The notes under the pieces were generated by a model, which searched no databases, was not told where the DNA came from, and saw nothing but the letters and a program-made list of their open reading frames with translations. From the NCBI RefSeq assembly GCF_900114035.1, contig NZ_FORP01000008.1, forward strand, positions 62,001-126,000: DNA of 64,000 nt. The letters are read 5' to 3'. Source of the stretch: Amycolatopsis sacchari. GTDB taxonomy: Bacteria; Actinomycetota; Actinomycetes; Mycobacteriales; Pseudonocardiaceae. Each line of letters opens with the position of its first letter. The first letter of the stretch is position 1. Below, in pieces: positions 1 through 64,000 of the stretch. The translations under genes were made by a program, and so were the position numbers.

Positions 1-1991
1 GCGGCGCGGGCGCGTTCGTAGTCCACCCCGAGCGTACCGAGGGTCTTGCCGAGCTGGAGGAGCGTCTCCGCCAACCCCCACCGCTCACCCATCGACCGGC
101 GCACCTCCAGCGCGTACCCGAAGTGGCGCACCGCCCCGGTCAGGTTCCCCTGCCTGCCGCACAGGACCCCGAGCTGGTGGTGGGTCAGCCCGAGTAGTGG
201 GACGTTGCCCGATCGCTCGGCGATCGCCACGGCTTCTTCCGCGGCCTGCCACGCTTCGTCGGTGCGCCCGGACCGGCCGAGGAGGGGTGCCTTCGCCGAC
301 AGCACGATCGCCACGCCGAAGTCGGAGCCCTTGACGCGGAAATGACCGAGGGCGTCGTTGAAGCACGCGTGTGCCTCATCGATGGCACCTTTCGCCGAGA
401 GCACCTCGCCGTACGTGTACAGCGTCCAGGCGTGACCCCGGTCGTCGTGGATGCTGGCGTGCCGCTGGAGGGCGCGCTCCAGATCGGCGACGGTCTCCTC
501 GCCGTCCCCCAGCGCGTACTGGACCCACGCCAGGATGTGCTCGCACCGGGCTCTCCCCAACGGATCCCGCGCCGTGTTCGCGTCCTTCACGCCGAGGAGG
601 GCCAGGTCAAGGCACTCCCGCTGAGGACGGTCGAGGAACAGCTGGGGCAGGAACTGCACCGCCAGCTTCCAGGCCCCGCGCCGGGTCCCGCCGAGCGTCC
701 GCATCAGGGTGAGGGCGTGCGGCAGCTGACGCTTCAGCCAGGCGAGAGCCTGCCGGGGACGATCAGGGGCGAAGGTGAGCGGGCGGATGTCCGTGGTGTC
801 CACCTCGATGCCGCTCCCGGCCCAGCCGGGCGCCAGCAGGTCCCCGGCCGCCCCGGCGGAGGCGATGGTCCACCGGAGCAACCGGCTCCAGGCGGCGGCG
901 AGTTCCTCCGGCTCCTCGTGCTCGGCCCTGGCCTCCGAGTGGGCGCGGATCGTCGCGTGCTGGTGCACGAAACCGTCGTCGTCCACGGTGATGAGGAGGC
1001 AGTCCTTGAGCTTCTGGATGACCGCGGGCCCGAAACCCTCGGAGTGCCCTGCGAAGGCCTCCAGTGCTTCGACGGACAGCGGTGCGCCTGGCCAGGCGCC
1101 CAGCAGCGTGAACGTTTTCCGGGCGTGGGGGCCGAGGCGGTCGCAGCACAGGTCGAGCAGCTGGGCGAGCTTCTGCTCGCTCGTCGCCTGAGCGTCGTCC
1201 GGTCGCCGCAGGCTGTCCACCAAGTCCGCGATGGTCAGTTCCGGATGGGCCGCCAGCAACCGGCCGGCGATCTGCAGGGCGAGCGGGTGCCCGGCGAACC
1301 AGCGCACGAGGGCGTCGGCGGCGGCGCGCTCGGACGCGAGCCGGTCCTGACCGGTGAGCCGGGTGAGCAGGTCTTTGGCGTCACCGCGGGACAGCGGCGT
1401 GAGTTCGATCGGCCGGCAGCACTGGAACGGGAGGTTGGGCAGCGGTGCGGCGCTGGTGACCACGACGTCGTTGCCGTGGCCGGGCAGCAGCTTCACCACC
1501 TGCTCCAGGGACTCCGCGTTCTCGATGATCACGACCAGGTGCCTGCCCGCGCTCTCCGTCCGGAAGAACTGGGGCAGTTCGGCGGGTGGCACGCTCGCGA
1601 GCGTCGCCTGCGGGACGCCGAGCTGCGACAGGCCCTGCTTGAGCAGTTCCTCCAGCTGTTGCCCGCCGCTGAGGTCGAGCCGGATGACCTGCCTCGAGTA
1701 CTCGCGGTTGACCGTGGCCGCCCAGTACGACACGAGTGTCGTCTTGCCCGTCCCCGGGCCGCCGACCACGGGGACGACGCGGGTGAACGACGTCGGTGAG
1801 CAGAGCACGTCCAACTGGTCCAGGTGCCGCCTGAGGCCGACCACCGGCTCGTGGACCCGGGGCAGCTGCTCCGGCCAGCGCAGGTGGACCGGGGGGAGCA
1901 ACGGCCCGCGGTTGAACAACCGCCTGAGCCGCTGCGTGATCCGCCGCCTGAGCGACCGCCGGGAGTAGGAGTTGGTTCGCTTGCGGGACAC
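1..1991 (-). CDS. NB-ARC/TPR STAND-type signalling ATPase (3' end cut by window edge)
   Basis: Read leftward and still open at base 1, so about 660 N-terminal residues are visible. The GTG start has GGAGG ten bases upstream and an in-frame TAG further up. An Arg-rich N-terminus (residues 1-30) precedes an NTPase core with Walker A GGPGTGKT at 77-84 and a Walker-B-like LVVIIENAE near 150. A winged-helix-like linker follows, then helical TPR-type repeats from about 380 to the edge. Proteins of this family are ligand- or partner-gated switches. Many actinomycete members are AfsR/SARP regulators, but no N-terminal BTAD/DNA-binding domain is present here, so transcriptional activation is not supported. 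The neighbour downstream of its promoter is a TIR-like/methyltransferase fusion. The effector end, if any, lies outside the window. Confidence 0.85.
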   Translation of the reverse strand, partial: MSRKRTNSYSRRSLRRRITQRLRRLFNRGPLLPPVHLRWPEQLPRVHEPVVGLRRHLDQLDVLCSPTSFTRVVPVVGGPGTGKTTLVSYWAATVNREYSRQVIRLDLSGGQQLEELLKQGLSQLGVPQATLASVPPAELPQFFRTESAGRHLVVIIENAESLEQVVKLLPGHGNDVVVTSAAPLPNLPFQCCRPIELTPLSRGDAKDLLTRLTGQDRLASERAAADALVRWFAGHPLALQIAGRLLAAHPELTIADLVDSLRRPDDAQATSEQKLAQLLDLCCDRLGPHARKTFTLLGAWPGAPLSVEALEAFAGHSEGFGPAVIQKLKDCLLITVDDDGFVHQHATIRAHSEARAEHEEPEELAAAWSRLLRWTIASAGAAGDLLAPGWAGSGIEVDTTDIRPLTFAPDRPRQALAWLKRQLPHALTLMRTLGGTRRGAWKLAVQFLPQLFLDRPQRECLDLALLGVKDANTARDPLGRARCEHILAWVQYALGDGEETVADLERALQRHASIHDDRGHAWTLYTYGEVLSAKGAIDEAHACFNDALGHFRVKGSDFGVAIVLSAKAPLLGRSGRTDEAWQAAEEAVAIAERSGNVPLLGLTHHQLGVLCGRQGNLTGAVRHFGYALEVRRSMGERWGLAETLLQLGKTLGTLGVDYERARA

Positions 1992-2103
1992 CGGTTCCTC
2001 GCCTCCACCTCGCAGTAACGAAACATCAGTTTCGCCGGGTGGTCCACCCTACACAGGACGCGGCGGGGTGCGCCAGTGCGCGGTTTGGTGCGCTCACAAG
2101 CAA

Positions 2104-2115
2104 GAAAGCGCTTTC
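2104..2115. promoter_or_regulatory. Perfect palindrome GAAAGCGCTTTC
   Basis: A 12-bp perfect palindrome, flanked by A and A, in the 168-bp gap upstream of the NB-ARC gene. The sequence is typical of operators bound by LacI-family repressors, although no sugar gene is adjacent. It differs from the rhamnose operator at 5679 (TGAAACGTTTCA). The rest of the gap shows no gene. Confidence 0.4.
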
Positions 2116-2159
2116 AAATTGCACAACTCCGGGTGCGGCCCGTACTTGCGTGACGACCG

Positions 2160-4094
2160 TCAGTTCGCTCGTTCCTTCTCGAACACGACGATCCGGAAGG
2201 GGAGCGTCGGGGCGCCGACGACCTTCACGCGCGTGCGGAAGCCGTGCGCCTCCGCGGCCTTGCGCAGCAACGAAACCGGCGCCGCGCTCGTCATGTCCGT
2301 GTTGCCCGCCATGTAGCCGTCGACCTCTTTTTCGGCCAGGCCGTAGCGGATCATCCACTCGCGCCACTTCTCCATGGCCGACGCGCCCTTGCGGTCGCCG
2401 TTCACGCCGAACACGTCCGCGAACACGAGGGTGCCGTCCTCCGTCGTGTGTTCGTTGCAGTTGGCGAAGAACTCGTCCAGCCTCTCGTCGGTCGGGTCGG
2501 GGCCGACGAGGAAGTGCATCACCAGCGAACCGAACACGACGTCGTACCGGCCGTCGACGTCCTCCCACGCCGTGCCGCGCACGAGCCGCATGTCCAGGCC
2601 CGTCTGCTGTTCCGGCTTCAGCAGCTCCCGCGCGTACCGGGTCATCTGCTCGGCGCGGTCGACCCCGCGGTACAGCCGCACGGGCCCGTGGTGCTCCAGG
2701 TCGTAGAAGGGCCGGTTGATGTTGCGGATCCACGGCACGATCTCGCTCGTCAGCCTGCCCGTGCCGTACCCGATCTCCAGCACGTCGACCGCCCGCATCT
2801 TGTCCGCGTAGATGCGCAGGATCTCCCGGAACACGGTCGCCGCGCAGTCGCGGATCAGCTGGGCGTAGCGCGGGATCCAGCACCGGATGTGCCGCTCGTA
2901 GGAGTCGAAGTAGTCGGGTGAGCGGAACTCGGTCTCGCTCGTCCAGTCCTCGTCCCAGCGGCCGATCCCGTTGCGCGCCACCCACGCGCGCCGCAGGTCC
3001 ACCACCTTCATCGCCGGGTCGAACCGGACCGCGCGTGCCTTGATCGAGTCGTAGAACTGGGTCGCGCCGGCGTACCGCAGCGAGTTGCGTTCGATGACCA
3101 GCTGCCGCCCGTCGACGCGGCCGGGGTTGGGGCGGTAGCCGCCGATCAGGTCCGGTTCGAGCAGCAGCAGGTGGTGCCCCACGGCCGTCGGCCCCAGCGG
3201 GTGCACCTCGCCGACCCGCAGCTCCTCCTTGGCCGCGATGAAGATCTCGTACGGGCCTTCGCGGTGCCTCGCCTGGTGCCGTTTCCACAACTCGATCTGC
3301 CGCGCGAGCCGGTCCTCGTTCTCGAAGAACCACGACCAGTCGATGAGGAAGACGCGCTCGCTGACGTTCGCGGTCATCTCCTCCGGGTGGTCCGGCGTCC
3401 AGAACTGCTCGGTCTCGTCCGTGAGGTCCGCGATCGCGCGGATCGTGCCGCCGTTCCACTCGCGCAGGCTCGAAAAGCTCGGCAGGTAGTAGTCGGCGTC
3501 CACCACGAGCTGCGACGCGCCACCGGAGTCCAGCTCACGCGCGAGCGCACCCGCCCAGCCGCCGAGCAGGTGCAGGCTCGCGTGCTCCTCGGGGTAGCCG
3601 TCGATGAACTTGTTGATCTGCTCGGTCAGCGCGTTGCGGCCCTGCCGCGCGGACCGCTGCCCCGGCGACAACGTGGTGAGCGTCAGCTTGCGCAGCCAGT
3701 CGGCGAAGCGGGTCTCGAACGTTTCGAACCCCGCGTCGTCCGTGACGTCCGACGGGTACGACAGGTAGTCCGGCTCGCCGAAGTTCTCCGGCAGGCGCTC
3801 GGAACCGGCTTGTTTCACGACCACCAGCGGCAGGTGCAGCGCGTGCGCGAAACCCACCTCGTACGCCAGGTTCGGCCGCTGCTTGCTGCCTTCGAGGATC
3901 ACCAGGTCCGACTTGAGCAGCTCGTCACTGACCTTCGCGCCGATGTCCTTGTTTACGCTCTGGTTCTCGTTCCAGTCGTAGTAGTCGAACCCCTGCTCGT
4001 TCAGTTTGCTCTTCATCACGGACAGCGCCTTCTCGACGGCGTCCGGGGAACCGGCTTGGGTGGACCAGGCGAGGAAGGCGGCGAGCCGGGTCAA
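2160..4094 (-). CDS. TIR-like/nucleoside deoxyribosyltransferase-like domain fused to SAM-dependent methyltransferase
   Basis: A 644-residue, apparently cytoplasmic protein. Residues ~1-100 resemble the TIR/nucleoside 2-deoxyribosyltransferase fold: a predicted strand (SDLVILEG, ~62-69) followed by RPNLAYEVGFAHAL and the strand LPLVVVKQ. That stretch carries the Glu expected at the base-exchange or NAD-hydrolysing site of such folds. Residues ~150-430 form a middle region I do not recognise. Residues ~430-644 are a class I methyltransferase with motif I VLEIGYGTGR at ~436-445 and a later VFGSLVMHFLVG. It ends 168 bp before the NB-ARC start, in the same orientation. Substrate and role are unknown; a nucleotide-signalling or immune-type function is only inferred from the domain mix and neighbour. 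ATG start. Confidence 0.7.
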   Translation of the reverse strand: MTRLAAFLAWSTQAGSPDAVEKALSVMKSKLNEQGFDYYDWNENQSVNKDIGAKVSDELLKSDLVILEGSKQRPNLAYEVGFAHALHLPLVVVKQAGSERLPENFGEPDYLSYPSDVTDDAGFETFETRFADWLRKLTLTTLSPGQRSARQGRNALTEQINKFIDGYPEEHASLHLLGGWAGALARELDSGGASQLVVDADYYLPSFSSLREWNGGTIRAIADLTDETEQFWTPDHPEEMTANVSERVFLIDWSWFFENEDRLARQIELWKRHQARHREGPYEIFIAAKEELRVGEVHPLGPTAVGHHLLLLEPDLIGGYRPNPGRVDGRQLVIERNSLRYAGATQFYDSIKARAVRFDPAMKVVDLRRAWVARNGIGRWDEDWTSETEFRSPDYFDSYERHIRCWIPRYAQLIRDCAATVFREILRIYADKMRAVDVLEIGYGTGRLTSEIVPWIRNINRPFYDLEHHGPVRLYRGVDRAEQMTRYARELLKPEQQTGLDMRLVRGTAWEDVDGRYDVVFGSLVMHFLVGPDPTDERLDEFFANCNEHTTEDGTLVFADVFGVNGDRKGASAMEKWREWMIRYGLAEKEVDGYMAGNTDMTSAAPVSLLRKAAEAHGFRTRVKVVGAPTLPFRIVVFEKERAN

Positions 4095-4170
4095 CGAGAC
4101 CTCCCGGGGTGACGGTGCGGATCAGCAGTGTAACCGCCGGAGCCCCTCGTCCAGGGCGTTTCGACGAAGC

Positions 4171-4635
4171 TCAGCGGCGCCGGATCAGCGCCGGGACCAC
4201 GAACCACAGCACGCAGAACGCGATCGCGACCAGCCCGCCGACGACGCCCATCGCGACCGGCCCGTACACGACCTTCGCGATGAGGGCGACCACGTCCGAG
4301 ACGGCCGCGGCCAGGCACACCAGACCGGCCAGCACCGTCTTGTTGCCCACCCGCAGGATGTCGTCGCGGCGGCCCTCGCGGAACAGGATCCGGTGCCACG
4401 CCGCCGGCGACGCGAGCAGCGCCGTCGCCAGCGCGGCGAGCACCACCGCCACCAGGTGCATGGACTTCTCGAAGCCGCTGGCCTCCCGGAACGGGGACGT
4501 GAACACCACGGACAGCAGGAAACCGAACAGGATCTGCACCCCGGCCTGCGCCACGCGCAGCTCGCTCAGCAGATCGCTGACGTTGCGGCTGAGCCGTTGG
4601 TTCGGGGTCTCCCCGGTGTCTTCACCGCTGGTCAC
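4171..4635 (-). CDS. DUF6328-type integral membrane protein
   Basis: A 154-residue protein starting at GTG 4635. After a polar N-terminus (~25 residues) come RVAQAGVQILFGFLLSVVF and three further hydrophobic segments, giving about four membrane helices. The pattern AQAGVQILFGFLL followed by a short Phe-containing loop matches the actinobacterial DUF6328 family, whose function is unknown. It begins five bases after the LacI-type gene's stop on the same strand, so it is probably co-transcribed with that regulator. A longer upstream reading of this frame lies antisense-like within the regulator gene and is not used. Confidence 0.75.
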   Translation of the reverse strand: MTSGEDTGETPNQRLSRNVSDLLSELRVAQAGVQILFGFLLSVVFTSPFREASGFEKSMHLVAVVLAALATALLASPAAWHRILFREGRRDDILRVGNKTVLAGLVCLAAAVSDVVALIAKVVYGPVAMGVVGGLVAIAFCVLWFVVPALIRRR

Positions 4636-4640
4636 GGCGC

Positions 4641-5636
4641 TCAGCGTACGTGGTGCCGCGTCGAATCGCGGACCACGAGCTCGGGCTTGAACACCACCTG
4701 CCGGTGCTCCACGGGCTCGTCGTCGCCGCGCGTTTCGGCGATGAGCAACTCCGCCGCCGTGCGGCCGAGCCGCTTCGCGGGCTGGCGCACCGACGTCAGC
4801 GGTACGGCGGCGGCCGCGGCGAACTCGATGTCGTCGTAGCCGACGATCGCCATCTCCGCGGGCACGCGCACCCCGGCGGCGACCATCGCCTGCAGCACGC
4901 CCAGCGCCAGCAGGTCGTTGGCGCAGAACACCGCAGTCGGTCGCGGGCTCATCCCCAGCAGCCGCGCGCCGGCGTCCCGGCCGGACGCCACGTCGAGCGC
5001 GCTCGTTTCCAGCACCGACAGCTTCGCGCCCGACCCCTCCAGCGCCGAGCGCACGCCCTGCTCGCGGTCGCGGCACTGCTCCAGCACGGGCGGCCCGTTG
5101 ACGAACGCGATGCGCCGGTGCCCCGACTCGAGCAGGTGCCCCGCGGCCAGCGCGCCGCCCGCCACGTCGTCCACCGACACCGAGCTGGCCTCCTCGGGCG
5201 GCACCTTGCGGTCGACCAGCACGTACGGGATGTTGCGGCGGCGGAAGGTCTCGTCCGTGCCGTCCACGGGGCTGAGCAGCACACCTCGGACGCGCTGCTC
5301 AGCGAGCATCGACAGGTACGACGCCTCCAGGTCGCGGCTCTGCCCACTGTTGCACGTGATCACGTTGAGGCCCTCGTCGTGCGCCGCCTCCTCCGCGCCG
5401 CGCGCGAGGTCCACGAAGAACGGGTTGCCGAGGTCGAGCACGAGCAGCGCCATGATCCGGCTGCGGCCGGCCCGCAGCTGCCGCGCCGACTCGTCGCGGA
5501 CGTACCCGAGCCGCTCGATCACCGAAAGCACGCGGGTGCGCGTCTCCGGTGAGACCACGTGCGGGCGGTTGACCACATTGGACACGGTGCCGATGGAAAC
5601 CCCGGCTTCCCTCGCCACGTCCTTGATGCCGACCAT
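4641..5636 (-). CDS. LacI-family transcriptional regulator of the rhamnose operon
   Basis: A 331-residue LacI/GalR repressor. The N-terminal helix-turn-helix is visible in VGIKDVAREAGVSIGTVSNV (residues ~2-21), followed by the hinge helix region. A periplasmic-binding-protein-like sensor fold runs from ~60 to the end (MALLVLDLGNPFF..., VFCANDLLALG, AIVGYDDIEFA). The ATG at 5636 is preferred over an earlier in-frame start because AAGGGGAC lies just upstream of it. It is transcribed divergently from the rhamnose genes, with the palindrome at 5679-5690 between them. It therefore probably represses both itself and the operon until L-rhamnose or a derivative binds. The ligand is inferred from context. 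Confidence 0.88.
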   Translation of the reverse strand: MVGIKDVAREAGVSIGTVSNVVNRPHVVSPETRTRVLSVIERLGYVRDESARQLRAGRSRIMALLVLDLGNPFFVDLARGAEEAAHDEGLNVITCNSGQSRDLEASYLSMLAEQRVRGVLLSPVDGTDETFRRRNIPYVLVDRKVPPEEASSVSVDDVAGGALAAGHLLESGHRRIAFVNGPPVLEQCRDREQGVRSALEGSGAKLSVLETSALDVASGRDAGARLLGMSPRPTAVFCANDLLALGVLQAMVAAGVRVPAEMAIVGYDDIEFAAAAAVPLTSVRQPAKRLGRTAAELLIAETRGDDEPVEHRQVVFKPELVVRDSTRHHVR

Positions 5637-5678
5637 GTGTCCCCTTGCTCCGCGACCGGGCACACTTTATCATGCTCG

Positions 5679-5690
5679 TGAAACGTTTCA
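5679..5690. promoter_or_regulatory. LacI-type operator of the rha operon (TGAAACGTTTCA)
   Basis: Perfect 12-bp palindrome with the central CG typical of LacI-family operators. It lies in the 94-bp divergent gap between the regulator (start 5636) and the isomerase (start 5731), where it could block both promoters. It is the only good candidate in the gap. Confidence 0.75.
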
Positions 5691-5730
5691 GACCTAACAG
5701 TGGCGGTTCTCTCCCCTTCGAGGAGACCCC

Positions 5731-6897
5731 ATGGTCACGCCTTCCGCGGTCAAATCCCGCCTGCGCACCCAGCAGATCGAAACCCCTTCGTGGGCCTACG
5801 GGAACTCCGGTACCCGGTTCAAGGTCTTCGCCCAGCCGGGCGTGCCGCGGACCCCCGAGGAGAAGATCGACGACGCCGCACAGGTCCACGCCGTCACCGG
5901 GATCGCGCCGTCGGTCGCGCTGCACATCCCGTGGGACCGGGTGGACGACTACGCCGCGCTCGCCAAGTACGCCGAGGCGGCGGGCGTGCGGCTGGGCACG
6001 ATCAACTCCAACGTGTTCCAGGACGACGACTACAAGCTGGGCAGCGTCACCAACCCCGATCCGCGCATCCGCCGGAAAGCGCTTGCCCACCTGCTCGAGT
6101 GCGTCGACATCATGGACGAGACCGGCTCGCGCGACCTGAAGCTGTGGTTCTCCGACGGCACGAACTACCCGGGCCAGGACGACATCCGCGCCCGCCAGGA
6201 CAGGCTCGCCGAAGCGCTCGCCGCGGTGTACGAGCGGATCGGCGCGCACCAGCGGATGGTGCTGGAGTACAAGCTGTTCGAGCCCGCGTTCTACACGATG
6301 GACGTGCCGGACTGGGGCACCTCCTACGCGCACTGCGTGCGGCTGGGCGAAAAGGCGACGGTCTGCGTCGACACCGGGCACCACGCGCACGGCACGAACA
6401 TCGAGTTCATCGTCGCCTTCCTGCTGCGTGAGGGGAAGCTCGGCGCGTTCGACTTCAACTCGCGCTTCTACGCCGACGACGACCTGATGGCCGGCGCGGC
6501 GGACCCGTTCGGGCTGTTCCGGATCATGTACGAGGTGGTGCGCGGCGGCGGGTTCGAGCCCGAATCCGGGGTCGCGTTCATGCTCGACCAGTGCCACAAC
6601 ATCGAGGCGAAGATCCCCGCGATCATCCGCTCCGTCCTCAACGTGCAGGAGGCGACGGCGAAGGCGCTGCTGGTGGACCGGGACGAGCTGGCGAAGGCGC
6701 AGGACTCCGGTGACGTGCTGGGCGCCAACGAGGTGCTGATGGACGCCTACCACACGGACGTCCGCCCGCTGCTCGCCGAACTCCGCGCGGAACAGGGGCT
6801 CGACCCGGATCCGCTCGGCGCGTACCGGCGGTCCGGCTACGGGGAGCGCATCGTCGCCGAGCGCGTCGGCGGCGAGCAGGCGGGGTGGGGCGCGTGA
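5731..6897 (+). CDS. rhaI: L-rhamnose isomerase (RhaI type)
   Basis: A 388-residue TIM-barrel isomerase converting L-rhamnose to L-rhamnulose in the cytoplasm. Length and sequence fit the Pseudomonas stutzeri/actinobacterial RhaI type more than E. coli RhaA. Metal-site segments are recognisable: MVLEYKLFEPAFYTMDVPDW, CVDTGHHAHGTN and DFNSRFYADDDL, carrying the Glu, Asp and His ligands for two divalent cations. ATG start with CGAGGAG six to twelve bases upstream. First gene of the operon; its stop overlaps the next gene's GTG. Confidence 0.93.
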   Translation: MVTPSAVKSRLRTQQIETPSWAYGNSGTRFKVFAQPGVPRTPEEKIDDAAQVHAVTGIAPSVALHIPWDRVDDYAALAKYAEAAGVRLGTINSNVFQDDDYKLGSVTNPDPRIRRKALAHLLECVDIMDETGSRDLKLWFSDGTNYPGQDDIRARQDRLAEALAAVYERIGAHQRMVLEYKLFEPAFYTMDVPDWGTSYAHCVRLGEKATVCVDTGHHAHGTNIEFIVAFLLREGKLGAFDFNSRFYADDDLMAGAADPFGLFRIMYEVVRGGGFEPESGVAFMLDQCHNIEAKIPAIIRSVLNVQEATAKALLVDRDELAKAQDSGDVLGANEVLMDAYHTDVRPLLAELRAEQGLDPDPLGAYRRSGYGERIVAERVGGEQAGWGA

Positions 6898-8906
6898 TCG
6901 AGGAGCTGATCGCCCGCGCCAACCGGCTGGGCTCCGATCCGCGCAACACCAACTACGCCGGCGGCAACACCTCCGCCAAGGGCAGCGAGCTGGACCCGGT
7001 GACCGGGCAGCCCGTGGAGTTGTTGTGGGTCAAGGGATCCGGCGGTGACCTCGGCACGCTGACCGAAGCCGGGCTCGCCGTGCTGAGGCTGGACCGGCTG
7101 CGCGCGCTCGTGGACGTCTACCCCGGTGTCGAGCGCGAGGACGAGATGGTCGCCGCGTTCGACTACTGCCTGCACGGGCGTGGCGGTGCCGCGCCGTCCA
7201 TCGACACCGCGATGCACGGGCTGGTGGACGCCGCGCACGTCGACCACCTGCACCCGGATTCCGGCATCGCGCTGGCGACCGCGGCGGACGGGCAGAAGCT
7301 CACCGAGCAGTGCTTCGGCGACCGCGTGGTGTGGGTGCCGTGGCGGCGGCCGGGTTTCCAGCTGGGACTGGACATCGCGGCCATCAAGGCCGAGAACCCG
7401 AGGGCGATCGGCTGCATCCTCGGCGGGCACGGCATCACGGCGTGGGGTGACACCTCCGACGAGGCGGAGGCGCACTCGCTGGAGATCATCCGCACCGCGG
7501 AACGGTTCCTGGCCGAACACGGCCGTCCGGAGCCGTTCGGTCCCGTCGTGCACGAACCGCTCCCGGAGGCCGAACGCCGGGCGCGTGCGGCGGTGCTGGC
7601 GCCGGTGCTGCGGGGGCTCGCCTCGACCGACCGGCGGCAGATCGGGCACTTCACCGACAGCGACGTGGTGCTGGACTTCCTGTCCCGCAAGGAACACCCG
7701 CGTCTCGCCGCGCTCGGCACGTCGTGCCCGGACCACTTCCTGCGCACCAAGGTCCGCCCGCTCGTCGTCGACCTGCCGCCGACCGCGCCGCTCGACGCCG
7801 TCATCGAGCGGGTGCGGGAACTGCACGCCGAATACCGCGAGGAGTACCGCGCGTACTACGAGCGTCATTCCACAGTGGACTCACCGCCGATGCGGGGCGC
7901 GGACCCGGCGATCGTGCTCGTGCCGGGTGTCGGCATGTTCTCCTTCGGCGCGGACGCGCAGACCGCACGCGTGGCGGGTGAGTTCTACGTCAACGCGATC
8001 AACGTGATGCGGGGCGCGGAAGCGGTGTCCAGCTACGCGCCGATCGACGAGAGCGAGAAGTTCCGCATCGAGTACTGGTCGCTCGAAGAGGCCAAGCTCC
8101 AGCGCAGGCCGAAACCGAAACCGCTCGCGACGCGCGTGGCGCTCGTGACCGGTGGTGGTTCCGGCATCGGCAAGGCCATCGCGCGGCGGCTCGTCGCCGA
8201 GGGGGCGTGCGTGGTGGTCGCGGACCTCCAGGACGCGAGCGAACTCGCCGGGGAACTGGGCGGTCCGGACAAGGCGGTGTCGGTGGTCGCCGACGTGACC
8301 GACGAGGAGCAGATCGCCGCCGCGGTCCGCGCCGCGGCACTCGCGTTCGGTGGTCTGGACCTCGTGGTGAACAACGCGGGGCTCTCGATCTCCAAGCCAC
8401 TGCTGGAAACCTCGGTCCGCGACTGGGAGCTGCAGCACGACGTGATGGCACGCGGCTCGTTCCTGGTGTCGCGGGAGGCGGCGCGGTTGATGATCGCGCA
8501 GGGCATCGGCGGGGACATCGTGTACATCGCGAGCAAGAACGGCGTCTTCGCGGGCCCGAACAACATCGCGTACGGCGCGGCGAAAGCCGACCAGGCGCAC
8601 CAGGTCCGGCTGCTCGCGGCAGAACTCGGCGAGCACGGCATTCGCGTCAACGGCGTCAACCCCGACGGCGTCGTGCAGGGTTCCGGCATCTTCGCGGGCG
8701 GCTGGGGTGCGCAGCGCGCCGCGGTCTACGGCGTGCCGGAGGAGGAACTGGGCGCGTTCTACGCGAAGCGAACGCTCCTCAAACGCGAGGTGCTGCCCGA
8801 GCACGTGGCGAACGCGGTGTTCGCGCTGACCGGCGGCGAGCTGTCCCACACCACCGGCCTGCACGTGCCGGTGGACGCCGGGGTGGCCGCGGCGTTCCTG
8901 CGGTGA
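6894..8906 (+). CDS. Bifunctional rhamnulose-1-phosphate aldolase / L-lactaldehyde dehydrogenase
   Basis: A 670-residue two-domain enzyme. Residues ~1-400 are a class II aldolase with zinc-binding HVDHLHPDS and the later GGHG motif; this half should cleave rhamnulose-1-phosphate to dihydroxyacetone phosphate and L-lactaldehyde. Residues ~410-670 are a short-chain dehydrogenase with the dinucleotide motif TGGGSGIG (~415-422), NNAG, and the catalytic YGAAK near 559; this half should oxidise lactaldehyde to lactate. This fused form (RhaEW/YuxG type) is common in Bacillus and actinobacteria. GTG at 6894 forms a GTGA overlap with the isomerase stop; an in-frame GTG at 6885 is the alternative. Confidence 0.9.
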   Translation: MIEELIARANRLGSDPRNTNYAGGNTSAKGSELDPVTGQPVELLWVKGSGGDLGTLTEAGLAVLRLDRLRALVDVYPGVEREDEMVAAFDYCLHGRGGAAPSIDTAMHGLVDAAHVDHLHPDSGIALATAADGQKLTEQCFGDRVVWVPWRRPGFQLGLDIAAIKAENPRAIGCILGGHGITAWGDTSDEAEAHSLEIIRTAERFLAEHGRPEPFGPVVHEPLPEAERRARAAVLAPVLRGLASTDRRQIGHFTDSDVVLDFLSRKEHPRLAALGTSCPDHFLRTKVRPLVVDLPPTAPLDAVIERVRELHAEYREEYRAYYERHSTVDSPPMRGADPAIVLVPGVGMFSFGADAQTARVAGEFYVNAINVMRGAEAVSSYAPIDESEKFRIEYWSLEEAKLQRRPKPKPLATRVALVTGGGSGIGKAIARRLVAEGACVVVADLQDASELAGELGGPDKAVSVVADVTDEEQIAAAVRAAALAFGGLDLVVNNAGLSISKPLLETSVRDWELQHDVMARGSFLVSREAARLMIAQGIGGDIVYIASKNGVFAGPNNIAYGAAKADQAHQVRLLAAELGEHGIRVNGVNPDGVVQGSGIFAGGWGAQRAAVYGVPEEELGAFYAKRTLLKREVLPEHVANAVFALTGGELSHTTGLHVPVDAGVAAAFLR

Positions 8907-10246
8907 CCGCGTTCGCTGCGGTGGACCTCGGTGCGTCCAGCGGGCGGGTGATGGTCGGCGACCTGTCCCGCGGGCTCGACCTCACCGAGGTCCACCGGTT
9001 CCCGAACCAGCCCGTGCGCGCCGGAAACCGCCTGTACTGGGACATGCTGGCGCTGTACCGGGAAGTGCTGACGGGTCTGCGTGCGGCGGGGCCGGTGGCG
9101 GCGATCGGCATCGACTCGTGGGCGGTCGACTACGGCGTCCTCGACGACGAAGGTGAGCTGCTGGGCAATCCCGTGCACTACCGCGACGGGCGCACCGAGG
9201 CGGTGCTGGACGACGTGCTGGCGAAGGTCCCGCGCGAGCAGCTGTACGCGGAGACCGGGATCCAGTTCCTGCCGTTCAACACGGTGTTCCAGCTGGCCGC
9301 CGACTCGCGGCTGCGCTGGGCCGAGCACGTGCTGCTGGTGCCGGACCTGCTGTCGTACTGGCTGACCGGGGTCGCGGGCACGGAGCTGACGAACGCGTCC
9401 ACGACGGGACTGCTCGACCCGCGCACCGGGCAGTGGTCGGCGGAGGTGGCGAAGCGGCTGGGGCTCGACACGGGACTGTTCCCGCCGCTGCGCGGTCCCG
9501 GTGACTTCGCGGGGATGTACGACGGGACACCGGTGTACGCCGTGGGCTCGCACGACACGGCGTCCGCGGTGGCGGCCGTACCGGCGACGAGCCCGAACTT
9601 CGCGTACATCTCGTCGGGCACGTGGTCGCTGGTCGGGCTGGAACTGGACGAACCGGTGCTGACGGAGGAAAGCCGGGCCGCGAACTTCACCAACGAGCTG
9701 GGTGTCGACGGCAAGGTCCGGTACCTGCGCAACGTGAGCGGGCTGTGGTTGTTGCAGGAATGCCTGCGGGAATGGGAGGTCGAGAGCCTGTCACCGCTGC
9801 TCGCGGCGGCTGCGAAACTGCCGCGGCGGTCGGTGGTGGACGTCGACGACCCGCGGTTCCTGCCGCCCGGCGACATGCCGTCGCGGATCGCCGCGGTGTG
9901 CGCGGCAACCGGGCAGCCCGTGCCGGAGACGCCAGCGGAGTTCACGCGGTGTGTGCTGGACAGCCTCGCGGAGGCGTACCGGAAGGCGATCGACGACGCG
10001 GTCCGCCTGTCCGGCAGGCGGGTGGACTGCGTGCACATCGTCGGCGGCGGGGCGCGCAACGAGCTGCTGTGCCGGTTGACGGCGAACGCGTGCGGGCTGC
10101 CGGTCGTCGCGGGCCCGGTCGAGGCGACGGCGCTAGGCAACGTCCTGGTGCAGGCGCGGGCGGCCGGCGCCTTCGGCGGCGGGCTCGGGGACATGCGGGA
10201 GCTGCTGGCCAGGACGCAACCGCTGCGGGAGTACCGGCCGGGCTAA
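8903..10246 (+). CDS. rhaB: Rhamnulokinase
   Basis: A 447-residue FGGY-family carbohydrate kinase phosphorylating L-rhamnulose, the substrate supplied by the isomerase and used by the aldolase. The N-terminal phosphate loop DLGASSGRV (~7-15), the mid-protein SHDTASAVAAVP and the C-terminal nucleotide motif HIVGGGARN are all visible. GTG at 8903 overlaps the previous stop by four bases, so the three rhamnose enzymes are translationally coupled. No rhamnose transporter or mutarotase is present in the window, so uptake must be encoded elsewhere. Confidence 0.92.
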   Translation: MTAFAAVDLGASSGRVMVGDLSRGLDLTEVHRFPNQPVRAGNRLYWDMLALYREVLTGLRAAGPVAAIGIDSWAVDYGVLDDEGELLGNPVHYRDGRTEAVLDDVLAKVPREQLYAETGIQFLPFNTVFQLAADSRLRWAEHVLLVPDLLSYWLTGVAGTELTNASTTGLLDPRTGQWSAEVAKRLGLDTGLFPPLRGPGDFAGMYDGTPVYAVGSHDTASAVAAVPATSPNFAYISSGTWSLVGLELDEPVLTEESRAANFTNELGVDGKVRYLRNVSGLWLLQECLREWEVESLSPLLAAAAKLPRRSVVDVDDPRFLPPGDMPSRIAAVCAATGQPVPETPAEFTRCVLDSLAEAYRKAIDDAVRLSGRRVDCVHIVGGGARNELLCRLTANACGLPVVAGPVEATALGNVLVQARAAGAFGGGLGDMRELLARTQPLREYRPG

Positions 10247-10278
10247 CGTGGGCCTCCTCAAGATCGAGGAGGCAACAC

Positions 10279-11115
10279 GTGGAACTGATGCGGCTGGGCG
10301 AGTTCGGCAGCGAACGGCCGGCGGTGCGGCACGAGGGCGCGGTGTTCGACCTGGGCGGGCTCACCGCCGACGTGACGGGGGACTTCCTCGCCGACGGTGG
10401 GCTCGCCCGCGTCGCCGACGCACTCGCCGCCGGTTCACTGTCTACTGTGGACGTCGAGGGGCAGCGGATCGGCGCGCCGGTGGCGAAACCGGGCGCGGTG
10501 GTGTGCATCGGGCAGAACTACGCCGCGCACGCCGCCGAGTCCGGGTCGACGCCGCCGGAGCGGCCGATCATCTTCTTCAAGCACCCGAACACGGTCGTCG
10601 GCCCGAACGACGACGTGCTCATCCCGCCCGGCGCCGCGAAGGTTGACTGGGAGGTGGAGCTGGCGGTGGTGATCGGCAGGCAGGCGCGGTACCTGTCGTC
10701 GCCGGAGGAGGCGCTCGCGTGCGTCGCGGGCTACACGATCGGCAACGACGTGTCGGAGCGCTCGCTGCAGATCGAGCAGTCCGGCGGGCAGTGGTCGAAG
10801 GGCAAGTCCGCGGAGACGTTCAACCCGCTGGGCCCGTGGCTGGCCACGGACGTCGAGGACCCGCAGAAGCTGGGCCTGCGGTCGTGGGTCAACGGCGAGC
10901 CCCGCCAGGACTCGACGACGGCGGACATGATCTTCACGGTGGCGCAGCTGGTCTTCGACCTGTCGCAGTACCTGGTCCTCGACCCGGGCGACGTGGTGAA
11001 CACCGGTACGCCGGAGGGCGTGGCGCTGTCGGGCAAGTTCCCGTACCTGCGCCCGGGCGACGTGGTGGAGCTGGAGATCGACGGCCTCGGCCGGCAGCGC
11101 CAGGTCTTCCGGTGA
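10279..11115 (+). CDS. Fumarylacetoacetate hydrolase (FAH) family protein
   Basis: A 278-residue FAH-superfamily enzyme. The metal-binding and catalytic landmarks are present: IGQNYAAHAAE, IIFFKHPNTVVGP, DWEVELAVVIG (the Glu-x-Glu metal ligands), GNDVSERSLQ and the C-terminal NTGTPEGVALS. Members cleave or hydrate 2-oxo acids, for example 2,4-diketo-3-deoxy sugar acids in oxidative rhamnose/fucose routes, acylpyruvates or ureidoglycolate. GTG 10279 follows GAGGAGGCAAC, 32 bp after rhaB, so it probably belongs to the rhamnose operon. Its substrate is not determined by sequence, and no partner dehydrogenase or dehydratase for an oxidative route is nearby. Confidence 0.85.
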   Translation: MELMRLGEFGSERPAVRHEGAVFDLGGLTADVTGDFLADGGLARVADALAAGSLSTVDVEGQRIGAPVAKPGAVVCIGQNYAAHAAESGSTPPERPIIFFKHPNTVVGPNDDVLIPPGAAKVDWEVELAVVIGRQARYLSSPEEALACVAGYTIGNDVSERSLQIEQSGGQWSKGKSAETFNPLGPWLATDVEDPQKLGLRSWVNGEPRQDSTTADMIFTVAQLVFDLSQYLVLDPGDVVNTGTPEGVALSGKFPYLRPGDVVELEIDGLGRQRQVFR

Positions 11116-11205
11116 CGGTCGAATGGCCCGGCCGCCGGCCGCCGCGTCCGCAGTCCGGGTGATGATCGAGCCGCGCGAGGCGGGGTGAGCCCCGATACTG
11201 GGGCC

Positions 11206-11601
11206 ATGAACCAGCCGGAGCCGTTGTTCAGCTCGTCCAGGGCCTTCCGCGTGTGGCGTTACGACGTCGAGCACTCGGAGCTCACCCTCCGCGCGGACGA
11301 CAACCCCGACGAACCGGTCGAGCTGCTCTTCGAGTCCGTCCTGTCCCTGCACTTCGACCAGCTGTCCTTCACCGGCCTGGTGGTCGGCAGGGCCGAGGAC
11401 GTCGTCCTCAAGAGCCCGACCGTGCGCATCCCGTACCTGACGATCGAACTCGGCACCGCGGGCCACAGCGGGCGGGTCGTGTGCCGCCGGCTGACGTGCG
11501 TCGGCGGCACCTCCCCCGACGGCAAGGTCCTCTGGACGGTCTCGGCGCCGCGGCCCCGCTCCCGCCGGGCGGCCGAGATCCCCGCGGTCGAGCAGGCCTA
11601 A
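11206..11601 (+). CDS. Conserved hypothetical protein, unknown function
   Basis: A 131-residue soluble protein I do not assign to a family. It opens MNQPEPLFSSSRAFRVWRYD and is largely predicted beta-strand (SELTLRADD, VELLFESVLSL, LSFTGLVVG, VVLKSPTVRIP), ending in an Arg-rich tail. No signal peptide or membrane segment. ATG 11206 is chosen over GTG 11185; the ribosome site is weak. It sits alone between the rhamnose operon and dusB, same strand. Confidence 0.65.
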   Translation: MNQPEPLFSSSRAFRVWRYDVEHSELTLRADDNPDEPVELLFESVLSLHFDQLSFTGLVVGRAEDVVLKSPTVRIPYLTIELGTAGHSGRVVCRRLTCVGGTSPDGKVLWTVSAPRPRSRRAAEIPAVEQA

Positions 11602-11629
11602 CTGCGGGTGCCCGGGATCACGGGGGACA

Positions 11630-12775
11630 ATGGAGCCCGTGACCCAGACCCTGACGAAGCCCGCACTGAAGATCGGCCCCTGCGAGGTCGATCCGCCGGT
11701 CGTGCTCGCGCCGATGGCCGGGATCACGAACGTGGCGTTCCGGCAGCTGTGCGCCGAGTACGGCGCCGGCATCTACGTGTGCGAGATGATCACCGCCCGC
11801 GCCGTCGTCGAGCGGCACCCCGGCACGATGCACATGATGACCTTCGCGGCGAACGAAAAGCCCAGGTCGATGCAGTTGTACGGGGTGGACCCGAAGACGA
11901 TGGCCGAGGCCGTCCGGATCATCGTCGGGGAGGGGCTGGCCGACCACATCGACTCGAACTTCGGCTGCCCCGTCGCGAAGGTCACCCGCAAGGGTGGCGG
12001 CGCGGCGCTGCCGTTCAAGCGGCGCCTGTTCGGCCGGATCGTCGCCGAGTCGGTGAAGGCCGCGGAGTCGGCGGGGGTGCCGTTCACGGTCAAGTTCCGC
12101 ATCGGCATCGACGACGACCACCACACGTTCCTCGACGCGGGCCGCATCGCCGAGGCGGAGGGCGCCGCCGCGGTGTCCCTGCACGCCCGCACGGCCGCGC
12201 AGCGGTACTCGGGCAAGGCCGACTGGAGCGCGATCGCCCGGCTGAAGGAGGCCGTGACCAGCATCCCGGTGCTGGGCAACGGCGACATCTTCACCGCGGA
12301 CGACGCGCTGCGCATGGTCGAGCAGACCGGCTGCGACGGCGTCGTCGTCGGGCGCGGCTGCCTCGGGCGGCCGTGGCTGTTCGGTGAGCTGGAGGCCGCG
12401 TTCGCGGGCCGCGAGATCCCGCAGGGCCCGAACCTCGGTGAGGTCGCGCGCGTCCTGCGCCGGCACGCGGAGCTGCTCGTCCAGCACGACGGGCACGACA
12501 AGGCCATGCGTGACCTGCGCAAACACATGGCCTGGTACTTCATGGGCTTCCCCGTCGGCTCCGAGCTGCGCCGCCGGTTCGCGATGGTCTCCTCGCTGAC
12601 CGAGCTGGACGACCTCATCGGCCAGCTCGACCCCGAGGCCCCGTTCCCCGCCGACGCGCTCGGCCCGCGTGGCCGCCAGGGCTCCCCCGGCAAGGTGACG
12701 CTGCCGCACGGCTGGCTCGACGACCCGGACGACGACCTGGTCCCCGAGACCGAGGACATGCACTCCGGGGGCTAA
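11630..12775 (+). CDS. dusB: tRNA-dihydrouridine synthase
   Basis: A 381-residue FMN-dependent TIM-barrel enzyme that reduces uridine to dihydrouridine in tRNA D-loops. Family signatures: LAPMAGITN near residue 27, SNFGCPVAKVTRKGGGA with the catalytic Cys (~108), KFRIG, SLHARTAAQRYSG and VVVGRGCLGRPW, which binds FMN phosphate. The C-terminal helical domain (LRKHMAWYFMGFP) binds tRNA. The ATG follows GGGGGACA directly; an in-frame GTG at 11639 is less likely. Length is normal for actinobacterial DusB. Confidence 0.93.
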   Translation: MEPVTQTLTKPALKIGPCEVDPPVVLAPMAGITNVAFRQLCAEYGAGIYVCEMITARAVVERHPGTMHMMTFAANEKPRSMQLYGVDPKTMAEAVRIIVGEGLADHIDSNFGCPVAKVTRKGGGAALPFKRRLFGRIVAESVKAAESAGVPFTVKFRIGIDDDHHTFLDAGRIAEAEGAAAVSLHARTAAQRYSGKADWSAIARLKEAVTSIPVLGNGDIFTADDALRMVEQTGCDGVVVGRGCLGRPWLFGELEAAFAGREIPQGPNLGEVARVLRRHAELLVQHDGHDKAMRDLRKHMAWYFMGFPVGSELRRRFAMVSSLTELDDLIGQLDPEAPFPADALGPRGRQGSPGKVTLPHGWLDDPDDDLVPETEDMHSGG

Positions 12776-12784
12776 CCCCGTGAG

Positions 12785-12806
12785 TTCTGCCCGATATCGG
12801 GCAGAA
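12785..12806. promoter_or_regulatory. Perfect 22-bp palindrome between dusB and the glmS-linked gene
   Basis: Half-site TTCTGCCCGAT followed by its exact mirror, with no spacer. It lies 10 bp after the dusB stop and 39 bp before the next start. No T-run follows on the + strand (AAAACTTGCCCC), which argues against a classical terminator. A dimeric repressor operator for the downstream small gene and glmS is the main alternative. Confidence 0.5.
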
Positions 12807-12844
12807 AACTTGCCCCCTACCGCCGCCGCTGGGAATGTCGAAGC

Positions 12845-13102
12845 ATGGACCAGCAGCTGGTGCACCACGTCGCGGGCTCCACGGGGCTGCCCGTACCGGT
12901 CGCCGAGCGCGTGATCGCCGACGTCGTCGCGTACTTCAGCGAGACGACGGAGGAGTTCGTGCGCCGGCGGCACGCGGAGTTGCAGCGGCGCGGGCGTAAG
13001 AACGCGGAGATCTGGCAGGTCATCTCGGAGGAGCTCGCGCAGCGGCCCGTGGGGGCCGGCGAGCTGACCGAGCGCCAGCTGCGGCGCATCGTCTACGGGT
13101 GA
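12845..13102 (+). CDS. Small helical protein of unknown function upstream of glmS
   Basis: An 85-residue charged, predicted all-helical protein (ADVVAYFSETTEEFVRRRHA, then basic QRRGRKN, then EIWQVISEELAQR). No signal peptide or cysteines. ATG start; stop only 12 bp before glmS, so the two are probably co-transcribed. A 22-bp palindrome lies upstream. The helix and basic patch could suit nucleic-acid binding, but no family is recognised. Confidence 0.7.
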   Translation: MDQQLVHHVAGSTGLPVPVAERVIADVVAYFSETTEEFVRRRHAELQRRGRKNAEIWQVISEELAQRPVGAGELTERQLRRIVYG

Positions 13103-13114
13103 GGAAGGCGGAGT

Positions 13115-14941
13115 ATGTGCGGAATCGTGGGGTACGTCGGGGCGCGGGCGGCGACACCGGTCCTCCTGGAGGGCCTGCACCGGCTGGAGTACCGCGGGTA
13201 CGACTCAGCGGGCCTCGCGGTCGCGGCCAGGAACCGCCTGAAGATCACGAAGGCCGCGGTGCGCGTGGACGAGCTGCGTGAGCTGGTCGAGGAGCAGCAG
13301 CCGGCGACGGTCGGCATCGCGCACACGCGGTGGGCCACGCACGGTGAGCCCACGGACGCCAACGCGCACCCGCACGTGGACGGCGCGAAGCGGATCGCCG
13401 TGGTGCACAACGGGATCATCGAGAACGCGGGGCGGCTGCGGGACCGGCTGACCGAGCAGGGCGTGGAGTTCACGTCGGAGACCGACACCGAGGCGCTGGC
13501 GCACCTGATCGCGGCGGCGCTGGCGGACGGCGCGGAGTCTCTCGAAGACGCCGTGCGCGCGACGTTGCGGGAGGTCAACGGGGCGTACGGGATCGTCGTG
13601 CTGGACGCGCAGAACCCGGGCCAGCTCGTGGTGGCGCGCAACGGCAGCCCGATCGTGCTGGGCATCGGCGACGGGGAGATGTTCGTCGCCTCGGACGTGG
13701 CGGCGCTGGTGCGGTACACGCAGCGCGTCGTGTACCTCGACGACGGCGAGCTGGCGACGCTCACGCCGGACGATTTCGTGACCAGCACGCTGCAGGCGCA
13801 CCGCACGGCGAAGACGCCGATGACGGTGGACCTCGACGACGAGGACTACCAGCTCGGCAACTACGCGAACTTCATGCACAAGGAGATCTGGGAGCAGCCG
13901 GAGTCGGTGCGGCGGGCGCTGCTGGGCAGGCTCGACGAGCGGTTCGGCACGGCGCGGCTGGGTGGCATCAACCAGGATCCCCGTGCGCTGCGCGGAATCC
14001 GGCGGGTGAAGTTCTTCGGCTGCGGTTCGGCGTACTACGCGGGGCAGCTGGGCGCGAACCTGGTGGAGGAGTGGGCGCGGCTGCCCGCGGACGCCGAGCC
14101 GGCGTCGGAACTGCGGTACCGCAACCCCGTCGTCGAGGACGACACGCTGTACGTGGCGATCAGCCAGTCCGGTGAAACGGCGGACACGCTGGCGGCGGTG
14201 CAGGAGCTGCGGCGCAAGGGCGGCCAGGTGATCGGCATGGTCAACACGGTCGGCAGCGCGATCGCCAGGGAGTGCGGCAAGGGCGTGTTCCTGCACGCGG
14301 GCCCGGAGGTCTCGGTCGCGTCGACCAAGGCGTACACGAACATGGGCGTCTGCTTCGCGATGCTGGCGCTGGCACTCGCGCGGATCCGCGATCTGTCCGT
14401 TTCGGACGGTTCGAGGATCGTTGCCGGGCTGGACGCGCTGCCGTCGTTGATCACGGAGGTGCTGGCGGCGGAGGACGAGATTTCGGCTGTGGCCAAGGAA
14501 CACAGCGGTGCGGAGCGGATGTTCTTCATCGGCCGGGTGCGGGGCTGGCCGGTGGCGCGGGAGGGCGCGCAGAAGCTGAAGGAGATCTCGTACGTGCACG
14601 CCGAGGCGTACCAGGCGGGCGAGCTGAAGCACGGCCCGCTGGCGCTGATCGAGCCGGCGATGCCGTCGGTGGTCATCGTCCCGGACGACGAGTTGCTGAC
14701 GAAGAACATCGGCACGATCGAGCAGATCAAGGCCCGCGGCGGCCCGGTGATCGCGGTGACGAACGCATCGCTGCCCGAGGGCCTGGCGGATTCGGTGATC
14801 CGCGTGCCGCGCGGTGAGCCGGAACTGGACCCGATCCTGTTCACGATCCCGCTGCAGGTGTTCGCCTACCACCTGGCGCACCACCTCGGCAGGGACATCG
14901 ACAAGCCGAGGAACCTGGCGAAGAGCGTGACGGTGGAGTAA
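13115..14941 (+). CDS. glmS: Glutamine-fructose-6-phosphate aminotransferase (isomerizing)
   Basis: A 608-residue cytoplasmic enzyme making glucosamine-6-phosphate for peptidoglycan and aminosugars. It starts MCGIVGYVG, so the catalytic Cys is residue 1 after Met removal. Class II glutaminase domain (~1-220) with LHRLEYRGYDSAG and HTRWATHGEP is followed by two SIS sugar-isomerase domains (GCGSAYYAG, SQSGETADT, then AEAYQAGELKHGPLALIEP). It ends with the usual PRNLAKSVTVE. Length is standard. No glmS ribozyme-like leader is seen; only 12 bp separate it from the upstream gene. Confidence 0.97.
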   Translation: MCGIVGYVGARAATPVLLEGLHRLEYRGYDSAGLAVAARNRLKITKAAVRVDELRELVEEQQPATVGIAHTRWATHGEPTDANAHPHVDGAKRIAVVHNGIIENAGRLRDRLTEQGVEFTSETDTEALAHLIAAALADGAESLEDAVRATLREVNGAYGIVVLDAQNPGQLVVARNGSPIVLGIGDGEMFVASDVAALVRYTQRVVYLDDGELATLTPDDFVTSTLQAHRTAKTPMTVDLDDEDYQLGNYANFMHKEIWEQPESVRRALLGRLDERFGTARLGGINQDPRALRGIRRVKFFGCGSAYYAGQLGANLVEEWARLPADAEPASELRYRNPVVEDDTLYVAISQSGETADTLAAVQELRRKGGQVIGMVNTVGSAIARECGKGVFLHAGPEVSVASTKAYTNMGVCFAMLALALARIRDLSVSDGSRIVAGLDALPSLITEVLAAEDEISAVAKEHSGAERMFFIGRVRGWPVAREGAQKLKEISYVHAEAYQAGELKHGPLALIEPAMPSVVIVPDDELLTKNIGTIEQIKARGGPVIAVTNASLPEGLADSVIRVPRGEPELDPILFTIPLQVFAYHLAHHLGRDIDKPRNLAKSVTVE

Positions 14942-14992
14942 CGACCGACCGGCTCCGGGCGACCCTCTGGCGAGGGGAGCTTGGAGCCGGTG

Positions 14993-15403
14993 ATGCGCAT
15001 GAGGATCGTTGTCGCGGCAGTGATGCTGGGCGGGCTTGCCGGCTGTACACAGGTGGTTCCGTCAGCCCCGACCGCTCCTCCGCCGGCGGTGACGACGACC
15101 GTCGCCACGACCGGCGAACCCACGCCGTCGCCCTCGTCCGCTTCAGCGACCACGAGCAAGCCGAAGCCGAGTAGCAGCAAGCAGAAGACGTCCACGCCGA
15201 GGAGGTCCACCCGGCCGGCGCCACAGTACGGCTACCAGTGCCGCGACGGTGACGAGAAGCTGTACTCGGTGTGCGCGGGCCACAAGCAGTGGGTGGAAGG
15301 TCAGCTGGAGTACACGAACTGCCTCGACAGCGGCGGTACGTGGGACATCGACGCCCAACGCTGCGTCCGGCCCAGTGCGACCACGCTACGGTCCTCGCCG
15401 TGA
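14993..15403 (+). CDS. Small lipoprotein with Ser/Thr/Pro-rich linker
   Basis: A 136-residue predicted lipoprotein: basic start, hydrophobic IVVAAVMLGG and lipobox LAGC with Cys at 17. An 80-residue low-complexity Thr/Ser/Pro/Lys stretch follows, then a small C-terminal domain with four Cys (YQCRDGDEKLYSVC, TNCLDSGG, RCVRP) that could form two disulfides outside the membrane. ATG 14993 is chosen because TTGGAGCC just upstream supplies a ribosome site. Stop overlaps the next gene (GTGA). Confidence 0.75.
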   Translation: MRMRIVVAAVMLGGLAGCTQVVPSAPTAPPPAVTTTVATTGEPTPSPSSASATTSKPKPSSSKQKTSTPRRSTRPAPQYGYQCRDGDEKLYSVCAGHKQWVEGQLEYTNCLDSGGTWDIDAQRCVRPSATTLRSSP

Positions 15404-16041
15404 CCGAGCCCGCCTTCGTGACCGAGACCCGCGCCGCGTACGACACCGTCGCCGTCGACTACGCCGAGGTGCTGCGCGACCTCCTCGCCGACAGCACCTT
15501 CGACCGCGCGATGCTCGGCGCTTTCGCCGAGCTCGTACCGGAAGGACGCGTCGCCGAGATCGGGTGCGGTCCGGGGCGCATCGCCGCGCACCTGGCGTCG
15601 CTGGGGCTCGACGTGTTCGGCGTCGACCTGTCCCCGCGGATGGTCGAAGTCGCGCGGCAGAGGTATCCCGGCCTGCGGTTCGAGGTGGGCACGATGCTCG
15701 CGCTCGACCTCCCGGACGCGAGTCTCGACGGGCTCGTGGCGTGGTACTCGATCATCCACACGCCGCCGGGGCGCCTGCCGGAGGTCTTCGCCGAGTTCGC
15801 GAGGGTGCTCAAGCCCGGTGGGTACCTGCTGCTCGCCTTCCAGGCCGGTGACGATCACCGCCACCACATCGAGCACGCCTACAACCACGACGTTTCGCTG
15901 GACGCGTACCGCCTGTCGCCGGACCGCACCGCGGAGTTGTTGTCGGCGGCCGGTTTCGAGGAAACGGCTCGGTTGCTGCGGAAGCCGGAAGGTTTCGAGA
16001 AGACCCCGCAGGCGTACCTGCTGAGCCAGAGGGAGCACTGA
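15400..16041 (+). CDS. Class I SAM-dependent methyltransferase
   Basis: A 213-residue methyltransferase. SAM-binding motif I EIGCGPGRIAAHL (~50-62) is followed by the acidic end of strand 2 (VFGVDLS), a motif-IV region (LDGLVAWYSIIHTPP) and LKPGGYLLLAFQ. It resembles small-molecule methyltransferases that carry AYNHDVSLDAYR-like C-termini. GTG 15400 overlaps the lipoprotein stop by four bases, indicating translational coupling, though no functional link between them is evident. Substrate unknown. Confidence 0.85.
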   Translation: MTEPAFVTETRAAYDTVAVDYAEVLRDLLADSTFDRAMLGAFAELVPEGRVAEIGCGPGRIAAHLASLGLDVFGVDLSPRMVEVARQRYPGLRFEVGTMLALDLPDASLDGLVAWYSIIHTPPGRLPEVFAEFARVLKPGGYLLLAFQAGDDHRHHIEHAYNHDVSLDAYRLSPDRTAELLSAAGFEETARLLRKPEGFEKTPQAYLLSQREH

Positions 16042-16069
16042 ACCCGCCTCGGTGCGTACCCTCGGGGCC

Positions 16070-16288
16070 ATGACCGTTTTCCTCGTGACGGCGGCATTCT
16101 TCGCCGTGATCCTCGGCGGTCTGCCGTGGCTGGCGTGGCGGGTCCGCCGCACGGGCGTGGGCGCGGGCTTGATGGGCCCGTTCGAGGAGGTCTGGGGTTA
16201 TCCGGAGGCCCACCGGGCGCGCTTCGAGATCGAGGTCCAGGCGGAACGGCGCGCCCCGGCCCCGTCCCCGGGCGATCCGCCGGAGTGA
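16070..16288 (+). CDS. Small single-pass membrane protein, unknown function
   Basis: A 72-residue protein with one N-terminal membrane segment (VFLVTAAFFAVILGGLPWLAW), a basic stop-transfer VRRTG, and a soluble tail rich in Glu, Pro and Arg. ATG start 28 bp after the methyltransferase. It ends exactly where a convergent gene ends, at 16289. Confidence 0.65.
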   Translation: MTVFLVTAAFFAVILGGLPWLAWRVRRTGVGAGLMGPFEEVWGYPEAHRARFEIEVQAERRAPAPSPGDPPE

Positions 16289-16555
16289 TCAGGCGAAGTC
16301 GGCCCGGTACTTGCCGTTGACGAGGTGGACCCAGGCCGGGGCCCAACCATTGGAAACGGCGATTTCCTCGAGCGCGCCGGTCGGCAGGCAGAGGAGCTTC
16401 AGGCGTTCACGCGCCTCGTCCTCGTCGATGCGCTCACGCAACTGCTCCAGCTCGCTGACCACTTCGGCCGTGGAGCGGTACCGGGTCCAGCTGACGTCGT
16501 GCTCGCCGGCCCGCAGGATGGCCAGCAGGTCGTCGATCAGCTCGCGGAACGCCAT
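16289..16555 (-). CDS. Conserved hypothetical protein
   Basis: An 88-residue soluble protein with N-terminal MAFRELIDDLLAILRAGEHDVSWTRYRS, a predicted helix ELEQLRERIDED, and a C-terminal WAPAWVHLVNGKYRADF. It resembles small actinobacterial proteins of unknown function. Divergent from the next small gene by 14 bp. Confidence 0.7.
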   Translation of the reverse strand: MAFRELIDDLLAILRAGEHDVSWTRYRSTAEVVSELEQLRERIDEDEARERLKLLCLPTGALEEIAVSNGWAPAWVHLVNGKYRADFA

Positions 16556-16569
16556 GCTTCGATGGTTCC

Positions 16570-16767
16570 ATGCCGGATTTGCGGTGGGAAGAAGCGAAGA
16601 ACTTCTTCGACGCCGATTTGATGGGCAGCCTCCCGGACGTGTGGGTGGAGGGCGCGTCCCGCCGGGATTGGCAGGCAGTGTTCGACCTCGTGCGGACCAG
16701 CGGGTGGAGCTGGGAGTACCGAGTGGGCGAGGTCATCACGGCGCTTCCACGGACCGCGTGGTGCTGA
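16570..16767 (+). CDS. Short hypothetical protein, possibly the truncated 5' part of a longer gene
   Basis: A 65-residue ORF beginning MPDLRWEEAKNFFDADLMGS and containing DWQAVFDLVRTSGWSWEY, which looks like a genuine folded domain. It stops abruptly after ALPRTAWC. An overlapping frame continues with VLMADPQIPGE, so a frameshift or decay of a longer gene is possible. The 170 bp that follow contain no good ORF. Confidence 0.4.
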   Translation: MPDLRWEEAKNFFDADLMGSLPDVWVEGASRRDWQAVFDLVRTSGWSWEYRVGEVITALPRTAWC

Positions 16768-16941
16768 TGGCGGATCCACAGATTCCGGGCGAGTGATGTT
16801 TTTGAGAGCCTCGGCTTTGCGCCGCACGCTGCCCGACCCGTACACGAGTTCTCAACGGTTCCCGGCGGCGTTGACGTTCGACTGAGCCTATCGGCAGGAT
16901 CTCGCCATGCTAGTAGGCGTGAACAGACCGGACCGAAGCGA

Positions 16942-17388
16942 ATGAGCGAAAACCTGCTTCACGTCGTCCCCACCGATCCGTTCTGGCGACCCAGCGCTGA
17001 CGTCGCCGATCGCGCCGCGGCGGTCGTCGCCCGGCTCGTCGCTGCGGACAGTGTGGTGACCGTCGAATTTCACCGAGCGGCCGCCTTCATCCACAGCGGC
17101 TCGAACCTCGAACGAGTCGAATGCCCCCACTGCGGCGCAAATCTCGAACGGTGGGCAGACCTCATGCCGGACGACTACGACGACGGCTTCGACGACCTGG
17201 CCGTGCGCCTCCCGTGCTGCGGCGCCGACACCTCGCTGGACACCCTCCGCTTCGACTGGCCATGCGCCTTCGGCTGCATCGACATCGCCGCCCGGAATCC
17301 CGGCCGCAGCTGGCTCACCGACGACGAACTGGCAACGATCGGCGATGCACTGGGCCATCGAGTCCGCCAGGTCATGCAACACCTCTGA
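16942..17388 (+). CDS. Zinc-ribbon protein of unknown function
   Basis: A 148-residue soluble protein. A likely metal site is formed by ECPHCGANLE (~60-69) and LPCCGADT (~91-98), a four-Cys rubredoxin-like ribbon. The rest is mixed alpha/beta (FWRPSADVADRAAAVVARLVA, LTDDELATIGDALGHRVRQV). ATG start. It is the last chromosomal gene before the tRNA-Gly integration array, and a strong hairpin follows 13 bp after its stop. Confidence 0.75.
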   Translation: MSENLLHVVPTDPFWRPSADVADRAAAVVARLVAADSVVTVEFHRAAAFIHSGSNLERVECPHCGANLERWADLMPDDYDDGFDDLAVRLPCCGADTSLDTLRFDWPCAFGCIDIAARNPGRSWLTDDELATIGDALGHRVRQVMQHL

Positions 17389-17401
17389 CGCCCCACACAG
17401 C

Positions 17402-17440
17402 AGAAGGGGCGCCTCCCGAACCCCGGGCGGCGCCCCTTCT
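17402..17440. terminator. Hairpin, probably the original tRNA-Gly terminator shared with the convergent gene
   Basis: Perfect 12-bp GC-rich stem (AGAAGGGGCGCC and its complement) with a 15-base loop. It lies nine bases from the displaced 3' half of tRNA-Gly at 17449. Before integration it would have followed the tRNA gene on the minus strand, and it would also end the zinc-ribbon gene on the plus strand. Confidence 0.7.
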
Positions 17441-17448
17441 GACCTGCG

Positions 17449-17492
17449 AAGAGCGGATGACGGGAATCGAACCCGCGTTCTCAGCTTGGGAA
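17449..17492 (-). repeat. Outer att copy: displaced 3' half of tRNA-Gly
   Basis: 44 bases identical to 18180-18223 and to the 3' half of the intact tRNA-Gly (28024-28067), covering the T arm, the 3' acceptor strand and the anticodon-stem side. It marks the far chromosomal junction of the first integration event. Confidence 0.85.
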
Positions 17493-17555
17493 CCGTAGCC
17501 GGAGCGCAGGAAAACGGGTCTGACCTGCGGTTCTTGATCCGCGCGGGCTACCCCT

Positions 17556-17573
17556 GTTGACCCTGGTTGACCG
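17556..17573. repeat. Direct repeats GTTGACC near the remnant's left end
   Basis: GTTGACCCTGGTTGACCG, matching GTTGACCGTGGTTGACCG at 18288-18305 at nearly the same distance from its att copy. Tandem TGGTTGACC-like units at the end of an integrating element suggest arm-type binding sites for integrase or Xis. Confidence 0.5.
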
Positions 17574-17765
17574 GGGCAATTGCTGCGGGCTGCCCCGCAC
17601 AGGCTCCTGCTGAGGAGGTGCCGCAGGTCCGAGGAGTGCCAAGATGGGCACATGACGATCTTCCGAAAGGACGATGCCGCGTAGGTCCGCAGGCGCGGTA
17701 CGAGCCGCGCCCCCAGCCGCCCACGCCGTTACCGGCCGTCGCAGATCCGGGGGCTGTCTCCAGCG

Positions 17766-18110
17766 GTGCGCGATTGCATCGCACGGGTTGAGCCTTCGCC
17801 GGGCTGGACAGTTCGGATGCTCGACGACTGGCGCGAGGCCGCTCGACACGGCCGGCCGGGGACCGACCATTCCGACTGCTGTGGGATGCCGTACTGCCGA
17901 TCGGAGCTGGACGAGGTCATGCGGCACCTACCTGCGTTCGCCGCCGACCGCTTGAGACGCCTCATCGACCCGCTGGACCGTGAATATGCGAAGCGCACCC
18001 TGCCGTATCCGCTCGCGCCCCTCGGTCTGGCTTGGTGGTACCGGCGATGCCCCGACATCGACCATCGCTGGCCGGACGTCGTAGGAGCGCGACCCAGTGG
18101 CGCGCCCTGA
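17766..18110 (+). CDS. Hypothetical cargo protein in the remnant element
   Basis: A 114-residue protein with HSDCCGMPYCRSELDEVMRHLP followed by AADRLRRLIDPLDREYAKRTLP and a Trp-rich end (LAWWYRRCPDID). This pattern (CCG-x3-C, helical repeat, WW) recurs in actinobacterial proteins of unknown function. Start codon is a GTG/ATG choice; nothing upstream is decisive. It is the only plausible gene retained in the remnant. Confidence 0.6.
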   Translation: MRDCIARVEPSPGWTVRMLDDWREAARHGRPGTDHSDCCGMPYCRSELDEVMRHLPAFAADRLRRLIDPLDREYAKRTLPYPLAPLGLAWWYRRCPDIDHRWPDVVGARPSGAP

Positions 18111-18126
18111 TGGCCCACGACCGAGG

Positions 18127-18223
18127 ACGACGAAGGCCCAGGTCCGAAGTAGACACCTTCTGACCTGGGCCTTCGCCGCAAGAGCGGATGACGGGAATCG
18201 AACCCGCGTTCTCAGCTTGGGAA
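18127..18223 (-). repeat. attL of the complete element, with the remnant's right end
   Basis: 97-bp direct repeat of 27971-28067, with two mismatches (positions 18175 and 18178). It holds a 13-bp-stem hairpin (18132-18144 pairing with 18162-18174) followed by the 44-base tRNA-Gly 3' half. The extension of identity beyond the tRNA shows that the two elements had the same right end. Confidence 0.88.
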
Positions 18224-18287
18224 TCAAGTGGATCATAGAGGGAAAGCGGCTCTGACCTGCGGTGCGATGTGTCCTCGGGGTGCCACT

Positions 18288-18331
18288 GTTGACCGTGGTT
18301 GACCGCCCCTAATGGCCCACTAATGGCCCGC
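18288..18331. repeat. Left-arm repeats: GTTGACC pair and TAATGGCCC pair
   Basis: GTTGACCGTGGTTGACCG (18288-18305) is followed by two direct copies of CTAATGGCCC (from 18309). The latter recur in the same orientation at the right end (27928-27950), just inside attR. Their placement near both ends suggests arm-type integrase sites. Confidence 0.6.
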
Positions 18332-18679
18332 GCTGCCGTTCCCGGCATTTCTCCTCGCGGTACGCAAGGACTGAACCATCTGATCCAGATCGGGCGTCAG
18401 ATGATCTTCGCCGTCCAACCCGAGCCCCTGCGGTAGTGGTTCGATGTAATCACGTATCACCATTAGCAAGGCGACGACCCAGGCGGCTCGCTCGGCTGAC
18501 ATCTGTCCGCCTTGGGCAAGCTCATCGATGGCTGCGGCAATCTGAATCACGGCGTCGAGCGCGTCCTGCGTGCCGACCACTCCTCGTGGTGAGACCTGCT
18601 CAAGATCTTCTGCGTGGGCAACAGCAACAAGTAGACGCTGCATCATCCCATAGAGGCGCATCTCCAACGGTGCCGTCAT
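18320..18679 (-). CDS. Hypothetical helical protein at the left end of the element
   Basis: A 119-residue predicted helical protein (MRLYGMMQRLLVAVAHAEDL, ALDAVIQIAAAIDELAQ, AAWVVALLMVIRDYIEPL) with no cysteines and no clear export signal. Strong ribosome site AAAGGAGA in front of the ATG. It is read toward attL, opposite to the rest of the element. Function unknown; lower G+C and codon choice suit the element rather than the flanking chromosome. Confidence 0.65.
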   Translation of the reverse strand: MTAPLEMRLYGMMQRLLVAVAHAEDLEQVSPRGVVGTQDALDAVIQIAAAIDELAQGGQMSAERAAWVVALLMVIRDYIEPLPQGLGLDGEDHLTPDLDQMVQSLRTARRNAGNGSAGH

Positions 18680-19488
18680 GGGGTCTCCTTTGAGAAGGTG
18701 TTTCTAAGCAAGTCGCGACAACACGGGAAAATGTTGCATCGCACCGTCCCGGCCACACCTCCCCGTCCCCTTCGTCCTTGCCGCAGCTTTGCGCCGGGTC
18801 GGCTGCGTCAAGGGTGAGCGCAGCTCATCGCGCAGCGACGGCGTAGCCGCCCTTGATGCGGGCGGCCCGGCGTAAGACGATCGCGGAGGAAGGGGTACCT
18901 CGTGACGCGCCTCTGCCACGCGGTATCGCTGCTTGTCGCGTGTCTGGTCGGCGCGCTGCCAGCGGCGGCGTGCTGCCTGCCACCTCCGGTGGCCTTGCCG
19001 CGCGGCACGCCGGGCCGGAGCGGAGCGGCAGGCCCGGATGGGTCGCGTCGCCCAAGTCGGGTACGGCCGCCAAGGTGACGGGGCGGACCGCGCGCCGCCG
19101 CTGGCGGCGCGCCTTGATCCCATAGAGGCAAGTTCGGCAGCACAATCGAGAATTCTTACCCGAAGAAAATTGCATCGTTAGTGTTAGCCGATCATCGGAA
19201 ATTTACGCCCGACAAGATGTCGGTCCGAAAGTTGCTAATTTGTTGCTCTAGGGTACTCGAACGGGATCTTAATAAAGTTGATATCGACGTGGAAAAGGGT
19301 ACACGAGGCGAGTCACGAATCAAAAGTGTCGCGGCAGTGCCAGCGTGGCTGCCCCCATAGTGGCAGCGATAGTAACTGGCTTAGTTAATATCTTCGGCAA
19401 ATAAAATTTGCCAGCGAGTCTCGCGCTTTATCGACACCAAAGGGATTTGGCGGAGTAAGACTTTTTACTCGCACGATGGGCCGAACAG
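18680..19488. other. Non-coding stretch, right half strikingly AT-rich
   Basis: About 800 bp without a convincing gene. The left part is GC-rich; a weak short ORF from GTG ~18902 with a signal-like LLVACLVGAL is possible but unsupported. From about 19130 to 19480 composition falls sharply, with many A/T runs (GAAGAAAATTGCATC, AATAAAGTTGATATC, AAATAAAATTTGCC) and stops in all frames. It could hold a decayed insertion, an origin or transfer locus, or regulatory DNA for the regulator that follows. Confidence 0.5.
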
Positions 19489-19518
19489 CTGACCAGCGCG
19501 GTACGCCGCTGCTATCCT
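19489..19518 (+). promoter_or_regulatory. Promoter of the XRE regulator; transcript probably leaderless
   Basis: -35-like CTGACC (19489-19494) and -10 TATCCT (19513-19518) with an 18-bp spacer. The ATG begins at 19526, about seven bases after the -10 box, where transcription should start. No ribosome site is seen, so a leaderless mRNA is likely. Confidence 0.55.
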
Positions 19519-19525
19519 TGTGGTC

Positions 19526-20743
19526 ATGCGAGGTGAGACGGTACGGCTGACCATCGGAGAGCGAATCTCCTGGTACCGGCGTCGGCGTGGGCTCTCGCAG
19601 CGCGTGTTGGCTGAGCTCGTCGGCCGCTCCGAGGACTGGCTGAACAAGGTTGAGAACAATCGGATTCAGCTCGACCGGTTGTCCGTCATCGCCGCGGTCG
19701 CCCAAGAGCTTGACGTCACGCTGAACGATCTCCTGGCGGAACCGTCGTTCGTTGACTGGGGTCCTGATACCGGCCAGAGGACCACGCCGTCATTGCGGGC
19801 CACGCTGCTGACCTATCGTCAGCTCGTTCCTGCTCGCAAGAAGGTACGCGACCTTCACCCACCAGAGGCACTGCTGGAGCGGGTCACGGCGGTTTGGGAC
19901 GCCTACCAGTCTGCGCGATTCGGGTACATGACGGGCGCCCTCCCCGGTCTGATCGAGGATCTTGCCTATGCCGTCGACCAGTACGACGGGGACGAGAAGC
20001 GGCGGTGCCAGCGGCTTCTTGCCTTGACCTACCAGGCAAGCACGGGCGTGTTGACGAAGATCGGTGAAGCTGACTTGGCCTGCGTCGCGGCGCAGCGTGG
20101 CTATGACCTGGCTGAGCAGGCAGACGAGCCCGTGGTTCTCACCTCGCTGACTCGGTCTGTGTCACATGCCTTGCTGTCCGCTGGTCGCTACTCGGACGCG
20201 GTCGATCTGATCGACAATGCGCCATCGACCGTCGGAACGCTCGATTCGACATCCAGCCGGGCCTTCACCTCCGTCTACGGCACGATGTACCTGACCGGCG
20301 CCATCGCCGCTGCCAGAGCAGATGATGCTGCGACGACGAACGACTTCCTCGCACAGGCTGACGTGGCCGCTAGAAGACTCGGACGGGACGACAACCTCTT
20401 GTGGACTGCGTTCGGACCGACCAACGTCGCTATCCATCGTGTGTCCACTGCGATGGAACTCGGCAACGTGCCGCTTGCGCTGGATCTCGGCCCGCGGGTG
20501 GACCCGAGTCCGTTGCCCACTGAGCGGCAGGTAAGGCACCGCCTGGAGGTGGCGCGGGCGCACAGCGCCAGGAACCAGCGTGACGAGGCTCTGCGGCTGG
20601 TTCTCGATGCGGAGCAGCTCGCTCCCGAGCAGGTTCGGCACCACTCGTTGAGCCGGGACCTGGTGCTGACTTGGATACGTCGGAGCCACGGGCCACAGAA
20701 CGAACAGCTTGCTGGGCTCGCGCAGCGGCTCAACGTGGCGTAG
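19526..20743 (+). CDS. XRE-family regulator with a TPR-like C-terminal domain
   Basis: A 405-residue regulator. The N-terminal helix-turn-helix is TIGERISWYRRRRGLSQRVLAE followed by LVGRSEDWLNKVENNR (residues ~9-50). The rest is helical and repeat-like (LLALTYQASTGVLTKIGEADLA, SVSHALLSAGRYSDAVDL, RLEVARAHSARNQRDEALRLV), as in TPR-containing regulators that sense small peptides or signalling partners and occur widely on actinomycete elements. The ATG is favoured by the promoter spacing; GTG 19520 is the alternative. The Nudix gene starts 24 bp downstream. It is a candidate master regulator of the element. Confidence 0.82.
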   Translation: MRGETVRLTIGERISWYRRRRGLSQRVLAELVGRSEDWLNKVENNRIQLDRLSVIAAVAQELDVTLNDLLAEPSFVDWGPDTGQRTTPSLRATLLTYRQLVPARKKVRDLHPPEALLERVTAVWDAYQSARFGYMTGALPGLIEDLAYAVDQYDGDEKRRCQRLLALTYQASTGVLTKIGEADLACVAAQRGYDLAEQADEPVVLTSLTRSVSHALLSAGRYSDAVDLIDNAPSTVGTLDSTSSRAFTSVYGTMYLTGAIAAARADDAATTNDFLAQADVAARRLGRDDNLLWTAFGPTNVAIHRVSTAMELGNVPLALDLGPRVDPSPLPTERQVRHRLEVARAHSARNQRDEALRLVLDAEQLAPEQVRHHSLSRDLVLTWIRRSHGPQNEQLAGLAQRLNVA

Positions 20744-20767
20744 CTGCCGGTGCCGTACGCTGTGGCC

Positions 20768-21223
20768 GTGAGCAGCACGGAACCTCCGATGGCCACACCG
20801 CGGACCGCAGCGGGCGTCCTCTTCACCGACAGGCAAGCGCGGGTCCTGATGGTGCACACCACGTACAAGGACTACTGGGACATCCCCGGCGGCTACATCG
20901 AACCAGGCGAGTCACCCCATCAGGCGGCAGTGCGTGAAGTCCGCGAAGAACTCGGCCTCTCGGTCCCCGTGGGCGAACTGGTGGCTGTGGACTGGGCGCC
21001 GTCCGACTCCGAAGGTGACAAGCTCCTGTTTCTATTCGCAGGACCCGAGCTGCCCGACGATGTGACGTTCCGCTTCGTCGACGGAGAGATCGACGAAGCG
21101 CGTTACGTCGCCGTCGATGAGCTGCCGCAGTACACGATCGACCGGCTGGCACGCCGTCTCCGGTCGGCTCTGACCAGCGGTAGCGCGTACCTGGAGAACG
21201 GGGAGCCGGTAGTCAGTCCCTGA
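20768..21223 (+). CDS. Nudix hydrolase
   Basis: A 151-residue hydrolase with a complete Nudix box: GYIEPGESPHQAAVREVREE followed by LG (G-x5-E-x7-RE-x2-EE-x-G), which binds the divalent cation and attacks nucleoside diphosphate-linked substrates. Start is GTG 20768; a -10-like TACGCT lies seven bases upstream, again suggesting a short or absent leader. GTG 20750 is the alternative. It follows the XRE regulator and is ended by a strong terminator. Nudix/XRE pairs are common on actinomycete elements, but the substrate cannot be read from the sequence. Confidence 0.85.
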   Translation: MSSTEPPMATPRTAAGVLFTDRQARVLMVHTTYKDYWDIPGGYIEPGESPHQAAVREVREELGLSVPVGELVAVDWAPSDSEGDKLLFLFAGPELPDDVTFRFVDGEIDEARYVAVDELPQYTIDRLARRLRSALTSGSAYLENGEPVVSP

Positions 21224-21243
21224 CCTGTTCGGCTCATCAACTC

Positions 21244-21274
21244 GAAGACCCCGGAAATTTCTTCCGGGGTCTTC
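21244..21274 (+). terminator. Rho-independent-type terminator after the Nudix gene
   Basis: 13-bp perfect stem GAAGACCCCGGAA with a 5-base loop, ending in TCTTCTTG. It separates the regulator/Nudix unit from the transfer-replication operon. Confidence 0.8.
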
Positions 21275-21439
21275 TTGCTGTTCGGGTGTCTCCTGGGTTG
21301 TACCGCGTCCGACCGGACGAGGGAGCAGCAAGGACCGACAGGGGGTTGGGCGGCCGTCGATGCGATCCCTCCGCATGATGCTCGCCCCACCTGGCGTGGC
21401 CTTTCTGTCGAAGCAAGGCACAACCGAGGGGTTATAGAC

Positions 21440-21886
21440 ATGGCTATTTCTAAGGGGCACAGGTTCCCGATCGATTTTGATGAGGCGTTTCCGCAGGGTT
21501 TGGTGATGGTGGGCGAGGTGTCGCCGGACAACGAGTATCAGTCTCGTGAGGACCGGTCGGTGGGGCGTCCGGCTCGTCAGCGGGTGGATGAGCTGACGGG
21601 GAAGCGGCAGTGGAAGGTCGCGGTGACCGATCCGTCGGAGCCCAACGCGAAGCGGGCCTCGTTCGAGATCACGTTCCTTGCCGACGTACAGCCGGTCCCG
21701 ACGACGACCGAGGTGCTGCCGGGGATGCGCCCGATCGAGCTGGAGGGGCTGACGGCGGAACCGCGCGTGGCGGGCAACGGGGAGTTCAAGTACCAGTCCT
21801 ACGTTTTCCGCGCGACCGGGTTCAAGACGGCTGGTGGCGGTCGGTCGGCGAAGCCGTCGGGTGAGCAGTCGGCCAAGGCGGCGTGA
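21440..21886 (+). CDS. Conserved AICE protein of unknown function, first gene of the transfer operon
   Basis: A 148-residue soluble protein opening MAISKGHRFPIDFDEAFPQG and containing REDRSVGRPARQRVDE and EPNAKRASFEITFLADVQPVP. Similar proteins precede the GntR and FtsK-like genes in many actinomycete integrative elements, which supports an element-maintenance or transfer role, but the function is not known to me. ATG start with GAGGGG eight bases upstream. The C-terminus is a flexible Gly/Ser/Lys tail. Overlaps or abuts the next gene. Confidence 0.75.
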   Translation: MAISKGHRFPIDFDEAFPQGLVMVGEVSPDNEYQSREDRSVGRPARQRVDELTGKRQWKVAVTDPSEPNAKRASFEITFLADVQPVPTTTEVLPGMRPIELEGLTAEPRVAGNGEFKYQSYVFRATGFKTAGGGRSAKPSGEQSAKAA

Positions 21887-21897
21887 GGGATCCGGTG

Positions 21898-22197
21898 ATG
21901 ATGACGCGTGAAGTGGGTGCCCGCCCTTCGGTGGAGCCGGTGAAGGGGCAGCGGGGCGGCGCGCCGGGTTACGTCTATGAGTGGGTGGCCGAGGATCTGG
22001 CAGCCCGGATCGAGTCGGGTGAGCTGGCGCCGACAGAGGCGTTGCCCAGTGAACGAGACCTCGCACAGGAATATGGCGTGTCGCTGGGCAGTGTGCGGCA
22101 CGCAACGCGTCTGCTGCGTTTTCGCGGTCTGGTGATCACGCTGCGGTCGAAGGGCACCTATGTGGCTCCCCGTCAGACCACAAAGGACGGTGTCTGA
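21898..22197 (+). CDS. GntR-family winged-helix regulator (KorSA-like)
   Basis: A 99-residue protein that is essentially a single GntR winged helix: VYEWVAEDLAARIESGELAP, then LPSERDLAQEYGVSLGSVRHA (recognition helix), then RGLVITLRSKGTYVA. No ligand-binding domain. This size and position match the KorSA-type repressors of transfer genes in pSAM2-like elements. ATG 21898 is chosen because GAGGGA lies seven bases upstream; a GTGA-overlapping GTG at 21883 is the alternative. Confidence 0.82.
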   Translation: MMTREVGARPSVEPVKGQRGGAPGYVYEWVAEDLAARIESGELAPTEALPSERDLAQEYGVSLGSVRHATRLLRFRGLVITLRSKGTYVAPRQTTKDGV

Positions 22198-22242
22198 TCG
22201 ATGGCGCCATTGGTACCAGGACGCGAGAAAGGCAAGCTGACA

Positions 22243-22554
22243 ATGAGCGATACGGCGGAGTACTACACGAAGCTCCGTGACCGGGCGGCCAAACTGGCGC
22301 AGTCGCTTGATGACGCTGTGGTTGCCCTGGCGGTGACGCACATCGATGTGGAGGAGATCGGAAAGGGTGATATCGGCGACGAGGCCGAGATGAGCGAGAC
22401 CAGTCTGGAAGACCTCCGTCGGTGCGTCGCCAACGCGGCTTTCCATGTACGGATGGCTGAACAGATCAACAATTCGTATCTCCGAGATCTGAGCGGCTAT
22501 CTCGAAAACCTCGGCCTCGACGTGACACGGGCTTCGTCGGGACGAGCGGGGTGA
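22243..22554 (+). CDS. Small helical acidic protein, unknown function
   Basis: A 103-residue acidic protein (MSDTAEYYTKLRDRAAKLAQ, then IDVEEIGKGDIGDEAEMSETSLEDLRR). Mostly predicted helix; no cysteines or membrane segment. ATG 22243 follows AAAGG; an in-frame ATG at 22201 would add 14 residues. Part of the transfer operon. No family recognised. Confidence 0.65.
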   Translation: MSDTAEYYTKLRDRAAKLAQSLDDAVVALAVTHIDVEEIGKGDIGDEAEMSETSLEDLRRCVANAAFHVRMAEQINNSYLRDLSGYLENLGLDVTRASSGRAG

Positions 22555-22559
22555 GGGGG

Positions 22560-22724
22560 ATGGCTCGTCGTTGGCGCGTCTGCTGGTCTAGCCCGCGCGC
22601 CGAGTTGCGGCGGATGCGGAAGCGGCGGCGTGCGTTCACGTGGCGCCGCTGCACTCGGTGCGGCCGGGAAGGTTTCGTATTGGCGAACCGGCCGCGCGTG
22701 TGCGCTCGCTGTGCGCATTCGTAG
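22560..22724 (+). CDS. Arg-rich zinc-ribbon microprotein
   Basis: A 54-residue protein with a very basic N-terminal half (RRWRVCWSSPRAELRRMRKR) and a four-Cys ribbon, CTRC followed by CARC 17 residues after it. Start ATG overlaps the end of GGGGTGAGGGGG, a strong ribosome site, five bases after the preceding stop. Position and composition suggest a DNA-binding accessory factor of the transfer or replication module. Confidence 0.65.
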   Translation: MARRWRVCWSSPRAELRRMRKRRRAFTWRRCTRCGREGFVLANRPRVCARCAHS

Positions 22725-22820
22725 AACAGAACTGCACGAAGTTATTAGGCGCAGAAGCGGAATCCCTGGCTACCAACCTGTTTCCGCTTCTGCGCTGTTC
22801 ACCCTCATGGGAGTAGACAA

Positions 22821-22988
22821 GTGGGAACGATAGACGATGCGCACCGCCGTGTGTCAACGGACCGCGTCCCGCAGCGGTGCGCCGCATGCAAGAAATTCAC
22901 TCGGCTGGCCCCGGGCGACACGGAATGTGCCGCCTGCGCGGGCCGTCTTCCACTGCCGATTCCGGCCCAGGGCGGTGATGCCCGATGA
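22821..22988 (+). CDS. Second zinc-ribbon microprotein, overlapping the translocase gene
   Basis: A 55-residue protein with paired CAAC motifs (RCAACKKFTRLAPGDTECAAC), a compact four-Cys zinc ribbon, and a short Pro/Gly tail. GTG start seven bases after GGGAG. Its stop overlaps the ATG of the FtsK-like gene (ATGA), so the two are translationally coupled. Confidence 0.65.
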   Translation: MGTIDDAHRRVSTDRVPQRCAACKKFTRLAPGDTECAACAGRLPLPIPAQGGDAR

Positions 22989-24505
22989 ACGCGCACCTGG
23001 TCGGAGTTCTGTTCCTCGGCGCGGTGGGACTGGCGGTCGTGGTGTGGGTGCTGCACAAGATCGGCCACGTCCTCGCGTCGGTGGCGGAAGCGCTGGCGGC
23101 GGCTGCGGTGGTGTTTCTGGCGCTGTGGTGGCTGGTCAAGGGCCTGGGCTGGGTGGTCAGGGAGATCGTGACGCACCCGCGCACCAGCATCGGAGTGCTC
23201 GCCCTGGCCGCGTGGGTGCACTGGGTGGGGTGGCCATCGCTCGTGATCGCCACGGTGGCCACGACAGCCGCTTTGCTGGCGTGGCGGCGGTGTCATCTCG
23301 TGTCCTTCGACCAGTGGGCCGGGCACTTGTTGCGGTCGTGGTGGCAGCGGTGGATGGTCTATGTCCCGAAGCTGCCCGGCTGGCTCCACGCGTGCGGCCT
23401 AAGCGTGCGTGACGACACGATCCCCGTCGACGTGACGGTGAGCTTGGTCGGGCGGAAGAAGATCATCCGCGACCGGCGCAACCCCACCGTGCGTCTTCCT
23501 CGCGTGCGTGGGGTGAAGTCGGGGCCGTCGTGGGACGAGGTGCGGGTGGAACTCGTGCCCGGCCTGAAGCCCGAGGACTTCGACGAAGCAACTCGCGCGC
23601 TCGCCTCGGCCCGGAAGGTGTCCCGCTGTCAGGTGCGGGAGATCGCCCCGAACGTCGTGTCCATCGACTTCCAGCGCCGCGACCTGCTGGCCGCTCCGGT
23701 GCCCGTGCCTGCCCTGGGTGAGTCGTTCGATGTGCGGCACGTGTGGGCCGGGCGCACGGAGTACGGGCAGGATTGGCACGTGCCGCTGCACGGCTCGGGC
23801 AGCCACACCCTGACAGCGGGTGCGTCGGGTGCGGGGAAGAACTCGATCATGTGGTGCCCCCTGGTGTCGATCGCCCCGGCCATCCGGGACGGGCTGGTGC
23901 GGGTGTCCGGGATCGACCCGAAGGGGATGGAGCTGGCCTACGGGCGGGGGATCTTCCATCGGTATGCCGTGACCGCGCGGGACGCGCTCGCGCTGCTGGA
24001 TGACCTGGTGGCCGCGATGGATCAGCGCAAGGCCGCATTCGCCGGCCGGGTCCGGACCGTGCCGGTGTCGCAGGAACACCCACTGGAACTGCTGGAGTTC
24101 GACGAGATCGGGGCACTCACGCGCTATACCGACCGCAAAACCCGCGACGCCATCGTGGAAAAGGTGGCGCTGCTGACCACGCAGGGCCGGGCGCTCGGCT
24201 TCACCGTGCGCGGGTATGTGCAGGAGCCGACGAAGGAGACCGTGCCGGTGCGGGAGCTGTTCCCACGCCGTATCTGCCTGCGGGTGACCGCGAAGTCGCA
24301 TGTCGGGATGGTGCTCGGGGACCAGGCGTACGAGCGCGGGGCATGGGCCAACCGCATCGAGGAGTCCGCGGCTGGTGTCGGCTACGTCTGGGGCGAAGGG
24401 CTGCGCGAACCCCTGCGGGTACGGGCCGGCTGGGTGCCGGACAAGACCGTCAAGGCACTGGAAGCGTTCGTGACCGGCGGTGGCCTGCTGGGGGTGGCGG
24501 CGTGA
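22985..24505 (+). CDS. FtsK/SpoIIIE-like DNA translocase (TraSA-type transfer protein)
   Basis: A 506-residue membrane ATPase. Three or so N-terminal hydrophobic segments (VGVLFLGAVGLAVVVWVL, ALAAAAVVFLALWWLV, VLALAAWVHWVGWPSLVIA) precede a cytoplasmic motor. Walker A is GASGAGKNS at ~279-287; the residue after Lys is Asn rather than Ser/Thr, a position that varies in this family. Later segments include ELLEFDEIGALT (Walker B) and RICLRVTAKSHVGMVLGDQA. In actinomycete elements this single protein moves double-stranded DNA between hyphae or cells. Coupled to its neighbours by 4-bp overlaps on both sides. Confidence 0.9.
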   Translation: MNAHLVGVLFLGAVGLAVVVWVLHKIGHVLASVAEALAAAAVVFLALWWLVKGLGWVVREIVTHPRTSIGVLALAAWVHWVGWPSLVIATVATTAALLAWRRCHLVSFDQWAGHLLRSWWQRWMVYVPKLPGWLHACGLSVRDDTIPVDVTVSLVGRKKIIRDRRNPTVRLPRVRGVKSGPSWDEVRVELVPGLKPEDFDEATRALASARKVSRCQVREIAPNVVSIDFQRRDLLAAPVPVPALGESFDVRHVWAGRTEYGQDWHVPLHGSGSHTLTAGASGAGKNSIMWCPLVSIAPAIRDGLVRVSGIDPKGMELAYGRGIFHRYAVTARDALALLDDLVAAMDQRKAAFAGRVRTVPVSQEHPLELLEFDEIGALTRYTDRKTRDAIVEKVALLTTQGRALGFTVRGYVQEPTKETVPVRELFPRRICLRVTAKSHVGMVLGDQAYERGAWANRIEESAAGVGYVWGEGLREPLRVRAGWVPDKTVKALEAFVTGGGLLGVAA

Positions 24506-24906
24506 ACGGCCGTTCCGAGCTGCACCGGCTGTTGGGCGCGGTGTGGGGGCACCTGGAGGAGCACCGGCTGCCGGAGCCCTGGTCGGTCACCTGCGAGGTG
24601 TACCGCTCCGAAGTGCAGGTGCAGATCGGGCCGGGATCACCGGTGGCACGGTTGGCGGACTTGCTGGTGTGGGCCTACTCGTTGGAGGAGGCCACGGTGC
24701 GGTGGCGGCGCCTCGACCTCCGCTCCCTGCACACCACCGTCCATGGACGGACACGGGCGGGGGTGTGGTTCCGGGTGTTCGGCGGTATCGACTTCACCGT
24801 CACCCGTGGCTTGGTGCCCCTGGCGCCCGGGGAGACCGAAGTCGTCTCGGTGGAGGAGCTGCACATCTTCCACGACCTCCTCACAGAACACGAGGTGCAG
24901 TCATGA
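24502..24906 (+). CDS. Hypothetical protein between translocase and Rep
   Basis: A 134-residue soluble protein (VNGRSELHRLLGAVWGHLEE; SVTCEVYRSEVQVQIG; LTEHEVQS at the end), predicted alpha/beta, with no cysteine motif. GTGA overlap with the translocase and ATGA overlap with Rep place it firmly in the operon. Equivalent small genes occur at this position in other AICEs, without known function. Confidence 0.75.
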   Translation: MNGRSELHRLLGAVWGHLEEHRLPEPWSVTCEVYRSEVQVQIGPGSPVARLADLLVWAYSLEEATVRWRRLDLRSLHTTVHGRTRAGVWFRVFGGIDFTVTRGLVPLAPGETEVVSVEELHIFHDLLTEHEVQS

Positions 24907-26504
24907 GCACCCGGGCCGAACGGATGCGGCTCCCGCTGTCCACCGAGGTCATGAAGGCCACCGCCGAGAAGTACGGCGTGTGTGTCCGGCCGTTCACCAT
25001 GGAGGTCGGCGACCCCGACACCGGCGAACTCCGCTACGTCGCCGTGCCCTGCGGCTCGACAGTCGAGAGCGTGTGTGCGCCGTGTGCGAAGAAAGCCAAG
25101 GCGTTGCGGATGGCCCAGTGCCGGGAGGGCTGGCACCTGACCGAAGAACCCGACTTCACTCCCACTCCGCCGACCGAGGATCAGAAGGAGCTGATGGCCT
25201 TCCGGGCTGACCTCGTAGCGCGGTATCGGGAGGCGGTCCAGGCCGGAGAACAGGGCCAGGCGGACGAACTACGCGACGAGATCCGGGGAGTCGACGAAGA
25301 ACTTAGGCAACTCGGGATACGGGGTCGTCTCCCGTCGCCGGACCTGCCGGGCAGGAAGCCTGCGAAGCGGTCGACGAAGCGGCGGCAGGATGCGCCGAAC
25401 CTGCCCCGGCGCAAGGTCACCAAGACGACGCTCGGGCGGGAGTACGCCGGGAAGTTCCGGCCGTCGATGTTCGTCACGCTCACCTGCGACACCTACGGCC
25501 GGGTCCGCGAGGACGGCACACCCGTGAACCCGGCCGAGTACGACTACCGGCGAGCGGCACGGGACGCGGTGCATTTCTCCTCCCTGGTGGACCGGTGGTG
25601 GCAGAACCTCCGCCGCGTCGTCGGCTGGGACGTGCAGTACTTCGCCACCGTCGAACCCCAGAAACGCACCGCACCACACCTGCACGCCGCGTTGCGAGGG
25701 TCGATCCCGCACGAGGTCATCCGCCAGGTCACCGAAGCCACCTACCACCAGGTGTGGTGGCCCCGGCACGGCGAACCGGTCTACGGCGGGGACCACCTGC
25801 CGGTGTGGGACATGCCAGCCAAGTCCTTTGTGGATCCGCAGACGCGGGAGCCGTTGCGGCAGTGGGAGGACGCGGTAGAGGACGTGGAGGAACCCGCGCA
25901 TGTGGTGACCTTCGGTCGGCAGGTGCACTCCAAGGGCATCCTCGGCGGCACGGAGGAAGCCGGGCGGCACATCGGCTACCTGACCAAGTACCTCACCAAA
26001 TCCACCGGCGAAGTCGTCGAAGCCACGAGCGCGAGGCAGCGGGAACACCACGACCGGCTTCACGCTGAACTGTCCATCACCCCGTGCAGCCCGAGGTGTG
26101 CGGTGTGGCTGCTCTACGGCATCCAGCCCCTCGGAGCCACCAGCCGGACCACCCCTGGGCACTGCACAGGCCGGGCACACCGGCGGACCACGCTCGGGCT
26201 CCCCGGCCGCCGGGTCCTGGTCTCTCGCAAGTGGTCCGGCAAGACGCTCGTCGACCACAAGGCCGACCGCAAAGCCTTTGTGCGGGACATGCTCGCACGC
26301 GTCGGCATCGTTAAGCCGGAGCCGGACACCTCCCGGCTGATCTGGCGCAAGGTCGACCCCAGCGACCGCGACGCACCACCCCGCGCGCACCTGCTCATGC
26401 ACGCCATCGCCGAACGGGTCACCTGGAAAGCCGAGTACGACCGGGCACTCCTCGCGGCCCATCCACCGGGTCCGGAAACTTCGGCAATTCCACAAGCTGC
26501 CTGA
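24903..26504 (+). CDS. Rolling-circle replication initiator (RepSA-like)
   Basis: A 533-residue Rep. The N-terminal region has a CAPCAKKAKALR metal-like motif and a long charged helical linker. The HUH metal-binding motif PHLHAALRG lies at ~257-265 and the catalytic Tyr region HIGYLTKYLTKS at ~355-366, both typical of RepSA of pSAM2 and related actinomycete plasmids. The protein would nick the element's origin after excision; the origin is often inside or beside the gene, but I cannot place it. ATG overlaps the preceding stop. Confidence 0.87.
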   Translation: MSTRAERMRLPLSTEVMKATAEKYGVCVRPFTMEVGDPDTGELRYVAVPCGSTVESVCAPCAKKAKALRMAQCREGWHLTEEPDFTPTPPTEDQKELMAFRADLVARYREAVQAGEQGQADELRDEIRGVDEELRQLGIRGRLPSPDLPGRKPAKRSTKRRQDAPNLPRRKVTKTTLGREYAGKFRPSMFVTLTCDTYGRVREDGTPVNPAEYDYRRAARDAVHFSSLVDRWWQNLRRVVGWDVQYFATVEPQKRTAPHLHAALRGSIPHEVIRQVTEATYHQVWWPRHGEPVYGGDHLPVWDMPAKSFVDPQTREPLRQWEDAVEDVEEPAHVVTFGRQVHSKGILGGTEEAGRHIGYLTKYLTKSTGEVVEATSARQREHHDRLHAELSITPCSPRCAVWLLYGIQPLGATSRTTPGHCTGRAHRRTTLGLPGRRVLVSRKWSGKTLVDHKADRKAFVRDMLARVGIVKPEPDTSRLIWRKVDPSDRDAPPRAHLLMHAIAERVTWKAEYDRALLAAHPPGPETSAIPQAA

Positions 26505-26526
26505 TCACCTGGGGGAGGAAGACACC

Positions 26527-26742
26527 TTGAACACGCACTACCTGAACGTCGAGCAGGCGGCCGAGTACCTGAACACCTCGGTGCGCTTCGTCCGTCGGCT
26601 GATCGCCGAACGCCGGATCGCCTTCCACAAGGTCGGCGCTCACGTCCGGCTGGCCGTCGAGGACCTGGAGGCATTCGTGCAGGCAGGTCGGGTCGAGCCG
26701 ATCACGGCATCGTTGATGCGCGGCTTCGGAAGGGCGGCCTGA
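26527..26742 (+). CDS. xis: Excisionase (MerR/HTH_17-type Xis)
   Basis: A 71-residue DNA-binding protein: LNVEQAAEYLNTSVRFVRRL is the helix-turn-helix, followed by a wing (AFHKVGAHVRLAVEDLEAFV). TTG start with GGGGGAGGAAG seven bases upstream. It lies 22 bp after Rep and one base before the integrase, the usual Xis-Int arrangement, and should bias the integrase toward excision. Confidence 0.88.
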   Translation: MNTHYLNVEQAAEYLNTSVRFVRRLIAERRIAFHKVGAHVRLAVEDLEAFVQAGRVEPITASLMRGFGRAA

Positions 26743-26743
26743 C

Positions 26744-27931
26744 ATGGGGAACAGGAAGGGGCGTCGGAGCTTCGGAAGCGTTCGGCAACGTGAGTCGGGG
26801 CGGTGGCAGGCTCGCTACCCCGGTCCGGACGGCCGAATCCACACCGCGCCGAACACGTTCAGCACGAAGAGGGACGCTGAGCGCTGGCTGTCACTGATCG
26901 AGACGCAGATCAGCCAGGGTGACTGGCTCAATCCGGAGCAGGCGAAGGTGCCGCTCGGGCACTATGCGGATCAATGGATCACGCAGCGTCCGAGTCTGCG
27001 GCCACGGACGGTCGAGCTGTACCGGTGGCTCCTGCGGAAGCACATCGCGCCCTACCTCGGCGGCATCGAGATGGGCAAGCTCTCCACAGCCCTCATCCGT
27101 CAGTGGCGGGCTGACCGGTTGGCGGCAGGCGTGTCCGAATCGGTGACGGCCAAGGCATACCGGCTGTTGCGGGCGGTGCTGAACACGGCCGTCGAGGAGG
27201 ACAAGATCCTGCAACGGAACCCGTGCCGGGTCCGCGGTGCCGACCGCGAGGAGCCCGAGGAACGTCCGGTCCTGTCGGTTGCCCAGGTGTTCGACCTGGC
27301 TAGCCGCATGCCGGAGCGGTTCCGGGCGCTCGTCCTGCTCGCGGCCTTCGGGTCTCTCCGGTGGGGTGAGGTGACGGCGCTGCGCCGCTGCGACATTGCC
27401 GAGGATGCGAGTTGGGTGCGGGTGTCTCGGTCGTTCGTCGAGATTTCGGGAAAGGGGCTTGTGGCCGGTCCGCCGAAGTCGCGCGCCGGGGTACGGACAG
27501 TGATCATCCCGGCCGCCGTCCGGCCAGACGTGATCAAGCACCTGGACACCTATGTCGGCCCTGATCAGCTCGACCTGTTGTTCACCGGCGAGCGGTCCGG
27601 GGCGGCGCTTCGGCGGCCCAACTTCAACCAGCGTTCCCAGTGGACGGCGGTCGTGGCGAAGATGGGGCTCAAGGGATTGCATTTCCACGACCTGCGGCAC
27701 GCGGGCAACATTTGGGCGTCCAAGGCGGGTACCTCGACCAAGGACCTGATGGCCCGGATGGGGCACGACGACATGCGGGCGGCCCTGATCTACCAGCGGG
27801 CGACCAGCGACGCCGATGAGCGGATCGCGGACCGGCTCTCCAAGCTCGTCGACGAGCACCGAAAGGGCAAGACGACCGAGGACGACGATCCGGACGACGA
27901 CCAGCCCGGCGCGCTGGCTCCGGTGCCCTAA
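26744..27931 (+). CDS. int: Tyrosine-recombinase integrase
   Basis: A 395-residue site-specific recombinase. N-terminal arm-binding region (GSVRQRESGRWQARYPGPDG), SAM-like core-binding domain (~65-160), then the catalytic domain with Arg in FGSLRWGE (~206), HDLRH (~315-319), GHDD and the nucleophilic Tyr in ALIYQRA (~350). Target is the 3' end of tRNA-Gly(CCC), whose intact copy starts 96 bp beyond its stop. The stop codon lies inside the first TAATGGCCC arm repeat. The acidic C-terminal tail (TTEDDDPDDDQPG) is unusual but not disruptive. Confidence 0.93.
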   Translation: MGNRKGRRSFGSVRQRESGRWQARYPGPDGRIHTAPNTFSTKRDAERWLSLIETQISQGDWLNPEQAKVPLGHYADQWITQRPSLRPRTVELYRWLLRKHIAPYLGGIEMGKLSTALIRQWRADRLAAGVSESVTAKAYRLLRAVLNTAVEEDKILQRNPCRVRGADREEPEERPVLSVAQVFDLASRMPERFRALVLLAAFGSLRWGEVTALRRCDIAEDASWVRVSRSFVEISGKGLVAGPPKSRAGVRTVIIPAAVRPDVIKHLDTYVGPDQLDLLFTGERSGAALRRPNFNQRSQWTAVVAKMGLKGLHFHDLRHAGNIWASKAGTSTKDLMARMGHDDMRAALIYQRATSDADERIADRLSKLVDEHRKGKTTEDDDPDDDQPGALAPVP

Positions 27932-27950
27932 TGGCCCGCTAATGGCCCGC
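27928..27950. repeat. Right-arm repeats (two CTAATGGCCC copies)
   Basis: Two direct copies of CTAATGGCCCGC, same orientation as at the left end (18309-18331). The first overlaps the integrase stop codon. Probable arm-type integrase sites. Confidence 0.6.
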
Positions 27951-27970
27951 CGCCCCACCTGACCCCGCAC

Positions 27971-28067
27971 ACGACGAAGGCCCAGGTCCGAAGTAGACAC
28001 CTTCTGACCTGGGCCTTCACCACAAGAGCGGATGACGGGAATCGAACCCGCGTTCTCAGCTTGGGAA
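27971..28067 (-). repeat. attR: element-derived hairpin and tRNA-Gly 3' half
   Basis: 97-bp repeat of attL. The 13-bp hairpin (27976-27988 pairing with 28006-28018) now serves as the transcription terminator of the restored tRNA gene, replacing the chromosomal one at 17402-17440. Bases 28024-28067 form the crossover identity block. Confidence 0.88.
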
Positions 28068-28097
28068 GCTGATGTTCTACCATTGAACTACATCCGC
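28027..28097 (-). tRNA. tRNA-Gly (anticodon CCC)
   Basis: 71 bases, minus strand. Acceptor stem GCGGATG pairs with CATCCGC; D arm GTTC-AATGGTA-GAAC; anticodon loop TTCCCAA closed by TCAGC/GCTGA gives anticodon CCC (reads GGG); T arm GGGTTCGATTCCC. CCA is not encoded. It is the integration target, and its 3' half is supplied by the element. Confidence 0.93.
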
Positions 28098-28174
28098 AGC
28101 GCCACAGATCATACACAGCGCAACGCACCCCCCGCACCCAGCCCTCCCTTCTCCTTGACGTGGCCGCCCTGAAC

Positions 28175-28192
28175 TGACAACACTTGTTGTCA
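28175..28192. promoter_or_regulatory. Inverted repeat TGACAACACTTGTTGTCA at the start of the MpaB-type gene
   Basis: 8-bp arms with a 2-bp spacer, ending on the A of the ATG. A TTGACG (28155-28160) sits about 17 bp from the likely -10 position within the repeat. A bound TetR-type dimer would cover the promoter and start codon. No regulator gene is adjacent. Confidence 0.6.
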
Positions 28193-29355
28193 TGGACGAT
28201 CCCGAGCTCTTCCGGCAGGGCGGGTTCGCGCTCGCCGCGAGGTTGTTCGGGCCTGGCAACAGCTTCCGCGGCGACGAGGCGCAGGTCCGCCGCTTCCGGG
28301 CCTTCGCGCAGGCCGAGGACCCGCTGGCCGACGCGCTCGTCGCGGCGCCCGGCGCGAAACAGGCCTTCGAGGAGGCCCTCGCCCACGGCATCGCACACGT
28401 GCAGGACCCGCCGGAGGCCGTGCGCGCGTTCTTCGAGGCCGTCGAGGCCGTGCCGTACTGGCTCGACCACGAGCGCGTCGAGCGGGGCGCCCGCGCCATC
28501 ACCCGCACCGGGCTGCTCGGGCTCTTCCCCCTCGGCGACATGGCGCTGATGGGCGGCTACCTCGCCTCCCGCGCCACCAAATCCCTCGTCGGCACCGGCG
28601 AAATCGAGCACCTCGCCGGGCGGCGGCTCATCGAGACCGCCGCGTGGTGGATCGACGTCACCACGCCCGGCAACCTCCGGCCCCACCGCCCCGGCTACGC
28701 CGCCGCCCTCCGCGTCCGCCTCGTCCACGCCCACGTCCGCGCCGCCATGAACCGGCGCCCCGACTGGGACTACGAAGCGTGGGACCGCCCCGTCAACCAG
28801 GTGCAGACCGCGGGCACGCTCCTCCTGTTCTCGCTCGTCTTCGTCGTCGGCACCCAGTTCCTCGGCATCCGCTACACCGACCGCGAACGCGCCGACATCC
28901 TGCACCTCTGGCGCTACGTGGGCTGGCTCATGGGCGTCGACGACGAGCTGCTGCCCGCCGGCGAGGACGACGCCTGGCGCCTGCTGTGGCTGCTCGCCGC
29001 CACCGAGTTCATCCCCGACGACGATTCGCGGCGGCTCGCGAAAGCCCTCCTCGAAACCCACGAGGCCAGCCCCGTCGGCAAGGTCCTCTCCCGCGTCCAC
29101 TCCGCGATCAGCCGCCTGGTGCTGGGCCGCGACAACGCCGATTTCCTCGGCCTGCCCGACGACCCCGTCGCCCAGGCCGCCGTCCTCGCCGCGGCCGCCG
29201 CGAACTTCGCCGCCGAGACCGCCCGCCGCCACATCCCCGGCGCGACGCTCCTGCAGGAGCTCCTCGGCGGCCTCGAACGCCGCCACTACGTCGGCCGGCT
29301 GGCGAAAATCGTCCACCTCGACCCGACCTACTCCCGCCACATGCGGGCCGCATAG
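28192..29355 (+). CDS. Oxygenase MpaB family protein (DUF2236)
   Basis: A 387-residue helical protein of the MpaB/latex-clearing-protein-like family of haem-dependent oxygenases. The family core is visible: GYAAALRVRLVHAHVRAAM with candidate haem-ligand His, then TERADILHLWRYVGWLMGVDDELLP-like sequence (given here in part), and a C-terminal helical bundle. No signal peptide. The ATG abuts a palindrome likely to be an operator. No partner redox gene is nearby; dcd starts 9 bp downstream, so the two may share a transcript. Substrate unknown. Confidence 0.82.
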   Translation: MDDPELFRQGGFALAARLFGPGNSFRGDEAQVRRFRAFAQAEDPLADALVAAPGAKQAFEEALAHGIAHVQDPPEAVRAFFEAVEAVPYWLDHERVERGARAITRTGLLGLFPLGDMALMGGYLASRATKSLVGTGEIEHLAGRRLIETAAWWIDVTTPGNLRPHRPGYAAALRVRLVHAHVRAAMNRRPDWDYEAWDRPVNQVQTAGTLLLFSLVFVVGTQFLGIRYTDRERADILHLWRYVGWLMGVDDELLPAGEDDAWRLLWLLAATEFIPDDDSRRLAKALLETHEASPVGKVLSRVHSAISRLVLGRDNADFLGLPDDPVAQAAVLAAAAANFAAETARRHIPGATLLQELLGGLERRHYVGRLAKIVHLDPTYSRHMRAA

Positions 29356-29364
29356 TGTGAACCC

Positions 29365-29946
29365 GTGCTGCTGAGTGACCGTGACCTCCGCAAAGAAGTC
29401 GAAGCCGGACGCCTCGGGATCGACCCCTTCGACCCCGCCATGGTGCAGCCGTCCAGCATCGACGTGCGGCTCGACCGCTTCTTCCGGGTCTTCAACAACA
29501 GCCAGTACACCCACATCGACCCGTCGAAGCAGCAGGACGAGCTGACCTCGATGGTCGAGAAGACCGGAGACGACCCGTTCGTGCTGCACCCCGGCGAGTT
29601 CGTGCTCGCCTCGACGTTCGAGCTGGTCACGCTGCCGGACGACCTCGCGGGCCGCCTGGAGGGCAAGTCCTCCCTCGGCAGGCTCGGGCTGCTCACGCAC
29701 TCCACCGCCGGGTTCATCGACCCCGGCTTCTCCGGCCACATCACGCTGGAGCTGTCCAACGTCGCGAACCTGCCGATCACGCTGTGGCCCGGCATGAAGA
29801 TCGGCCAGCTGTGCCTGTTCCGCCTGACCAGCGCGGCCGAGTTCCCGTACGGCTCCACCGAGGTCGGCTCCCGCTACCAGGGCCAGCGCGGCCCGACGCC
29901 CAGCCGCGCGTACCTCAACTTCCACCGCGTCGACACCTGGCGCTAG
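29365..29946 (+). CDS. dcd: dCTP deaminase (possibly bifunctional deaminase/dUTPase)
   Basis: A 193-residue homotrimeric enzyme of the dUTPase fold: [12 protein letters not shown] at the N-terminus, [19 protein letters not shown] (catalytic Ser/Arg region), [19 protein letters not shown] with the catalytic Glu, and a C-terminal [11 protein letters not shown]. It supplies dUMP/dUTP for dTTP synthesis. The M. tuberculosis homologue is bifunctional (dCTP to dUMP), and similarity to it suggests the same here. GTG start. Ends convergent with, and 4 bp overlapping, the monooxygenase gene. Confidence 0.94.
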
Positions 29947-31064
29947 GACACCCACTCGACGCGGTGGTCCCACAGCCAGCGCTGCTCGTCCCGGTTCGGG
30001 TCCTTGAGCGCCCGCGCGATGAAGAAGTCCCGCAGTAACCGGCCCACCGGTCCTGGCGCCTTCTGGTCACCGTTGCGCTTCCCCTGCGCCACCACGGCTT
30101 CCACGCGTTCCCGGCGCAGCGACTCGTACTCCGCGAACGCCCGCTCCACGTCCGCCGCGTCGCGGAGACAGCGCCCGAGGGTGACCGCGTCCTCGATCGC
30201 CATCGAGGCACCCTGACCGGAGGCGGGGGACGCGGCGTGTGCGGCGTCCCCGATGATGATCATCCGGTTGCGGTGCCACGTCGGTACCCGAGGGAAGTCG
30301 TACGTGGCCCACGGGGCGTAGATCTCGGGTGTCGCCTCGATGAGGCTGCGTGCCGGGGTGCGGTCGCGGGCGAACAACCGCAGCAGTTCCGCGCGCCACT
30401 GCTCCGGCGTCGCGTCGGGGACCTCGTCCGCCGCCGGGTTCGCGAACCACCAGACGTCGCCGTCGGGGTTCAGCACGTACCCGAGGAAGCACCGCCTGCC
30501 GAACACCATGTGCATGACGCCGGGTTCGGTGTCCACGGGGACGCCCCGCGCGATGCCGCCGGTGTTCAACAGGCCGACGTAGCGGGCCTCCGGCGCCCGC
30601 GGGTCGATCAGCCGCCGCACGCGTGAGCGCAGGCCGTCGGCGCCGATCAGCAGGTCACCCTCGGCCTCGGTGCCGTCGGCGAACCGGGCTCGCGGGCCTT
30701 CCGCGTCCACCAGCCGCTTGCCGTACTCGATCCGGATGCCCCGGCGCGCCGCTTCGTCCCGCAGCGTCACGTACAGGTCCGAGCGCGGCACCGTCCGCAT
30801 GCCCGGCGACTCGAACTCGCCCAGCAGCCGGGAGTTGCCGTTCTGCACCACCATGCGGGGGGTGGCGAAACCGTGCACCACGTCCCGGATGCCCAGCGCT
30901 TCGAGCCCGTTCATCCCGTTGGCGGCGAGGCTCAGGAAGGCGCCCACTCCCTCGGCCGTTCTGTCATACGCCTCGTATACAACCGGTGTGAAACCGGCCT
31001 TGTCCAGGGCGATCGCGGTGACCGTGCCCGCGATGCCACCGCCGATCACGAGTGCTCGCACCAT
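29943..31064 (-). CDS. FAD-dependent aromatic-ring-hydroxylase-like monooxygenase
   Basis: A 373-residue flavoprotein of the group A monooxygenase family. FAD-binding [13 protein letters not shown] (~8-20), the [13 protein letters not shown]-type motif, and [19 protein letters not shown], which binds the FAD ribose and pyrophosphate. ATG 31064 is chosen because GGAAGGAAAGAC precedes it; an upstream in-frame start would lie over the promoter. Divergent from a MarR regulator, which probably controls it. Substrate not predictable; antibiotic inactivation, aromatic degradation and detoxification are all possible. Confidence 0.88.
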
Positions 31065-31136
31065 GTCTTTCCTTCCATCGAAAAGTTGCAAAGTCATTAG
31101 TTCGATCGAAAGAAAGGATGCGTTAGGCTCTGCTGC
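31065..31136. promoter_or_regulatory. Divergent promoter/operator region with palindrome TTCGATCGAA
   Basis: The 72-bp gap between the monooxygenase and MarR genes is locally AT-rich. The palindrome TTCGATCGAA (31101-31110) is a candidate MarR operator acting on both promoters; a related TCGAAAAG lies at 31079-31086. Confidence 0.5.
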
Positions 31137-31598
31137 GTGTCAAGCGAGCGGGAAGAACTGGTGGCCAGGCTGATCGACGCCTCGCGGGCGCTGTCGACGG
31201 AGACGGTCATGTTCCACACCGCCATCGCCGAGCGGCAGGGGTTGTCGGCGGTCGAGACGAAGGCGATGGACTACCTCGCCCGGTTCGGTCCGCTGACCCC
31301 GAAGCAGCTCAGCGAGCGGTCCGGGCTCGCGCCCGCGTCGGTCACCGCGCTCATCGACCGGCTCGAGCGCAAGGGCACCGTGAAACGGACGCCCCATCCG
31401 CGGGACCGCCGCCGGCTGCTGGTGGAGCTGAACCCGGAGTACGCGCGCTCCATCGCGCCGCTGTGGGACCACCTGATCCAGCAGGTGCGGGAACTCTGCG
31501 CCACCTACAGCGACGAGCAGCTCGCGCTGGTAGCGGACTTCACGGTCGAGGCGGCACGAATCACCCACGAAGCCGCCGCACGCCTGACAGATCGCTGA
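31137..31598 (+). CDS. MarR-family transcriptional regulator
   Basis: A 153-residue winged-helix dimer: FGPLTPKQLSERSGLAPASV forms the helix-turn-helix, followed by TALIDRLERKGTVKRTPHPRDRR with the wing and its DxR motif. Dimerisation helices lie at both ends. GTG start. Divergent from the FAD monooxygenase, its likely target; the inducer would be a phenolic or similar small molecule by family analogy. Confidence 0.88.
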   Translation: MSSEREELVARLIDASRALSTETVMFHTAIAERQGLSAVETKAMDYLARFGPLTPKQLSERSGLAPASVTALIDRLERKGTVKRTPHPRDRRRLLVELNPEYARSIAPLWDHLIQQVRELCATYSDEQLALVADFTVEAARITHEAAARLTDR

Positions 31599-31691
31599 CC
31601 TGGGTGAACCATCTCACCCGGTGGTCCGGTATGGACTGGACCACTCTCCTGGTTGGCCCCTTTCGGAGGCACAACCAAGGAGGCAGGGGAC

Positions 31692-33113
31692 ATGAGCGTG
31701 CCCACGACCGGGGAGCGAGCCGGTCAGCAACATCTCGCCCACGTGGTGTTCATCGCCGGGGCGGCCGCGGTCGGCGGCTTCCTGTTCGGCTACGACAGTT
31801 CCAACATCAACGGTGCCGTGCTCGGCATCCAGCACCACTTCGAGGTGGGCGACGGCGTCACCGGCCTCACGGTCTCCAGCGCGCTGATCGGGTCCGCGGT
31901 CGGCGCGTGGTTCGGCGGGCTGCTGTCCGACCGCATCGGGCGCATCCGCACGATGCAGCTCGCCGCGGTGCTGTTCCTGGTCAGCGCACTAGGCGCGATG
32001 TTCCCGTTCAGCGTGTGGGACCTCGCGATCTGGCGCGTTGTCGGCGGGATCGCGATCGGCGTCGCGTCGGTCATCGGGCCCGCCTACATCGCGGAGGTCG
32101 CGCCACCCGCCTACCGCGGACGGCTCGCGTCACTGCAGCAACTGGCGATCGTGCTGGGGATCGGCGTTTCCGCGCTGGTCAACTGGGTCATCAAGGACCT
32201 GGCGCCGGTCGGGGCCGACGGTTCGCACGACCTCAACGGCTCGCTGGGCGGCATCGAACCGTGGCAGTGGATGCTCGGCGCCGCGGCCGTGCCCGCCATC
32301 GTGTACTTCGTGCTCGCTTCGGTGATCCCCGAATCGCCGCACTACCTGCTGTCCATCGGCAAGACGGCCAAGGCGCGCAAGGTGCTCGCGCAGGTCGAGG
32401 GCGGTGACGTCGACGCGAAGCTGGAGGACATCCGGCGCGGCCTGCGGGTCGAGAAGCGCTCGAAGGTCCGCGACCTGGTCGGCGGGAGGTTCGGGCTGCT
32501 GCCGATCGTGTGGGTGGGCATCGCGCTCGCGGTGTTCCAGCAGTTCGTCGGCATCAACGTGATCTTCTACTACTCCGACACGCTGTGGCACTCGGTCGGC
32601 CAGAACACCGACTCGCTGCTGATCTCGATGGTCAGCCCGGTCATCAACATCATCGGCACCTTCATCGCGATCGCCTTCATCGACCGCGTCGGCCGCAAGC
32701 CGCTGCTGCTCATCGGTTCGGTCGGGATGGCGATCGGCCTCGGCGTCGCCGCCATCGCGTTCGGCAACGCCGAGACCGTCGACGGGGAGCTGAGCCTGCC
32801 GGGGGCGTGGGGACCGGTCGCGCTGGTGTTCGCGAACGTCTTCGTGATCTCGTTCGCCCTGTCGTGGGGCGTGATCCTGTGGGTCATGCTCGGCGAGATG
32901 TTCCCGCTGCGCATCCGCAGCGCCGCGCTCGCCGTCGGCACCGCCGCGAACTGGGTCGCCAACTGGGCCGTCACGGTCAGCTTCCCGAGCATGGCCGCGT
33001 GGAACCTGGCGACGACGTACTGGATCTACGCCGCCTTCGCGCTCCTGTCCATCCCGTTCGCGCTGAAGTTCGTGCGGGAGACCAAGGGCACCGCGTTGGA
33101 GGACGTGGCCTGA
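31692..33113 (+). CDS. MFS sugar:proton symporter (sugar porter family)
   Basis: A 473-residue transporter with 12 predicted membrane helices. Sugar-porter signatures are DRIGRIR after helix 2, PESPHYLLS (PESPR-like) at the end of helix 6, QQFVGINVIFYYSDT in helix 7, DRVGRKP after helix 8 and a C-terminal PFALKFVRETKG. ATG 31692 has AGGAGGCAGGGGAC upstream. Stands alone before a strong terminator. Substrate (glucose, xylose, myo-inositol or other) cannot be decided; it lies far from the rhamnose genes. Confidence 0.9.
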   Translation: MSVPTTGERAGQQHLAHVVFIAGAAAVGGFLFGYDSSNINGAVLGIQHHFEVGDGVTGLTVSSALIGSAVGAWFGGLLSDRIGRIRTMQLAAVLFLVSALGAMFPFSVWDLAIWRVVGGIAIGVASVIGPAYIAEVAPPAYRGRLASLQQLAIVLGIGVSALVNWVIKDLAPVGADGSHDLNGSLGGIEPWQWMLGAAAVPAIVYFVLASVIPESPHYLLSIGKTAKARKVLAQVEGGDVDAKLEDIRRGLRVEKRSKVRDLVGGRFGLLPIVWVGIALAVFQQFVGINVIFYYSDTLWHSVGQNTDSLLISMVSPVINIIGTFIAIAFIDRVGRKPLLLIGSVGMAIGLGVAAIAFGNAETVDGELSLPGAWGPVALVFANVFVISFALSWGVILWVMLGEMFPLRIRSAALAVGTAANWVANWAVTVSFPSMAAWNLATTYWIYAAFALLSIPFALKFVRETKGTALEDVA

Positions 33114-33115
33114 GA

Positions 33116-33147
33116 AAAGGGCGGGCGCCCGAGGGTGCCCGCCCTTT
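33116..33147 (+). terminator. Bidirectional hairpin terminator
   Basis: 11-bp stem AAAGGGCGGGC with its complement ending CCCTTTCC, loop of ten bases. It lies between the convergent sugar transporter and surface-protein gene. Confidence 0.8.
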
Positions 33148-33152
33148 CCGCA

Positions 33153-34421
33153 TCAGGCGTTGGTGCGACGACGCTTGAGCGCGTAGCCGCCGCCGAGGAC
33201 GAGCAGACCACCGGCGACAGCCAGCGACACCATCGGCACGATCTCGGTCGTGACCTGGTTGGAGGTGTCGTTGGTCGGGTCGGTGTCGATCTCGTTGGAC
33301 TTCACGACCGCCGAGTTGTAGAGCGTCTTCACGCTGCCGTCGGCGATACCCGAAACCTCGATCACCGCGCTGTCACCCGCGGCGAGTTCGCCGCCGGTGC
33401 AGGCGAGGTCCAGACCAGTGACAGTGCAGCCCGGGGTCGTCGTGGTGATGTTGGTCAGGCCGGCGGGCAGCCGGTCGTTCACGGTGTAGCCGGTCGAGTT
33501 GCCGGGGCCGTGGTTGGTGACGATCAGCCGGTACGTCACGAGGTCGCCGGGCGCGGCGGATGCCGGACCCTCCTTGGCGAGGCTCAGGTCCGTCTTCTGC
33601 CCTGTGTTGGTCAGGGTGCAGGAGATGTCGTCACCCGGCTGCGGGGAGACCTGCACGCTGGTGCCGGTGCCCGAAGGCAGGGGCGTGATGCTGCCCGTGG
33701 TGGCGTTGGTGCAGGACCAGGACTGGTCGTAGTTACCGGTCAGGCCGGTCTCGCCAAGCGTGTAGCCCTGCCCGGCCGCACGCGGCAGGACGGTCAGCGC
33801 GCCGGTGGTGGCGGTGTTCGACAGGCCGGTGCTGGCCGTGCCCACGGTCGTGCCCTCCGGCGAGGTCACCGAGATGTCGAACGAGTCGTTCGCCTGGCGG
33901 CGGTCCGTGATCTGCTTGTTCAGCGTCAGCTTCGAGGTCTGCACCGCGAACGCGACTGCTTCGATGCCCGCGGTCGACCGCAGGGTCTGGGAGAACGGTG
34001 GCGGTGCTCGCCTGACAGCCCTGCGCCCCGGAAACCGAGGCCACCTGGTTGATCGGCTGGTTCGACGTCCACGTGATGCCTTCGGCGGACGAAGTGTTCT
34101 CGGCATCGGCACCCACCAGCGCGTAGCCGCTCACGCGCGCGCCGCCGTGTAGACGCTGTTGCCCATCGCCGACGCAGTTCCGTTGGTCGGCACGGCGAAG
34201 GCCGCCACCGGAATGTTCGTGCTGGTCGCGGGCCGGTTCACGATGTTGAACGTCATCGTGTAGCCGCCTGGCAGCGTCACGCTCATGTCCTGGCCAGCGG
34301 CCGTGTGCGCCTGGGTGTCGTTGTAGGCGCTCATGTCCAGCCAGCACAGCGTGGAGGCGCTGGGCCCGCCGGTGCCGTAACCGCAGCCGACCGGGGCGTC
34401 CGCGGCCGAGGCCGGTGACGC
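33153..34421 (-). pseudogene. DUF11-repeat surface protein gene, broken by two compensating frameshifts
   Basis: Pieces of one secreted protein lie in two frames. The 5' part encodes ADAPVGCGYG through YTAARA, then a TGA at 34131-34133. The next ~130 bases read on only in another frame (GYALVGADAENTSSAEGITW, then VSGAQGCQASTAT). From ~33990 the first frame resumes with FSQTLRSTAGIEAVAF. It continues through a DUF11-like domain (TYRLIVTNHGPGNS) to a C-terminal membrane anchor (VSLAVAGGLLVLGGGYALKRRR). The first shift sits in a CG run (GCGCGCGCG), consistent with one extra CG; the second is one extra base near 33993. No start codon or complete signal peptide precedes the 5' part, only ASPASA-like cleavage residues. 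Either real decay or sequence errors. Confidence 0.7.
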
Positions 34422-34500
34422 GCCTCCTCCTGCTGGAGGATGCGGGCAAACGGAGCAAGCAGATTGGGCCGTTCGAGGGGTCGGGACCGTTACCGTTCGG

Positions 34501-34507
34501 TGATAAT
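34501..34507 (+). promoter_or_regulatory. -10 element TGATAAT before the CAP-domain gene
   Basis: GATAAT at 34502-34507, ten bases before the GTG at 34518, in an otherwise GC-rich region. No clear -35. The 5' leader would be only a few bases. Confidence 0.4.
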
Positions 34508-34517
34508 TTCTGGCCTC

Positions 34518-35228
34518 GTGCCCGTCCCCCATCCCCGGCTCAGACCCGTGCTCGTCGCGTTCGGCGTGCTCACCGGCGTCGCCCTCGCGGCAGGCAGCCT
34601 GCTCGTCACCCGCGAGCACCAGGAATCCACGCTGCAGGTGGCGCTCACCGACGCGACCGCGCGCCCGACCAGCACGGTCCACCACCCGTCGCCGACCAGC
34701 CCGACCACGTCGGCGCCGACGACGAGTTCTCCCGCGCCGTCCAGCACTTCGGCGTCCCCCGCGCCGAGCACGACCAGCTCCCCGCCCTCCCCGAAGTCCT
34801 CGTCCAGCCCGAAACCCTCGACGAGCAGCAAGGCTCCGACGTCCAAGGTGGCCCCCGACACCTCGGTCGCCGGGCAGGTCCTCGCGCTGGTGAACCAGGA
34901 ACGCGCGAAGGCCGGCTGCGGTGCGCTCGCCGAGGACAGCCGCCTCGACACCGCCGCGCAGAAGTTCAGCGAGGACATGTCCGCGCGCGACTACTTCGCC
35001 CACAGCACGCCCGAAGGCGTCACGTTCGACCAGCGGATCAAGGCGGCCGGCTATCCCAGCCCGGCCGCCGAGAACATCGCGAAGGGGTCGACCACCGCGG
35101 CCCAGACGATGCAGATGTGGATGAACTCCGACGGGCACCGCCGGAACATCCTCAACTGCTCCTACCAGAAGCTGGGCGTCGGGCTCGACAAGGACGGCTG
35201 GTACTGGGTTCAGGACTTCGGGTTCTGA
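34518..35228 (+). CDS. Secreted or membrane-anchored CAP/SCP-domain protein
   Basis: A 236-residue protein: an N-terminal hydrophobic helix (VLVAFGVLTGVALAAGSLLV) acting as signal or anchor, about 70 residues of Ser/Thr/Pro linker, and a C-terminal CAP domain (~110-236). The domain shows VNQERAKAGCGAL, DYFAHSTPEG, AENIAKG and MNSDGHRRNILNCSY, including the conserved His and Glu of the CAP cavity. Exported CAP proteins of bacteria have no single known role. GTG start chosen from the -10 box; its 3' end overlaps the convergent acyl-CoA dehydrogenase by 19 bp. Confidence 0.88.
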   Translation: MPVPHPRLRPVLVAFGVLTGVALAAGSLLVTREHQESTLQVALTDATARPTSTVHHPSPTSPTTSAPTTSSPAPSSTSASPAPSTTSSPPSPKSSSSPKPSTSSKAPTSKVAPDTSVAGQVLALVNQERAKAGCGALAEDSRLDTAAQKFSEDMSARDYFAHSTPEGVTFDQRIKAAGYPSPAAENIAKGSTTAAQTMQMWMNSDGHRRNILNCSYQKLGVGLDKDGWYWVQDFGF

Positions 35229-36832
35229 CGCGCCCGCTCGACGATCGCCTTGGTGTCCACAGTGGACGGCAGGGTGCCGAAGGCGATGCCCCAGTCCCCG
35301 CCGAGGCGTGAGGCGCAGAACGCGTCGGACACCGCGGCCGGGGCGTGCCGCACCAGGAGTGAACCCTGCAGCACCAGCGCCATCATCTCGACCAGGCGGC
35401 GGGCGCGGAACTGGAGCTCCTCCGGGTCGGACAGCTCCTTGCGCAGCCGGGCGGCCGCGTCGTCGAGCCGGGCGTTCGCGCCGGCGGCCAGTTCGACCTC
35501 GCCGAAGAAGGCGTCCACGGTTTCCGGCTGCTTCGCCATGGCGCGCAACGCGTCCAGCGCGGCGACGTTGCCCGAACCCTCCCAAATGGACAGCAGCGGT
35601 GCCTCCCGGTACAGCCGCGGCATGCCGGAGTCCTCGACGTAACCGTTGCCGCCCAGGCATTCCAGCGCCTCCGCCGTGTGTGCGGCGCCGCGCTTGCACA
35701 CCCAGTACTTCGTCACGGCGAGCGCCAGCCGCCGGAACGCGGCCTGCTCGGGATCCGCGGTCGCGCCCGCGAGCCGCAACGCGACGACGGTCGCGGCCTC
35801 GGACTCGACGACCAGGTCGGCCAGCACGTTCGCCATCGCGGGCTGGTCGACGAGGTTCGCGCCGAACGCCCGGCGGTGCGCGGCGTGGTGGGTGGCCTGC
35901 ACGACCGCCTGGCGCATCAGGGAAGTGCTGCCGAGCACGCAGTCGAGCCGGGTGTTGTTGACCATCTCGATGATGGTCGGCACGCCGCGGCCCTCCTCAC
36001 CGACGAGCCAGCCGACCGCGCCGTCGTACTCGATCTCGGACGAGGCGTTGGACTTGTTGCCCAGCTTGTCCTTCAGGCGCTGCAGGAAGATCCGGTTGCG
36101 GGTGCCGTCGGGCAGCACGCGGGGCAGCAGGAAGCACGACAGGCCGCCCGGCGCCTGCGCGAGCGTGAGGAACACGTCGGACATGGGCGCCGAGGTGAAC
36201 CACTTGTGCCCGGTGAGCACGTAGCTGCCGTCGCCGTTCGGCGTCGCCGTGGTGGTGTTGGCGCGGACGTCGGAACCGCCCTGCTTCTCGGTCATCGACA
36301 TGCCCGCGATGAGGCCGCGCTTCGTGCTCGGCACGCGCAGGCCGAAGTCGTACTCGCGCGAGGCGAGCAGCGGCTCGTACACGGCGGCGAGTTCGGGGTT
36401 GTAGCGCAGGGCGGGAACGGCGGAGTAGGTCATCGAGATCGGGCAGATGTGCCCGGCCTCGGCCTGGTTCCACACGAGCAGCTTCGCGGCGCGGGCGACG
36501 TGCGCGCCGGGCCGGTCGTCGCGCCAGGGGGCGGCGTGCAGCCCGTGCCCCACGGCGACCTGCATCAGCTCGTGCCACGCCGGGTGGAACTCGACCTCGT
36601 CGATCCGGTGGCCGTACCGGTCGTGGGTGTGCAGCTTGGGTGGGTTCTCGTTGGCCTGGCGGCCCCATTCCTGCCCCTGCGCGCTGCCGGCGAGGCGGCC
36701 CAGCTCGTGCACCTCGTCCTCGGCCCAGCCGCCGCCCTCACGGCGCAACCCGTCCAGCAGGGCCGCGTCGTCGGCGACGTCGTAGTCCACCAGCGGGGGG
36801 ACCTGGTTGAGCACCTCATGCGTGTCGGGCAT
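35210..36832 (-). CDS. AidB-like acyl-CoA dehydrogenase
   Basis: A 540-residue flavoprotein matching E. coli AidB in length. Landmarks: ISMTYSAVPALRYNPE, the flavin-binding MSMTEKQGGSDVRANTT, GHKWFTSAPMSDVFL, and ECLGGNGYVEDSGMPRLYREA with the catalytic-base region, followed by an AidB-type C-terminal helical domain. AidB-type proteins bind DNA and are induced by alkylation stress; their physiological substrate is uncertain, so a fatty acyl-CoA role remains possible. Its ATG overlaps the upstream TetR gene by 17 bp, so the two are co-expressed. Confidence 0.9.
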   Translation of the reverse strand: MPDTHEVLNQVPPLVDYDVADDAALLDGLRREGGGWAEDEVHELGRLAGSAQGQEWGRQANENPPKLHTHDRYGHRIDEVEFHPAWHELMQVAVGHGLHAAPWRDDRPGAHVARAAKLLVWNQAEAGHICPISMTYSAVPALRYNPELAAVYEPLLASREYDFGLRVPSTKRGLIAGMSMTEKQGGSDVRANTTTATPNGDGSYVLTGHKWFTSAPMSDVFLTLAQAPGGLSCFLLPRVLPDGTRNRIFLQRLKDKLGNKSNASSEIEYDGAVGWLVGEEGRGVPTIIEMVNNTRLDCVLGSTSLMRQAVVQATHHAAHRRAFGANLVDQPAMANVLADLVVESEAATVVALRLAGATADPEQAAFRRLALAVTKYWVCKRGAAHTAEALECLGGNGYVEDSGMPRLYREAPLLSIWEGSGNVAALDALRAMAKQPETVDAFFGEVELAAGANARLDDAAARLRKELSDPEELQFRARRLVEMMALVLQGSLLVRHAPAAVSDAFCASRLGGDWGIAFGTLPSTVDTKAIVERARQNPKS

Positions 36833-37421
36833 CGGAACCTCCTAGTGCGCGCAGGACGAACGTGCGCAGCTCGGCGACTGCGCCGGTGTGGTCGGTGGTG
36901 AGCGGGCCGATCAGGACCTCGGTGGCGGCGCCGACGAGCGCGGCCGCGGTGAGCACGGAGTCCTGCGGCGGCAGCAGCCCCGCGCGGACCCCCTCGCGGA
37001 TGTGCTCCGCGGCGACGTCGCGGAACACGCGACGGAAGACGATGCGCTCCGCCTCGACCGGTGGGTCGACGGGCTCGGCCAGCAGCGCGTACGCGCGGCG
37101 CGGCGCCTTCAGCGCGCGTACGGCGAAGGTCTCGAAGAGGGCGACGACGCGTTCCGCCGGGGTGCCGGGCTCCGCGGCGGCGGCCTTGACGGCGTCGACC
37201 TCGTGGTTCACGACGTTGCGGAACAGTTCGACGACCAGCTCGGCCTTGCCGGGGAAGTGTTTGTACACGCTGCCGGTCGCGACCCCGGCCCGTTCCGCGA
37301 CGGCCGAGACGGAGCACGCGGCGTACCCGCGCTCGGCGAGCAGCTCGTCGGCGGCGTGGAGGATCGCGGCGCGCTGGGCGTCCAGCCGCGCCTGGACCTG
37401 GGGCGTGCGTCGGTAGGGCAC
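36816..37421 (-). CDS. TetR-family regulator of the AidB-like gene
   Basis: A 201-residue regulator: helix-turn-helix AILHAADELLAERGYAACSV followed by SAVAERAGVATGSVYKHFPG (~15-60), then a helical ligand domain. Start is ambiguous. GTG 37421 (VPYRRTPQVQ) is used because it leaves the inverted repeat at 37429-37445 upstream; GTG 37445 would include it. First gene of a two-gene operon with the acyl-CoA dehydrogenase; probably autoregulatory. Confidence 0.85.
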   Translation of the reverse strand: MPYRRTPQVQARLDAQRAAILHAADELLAERGYAACSVSAVAERAGVATGSVYKHFPGKAELVVELFRNVVNHEVDAVKAAAAEPGTPAERVVALFETFAVRALKAPRRAYALLAEPVDPPVEAERIVFRRVFRDVAAEHIREGVRAGLLPPQDSVLTAAALVGAATEVLIGPLTTDHTGAVAELRTFVLRALGGSDARHA

Positions 37422-37428
37422 GCAAGAA

Positions 37429-37445
37429 GTGAACCACTGATTCAC
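37429..37445. promoter_or_regulatory. Inverted repeat GTGAACCACTGATTCAC (TetR operator candidate)
   Basis: 5-bp arms (GTGAA/TTCAC) with a 7-bp spacer, in the divergent gap between the TetR gene and the methyltransferase at 37481. Position suits autoregulation of the TetR gene and possibly control of the divergent gene. Confidence 0.5.
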
Positions 37446-37480
37446 GCCTTCAGGCAAGGTGCCTGGAGGAGAATCGGGGC

Positions 37481-38074
37481 GTGCTGGAGCGGACGCCGGA
37501 GTTCTGGGACGCGCAGGCCGCCACGTTCGACGAGCAGCCCGACCACGGGTTGCGTGACCCGGCGGTGCGGGCGGCCTGGGCCGGTGTGCTGTTGCCGCTG
37601 CTGCCGGTGGCGCCGTCGTCGGTCGTCGACCTCGGGTGCGGTACGGGAAGCCTTGCCGTGTTGCTCGCCGGGGCGGGGCACGGGGTCCTCGGTGTGGACC
37701 TGTCCGCCGGAATGGTGGCGGCCGCTGAGGCGAAGGCCCGGAGCGCGGGCGTGCCGGCGGAGTTCCGCCGGGGCGACGCCTCCCATCCGCCGGTACCACC
37801 CGCGTCGTGCGACGTGGTCCTGGCGCGGCACGTGGTGTGGGCGCTGCCGGACCCCGCAGCGACCGTCGGCCGGTGGGTTCGGCTGCTGCGTCCCGGCGGC
37901 CTGCTGGTGCTCGTCGAGGGCCGGTGGAAGACGGGAGGCGGCTTGACGGCCGCCGAGTGCCAGTCACTCGTCCTCGGCCATCGGCGGCACGCTGCCGTGC
38001 GGCCGCTGCCGGACCCGGCCCTCTGGGGCGGCCCGATCGAGGACGAGCGCTACCTGGTGCTCAGCGCCTCCTGA
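37481..38074 (+). CDS. Class I SAM-dependent methyltransferase
   Basis: A 197-residue methyltransferase: EFWDAQAATFDEQPDHGL N-terminus, motif I VVDLGCGTGSLAVLLA (~48-63), strand 2 VLGVDLS, motif IV CDVVLARHVVWAL and LLRPGGLLVLVEG. Short C-terminus compared with relatives. GTG start. Divergent from the TetR gene and convergent with the CDF transporter, 5 bp apart. Substrate unknown. Confidence 0.85.
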   Translation: MLERTPEFWDAQAATFDEQPDHGLRDPAVRAAWAGVLLPLLPVAPSSVVDLGCGTGSLAVLLAGAGHGVLGVDLSAGMVAAAEAKARSAGVPAEFRRGDASHPPVPPASCDVVLARHVVWALPDPAATVGRWVRLLRPGGLLVLVEGRWKTGGGLTAAECQSLVLGHRRHAAVRPLPDPALWGGPIEDERYLVLSAS

Positions 38075-38079
38075 CGCTC

Positions 38080-39084
38080 CTACTGCTGCCCGCCATACCG
38101 CGTCGCGGCCTCGCCGTAGCGGGCCAGGACCGCCGCGCGCAGGTCCGGGTCCGTCCGCGGCACCGGCTCGATGAAGACCTCGCTCACGTCCGGGTACCGC
38201 TCCCGCAGCTCACCGGCCAGTCGGACGCACGCGCGCTCGACGTCGGCCACGTGCAGCGAATCGTCGAAGTCCACGCGGGCGCACACCAGGATCAGGTCGG
38301 TCCCCAGCAGCATCGTCTGCAGGTCGACGACCGCCTCGATCTCCGGGGCGTCCCGCAGCAGCTCACGGATGCCGCGCACCACCACCGGGTCGGCCTGCCT
38401 GCCGATGAGCAGCCGCAGGTTGGTCAGCCCCAGGCTCCACGCCACCACCGCCAGCAGCAGCCCGATCAGGATCGACGCGAGCCCGTCGTACAGCGACGAG
38501 CCGGTGAGCTGGTGCAGCAGCAGCCCCAGGAACGCCAGCACGAGCCCGATCAACGCGGCCGAGTCCTCGAAGAACACCGACTTCGGCGCGGGGTCGTCGA
38601 CGAGCCGCAGGTACTGGGCGATCGACCGCTCCTGCTCCCCGGACTCGCGCCGCACCTGCCGCATCGCCTGCAGCCACGAGATGCTCTCCAGCACGAACGC
38701 GATCGCCAGCACGACGTAGCCGACGATCGGGTTCTCCTGCTCCTCGGGCTCGCCGAAGACCGTCGAGAAACCCTCGTAGAACGAGAACATCGCGCCCGAC
38801 GCGAAGATCGACACAGCGGCCAGCAGCGACCAGAAGTACCGCTCCTTGCCGTACCCGAACGGGTGTACGAGATCGGCCGGTTTGCTCGACCGCCGCAGCG
38901 CCGTCAGCAGCAGGATCTCCGTCATCGTGTCCGCGACGGAATGCGCCGCCTCGGACAGCAGTGCCCCGGAACCGGTGAGCACGCCCGCGATGGCCTTGAG
39001 GATCGCGATGGCCAGGTTGACCGAACCCGCCAGTACGACGGTGACCGTGCTCTCGCCCTTGGGGGACTCGCCCTGCTCGCTCAC
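38080..39084 (-). CDS. Cation diffusion facilitator transporter
   Basis: A 334-residue CDF-family efflux protein with six predicted membrane helices (VTVVLAGSVNLAIAILKAIA onward). Metal-site segments are LLSEAAHSVADT in helix 2 and FFEDSAALIGLVLAF in helix 5. A cytoplasmic C-terminal domain (DLILVCARVDFDD...) of the regulatory ferredoxin-like fold follows. It exports Zn2+, Fe2+ or another divalent ion in exchange for protons; metal not assignable. ATG start. Confidence 0.9.
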   Translation of the reverse strand: MSEQGESPKGESTVTVVLAGSVNLAIAILKAIAGVLTGSGALLSEAAHSVADTMTEILLLTALRRSSKPADLVHPFGYGKERYFWSLLAAVSIFASGAMFSFYEGFSTVFGEPEEQENPIVGYVVLAIAFVLESISWLQAMRQVRRESGEQERSIAQYLRLVDDPAPKSVFFEDSAALIGLVLAFLGLLLHQLTGSSLYDGLASILIGLLLAVVAWSLGLTNLRLLIGRQADPVVVRGIRELLRDAPEIEAVVDLQTMLLGTDLILVCARVDFDDSLHVADVERACVRLAGELRERYPDVSEVFIEPVPRTDPDLRAAVLARYGEAATRYGGQQ

Positions 39085-39093
39085 CGGCCGATC

Positions 39094-39576
39094 TTAAAGC
39101 CGTTGCAGACCATCCAGCACGCGACGCATGAGCGCCATCGGGGGCCTGCCCTCCGCCGTGCGCTCGGTGCCGTGGATGTGGAGCAACCCCAGTTCGGCCA
39201 TATCGGACAGCAGTACGCGGGCCACGCCGAGCGGGATCGACAGCGTCGCCGCGACCTCGGCGACCGACACCGTCCGCTGGCACACCGCCCGCACCGGCTG
39301 GTACTCGCTGTTCAGCGCCGTACCGGTCCAGCGGGCGTCGGCCCGCACGTTCACCAGCGTTTCGAGCGCCAGCTCGTAGGTGGACTGCGTGCGGCCGCCG
39401 GTCAGCACGTACGGGCGGACGCGGGGGCCGGACGCGTCCTCGGACGCCACCTGGTCGTCGAACCGCGGCAGCCGGGGCGCCTCGGCGACGGGCTCGTCGA
39501 ACTCCCCGGCGAAACGGGCACCGGCACGGGCGATCGCCGGCTTGTCAGCCGGTCCACCGCCAGCGGGTACACCCAT
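39094..39576 (-). CDS. DUF742-domain protein (solitary, CvnC-like)
   Basis: A 160-residue protein whose C-terminal ~110 residues form the DUF742 winged-helix-like domain: VRPYVLTGGRTQSTYELALE, VCQRTVSVAEVAATLSIPLG, VLLSDMAELGLLHIHG. In actinomycetes DUF742 proteins normally sit in conservons with a sensor kinase, a roadblock protein and a Ras-like GTPase. None of those partners flank it here. ATG 39576 has GGGGCGAGAG upstream. It ends nine bases before the CDF gene start on the same strand. Confidence 0.85.
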   Translation of the reverse strand: MGVPAGGGPADKPAIARAGARFAGEFDEPVAEAPRLPRFDDQVASEDASGPRVRPYVLTGGRTQSTYELALETLVNVRADARWTGTALNSEYQPVRAVCQRTVSVAEVAATLSIPLGVARVLLSDMAELGLLHIHGTERTAEGRPPMALMRRVLDGLQRL

Positions 39577-39698
39577 CTCTCGCCCCAATTCGCGCAGGTC
39601 GAACTGCCTCGCGGACACCTGCGGCTGCGAGAGAACAAGGATAACGCGGCTGTCGAGCCCGTCGGGGGGTTCGCGGGCGAACCCCCCGACGGTGTGGA

Positions 39699-41984
39699 CT
39701 ACTTGTCCTCGTCCGGCAAAGGCGTGCCCGAGGGCACCTTGTCGGTGGGCACATCCGCGGACAACGGGTCGGAGTCGACGGCGGGCAGACCGGCCGCCGC
39801 GGGCTCCGGCACCGGCTGCGGGCGCCGCTTGACGGCCTGCAGCAGCAGCTGCGAGACGTCCACGACCTCGACCTTCTCGCTCGCCTGCCCGTCGTTCTGG
39901 CGCGCGGTCACGCCGTCGGTGAGCATGACGCGGCAGAACGGGCAGCCCGTCGCGATCTTCGTCGGCGCCGTGCCCAGCGCCTCGTCGACGCGGTCGAGGT
40001 TGATCCGCTTGCCGATCTTCTCCTCCATCCACATGCGGGCGCCGCCGGCGCCGCAGCACATGGACCGGTCGCCGTGCCGCGGCATCTCGCGGAACTGCGC
40101 GCCCGACGCGCCGACCAGCTCACGCGGCGCCTCGTACACCTTGTTGTGGCGGCCGAGGTAGCACGGGTCGTGGTAGGTGACGTCGTCCGCGATCGGGGCG
40201 ACGGGCACCAGCCGCTTCTCCCGCACCAGCCGGTTCAGCAGCTGCGTGTGGTGCACGACCTCGTACTGCCCGCCCAGCTGCGGGTACTCGTTCGCGATCG
40301 TGTTGAAGCAGTGCGCACACGTGACGACGATCTTCCGGTCCAGCGGCGCGCGGTCCTCGAACACCGAGTTCAGCACCTCGACGTTCTGCTGCGCGAGCAT
40401 CTGGAACAGGAACTCGTTGCCCGCGCGGCGGGCCGGGTCACCGGAGCAGGACTCCTCCGGGCCGAGCACCGTGTACTTCACGCCCGCGATGTGCAGCAGC
40501 TCCGCCACCGCACGCGTCGTCTTCTTCGCGCGGTCCTCGAACGCACCGGCGCAGCCGACCCAGAACAGGTACTCGGCGTCGCCCAGCTCGCCGTCGAACA
40601 CCGGCACCTCGAAGTCGAGGTCCTCCGCCCAGGCCATCCGGTCCTTGGCGTTCTGGCCCCACGGGTTGCCCTTGTTCTCCAGGTTCTTGAACATCCCGTT
40701 CAGCTCGGACGGGAAGTTCGACTCGATCATGACCTGGTAGCGGCGCATGTCGACGATGTGGTCGACGTGCTCGATGTCCACCGGGCACTGCTCGACGCAG
40801 GCGCCGCAGGTGGTGCAGGACCACAGGACGTCGGGGTCGATGACGCCACCGTCGTCGCCGACCAGCGGACGCTCGGCCTCGGCCAGCGCCAGCACGTCGA
40901 TGCCCGCGTACGGGTTGTCGCCGGTCAGGCCGACCTCTTCGCCCGTGACGTCCTTCTTGCCGCCGGCGAGCAGGTACGGGGCCTTCGCGTACGCGTGGTC
41001 ACGCAGCTGCGTGATGACCAGCTTCGGCGACAGCGGCTTGCCGGTGTTCCAGGCGGGGCACTGCGACTGGCAGCGGCCGCACTCGGTGCAGGTGGTGAAG
41101 TCCAGCCAGCCCTTCCAGCTGAAGTCCTCGATCTTCCCTGCCCCGAAGACGTCCTTCTCCGGGTCGGCCTCCTCGAAGTCCAGCGGCTTGCCGCCGCTCA
41201 TCATCGGTTTGAGCGCGCCCAGCGCGACGCCGCCGTCGGCCTCGCGCTTGAAGTAGATGTTGAAGAACGCGCTGAACCGGTGCCACGCGACACCCATCGT
41301 GAGCGTGCGGCCGACGACGTAGAGCCAGATCATCCCCGACAGCAGCTTGACCAGCGCGGTGATCGTCACCGCCGCGGTGCTCGCGGGCAGGATCTCGCCG
41401 AGCGGCTTGGTGACGAAGCTCGTCCACAGCGCCGGGTCCTCGATGCCGCTGGAGATCTTGAACGCCTTCACGCCGAGGATGCCGAGGCCCTCGATGACCA
41501 CGACGCTCTCGACGAAGTAGGCCTGCTTGAAGTTCGAGCCGGCGAAGCGGGACTGGCGGTCGGCGCGGCGCGGGTGGTTGGCCTGGCGGATGATCGCCAG
41601 CGCGATCCCGCCGACGACCGTGCCGAGGCCGAGCAGTTCGGTGATGAACAGCCAGACGCTCCAGGCGCCGAAGACCGGCCAGTGGAAGTGCGGGTCGAAC
41701 GTCTCGCCGTAGGCCTCGAACCAGGACAGCGAGCCGATCAGGAAGCCCCACATCACCAGCCAGTGCCACGGGCCGACGTGCCGGAACTTGTTCATCCGGG
41801 TGTGTGCGGCGAACTCCTTGACGAGTGTGCCAAGCCGCGGCCAGAAGGGGCCGTTGCGCGTCGAGTCCGGCTGTCCGAGGCGAATGATGCGCACCATGCG
41901 CCAGACGCCGGCGACGAACATGATCCAAGCGACGATGCTTATGGCGACGCCGATCACACCGAGCGTGATCTGCAGAGCACCCAT
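39699..41984 (-). CDS. etfD: Membrane Fe-S oxidoreductase, EtfD-like (electron-transfer-flavoprotein:menaquinone reductase)
   Basis: A 761-residue membrane protein. About five N-terminal helices (VIGVAISIVAWIMFVAGVW onward, to ~270) form a cytochrome-b-like part. Two 4Fe-4S motifs follow, CTECGRCQSQCP (~298-309) and CTTCGACVEQCP (~390-401). Two CCG domains come next (WVGCAGAFED, SCSGDPARR, CAHCFNT; HDPCYLGRHN, CCGAGGARMW, GCPFC), as in heterodisulfide reductase HdrD. The M. tuberculosis counterpart Rv0338c (EtfD) passes electrons from EtfAB during fatty acid oxidation into the quinone pool. Disordered Pro-rich C-terminus. ATG start; no etfAB nearby. Confidence 0.9.
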   Translation of the reverse strand: MGALQITLGVIGVAISIVAWIMFVAGVWRMVRIIRLGQPDSTRNGPFWPRLGTLVKEFAAHTRMNKFRHVGPWHWLVMWGFLIGSLSWFEAYGETFDPHFHWPVFGAWSVWLFITELLGLGTVVGGIALAIIRQANHPRRADRQSRFAGSNFKQAYFVESVVVIEGLGILGVKAFKISSGIEDPALWTSFVTKPLGEILPASTAAVTITALVKLLSGMIWLYVVGRTLTMGVAWHRFSAFFNIYFKREADGGVALGALKPMMSGGKPLDFEEADPEKDVFGAGKIEDFSWKGWLDFTTCTECGRCQSQCPAWNTGKPLSPKLVITQLRDHAYAKAPYLLAGGKKDVTGEEVGLTGDNPYAGIDVLALAEAERPLVGDDGGVIDPDVLWSCTTCGACVEQCPVDIEHVDHIVDMRRYQVMIESNFPSELNGMFKNLENKGNPWGQNAKDRMAWAEDLDFEVPVFDGELGDAEYLFWVGCAGAFEDRAKKTTRAVAELLHIAGVKYTVLGPEESCSGDPARRAGNEFLFQMLAQQNVEVLNSVFEDRAPLDRKIVVTCAHCFNTIANEYPQLGGQYEVVHHTQLLNRLVREKRLVPVAPIADDVTYHDPCYLGRHNKVYEAPRELVGASGAQFREMPRHGDRSMCCGAGGARMWMEEKIGKRINLDRVDEALGTAPTKIATGCPFCRVMLTDGVTARQNDGQASEKVEVVDVSQLLLQAVKRRPQPVPEPAAAGLPAVDSDPLSADVPTDKVPSGTPLPDEDK

Positions 41985-42034
41985 GATCGGGGCCTTTCGT
42001 CCGTGTGTGGTGGTTGTCGGGAGACTAACTGTTC

Positions 42035-42048
42035 TTACCCGTGGGTAA
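42035..42048. promoter_or_regulatory. Inverted repeat TTACCCGTGGGTAA
   Basis: 6-bp arms, 2-bp spacer, in the 126-bp divergent gap between etfD and the SMR gene. Candidate operator for the TetR regulator encoded with the SMR transporter, or part of the etfD promoter region. Confidence 0.5.
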
Positions 42049-42110
42049 CCAATCGGTGTGGCGCACGACTCCCTCGGAAGCGGGACGATCGTACAGGTAG
42101 TTTGGTGAAC

Positions 42111-42434
42111 ATGGCCTATCTCCTGCTCGCGCTCGCGATCGTCGCCGAGGTCGCCGGGACCGTCTCGCTCCGGTTGTCCGAGGGGTTCTCGAAACTCGGG
42201 CCGTCAATCGTCGTCGTGGCGGGCTACGGGGTGGCGTTCACGGCGTTGTCCTTCGTGCTCAAGCTGGGGCTGCCGGTCGCGGTCGTGTACGCGATCTGGT
42301 CGGCGGCCGGGGTCGCGCTCGTGGCGGTCATCGGGGTGCTGTTCCTGCACGAGAGCCTCAACCCGGCGATGATCGCGGGGCTGGCGCTCATCATCGCCGG
42401 GGTGGTGCTGCTGGAGCTGGGAGCGGCGAAGTGA
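42111..42434 (+). CDS. Small multidrug resistance (SMR) transporter
   Basis: A 107-residue four-helix membrane protein of the EmrE/QacE type. MAYLLLALAIVAEVAGTVSL holds the essential membrane Glu (residue 13) that binds protons and cationic substrates. Later helices include AVVYAIWSAAGVALVAVIGV, with the YAIW signature, and AGLALIIAGVVLLEL. ATG start; GTG 42105 is a near alternative. Followed by a TetR gene in GTGA overlap. Confidence 0.92.
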   Translation: MAYLLLALAIVAEVAGTVSLRLSEGFSKLGPSIVVVAGYGVAFTALSFVLKLGLPVAVVYAIWSAAGVALVAVIGVLFLHESLNPAMIAGLALIIAGVVLLELGAAK

Positions 42435-42991
42435 AGGCGCAGCGGGACGGCCGCAAGGCGCGGGGCGACCGGCGGCGCCAGGAGATCATCGACGCGACGC
42501 TGCGCGTCATCGAGCGCGACGGAGTGGCGGGGGTGACGCACCGGACGGTCGCGGCGGAGGCCGGGGTGCCGACGACGTCCACGACCTACCACTTCGCGAC
42601 GCTGAACGACCTGCTCGTCGCCACGCTCATTTCGTGCGCGAAGGACATGGCGACCGAGGTCTACTGGATGATTGACCGCGCCCGCTCGCGCGGCAGCCTA
42701 GGCGCGGACGAGGTCGCGAACCTGCTGGCGGAGGCGCTGGGCCCGCGGCGCGGGCGGACGATGGCGGAGTACGAGCTGTACCTGCTCGCCGCCCGCCGTC
42801 CCGAACTGCGCCCCGCCGCGCGGCGGTGGCTGGACGTGCTCACGTCGATGGTCCGGCCCGATGACCTGGTGGCGCTGCGGGCGTTCCTCGCGGGTATCGA
42901 CGGCCTGCTGATCCAGGGCCTGATCGACGACGAGCCGCCCACCGCCGAGGAGCTGCGGCCCGTCGTCGAATACCTGCTGCGCCCCCGCTAG
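42431..42991 (+). CDS. TetR-family regulator of the SMR operon
   Basis: A 186-residue regulator: [20 protein letters not shown], then [21 protein letters not shown], as helix-turn-helix, then a helical effector domain. GTG overlaps the transporter stop, so repressor and pump are made together, probably with autorepression through the upstream palindrome and induction by a pump substrate. Ends 4 bp inside the convergent PEBP gene. Confidence 0.88.
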
Positions 42992-43524
42992 CCCTTGTTC
43001 TCGTACACCGGGACGACGGCCGCGCGGGCGAGGGTGTGGCTGAACAGGTTGAAGCCGAGGAACGCCGGGGTCGCGTCCTCCGGGACCTCCAGCTTCTCGA
43101 CGTCCACGGCGTGCACCGTCACGAAGTAGCGGTGCGGGCCGTGCCCGGGCGGCGGGGCCGCGCCCAGGAAGCGCTTCACGCCGGCGTCGTTCTTCAGGGT
43201 CACCGCCTCCGGGGGCAGCCCCGAGCCGTCGCCCGCGCCGGAGGGCAGCTCGGTCACCGACGCGGGGATGTTGAACACCGCCCAGTGCCAGAAACCGCTC
43301 GCGGTGGGGGCGTCCGGGTCGTACACCGTGACGGCGAAGCTCTTCGTCTCCGCGGGGAAGCCCTCCCACGCCAGGTGCGGGGAGCGGTCCTCGCCGCCCG
43401 GCACGCCGAAGATGCCCGACAGGTGCGGCGCGGCCAGCGTCTGCCCGTCGGCGACGTCGTCGCTGCGCAGCGTGAAGCCCGGCACCGGGGGCAGGAAGTC
43501 GTACGGGTTGGGTGGCTGAGCCAT
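42988..43524 (-). CDS. YbhB/YbcL-type PEBP (Raf kinase inhibitor-like) protein
   Basis: A 178-residue phosphatidylethanolamine-binding-protein fold: [27 protein letters not shown] contains the conserved ligand-site DPDAP, followed by [10 protein letters not shown] and [13 protein letters not shown]. No signal peptide. Bacterial PEBP proteins have no agreed function. ATG start, monocistronic. Confidence 0.9.
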
Positions 43525-43669
43525 CGATCCTCCCTGAACCTGAACTCGATCACTGCGAGGTTAGGTCGGGGACACCCCAGGGTCGAACCGGGGGCGTTCC
43601 CTGATGCCTCCCAGTCCTACCCGGTTCTAGCGTCTGTCGCAGACGGGAAACCTGACTGGGGAGGACTCA

Positions 43670-44332
43670 ATGGGCAGGGCGGCACTCGCGGTCGGTGGGG
43701 CGGCGCTGATCGTCGCGGGGGTGGCGGTCGCGAGCGGCTGGTGGTGGCACTCCGATGACACGCGGGACCACGTCGTCCCCGGCCGCGTCGACAGCGTGGT
43801 GATCGCCACGGAGTCGGGCAGCGTCCGCGTGACCAGCAGGGACGTGGCCACGGCGTCGGTGCACGAGCGGTTGCGCTACCACCGCTCCCGGCCGGACGAC
43901 GCGTTCCGGGTGGAGGGCACGCGGCTGGTGCTGAGCGGCTGCGGGCACAACTGCAGCGTCGACTACGAGGTCGTGGTGCCGCGGGGGACGGCGGTCACCG
44001 GCCGGGCGAACTCGGGCGACGTGCTGCTGGACGGCGTCGGGGCCACCGACGTGGGCGCCAACTCCGGTGACATCCGGGTGGTCGGCCCCGCCGGGCCGGT
44101 CAAGGCGAACGTCAACTCCGGCGCGATCACCGTCGAGCTCACCGCCCCGCAGGACGTGCGGGCGGAGAGCAACAGCGGCGACATCGACGTCACCGTGCCG
44201 CCGGACCGGTACCGCGTCCAGGCCGAGGCCCGCTCCGGGGAGGAGCAGGTCCGGGTGGCCGACGACCCGGCGGGTACCCACGTCATCGACGTCCGCGCCA
44301 ACAGCGGCGACGTGCTCGTCAAATCGGCCTGA
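43670..44332 (+). CDS. Membrane-anchored DUF4097-type beta-repeat protein
   Basis: A 220-residue protein with an N-terminal signal/anchor (LAVGGAALIVAGVAVASGWWW) and an extracytoplasmic right-handed beta-helix region. The repeat NSGD(V/I) recurs at about 20-residue intervals (ANSGDVLL, ANSGDIRV, VNSGAITV, SNSGDIDV, ANSGDVLV), typical of DUF4097 adhesin-like domains. GGGGAGGACTC precedes the ATG. Function unknown. It is the last gene before the dnaK regulatory region. Confidence 0.85.
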   Translation: MGRAALAVGGAALIVAGVAVASGWWWHSDDTRDHVVPGRVDSVVIATESGSVRVTSRDVATASVHERLRYHRSRPDDAFRVEGTRLVLSGCGHNCSVDYEVVVPRGTAVTGRANSGDVLLDGVGATDVGANSGDIRVVGPAGPVKANVNSGAITVELTAPQDVRAESNSGDIDVTVPPDRYRVQAEARSGEEQVRVADDPAGTHVIDVRANSGDVLVKSA

Positions 44333-44380
44333 CGGCCCGGGAACAACTCGCCGGCGCCGGTCGTTGGCAGTGTCAGAAAG

Positions 44381-44401
44381 GTTGAGCGCCCCCGGCTCAA
44401 G
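44381..44401. promoter_or_regulatory. HAIR box 1 upstream of dnaK
   Basis: GTTGAGC-N7-GCTCAAG, one base off a perfect HspR-associated inverted repeat. Lies just upstream of the -35 TTGACG. Binding of HspR (with DnaK as co-repressor in Streptomyces) would block the promoter. Confidence 0.85.
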
Positions 44402-44407
44402 TTCTGG

Positions 44408-44436
44408 TTGACGGAACTGTCGGGCAGGAGATAGAA
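44408..44436 (+). promoter_or_regulatory. dnaK operon promoter
   Basis: -35 TTGACG (44408-44413), -10 ATAGAA (44431-44436), 17-bp spacer, sandwiched between two HAIR boxes. The -10 region abuts the second box. Confidence 0.7.
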
Positions 44437-44457
44437 CTTGAGCGACACCCGCTCAAG
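44437..44457. promoter_or_regulatory. HAIR box 2 over the dnaK transcription start
   Basis: Perfect CTTGAGC-N7-GCTCAAG, immediately after the -10 box. A further half-site GCTCAAG occurs at 44473-44479. Confidence 0.92.
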
Positions 44458-44507
44458 ACGGGCGCGACACCGCAGCTCAAGCAGCGTATATCAGGAGGAG
44501 AACCACC

Positions 44508-46357
<1,850 letters not shown>

Positions 46358-46361
<4 letters not shown>

Positions 46362-47059
46362 CCGGCAAGCACTCCCGGGAAACGGACGAGGTGGACCGCG
46401 AGGTCGTCGAGCCCGTCGTGGTGCGGGACCGCCGCAAGATCGACCCGCAGACCGGTCAGGTGCGCCAGCCCGAGGCTGCGACGGCGGAGGCCCCCGAGGC
46501 CCCCTCCGGCCCGAGCCTCGGCGAGACGATCGTCGACGACGCGGTCGGCGTCCAGTCGGACGTCGAGAAGCAGCTCGCCGAGCGCACCGCCGACCTGCAG
46601 CGGCTCCAGGCGGAGTACGCCAACTACCGCAAGCGGGTCGACCGCGACCGCGAGGCCGTGGTGCTCGCGGCGAAGGCGGCCGTGGTCAGCGACATGCTGC
46701 CGCTGCTGGACGACCTCGAGCGGGCCGAGCAGCACGGTGACCTCACCGGTGCCTTCAAGGCGGTGGCGGACAAGCTCGTCGCGAGCCTGCAGCGGGCCGG
46801 GCTCGAGCCGTTCGGCGCCGAGGGCGACGCCTTCGACCCGAGCGTGCACGAGGCGGTGCAGCACAGCACCTCCCCGGACGTGAGCGGCCCGACGGTCACC
46901 ACGGTCCTGCGCCGTGGTTACCGCTTCGGCGAGCGCACCCTGCGGCCCGCGCTGGTCGGCGTGACCGACCACGAGCCGGCCGCGGCCGCACCGCCGGCCG
47001 ACACCCCGGTCGAGGGGGAGCTGCCGGTGGAGCAACTTTCGGATGAGCAGCAGAAGTAG
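46358..47059 (+). CDS. grpE: Nucleotide exchange factor GrpE
   Basis: A 233-residue DnaK partner. Acidic, disordered N-terminus, long dimerisation helix ([20 protein letters not shown] followed by [10 protein letters not shown], ~68-95), then the beta domain with [21 protein letters not shown]-type sequence (quoted in part) and [20 protein letters not shown] overlap with dnaK; 27 bp before dnaJ. Confidence 0.96.
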
Positions 47060-47086
47060 TTCGAGCGAGGAAGGAGGAGACGTCCG

Positions 47087-48258
<1,172 letters not shown>

Positions 48259-48259
<1 letters not shown>

Positions 48260-48687
48260 TGGCTTTCGGTGGGTTGCCCGCGGGGGCGGACGAGGACACC
48301 CCGGTCTTCGTCATTTCGGTGGCGGCACAGCTGTCCGGGCTGCACGCCCAGACGTTGCGCGCCTACGACCGGCAGGGTCTGGTGTCGCCCGGCCGCACGC
48401 CGGGCGGCGGGCGCCGGTACTCGATGCGGGACATCGCGCTGCTGCGTGAGGTGCAGCGGCTGTCCCAGGAGCACGGCGTCAACCTGGCCGGGATCAAGCG
48501 CATCATCGAGCTGGAGAACCAGGTCGACGCGCTGCGCTCCCGCGTGCAGGAACTCACCGAAGAGCTCGCCGCCGCCTACGCCGCGGCGGAACAGGCCGCG
48601 GCGGCGGTGCACGCCTCCTACCGAAAGGACCTCGTGCCGGTGCGGCAGGAGACGGCGCTGGTGGTGTGGAAACCCCGGCGCCGCTGA
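48259..48687 (+). CDS. hspR: Heat-shock repressor HspR (MerR family)
   Basis: A 142-residue MerR-type repressor. FVISVAAQLSGLHAQTLRAY is the helix-turn-helix, with wing GLVSPGRTPGGGRRYS, then a coiled-coil dimerisation helix and a C-terminal LVVWKPRRR tail. ATG 48259 is chosen because AAGGAG is well spaced from it; it overlaps the dnaJ stop by one base. It binds HAIR boxes, which are present upstream of dnaK (two) and clpB (one) in this window. Confidence 0.94.
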
Positions 48688-48697
48688 GGTTTTCCCG

Positions 48698-48727
48698 GAA
48701 GGGGGCGGGGTTTTCTCCGCCCCCTTC
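48698..48727. terminator. Terminator of the dnaK operon, shared with the convergent hydrolase
   Basis: 11-bp stem GAAGGGGGCGG and complement, 8-base T-rich loop (GGTTTTCT). Lies between hspR and the convergent dienelactone hydrolase gene. Confidence 0.8.
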
Positions 48728-48729
48728 GT

Positions 48730-49425
48730 TCATCGCAGGTGCTGGGCGAAGAACGCGAGCACGCGCCGCCAGGCGTCCTCGCTGGACTCCCGGTGGTAGC
48801 CCACCCCCGCGATCCGCATCAGCACGTTGAGCGGGCCGAGGTGGGCCTGGTTGGCGAAGCTGTGCCCGGCTTCGGGGTATTCCTTGACGTCGTGCGGGAT
48901 CCCGCGCTCGGTCAGTTCGTTCTCGAGCTTCGCCGCGGCACCCTTGAGCCCCGGGTCCCGCTTGCCGAAGCTCGCGACGACGGGGCACGCTTCGTCCAGA
49001 ATGGACAGATCCTTGGGCAGCTGCCCGTAGTACGGCGCCGAGGCGTCGAACCCCTGCGTCGCGGCGACGAGCGCGAACCCGCCGCCCATGCAGAACCCGA
49101 CGACGCCGACCTTCCCGCTGCAGTCCTCGCGGCCGGCGAGCAGCTCGCGGGCGGCGGAGATGTCGTCGAAGGCACGTCCGCGCCCGGCGGTCAGATCCTT
49201 GAAAACCGTTTTGACGCAACGGAAGAACCCGCCGCGCGAGTACAGGTCCACGCTCAGGGCGACGTAACCCGCGGTGGCGAACCGGTCGGTGATGTTGCGG
49301 GCGTCCTCGGTCAGCCCGGCCACGTCGTGGATCACCACCACCCCCGGCCACGGCGGTTCGCCCGACACCTCTCGTTGCGGGAGCGCGAGATAACCGTCGA
49401 TCGTGCCGTCCGCAACGGGGATCAT
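48730..49425 (-). CDS. Dienelactone hydrolase family protein
   Basis: A 231-residue alpha/beta hydrolase: VVVIHDVAGLTEDARNI, nucleophile elbow GFCMGGGFA with catalytic Cys, and the late EAGHSF His. This Cys-Asp-His triad is typical of dienelactone hydrolases. ATG 49425 has GAGG five bases upstream; a GTG two codons earlier is possible. It starts seven bases after the flavohaemoglobin stop on the same strand, so the two may form an operon. Substrate unknown. Confidence 0.85.
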   Translation of the reverse strand: MIPVADGTIDGYLALPQREVSGEPPWPGVVVIHDVAGLTEDARNITDRFATAGYVALSVDLYSRGGFFRCVKTVFKDLTAGRGRAFDDISAARELLAGREDCSGKVGVVGFCMGGGFALVAATQGFDASAPYYGQLPKDLSILDEACPVVASFGKRDPGLKGAAAKLENELTERGIPHDVKEYPEAGHSFANQAHLGPLNVLMRIAGVGYHRESSEDAWRRVLAFFAQHLR

Positions 49426-49432
49426 GTGCACC

Positions 49433-50605
49433 TCAATCGATCGTGAACGGGTCGTACCTGATCTGGTCGAGCGCCGTGCCCGCGACGAGCATCCGCGACA
49501 CGGTGGCCCTGATCATCCCCGGGGAACCCGACACGAGCACGTCGTGCCCCGGCCAGGCGCCGTGGCGCGTCACGACGTCCGCGAGCGTGCCCTGCTCGCA
49601 GCCCGAGAGCCCCGGCCCGCGCTCGATCACGGGCGTGACCGTGAGCCAGGGGTTGCACGAGGCCAGCATCCGCAGCCCCTCCAGCGCGTACAGGTCGTCC
49701 CGCGTGCGGCCGCCGTAGAACAGCCGGACCCGCGGGTTGTCGCCCCACTGCTGGAGGTCGTCGAGCATCGCCTGCAGCGGCGCGACCCCGGTGCCGCCCG
49801 CGATCATCAGTACGTCGCGGCCGGACTCGCGGTCGACGTAGAGCCGCCCCAGCGGCGGCCCGAACCGCCAGACGTCGCCCTTCTGCGTGTGGCTGACGAT
49901 CGCCCGCGAGACCCAGCCGCCGTCCACGGCGCGGACGTGGAACTCCAGCGAGCCGTCCTCGCGGGGCGCGTTCGCCGGGGACAGGTACCGCCACAGGCGC
50001 GGCCGCTGCGGCACCTCGACGCTCAGGTACTGCCCTGGCCGGTACGGGATGGGCTCCTCCGGCTCGACCCGCACCATCGCGAGGTCCCAGCTGAGCCGCC
50101 GGTGCTCGGCGACGGTGGCGGACCAGCTCGGCGGGTTGGTGTCGGCGGCCGCGGCCTCCTGCATCTGCCGGGCGATGATCGTGAACGCCTCGGCCCACGC
50201 CCGCTCGACCTCCGGCGTCCAGTCGGGGCCCAGCTGCGCGCGCATCGCGGCGAGCAGCGCCGTGCCGATGGCCTCGTAGTGGCGGGGGATCACGCCGAAC
50301 TTGCGGTGGTCGCGGCCCAGCTGGCGCAGGAACGGCACGAGGTCGTCGGGCTGGTCCACCATCTGCACGACGTGCACGAGCGCCCGCACCATGCGGTTGC
50401 GCTGGACCTCCATGTTGATGGGGAAGAAGTCCCGGGTCGCCGGCGCGATGGTGAAGAGCATCCCGTAGAAGAACTGCGTCACTTCGGGTAAGTACGGCTC
50501 CGCCTTCGCCCAGGAATCCTGGATGAGCCGCACCATCGCGGTGACGGCTGGGGGCGCCTCCCGGTACACGGACCGGGGGACGGGACTCACGGGCTCGGCG
50601 GTCAT
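49433..50605 (-). CDS. Flavohaemoglobin-like protein (globin-FAD-NAD)
   Basis: A 390-residue protein: globin domain (~20-150) with the haem-proximal His in KFGVIPRHYEAIG, followed by an FNR-type reductase with FAD motif WRYLSPANAP (RxYS) and NAD motif IAGGTGVAPLQAM. Flavohaemoglobins oxidise NO to nitrate (dioxygenase); actinobacterial two-family variants may have other redox roles. ATG start. Upstream of a 333-bp intergenic region; co-directional with the dienelactone hydrolase. Confidence 0.9.
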   Translation of the reverse strand: MTAEPVSPVPRSVYREAPPAVTAMVRLIQDSWAKAEPYLPEVTQFFYGMLFTIAPATRDFFPINMEVQRNRMVRALVHVVQMVDQPDDLVPFLRQLGRDHRKFGVIPRHYEAIGTALLAAMRAQLGPDWTPEVERAWAEAFTIIARQMQEAAAADTNPPSWSATVAEHRRLSWDLAMVRVEPEEPIPYRPGQYLSVEVPQRPRLWRYLSPANAPREDGSLEFHVRAVDGGWVSRAIVSHTQKGDVWRFGPPLGRLYVDRESGRDVLMIAGGTGVAPLQAMLDDLQQWGDNPRVRLFYGGRTRDDLYALEGLRMLASCNPWLTVTPVIERGPGLSGCEQGTLADVVTRHGAWPGHDVLVSGSPGMIRATVSRMLVAGTALDQIRYDPFTID

Positions 50606-50938
50606 CGGTTTCGAAGTGCTCCGGGGGGGCGCGCTGGTGATCGGACTCGATTATTCACGAACGCGCAATAGCAGGGGTGTGCAGCGCAGGTCCAGGTTAC
50701 CGGGGGCGTCACTGCGTGAACTGCTCACGAATATTCCACCCCATTCGGTCAGGGGTAATCTGGAAAGTGGGACACGATTAAGTCGTAGAGTAACCGCTTC
50801 TGGGCTGAATGCTCCCGTTGTTGCTCCGTCTGGGTGGTAAAAGCCGTCAGCCAGAAGTGGTCCGGCTCACGTTCCCGGTGGTGTCCGCGACCGACTACGC
50901 CTCGTATAGTTGTATGTGACAACCAATCAGGAGGCGGC
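50606..50938. other. Divergent intergenic region, flavohaemoglobin / MarR
   Basis: 333 bp without a convincing gene. Relatively AT-rich patches include GATTATTCACG at ~50649, the inverted repeat CGTGA-ACTGC-TCACG (50715-50729) overlapping the palindrome GAATATTC (50729-50736), and the MarR operator candidate at 50909-50923. Probably regulatory for both flanking genes; an NO-responsive site is possible but unproven. Confidence 0.5.
50909..50923. promoter_or_regulatory. MarR operator candidate GTTGT-N5-ACAAC
   Basis: Inverted repeat GTTGTATGTGACAAC overlapping a -10-like TATAGT (50905-50910), 16 bases before the MarR ATG. Position suits autorepression. Confidence 0.6.
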
Positions 50939-51394
50939 ATGAGCCTGAGCGAGCAGGCCGGGATCGAACTGCTGCAGCAGCTGCGGATGGCGGGGCAGCT
51001 GCAGCACGCGTGGGGGACCGCCTCGTGGCAGCGCGACCAGCCGGGACTGCACCCCGCGGCGGCGATGCTGCTCGGCGACCTCGCGCTGCACGGCGAATCG
51101 CGGCCCTCGGAGCTGGCCAAGCGCAAGATGGTCGACGTCTCGGTGATCAGCAGGCAGATCGCGCAGCTGGTCGCCGCCGGACTGGTCGAGCGCCGCCCGG
51201 CGCCCGAGGACGGCCGCGCGGCGCTGGTGAGCCTGTCCGAGCAGGGCATGACGGAGCTGAAGCGCTGGCGGGAGAAGCACCTGGAGTTCTTCCGCACCGC
51301 GCTCGCGGACTGGAGCGAGGAGGAGGTCGTCGCGCTGAGCGAGCGCCTCGCCGCGATGAACGACGCGCTGCGCAAGGCCGTCGGGGAACGCTGA
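50939..51394 (+). CDS. MarR-family transcriptional regulator
   Basis: A 151-residue winged helix: HGESRPSELAKRKMVDVSVI is the helix-turn-helix, with wing GLVERRPAPEDGRAALV. ATG 50939 has AGGAGG five to six bases upstream. Probably autoregulated via the palindrome above. Divergent from the flavohaemoglobin gene and followed 52 bp later by a DHFR-family gene; either may be a target. Confidence 0.88.
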   Translation: MSLSEQAGIELLQQLRMAGQLQHAWGTASWQRDQPGLHPAAAMLLGDLALHGESRPSELAKRKMVDVSVISRQIAQLVAAGLVERRPAPEDGRAALVSLSEQGMTELKRWREKHLEFFRTALADWSEEEVVALSERLAAMNDALRKAVGER

Positions 51395-51446
51395 TCAGGG
51401 TTTTTCCCCGTACCGCCCGGTGCGTGCGGCGGGCAGGATCGGGAGC

Positions 51447-52010
51447 ATGGCAAAACTGGTCTACGGCGGACTGGCTTCGCTCGACCTGTACACCGCCGAC
51501 GCCGACGGGAAGTTCGACTGGAGCGTGCCCGACGACGAGGTGCACGCGTTCGTCAACGACCTCGAACGGTCCATCGGCACGTACCTCTACGGCAGGCGGA
51601 TGTACGAGACCATGTCGCCGTGGGAGACGGACCCGTCGATCCCCGGGCAGTCTCCGTCCCTGCGCGACTACGCGGAGATCTGGCAGGCGGCGGACAAGAT
51701 CGTCTACTCGCGCACGCTGGAGCGGCCCCGCACGGCGCGGACCCGCGTCGAGCGGGAGTTCGACCCCGGCGCGGTCCGCGAGCTGAAGGAGCGCTCGGAC
51801 CGCGACCTCTCGATCGGCGGCCCGGAGCTCGCCGCGCCCGCCATCCGGGCCGGGCTGGTCGACGAGTACCACCTGTTCCTCAACCCCGTGGTCGTGGGCG
51901 GCGGCAAGCCGTACCTGCCCGCCGGGACGCGCCTGGACCTCGAGCTGGCCGACGAGCGGCGCTTCGCGAACGGGGTCGTCTACCTCTGCTACCGAACTCG
52001 TCAGACTTGA
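51447..52010 (+). CDS. Dihydrofolate reductase family (RibD C-terminal-like) protein
   Basis: A 187-residue protein of the RibD_C/DHFR fold: AKLVYGGLASLDLY at the N-terminus, GTYLYGRRMYETM, IVYSRTLERP, and LSIGGPELAAPAIRAGLVDEY with LFLNPVVVGGGKPYLP. Such proteins are NAD(P)H-dependent reductases of unknown substrate rather than the essential DHFR. ATG 51447 follows GGGAGC. Its stop codon lies inside the clpB HAIR box. Confidence 0.88.
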   Translation: MAKLVYGGLASLDLYTADADGKFDWSVPDDEVHAFVNDLERSIGTYLYGRRMYETMSPWETDPSIPGQSPSLRDYAEIWQAADKIVYSRTLERPRTARTRVEREFDPGAVRELKERSDRDLSIGGPELAAPAIRAGLVDEYHLFLNPVVVGGGKPYLPAGTRLDLELADERRFANGVVYLCYRTRQT

Positions 52011-52026
52011 GCGGAACACGCTCAAC
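52006..52026. promoter_or_regulatory. HAIR box upstream of clpB
   Basis: CTTGAGC-N7-GCTCAAC, one base off perfect, overlapping the TGA of the DHFR-family gene. It lies 54 bp before clpB, so HspR should repress clpB together with the dnaK operon. Confidence 0.9.
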
Positions 52027-52079
52027 TTTTCTGACGTTGTACCTGGCGAGAACACAGGCTTTCGACATGGAGTGTGGGG

Positions 52080-54680
<2,601 letters not shown>

Positions 54681-54692
54681 AGGCGCCTGTTC

Positions 54693-54730
54693 ACGGCCGC
54701 CTCCGGAGTTCTTCCGGAGGCGGCCGTTTT
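54693..54730 (+). terminator. Strong terminator after clpB
   Basis: 15-bp perfect stem ACGGCCGCCTCCGGA, 5-base loop, followed by TTTT. A textbook rho-independent form. Confidence 0.92.
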
Positions 54731-54832
54731 CGTGTCCGGGTATCGACTGGAGCGGCACCGGTCGTCCAGAATGGCCCGAGCCCTGATCGACCGCCGGAGG
54801 CCGCCGTTACCGCACTGACCTCGCGCCCCGCG

Positions 54833-56368
54833 GTGCTCGTCCGCGTGTCGTTCGCCGTGCTCGCCGTGGTTTCGCTGGTGCTGGGCTACCTCGGGCTCGC
54901 CGAGCACCTCGCGCACAGCACCCAGTACGCGCACCGCCCGCTGGACCTCCTGTACTACGACCTGCAGCTGTTCGTCATCAACTCGGCGCCGGTGTCCAAC
55001 GGCGGGCCGTACCCGTGGCCGCTGGAGGTGAGCCGGTTCCTGACCCCGGCGGTCACCGGCTACGCCGTGGTCGAGGCCGCGCGGCTGCTGTTCGCCTCGG
55101 AGATCGCGCGGTTGCGGGCCCGGCGGCGGGCGCGGCACATCATTGTGTGCGGGAACTCACCGGCGGCGAGGACGCTCGCCACGCACCTTTCCGCCGAGCA
55201 CCGGGTCATCCGCGTGGAGAGCGCACGCAGCCCGGCCCCGCTCGTCGCCGCGGGCCTTCCGCGTGCGTCGCGGCTGTACGCCTGCGCCGACGAGACCGCC
55301 GCGAACATCGCGACCGTGCTCGCGGCCAGCCAGGTCGAGCGCCGGACGCGGGCGTCGCTGGAGATCTACGCGCACGTGTCGGATCCCGAACTCGGCGAAG
55401 CGCTGCGCGACCGCGGCTGGCGCGAAGGCCTGTCGGTGGACTTCTTCTCCCTCGACGGGGTGGCCGCCAAGCAGGTGATCGCGGCCGAGCAGCCGGACGG
55501 GGAACGGCTCGTGGTGAGCGGCCTGAGCGCCTTCGGCCGCGCGCTGCTGCTGGAGCTGGCGCGGCGCGCCCGGCAGCGTCCGGTGGAGGTGACGGTCGTC
55601 GATCCCGATGGCGAGGCCGTCGTCGCCGAGCTGCGCGCACGTCACCCGTTCTTCGCAGTGCACTGCCGCGTCACCGTGGTACCCGTCTACCAGCCGGAAC
55701 CAGGTGTGCATCTGGTCTTCGTCTGCCACGATGACGAGGAACGTGCGCTTCGGGACGGCCTCAACGCCGCGGCCACCGTCGACGCGACGCGGGGCACCGT
55801 GATCGTCCGGATGGCGGAACTGGCCGGCGTCGGTGAGATGATGGTGCAGCACGGTCAGGAGGACCGGCTGCGATTCGTGGGAGTGCTGGACATGGCGAGC
55901 GTGTACCTATCCGAGCGGATCACCGATTCGCTGGCGCGGGCCGTGCACCGGCGCTACGTGCGGGACCAGCGGGCGCTGGGGCAGGACGAGCGCGTCAACC
56001 CGTCGCTCGTCGACTGGGACGACCTGCCGGACACGCTCCGTGACGCCAACCGCGCCTCAGCGGGTGACATCGAGCGCAAGCTGGAACTCGTGGGCTGCCG
56101 GCTCGTGCCGAGCCTGGAGGCGGTGCCCTTCGCCTTCACCCCGGACGAGGTCGAGCGGCTCGCGGTCGCCGAGCACGAGCGGTGGGTCGCCGAGCGCCGC
56201 GCGGACGGCTGGCGGTACGGCGCGGAGCGCGACAACCAGCGGAAACTGCACCCGGACCTGCGGCCGTGGGAGGAGCTCGGCGAGGCGGAGCGGCAGAAGG
56301 ACCGCAACGTCGTGCTGGCGCTGCCGGAGATCCTGGCCGACGCCGGCTACCGCATCGAGCGGCGGTAG
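54833..56368 (+). CDS. Membrane TrkA-N and RyR-domain protein
   Basis: A 511-residue protein. N-terminal hydrophobic helix (FAVLAVVSLVLGYLGL), an extracytoplasmic stretch, a second helix (VTGYAVVEAARLLF), then two Rossmann-like TrkA-N units: HIIVCGNSPAARTLATHLSA (~103-122) and LVVSGLSAFGRALLLELARR with VTVVDPDGEAVV. The C-terminus (~440-511) matches the RyR domain: LAVAEHERWVAERRADGWRY, then RDNQRKLHPDLRPWEELGE and QKDRNVV. The start is uncertain. GTG 54833 is open, but GGAGG at 54796-54800 sits before GTT 54806 in frame (GTT ACC GCA CTG), where a GTG would be expected. Probable regulator linking ion conduction or a ligand to NAD binding. Confidence 0.8.
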   Translation: MLVRVSFAVLAVVSLVLGYLGLAEHLAHSTQYAHRPLDLLYYDLQLFVINSAPVSNGGPYPWPLEVSRFLTPAVTGYAVVEAARLLFASEIARLRARRRARHIIVCGNSPAARTLATHLSAEHRVIRVESARSPAPLVAAGLPRASRLYACADETAANIATVLAASQVERRTRASLEIYAHVSDPELGEALRDRGWREGLSVDFFSLDGVAAKQVIAAEQPDGERLVVSGLSAFGRALLLELARRARQRPVEVTVVDPDGEAVVAELRARHPFFAVHCRVTVVPVYQPEPGVHLVFVCHDDEERALRDGLNAAATVDATRGTVIVRMAELAGVGEMMVQHGQEDRLRFVGVLDMASVYLSERITDSLARAVHRRYVRDQRALGQDERVNPSLVDWDDLPDTLRDANRASAGDIERKLELVGCRLVPSLEAVPFAFTPDEVERLAVAEHERWVAERRADGWRYGAERDNQRKLHPDLRPWEELGEAERQKDRNVVLALPEILADAGYRIERR

Positions 56369-56375
56369 GTGCGGC

Positions 56376-56660
56376 TCAGCGGAGCCGGTGCAGCCACATC
56401 CGCCAGAGGACGGCGGTGGGCACCCCGCTGGTGAGGACGGTGCCGAGGACGAGCAGGAAGCCCGACTGCGCCTGCGCGCCCGCGACCAGGATGAACAAGC
56501 CCGCCACCATCGAGCAGAGGGCGCCCAGCGCCGCGAGTACCACGCTCGGCACCCGCATCGGCCGCAGTTCGGCCAGCCGCTGCGCGAGGCGCGGGTTCTC
56601 CTCGGCCAGCTGCCGCTCGATCTCCGTCAGCCGCCGTTGCTCTTCGCCGTGAAGTGCCAT
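56376..56660 (-). CDS. DUF3040 small membrane protein
   Basis: A 94-residue protein: cytoplasmic amphipathic start MALHGEEQRRLTEIERQLAE, then two membrane helices (VPSVVLAALGALCSMVAGLFIL and FLLVLGTVLTSGVPTAVLW, the first given here without its ends). This is the actinobacterial DUF3040 pattern; unknown function. ATG start. Convergent with the RyR-domain gene by seven bases. Confidence 0.85.
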   Translation of the reverse strand: MALHGEEQRRLTEIERQLAEENPRLAQRLAELRPMRVPSVVLAALGALCSMVAGLFILVAGAQAQSGFLLVLGTVLTSGVPTAVLWRMWLHRLR

Positions 56661-56846
56661 GCCGCACCGCCTTCACCCCCATTATGATCCCGCTCACGGT
56701 GCTTTGTCAGCGCGACGTTCGGAGTGAACTTTTTTCAGCTGTCGTCCTGTTGCTCACGGTGAGTAGGTAACATAACCTGCCGTTAACACTCGTGGGAGTT
56801 CGCAGTGGGGGACTGCGCCCGCGGGCAGGAGAGGGAGGTAAGCGAC
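56661..56846. other. Promoter-like region before a 39-codon ORF
   Basis: 186 bp between divergent genes with AT-rich patches (GAACTTTTTTCAGC, GGTAACATAACCTGCCGTTAAC) unusual in this genome. A CATAAC/TAACAT -10-like element and a GGGAGG ribosome site precede the small ORF at 56847. Confidence 0.45.
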
Positions 56847-56966
56847 ATGAGCGTGCGCCAGGAAGAGACCACGCCGATCTTCGCGGAACTGACCGCGGAG
56901 TTCGACCTCGAGAAGCTCCTCGGCGAGGCCGGCGAACCGGAAAAAGGTGCCGAGCAGGGCGAATGA
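56847..56966 (+). CDS. 39-residue acidic small protein
   Basis: ATG with GAGGGAGG nine bases upstream; sequence MSVRQEETTPIFAELTAEFD then LEKLLGEAGEPEKGAEQGE. Strongly acidic, one predicted amphipathic helix in the middle, no Cys or signal peptide. Good codon usage and ribosome site argue for a real gene. Function unknown; no maturation genes nearby. Confidence 0.5.
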   Translation: MSVRQEETTPIFAELTAEFDLEKLLGEAGEPEKGAEQGE

Positions 56967-57013
56967 CCCCAGACCCGGCGTCGCCGGGGCGGTGATCGTG
57001 CCAGGCTGATCGC

Positions 57014-57754
57014 ATGACCGATGCGATGCGGGCCGAGACGATCACGATCACCGGGGACGGCGGTGACGAGATCGAGGCCTACCTGGCCAGGCCTCTCGAC
57101 GAAAAGCCGCGTGGCGGCGTGGTGGTGATCCACCACATGCCCGGGTACGACGCGGCCACCAAGGAAATCGTGCGCAAGTTCGCCGCGCACGGGTACAACG
57201 CGCTGTGCCCGAACCTGTACTCGCGTGAGGCACCGGGCGCGGATCCCGACGACGCCGCGGCGGCCGTGCGCGCCGCGGGCGGGGTGCCCGACGACCGCCT
57301 CGTCGGCGACGTCGACGGCGCCGCCCGGTACCTGAAGGCGCTGGACGGCGCGAACGGGAAGATCGGCGTGATCGGGTACTGCTCCGGTGGGCGGCAGACG
57401 TTCCTGTCGGCGTGCAGCCTGGAGATCGACGCGGCCGTCGACTGCTACGGCGCCTTCGTCGTCAACGAGCCGCCCCCCGAGCTGGCGAACATGAAGCCCC
57501 TGCTCGGTCTCGCGCCGCAGCTGTCGTGCCCGCTGCTGGGCCTGTTCGGCGCGGAGGACAAGTTCCCCGGCCCCGAGGAGGTCGCGAAGCTGTCGGCCGA
57601 GCTCGAACGGCTGGGCAAGGAGCACGAGTTCCACACGTACGAGGGCGCGGGGCACGCGTTCTTCGCCGTGGACCGGCCCAGCTACCGCCCTGAAGCGGCG
57701 ACGGCGGGCTGGCGGCGCGTCTTCGACTTCTTCGGCAAGCACCTTTCGGCGTGA
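57014..57754 (+). CDS. Dienelactone hydrolase family protein
   Basis: A 246-residue alpha/beta hydrolase: VVVIHHMPGYDAATKEIVRK, nucleophile elbow GYCSGGRQTF with catalytic Cys, FGAEDKFP with the Asp region, and GAGHAFF with the His. It differs clearly from the one at 48.7 kb, so this is not a recent duplicate. ATG start; stop overlaps or abuts the next gene. Confidence 0.88.
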   Translation: MTDAMRAETITITGDGGDEIEAYLARPLDEKPRGGVVVIHHMPGYDAATKEIVRKFAAHGYNALCPNLYSREAPGADPDDAAAAVRAAGGVPDDRLVGDVDGAARYLKALDGANGKIGVIGYCSGGRQTFLSACSLEIDAAVDCYGAFVVNEPPPELANMKPLLGLAPQLSCPLLGLFGAEDKFPGPEEVAKLSAELERLGKEHEFHTYEGAGHAFFAVDRPSYRPEAATAGWRRVFDFFGKHLSA

Positions 57755-57765
57755 GGGGATCTCCC

Positions 57766-58038
57766 ATGTGCACGTACCAGACGGAAAAGATCGAGGTCAC
57801 CGGCAGCGGGAAGGCCGCGGGCGGCTGGTTTTCCCTGTCGCACGCGACGGTTTACGTGGACCACCCGGTGCACGCGCCGTTCGGGCACACGGTGAACATC
57901 GACTTCATCAACCCGGGCGAGGGCCCGTCGGCACGCGTTCCGGTGGAGCTGACGGAGGAAGCCGCACTGGCACTCGTGGACGCGATCCAGCGTGCGATCG
58001 CTTCGGCGCCGAAGGGCCTGGCGTCCGTGAATCAGTGA
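57766..58038 (+). CDS. DUF6295-type small protein
   Basis: A 90-residue protein opening MCTYQTEKIEVTGSGKAAGG, with WFSLSHATVYVDHPVHAPFG and a C-terminal helix (ALALVDAIQRAIA). Recognised as the actinobacterial DUF6295 family, usually beside dienelactone hydrolase genes, which supports a shared pathway. ATG 57766 follows GAGGGGATCTCCC; GTG 57751 would overlap the previous stop. Confidence 0.8.
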   Translation: MCTYQTEKIEVTGSGKAAGGWFSLSHATVYVDHPVHAPFGHTVNIDFINPGEGPSARVPVELTEEAALALVDAIQRAIASAPKGLASVNQ

Positions 58039-58061
58039 CCACTGTGGACTGTCCACAGTGG

Positions 58062-58334
58062 TCAAGCGGGTAGCAGCGCGGACTCGGTCGGGGGCGTCGG
58101 GGCGGACTCGGTGCCCTTGCCGGGCCCGAGCTGCGTCCAGAGCACGACCTCGTCGCCCTCCTGGGCGCCCGCGGTGGCGATCGGCGCCTGCGCGACGACG
58201 ATCCCGGAGGCGGGCTCGGGCTCGCCCTCGGGCCCGCGCGGGACGAGCCCCGCGCGGCGCACGATGTCACAGGCGTCCTGGGCGCCCAACCCCACCACGT
58301 CGGGTACCTCGGTCACCGGGCGCTGTCCCCGCAT
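58062..58334 (-). CDS. Single PASTA-domain protein
   Basis: A 90-residue protein: MRGQRPVTEVPDVVGLGAQD starts a PASTA fold (VPDVVGLGAQDACDIVRRAGL, then VVAQAPIATAGAQEGDEVVLW), followed by a Thr/Pro-rich tail. PASTA domains usually bind peptidoglycan or beta-lactams as extracellular parts of kinases or penicillin-binding proteins. Here there is no signal peptide, so the role is unclear. ATG start. Confidence 0.8.
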   Translation of the reverse strand: MRGQRPVTEVPDVVGLGAQDACDIVRRAGLVPRGPEGEPEPASGIVVAQAPIATAGAQEGDEVVLWTQLGPGKGTESAPTPPTESALLPA

Positions 58335-58366
58335 GGGTCGAGTGTAGGGCTCCCGGGGCCGGAACA

Positions 58367-58669
58367 TCAGCTGTCGAAGAACAACCACCTGATCACGGTC
58401 CACAGCCCGATGCCGAGCAACCCGAGCACGAGCAGGACGATCGTGGCGAAGATGAGCCAGCCGACCACCTCCTCGCCGGGTTTGGCCTGGATCACCGTGC
58501 CCTCGTCCGGCTCGGGCAGCGGCCGCCGGAACCACTCGCCCGCGTGTTCCTGCGAGCAGAACCAGAGGTAGTACTCCCCTTCGTCGACGCGCACGTCGAC
58601 GTCGAACCAGCCCTCCTCGTCGTCCTGGACCCGCTCGCAGAAGGAGCAGCGGGGCCCTGTCGTTTCCAT
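58367..58669 (-). CDS. Zinc-finger and single-helix membrane protein
   Basis: A 100-residue protein: a short Cys motif (RCSFCERVQ, then LWFCSQEHAGEWF) that resembles a treble-clef/FCS-type site, an acidic linker and one C-terminal membrane helix (VGWLIFATIVLLVLGLLGIG). ATG start 33 bp before the PASTA gene on the same strand. Unknown function. Confidence 0.75.
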   Translation of the reverse strand: METTGPRCSFCERVQDDEEGWFDVDVRVDEGEYYLWFCSQEHAGEWFRRPLPEPDEGTVIQAKPGEEVVGWLIFATIVLLVLGLLGIGLWTVIRWLFFDS

Positions 58670-58724
58670 GCACAGATCATGACCGAGCGGCGGTAGTGGG
58701 GCGAATGAGTTTCACTGATGCCAT

Positions 58725-58997
58725 GACCCGGCACGGCGCGGCGCGGGCAGGAGCACGTTCGGCCGGGCGCAGGCGGAGGCGGCGGGCGCACCGGTGATCG
58801 AGGCGGCCTACCGGGTGTGGGTCGAAGCGCCGCGCGCCCAAGGGCTGGCGAGGGGAATCGCCCGCGACGGCGAGGACCACCGTGACCTGTGGTTGCGGTG
58901 GCAGCGGCATGAGGACTCCTTCTTCGCCACGGACGGCACCCGGGCACGGGCGGACCTGATCGTCGACACGACGACGCCGGTGCCGCCCCCGGGGTGA
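58725..58997 (+). pseudogene. Remnant of a P-loop (uridine-kinase-like) kinase gene
   Basis: One frame reads ARRGAGRSTFGRAQAEAAGA, a Walker-A-like GAGRST, then jumps directly to AYRVWVEAPRAQGLARGIAR and SFFATDGTRARADLIVDTT, the C-terminal nucleotide-kinase segment. The central substrate domain (~100 residues) is missing, there is no start codon after the upstream stop, and the first strand of the P-loop is truncated. Best read as a gene with 5' and internal deletions. Confidence 0.6.
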
Positions 58998-59013
58998 GGG
59001 GCGGCACCGGCCG

Positions 59014-60474
59014 TCAGAAGGGCCAGTTCGCGTTCCGACCGGCCTCGAGCAACGCGATCATCCCGAAGGACGCGTCGTTGAGCCCGGCGAACGTGTGGCT
59101 CCGCCCGGTGCCGCTGGGCGCGTGCCCGTAGCGGTACCCGGCCAGGTTCCACGTGTACATCGGAACTCCCGCCTGGACCGGGCCGTCGGCCGCCTGCTCG
59201 TCGGTCAGGACGACGATCCGGTCGTGCCGCCGGTAGTGCCGTTCCACGGCGGCAGTGGTGTACGTGCCGCCGTTGAGGAAGTACCCCGACGACTGCCACC
59301 GGTCCACCGCCCGCAGCAGGTTTTCCCCGCGCCGCAGGGAAAAGACCTTGCTGTCGTGCGAGTAGGAGACGACGTCGGCCCGGTCGCACGCCTGTGCCAG
59401 CGCGAGACCGAACATCCTCGCCGCGTTCCACCGGCGGAGCGTGCCGTCCCGGGAGAACCGGCTCGTCATGCTGCCGCTCGTGTCGATCAGGATCAGCGTC
59501 CGCCCCGAGAGCCGTGGCACGCCGCGCAGGGAGTGCTGCAACGCCTGCTCGAGCGGGCCCTTCCAGCGGTCGTGCGCGGCGGTGCGGTAGGCCGACAGGA
59601 ACCGCAACGGCAGCTGGCGGCTCGTCCGCACGGCTTCGGGGTCCGACAGCTCGGCCGCCACCCGGGTGGCGACCTCGTCGCTGATCCCGGCCTCGTCGAA
59701 GTTGCGCAGGTTCCGCAGCTTCGCCATGTAGCCCATGGACGGGACGAGCGCCTCCCACGCGGCAGCCGTGATCGGCCCCTGCAGCCAGCCCGCGACCGAC
59801 TCCCACGTCATGCCCGCCTCCGCCAGCGCCACCGGGGCCACCCGCCGCTGCCCGGCGGGCAGTGACGTGAGGCGCCGGCGAGCGGTGAGCGTGCCCAGCG
59901 ACGTGGGGAGGTCGCTCCCGCGGTCGCGGCGGGCGTCGAGGATGTGCTGGAAACAGGTCGGCCTGCCAAGCGGTGCCTGCCTTGGGGTGCACCAGTTCCA
60001 GGACGTCCGCGAACCGGATCGCCCGCGCCGCGGAGTCCCACTTCAGGTAGGCGCGCTCGGTGTACAAACGCTCACGGCGTCCGCGATCCCCCGCTTGACG
60101 GGCTTCGGGATCGCGCGACCGTGTGCGGCGAACCAGTAGCCGAGCAGCTCACCGGGTTCGTCCGCGCGCTGCAGCACCGACGACACGACGGAACGGGAGA
60201 GCACGTGCGCACCCACGGACAGTCGCGCGTGGGCGAACTCTGCCGCACCGACGAGTGCGGCGGTGCGGAAGTTCGCCTCGGACCGCAGCCAGCGCAGGAA
60301 CCGAACTGTCCACTCTGGATCGTCGAGGGTCGTTTCCCGGACCAGAGCGGTGAACCGGTTGTCGCGTTCTCGAGCGGACTCGTAGAAGGCGTCTTCACCG
60401 GCCAGGCGCCAGAAGTAACCCTCACCTGCGCACCGGTTCAGCGGGCCGCGGCTGGACCAATGTAGAGAAACCAC
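59014..60474 (-). pseudogene. TROVE-domain (Ro60-like) RNA-binding protein gene with two frameshifts
   Basis: Reads as one TROVE protein only if two indels are bridged. The 5' part runs from FTALVRETTLDDPEWTVRFL to YWFAAHGRAIPKPVKRGIAD, then drops one base near 60087. The middle part (ERAYLKWDSAARAIRFADVL, ELVHPKAGTAWQ) continues in the second frame to ADLF, where an extra T (CTGTTTCCAG) restores the first frame for QHILDARRDRG onward. The 3' part has SMGYMAKLRNLRNFDEAGIS and a vWA domain with DTSGSM (MIDAS). The expected ~30 N-terminal residues of the family are not recognisable. Ro proteins bind Y-like RNAs and misfolded RNA. Confidence 0.75.
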
Positions 60475-60631
60475 CCGCGGCGGTTCAACCGGATTTTCCG
60501 GTGCCCGGCAACACCCGACCTCCGATGCGTCCTACCACTTTCGTACAGGGGTTGATCATCCCGTCGGTTGTCGCGGTCGCCGTGGCCGGGCCCCTAGCTT
60601 CGGGAAACGTTCCCCTCACAGGAGGTTTCCC

Positions 60632-61756
60632 TTGCCAGCAAGAACTTTGGCGGTCTGCGCGACCGCACTCGCCCTGGCCATGTCGGCCGTGACACCGGCG
60701 TTCGCGGTGTCCGGTGGACAGCCGGTGTCCGATCCGGCGACCGCGCCCTGGATGGCGACGATCGCCAGGAAGGGCACCGCGCCGCTGGTCCAGCGGGAAT
60801 TGTGCGGCGGTGTGCTGATCGCGCCCGACCGGATCGCCACGGCGGCGCACTGCCTCGACCACACCGATCCGACCAACCTGGAGGTGCACGTCGGCGGCGG
60901 CACGCTGTCCACCGACCCCGGGCGCATCGTGCCCATGAAGGGGTTCACCACGCACCCCGGCTACCGGTTGATCTCCCCGCCCGGCAGCCCGGGCGACTTC
61001 GCCGGCTCGGCAGCGGCCGATGACGCCGCCATCATCGAGCTGGCGCGGCCGGTCCGGGGCGTGCCGGTACTGCCGGTCGCCCGGCACACCCCCGCGCCAG
61101 GCACGCCGGTCGCCGTCTTCGGCCACGGTCAGACCGGGCCCTACGACCCGCAGAACCCGTCGAGTTCCTACGGTGATGCGCTCAACGTCGGCAGGATGAG
61201 CGTCCTGGACCACGCGAGCTGCGACGAGCAACTCGCCGGGGTGGTCGACGCCGCCTCGGTGGTGTGTGCGCAGGCCGCGGGGACGACCATCTGTGCGGGC
61301 GACAGCGGCGGTCCCCTGGTCGAATACGGGGACGAAGGCCCGGCACTGGTCGGGCTGACCAGCTTCGGTGGCGAAGTGCGGAGCAAGCAGTGCGGGCAGG
61401 ACGCTCCCGGTGGCTTCGCCGAGGCCGCCAAACTGCGTTCGTTCCTCACCCAGCGGCATCCGGTGCTCGCGCCGAGGCCGACCGGCGAACCCGCCATCAC
61501 CGGCACGAAGGCGCCCGGCTCCACGCTGACCTGCCAAGCGGCCGGGTGGGCCGGCCGCGCCCCCGACTCGGTGACGTACACCTGGGATGAGGGGCTGGTC
61601 GACTCCACCGGCTTCGTCACCTACGTGCCGATCAAGGGCGCTCCCCTGACGCCCACGCTCGCCCTGAACGCGGATCTCGCCTCCCACAGCCTGTTGTGCG
61701 TGCTGGTCGCGCAGACCCGCGGTGGCGTCGTGGAACTGGTGTCCGACCCGCGGTAA
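60632..61756 (+). CDS. Secreted trypsin-like serine protease (S1)
   Basis: A 374-residue exported protease: signal peptide (ALALAMSAVTPAFA, cleavage after AFA), then VSGGQPVSDPATAPWMATIA. The triad is visible as His in IATAAHCLD, Asp in ADDAAIIEL and Ser in CAGDSGGPL. The C-terminal ~100 residues (GEPAITGTKAPGSTLTCQAAG...) form an Ig-like/adhesion-type extension. TTG start with AGGAGG seven bases upstream. A hairpin follows the stop. Confidence 0.92.
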   Translation: MPARTLAVCATALALAMSAVTPAFAVSGGQPVSDPATAPWMATIARKGTAPLVQRELCGGVLIAPDRIATAAHCLDHTDPTNLEVHVGGGTLSTDPGRIVPMKGFTTHPGYRLISPPGSPGDFAGSAAADDAAIIELARPVRGVPVLPVARHTPAPGTPVAVFGHGQTGPYDPQNPSSSYGDALNVGRMSVLDHASCDEQLAGVVDAASVVCAQAAGTTICAGDSGGPLVEYGDEGPALVGLTSFGGEVRSKQCGQDAPGGFAEAAKLRSFLTQRHPVLAPRPTGEPAITGTKAPGSTLTCQAAGWAGRAPDSVTYTWDEGLVDSTGFVTYVPIKGAPLTPTLALNADLASHSLLCVLVAQTRGGVVELVSDPR

Positions 61757-61758
61757 GC

Positions 61759-61822
61759 CCCACAAAAAGAACCACTGTTCTGCTAGTATCGAGACAAGCA
61801 GAACAGCGGTTCTTTTTGTGGG
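61759..61822. promoter_or_regulatory. Long inverted repeat: protease terminator and TetR operator/promoter
   Basis: 26-bp arms (61759-61784 and 61797-61822) with one mismatch and a 12-bp spacer. Each arm holds a smaller dyad AGAAC-N4-GTTCT, giving two operator copies facing each other. A -10-like TAGTAT (61784-61789) lies in the centre, and the TetR ribosome site GGGAGG directly follows. It can act both as terminator of the protease gene and as repressor-covered promoter of the TetR operon. Confidence 0.75.
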
Positions 61823-61829
61823 AGGTGTG

Positions 61830-62378
61830 ATGCCCCGGCTCACCGATGCGCGCAAGGAGCTCCGACGTGCGCAGATCACCGAGGCGGCGGTGCGGTGCTT
61901 CGGTCGCAACGGTTTGGAGCGGACGTCGATCACGGACATCACGGCCGAGTCCGGGCTGTCCACCGGGTCGATCTACGCGCACTTCCGCAACAAGGCCGAA
62001 ATCGTGCAGGCCACGGCCCGCGCGACGCTGGCCCAGCGCGCGGAGGTGCTCGGCGAGTACGCCCGGGACGACAACCCGCCAGACCCCGACGAACTCCTCG
62101 CCCGCATGACCTCGGTCATCGATCCGGTCGAGGCCAGGTTCGGGGTGCAGATCTGGGGCGAGGCGACGACCAACCCCGCCATCGGCGCCATCGTCGTGGA
62201 CATGATCGACCGGCTGCGGGCGATGGTGCGTGACTGCGTGGCGTCGTGGCTGGTCAAAGCCGAAGGCCACGAGCCTGCCGAGGCGCGGGAAAAGGCCGCG
62301 CCCATCGCGCACCGGGTGCTGGCGCTCTACCTCGCTGAACTGCTCCGCATTGCCCTGCCAGGTGAAGGAGAACTGTGA
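61830..62378 (+). CDS. TetR-family transcriptional regulator
   Basis: A 182-residue regulator: LRRAQITEAAVRCFGRNGLE, then ITAESGLSTGSIYAHFRNKA (helix-turn-helix, ~10-50), then a helical ligand domain. ATG 61830 follows GGGAGG. Its stop overlaps the quinone reductase GTG. Very likely autoregulated by the inverted repeat immediately upstream, controlling the oxidoreductase and hydrolase. Confidence 0.88.
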   Translation: MPRLTDARKELRRAQITEAAVRCFGRNGLERTSITDITAESGLSTGSIYAHFRNKAEIVQATARATLAQRAEVLGEYARDDNPPDPDELLARMTSVIDPVEARFGVQIWGEATTNPAIGAIVVDMIDRLRAMVRDCVASWLVKAEGHEPAEAREKAAPIAHRVLALYLAELLRIALPGEGEL

Positions 62379-63391
62379 AGACCATCGTCTACCGCGACAA
62401 CGGCGGCCCCGAAGTCCTCGAACTCGTCGAGCGCGATGTGCCCGCACCCGGCGCCGGGGAGGTCCGCGTCCGGGTCGCCGTGTCCGGCGTGAACCCGACC
62501 GATGTGCAGGCCCGCGCGGGAATGGGGCACGCCAAGAACTTCCCGGAGATCACCCCGCACCACGACGGTGCGGGCACGATCGACGCCGTCGGCGAGGGCG
62601 TCGATCCGGGGCGGGTGGGCCAGCGGGTGTGGCTGTTCATGGCCGCTGCCGGACGGCCTGCGGGCACCGCTGCCGAGTACACCGTCGTGCCCGCCGAGCG
62701 GGCCGTGCCGCTGCCCGACGACGCCGGGTTCGACGTCGGCGCCGCGCTCGGGGTCCCCGCCCTCACCGCGCACCGCGCGCTCACCGTCGCCGAGGACGGG
62801 CCGCGCCGGCTGGCGCCCGGTGCGCTCAAGGACAAGGTCGTGCTCGCCGCGGGCGGGGCCGGTGCGGTCGGGCACGCCGTGATCCAGCTCGCGCGCTGGG
62901 CGGGCGCGACCGTGATCAGCACCGTCAGCAGCCCCGGGAAGGCCCGCTTGGCCGCCGCCGCGGGCGCCCACCACGTCGTCAACTACCGCGAAGGCGACGC
63001 CGCCGCCGCGATCCGCGAGATCGCGCCCGACGGGGTGGACGTCATCGCCGAGGTCGCGCTCGGCGCGAACCTCGAACTCGACCTGTCGGTGCTCCGCTTC
63101 CGTGGCACGCTTTCCGTCTACGCCAACCAAGGCGGTGTCCCGGTCGAGCTCGACGTACGCCGCACGATGGTGCTGAACACCCGCTTCCAGTTCCTGGTGC
63201 TCTACACGGCCGGACCGGAGGTGCTCAACGCCGCCATCGAGGACGTCACCGCGGCCGTCGCCGACGGTGCCCTGCCCGTCGGCGAGGACCACGGTCTGCC
63301 CCTGCTGCGCTTCCCGCTCGACCGCGCGGCGGACGCGTACCGGGCCGTCGAAAGCGGTGCCGTCGGCAAAGTCCTGGTGGACCTCCCGTGA
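62375..63391 (+). CDS. Zinc-independent MDR-type quinone/enoyl reductase
   Basis: A 338-residue medium-chain reductase: N-terminal GroES-like domain (VRVAVSGVNPTDVQARAG) without zinc ligands, then a Rossmann domain with VLAAGGAGAVGHAVIQLARW and KARLAAAAGAHHVVNYRE. Typical NADPH-dependent quinone oxidoreductase (QorA/zeta-crystallin type). GTGA overlaps on both sides put it in the TetR operon. Confidence 0.9.
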   Translation: MKTIVYRDNGGPEVLELVERDVPAPGAGEVRVRVAVSGVNPTDVQARAGMGHAKNFPEITPHHDGAGTIDAVGEGVDPGRVGQRVWLFMAAAGRPAGTAAEYTVVPAERAVPLPDDAGFDVGAALGVPALTAHRALTVAEDGPRRLAPGALKDKVVLAAGGAGAVGHAVIQLARWAGATVISTVSSPGKARLAAAAGAHHVVNYREGDAAAAIREIAPDGVDVIAEVALGANLELDLSVLRFRGTLSVYANQGGVPVELDVRRTMVLNTRFQFLVLYTAGPEVLNAAIEDVTAAVADGALPVGEDHGLPLLRFPLDRAADAYRAVESGAVGKVLVDLP

Positions 63392-64000
63392 CGTCGGCGG
63401 GGAGCCTTCCGCGAAGCACCCCGGCCGAGCAGGGCGTGGACATGAGCGGGATCGACGCGTTCCTCGACGCTCTGGCGCCGCTGCCGGATGTCGAGCTGCA
63501 CAGCCTGATGGTGGTGCGGCACGGTCACGTCGTGGCCGAACGCTGGTGGCAGCCGTACCACCGGAATTCGCCGCGCTTGCTGTATTCGCTGAGCAAGAGC
63601 TTCGTCTCGACGGCCCTCGGCTTCGCGGTGGCGGAGGGCCTGGTGGACCTGGACGCCACCGTGCTGTCCTACTTCCCCGGCTGGGACAGCCTGGTGACCG
63701 ACTCGCGGTCGCGGTCCACATTGGTCCGGCACGTGGCGGCGATGGCCAGCGGGCACGCGGACGAGCGGGAGGCGCAGGCGCTTCGGGCCGGCAACGGTGA
63801 TCCGGTGCTCGGCCTGCTCCGGTTGCCGCCCGAGTTCGAGCCGGGCACGTTCTTCGCCTACAACCAGCCCTGCACGAGTGCCCTCGCCGCGGTCGTGCGC
63901 AAGGTCAGTGGCAGCTCGTTGACGGAGTTCCTGACGCCGCGGCTGTACGAGCCGCTGGCGATCGACGTCCACGGCTGGGCGCGTGACGAGAACGGTGTCG
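63388..64000 (+). CDS. Serine hydrolase, beta-lactamase/esterase family (3' end cut by window edge)
   Basis: The first ~204 residues are visible. MSGIDAFLDALAPLPDVELH precedes SLSKS (SxxK nucleophile, ~68-72), and FAYNQPCTSALAAVV corresponds to the second-motif Tyr region of class C beta-lactamase-like esterases. No signal peptide. GTG overlaps the reductase stop. Third gene of the TetR operon; substrate unknown (ester or carboxypeptidase-type). Confidence 0.85.
   Translation, partial: MTSAGSLPRSTPAEQGVDMSGIDAFLDALAPLPDVELHSLMVVRHGHVVAERWWQPYHRNSPRLLYSLSKSFVSTALGFAVAEGLVDLDATVLSYFPGWDSLVTDSRSRSTLVRHVAAMASGHADEREAQALRAGNGDPVLGLLRLPPEFEPGTFFAYNQPCTSALAAVVRKVSGSSLTEFLTPRLYEPLAIDVHGWARDENGV

Follow-up and report, generated by a model that had tools for sequence, protein, structure and literature searches.

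A conserved pair of putative TetR operators within a long inverted repeat upstream of a tetR–reductase operon in Amycolatopsis sacchari

TetR-family repressors of the TtgR, AcrR and QacR type have long operators that may take two dimers, and the neighbouring genes there encode efflux pumps, whereas reductases lie beside the tetR gene described here. In Tn10, the repressor binds two operators, tetO1 and tetO2, independently of each other and controls its own gene together with a neighbour (PMC11686294). BkaR of mycobacteria is an autoregulated TetR repressor with a 24-bp palindromic motif that has an N4 centre, occurs twice in the promoter region and is bound by a dimer (PMC3920632). Paired palindromic operators at TetR promoters are thus already known, and the locus that we describe is another member of that kind. 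It lies in a window of 64,000 nucleotides, the whole stretch of Amycolatopsis sacchari DNA that was analysed, and resembles the BkaR system in having a putatively autoregulated TetR and a pair of ≈24-bp palindromes with N4 centres (PMC3920632). It differs from it in that the BkaR motif is GTTA-N-T-N4-A-N-TAAC and the BkaR operon is a divergent one of branched-chain keto-acid genes; the available part of that report describes neither a mirror-matched hairpin nor an effect of the upstream gene (PMC3920632). With Tn10, the locus would share the use of two operators for a tetR gene and its neighbour, but in Tn10 that neighbour is the efflux gene tetA, the tetO2 site is 19 bp long, and the accessible portion of the source assigns no role to a hairpin (PMC11686294). 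What the present locus appears to add, suggestively, is a mirror effect tied to the neighbouring gene. Literature searches for a TetR regulator with an aldo-keto reductase and a quinone oxidoreductase returned no paper, and those for paired TetR operators and operator-terminators returned no title or abstract opening describing this system; either may still be in print.

The repeat fills nearly the whole gap between two co-directional genes. Upstream, a gene for a trypsin-like protease, recognized by its Pfam domain (60632–61756, plus strand), has a stop codon that ends 2 bp before the repeat. Downstream, tetR (61830–62378, plus strand) begins 7 bp past it and encodes a 182-aa protein with a TetR_N domain (PF00440, E = 3.1e-14, 52.9 bits vs. 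a cut-off of 24). The closest solved sequence is that of TtgR (2xdn, E = 3e-12), in a match that covers only residues 3–87, at the N-terminus. The tetR gene overlaps by GTGA with qor (62375–63391, plus strand), which encodes a zinc-type, quinone-oxidoreductase-like MDR enzyme, and qor overlaps by another GTGA with a gene for a β-lactamase-fold serine hydrolase (PF00144; 63388–64000, plus strand) that runs off the window. The serine hydrolase had no match in the examined stretches of the relatives described below (E 1e-6, >38% identity), and the protease had a single relative, 46% identical, among 10 congeners.

The inverted repeat is real. It spans 61759–61822 (no strand assigned), with 26-bp arms at 61759–61784 (CCCACAAAAAGAACCACTGTTCTGCT) and 61797–61822 (AGCAGAACAGCGGTTCTTTTTGTGGG) on either side of a 12-nt loop (AGTATCGAGACA). 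The arms are complementary at 25 of 26 positions, in agreement with the first-pass annotation, which had given 26-bp arms with one mismatch, and a repeat finder extended them to 32 nt at 91%. When 61741–61835 was folded as RNA, the z-score was −9.0 and none of 200 shuffles was equally stable, so the structure is not due to chance; the dG of the hairpin was −44.9. Against Rfam, the repeat gave only sub-threshold matches to microRNA hairpins (best E = 0.0022, 27 bits vs. a gathering score of 70), and across the whole window one tRNA was the only hit. A palindrome this long and nearly perfect, lying between genes, could also be a mobile element of the MITE or REP type. However, a search of the 7.59-Mb genome with 61755–61830 on both strands found this one place only, and in the relatives the repeat precedes tetR, with divergent spacers; a mobile element was therefore rejected for this genome, and we regard that origin as exceedingly improbable. 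The shorter sequence AGAACNNNNGTTCT was found at three places in the genome, two of them within this repeat (control, 0).

Each half of the repeat carries a 24-bp pseudo-palindrome that we take as a TetR operator (neither is assigned to a strand): a left site, CAAAAAGAAC-CACT-GTTCTGCTAG, at 61763–61786, and a right site, CAAGCAGAAC-AGCG-GTTCTTTTTG, at 61795–61818. The AGAAC-N4-GTTCT cores previously noted in each arm were found at 61768–61781 and 61800–61813, and the central TAGTAT element was found at 61784–61789, with a TG ahead of it at 61781–61782. Together, these form a predicted extended −10 of the tetR promoter, TGC-TAGTAT (61781–61789, plus strand), which touches the left operator; TG-Y-TAG is kept in most of the promoters compared. 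The predicted promoter has no good −35, and a consensus promoter scan that requires a −35 found none at tetR. Transcription probably starts near 61795–61797, in which case the left operator would extend over the −35/−10 spacer into the first bases of the −10, while the right operator would lie at or just past the start. The Shine–Dalgarno sequence of tetR, GGGAGGTG (61820–61827, plus strand), contributes its first three G to the last pairs of the folded hairpin stem.

Relatives of the locus were collected by protein and DNA searches. A protein-based scan of genome contigs gave 22 loci, 16 of which (L005–L020) were close, with TetR proteins 71–89% identical across the aligned portion; the remaining six were distant (22–34%) and were not used. 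DNA searches gave 13 matches among 392 genomes of what is evidently the genus Streptomyces and seven in 376 genomes of the own family, the own genome included; both counts are lower bounds, with two candidates scored per genome. A class-wide DNA search, likewise a lower bound with two candidates scored per genome, found the own copy only among 394 genomes, and so did a phylum-wide protein search at E 1e-35 among 396 genomes with eight candidates scored in each. A plasmid search with the TetR protein gave no match at E 1e-40. After removal of duplicates, the set held 31 distinct promoters, i.e., the window and 30 relatives, mostly from Streptomyces and Pseudonocardiaceae. Dropped as exact duplicates were L062, L063, L065, L069, L070, L074, L075 and L079; L068 was a reverse-strand duplicate of L031, and L027–L029 coincided with loci already in the set. 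The tree was built from 28 rows, excluding L020, L061 and L081, in which genes were cut by a contig end or had no matching start.

The same operator pair, two ≈24-bp pseudo-palindromes around an extended −10, was present at the tetR promoter in all 31 loci, and the comparison across relatives thus supports the earlier proposal of a double TetR operator at this position. The left sites have a consensus close to CAAAnAGAAY-N4-RTTCTGYTAG and the right sites one close to CAAGCAGAAY-N4-RTTCTTTTTG, both near a single ideal palindrome, CAAACAGAAC-N4-GTTCTGTTTG. With a double-site consensus derived from the very sequences scored, the 31 promoters reached 30–38 of 39, compared to at most 20 for other stretches from these loci (n = 93) and at most 21 for shuffles (n = 93). 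Both AGAAC-N4-GTTCT cores were perfect only in the window and L019 among the first 17 promoters.

The distance between the operator centres was 32 bp in eight promoters, 33 bp in 11, 34 bp in eight, 35 bp in one and 36 bp in three. In the window it is 32 bp, about three turns of the helix. This would suit the looped or cooperative operator that the first-pass annotation had suggested, in a form that is strictly phased and needs both sites on one face of the DNA. A length of 32 bp is short for an ordinary DNA loop. Over the 31 promoters, the range of 32–36 bp corresponds to about 140 degrees of twist end to end, and because the spacing varies by up to 4 bp, strict helical phasing is disfavoured; we consider this form of the double operator improbable.

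A strict one-site pattern, allowing at most one mismatch, was then applied to 16 genomes (the own genome and 15 relatives) and gave 33 rows. Thirty were in the tetR promoter, two were in a second promoter copy at a contig end of genome G810, and one was a lone site elsewhere, in genome G805; the reversed-pattern control gave three. At this stringency, weaker sites elsewhere may have been missed. The core GAAC-N4-GTTC also fits the consensus of Gram-positive LexA boxes, GAAC-N4-GTTC or CGAAC-N4-GTTCG, raising the alternative that the AGAAC-N4-GTTCT sites are SOS boxes. However, CGAAC-N4-GTTCG makes up a separate and abundant set in the genome (36 places vs. five for the reversed pattern), and the tetR sites have long conserved A/T flanks, CAAA and TTTG. 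Furthermore, the right-hand sites read ATTCT rather than GTTCT in 22 of 32 rows (one row being a duplicate), or about two thirds, and the strict pattern follows tetR. On the strength of the flanks, the ATTCT half-sites and the distinct CGAAC set, a LexA/SOS box was rejected, and we hold it to be very improbable. The CGAAC-N4-GTTCG sites of the window genome are possibly SOS boxes; two sites of this type lie 34 bp apart on C20 of genome G000.

Judging from these alignments, it is highly probable that the conserved object is the double operator. The natural reading is that the TetR protein most likely acts locally, repressing its own small reductase operon. An aldo/keto reductase gene (PF00248) was found downstream of tetR in 24 of the 30 relatives, and 20 of these also had a qor match, in stretches that differ in length. 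In two of the remaining four (L030 and L031) the examined stretch ends before qor would start, while L073 and L076 have the reductase and no qor in a stretch that is long enough. In L005 and L018, as in the window, qor is present but the aldo/keto reductase is not. L080 gave only poor reductase matches, L081 has neither reductase nor qor, and in L020 and L061 the downstream region is cut by contig ends. The relatives' qor products were 79–88% identical to that of the window, except in L010 and L019, where the matches were partial (68–74%).

According to the proposed mechanism, TetR would repress its own operon through the double operator, i.e., tetR-qor in the window and tetR-aldo/keto reductase-qor in 20 of the 30 relatives, in the stretches as examined. 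A TetR dimer would bind each site, and repressor on either one would be expected to hinder initiation, with the left-site dimer blocking the polymerase and the right-site dimer adding to the repression. TetR would be released by a ligand, possibly a quinone or an electrophilic carbonyl on which the reductases act. From the comparison, an operator and a small regulon can be predicted for an operon of tetR, aldo/keto reductase and quinone reductase genes that occurs in several Actinomycetota families, and this regulon makes the TetR a candidate sensor of electrophilic or carbonyl compounds.

The lowest double-site score, 30, was that of L081, whose TetR is 48% identical, suggesting that the double-operator design may predate this ortholog group. 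The L081 pair (genome G1040, C4) is divergent, reading CAAACAGAGC-N4-ACTCTTTTTG and CAAACGGAGC-N4-GTTCTGTTTG, with AGAGC and GGAGC half-sites that offer a starting point for tracing shifts in operator specificity.

Two adjacent palindromes automatically form an inverted repeat, and the double operator therefore accounts for most, but not all, of the long hairpin observed. Over the 31 loci, the two arms of the same locus mirrored each other at 530 of 744 positions, compared to 499.9 ± 6.7 after permutation, a value that none of 20,000 permutations equalled, and the N4 spacers did so at 52 of 124 positions, compared to 39.8 ± 4.5 (p = 0.005). The mirror match was 22/24 in the window and 23/24 in L007. 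A match of at least 22/24 was reached by two of the 31 natural pairs and by none of 930 swapped operator pairs, and one of at least 20/24 by four natural and 30 swapped pairs. The arrangement had been called unusual for TetR genes; this applies to the near-perfect mirror, seen at 22/24 or better in only these two promoters, but not to paired operators as such, which are familiar from tetO1/tetO2 and BkaR.

Part of the mirror excess reflects relatedness between the loci. A same-orientation control was also slightly raised (482 vs. 468.9 ± 6.5, p = 0.025), and the spacer excess reached only p = 0.035 (45 vs. 34.7 ± 5.2) when the sites were simulated along the tetR tree (28 loci), from which we conclude that relatedness inflates the excess. 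For the whole sites, the same simulation gave 478 vs. 430 ± 19 (p = 0.0013), but this null mean is probably too low, since near-invariant columns draw a random root, and the spacer value is to be preferred. When the window, L007 and L016 were left out, the mirror signal persisted, with a count of 464 vs. 443.5 ± 6.3 (p = 0.00085), with p = 0.037 for the spacers. In the first 20 promoters alone, the spacer excess was not significant (31/80 vs. 25.9 ± 3.5, p = 0.10).

One explanation is that the locus holds an operator pair and nothing more: the hairpin itself would be functionless, and the surplus of mirrored positions would stem from drift or from homogenization of a quasi-palindrome by template switching as the DNA is replicated. 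This competes with a terminator function of the hairpin, described below, and leaves the operator core as it is. In its favour, what is common to all 31 loci is the operators and not the arm-to-arm pairing, and in most loci the N4 spacers differ between the arms and the fold is much weaker than that of the window. It is known that template switching can make inverted repeats perfect (PMC8794818, PMC7202029), and in L007 one arm deviates from the operator consensus and the opposite arm carries the mirror image of this deviation, the pattern expected of a template switch. Template-switched quasi-palindromes resemble the window in that imperfect arms have become mutual mirrors; as far as the available text goes, they were described for RNA genes, whereas here the process is only surmised for an operator pair (PMC8794818). 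Homogenization alone, however, does not predict that the mirror match should depend on a close co-directional upstream gene. We give this explanation a little less than an even chance.

Such a dependence was observed. In the loci with the best mirrors, L007, the window and L016, a co-directional gene ends 69, 6 and 14 bp, respectively, from the left operator. In ten of the 31 loci, the end of a co-directional gene lies no more than 80 bp upstream, and their mean mirror match was 19.1 of 24, compared to 16.1 in the other 21 (p = 0.001). The folding energies under the same split were −31.8 and −23.3 kcal/mol, respectively (p = 0.007). The 80-bp cut-off was picked after the data had been seen; at 50, 200 and 500 bp, the p-values were 0.009, 0.015 and 0.053 for the mirror match and 0.017, 0.16 and 0.11 for dG. 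Phylogenetic regression (PGLS) on 28 loci retained the mirror association (p = 0.015–0.020), while that of dG varied with the phylogenetic weighting (p = 0.003, or p = 0.20 at full weight). There were only three independent pairs, too few for a sign test, and in these the mirror match mostly went in the expected direction or was equal. L014, L015 and L017 are exceptions, with a close co-directional gene and a mirror match of only 17/24, as are L019 (20/24) and L081 (19/24), for which no such gene was called. Among the ten close upstream genes, only those of L007 and L016 have matching proteins; Pfam domains were found in the window protease and in eight of the other nine, the domain in L015 being partial, and none was found in the product of L020. 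The upstream genes were called by a custom codon model, with no call for L008 and an unreadable result for L081.

The association hints at a terminator or insulator role for the hairpin in a subset of the loci, including the window. Because the side-by-side palindromes make an inverted repeat, RNA reading through from the protease gene can fold across both sites, and would then form the 26-bp stem with its one mismatch and a U run at its foot. Such a hairpin could end the protease transcript and insulate tetR. The mRNA of tetR itself cannot form the hairpin, since it would start between the arms; RNA from this start showed no unusual structure (z = +1.05). The read-through fold would also partly cover the ribosome-binding site of tetR. 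The idea of a terminator for the protease, already raised in the first-pass annotation, is in keeping with the long stable hairpin, with the T5 run at the foot of its stem and with the higher mirror match near co-directional genes. It found no support in a formal terminator scan, which gave none at the repeat but admits only loops of 3–8 nt and so excludes a hairpin with a 12-nt loop; in addition, the T run forms pairs with a run of A. On this evidence, termination of the protease transcript by the hairpin, with insulation of tetR, is a tentative proposal that falls short of probable.

The mirror match may have arisen by selection, by template switching, or by both. In a more far-reaching scenario, operator pairs would be the raw material for terminators: next to a close co-directional gene, template switching and selection would make the arms mirror each other, and the 64-bp element would serve as the double operator and promoter of tetR, as a terminator, and as a mask over the ribosome-binding site in read-through RNA. 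Taken as a whole, we find this scenario rather unlikely. If the association with the upstream gene holds in a larger set, these loci would represent a natural series showing how its surroundings convert a regulatory DNA repeat into an RNA terminator.

Within the genus, only one of 18 congeners had a match at E 1e-20, and this was merely 33% identical, so the tetR operon looks either horizontally moved or patchily lost. One Streptomyces genome (G810) has two double operators and two tetR starts, both truncated where their contigs end (L061, at C19:152–208, and L020, at the end of C26). The qor genes of L010 and L019, which match only in parts (residues 70–221 in two pieces and residues 1–74, respectively), may be broken. 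Further upstream in the window, a TROVE/vWA (Ro60-like) gene on the minus strand (59011–60474), beside which Rfam found no family at gathering score, seems to span two frames. It runs in frame 1 to a stop after residue 143, continues for a short stretch in another frame (RAYLKWDSAARAIRFADVLELVHPKAG) and then returns to frame 1; the split seems to reflect either a sequencing error or a decayed gene.
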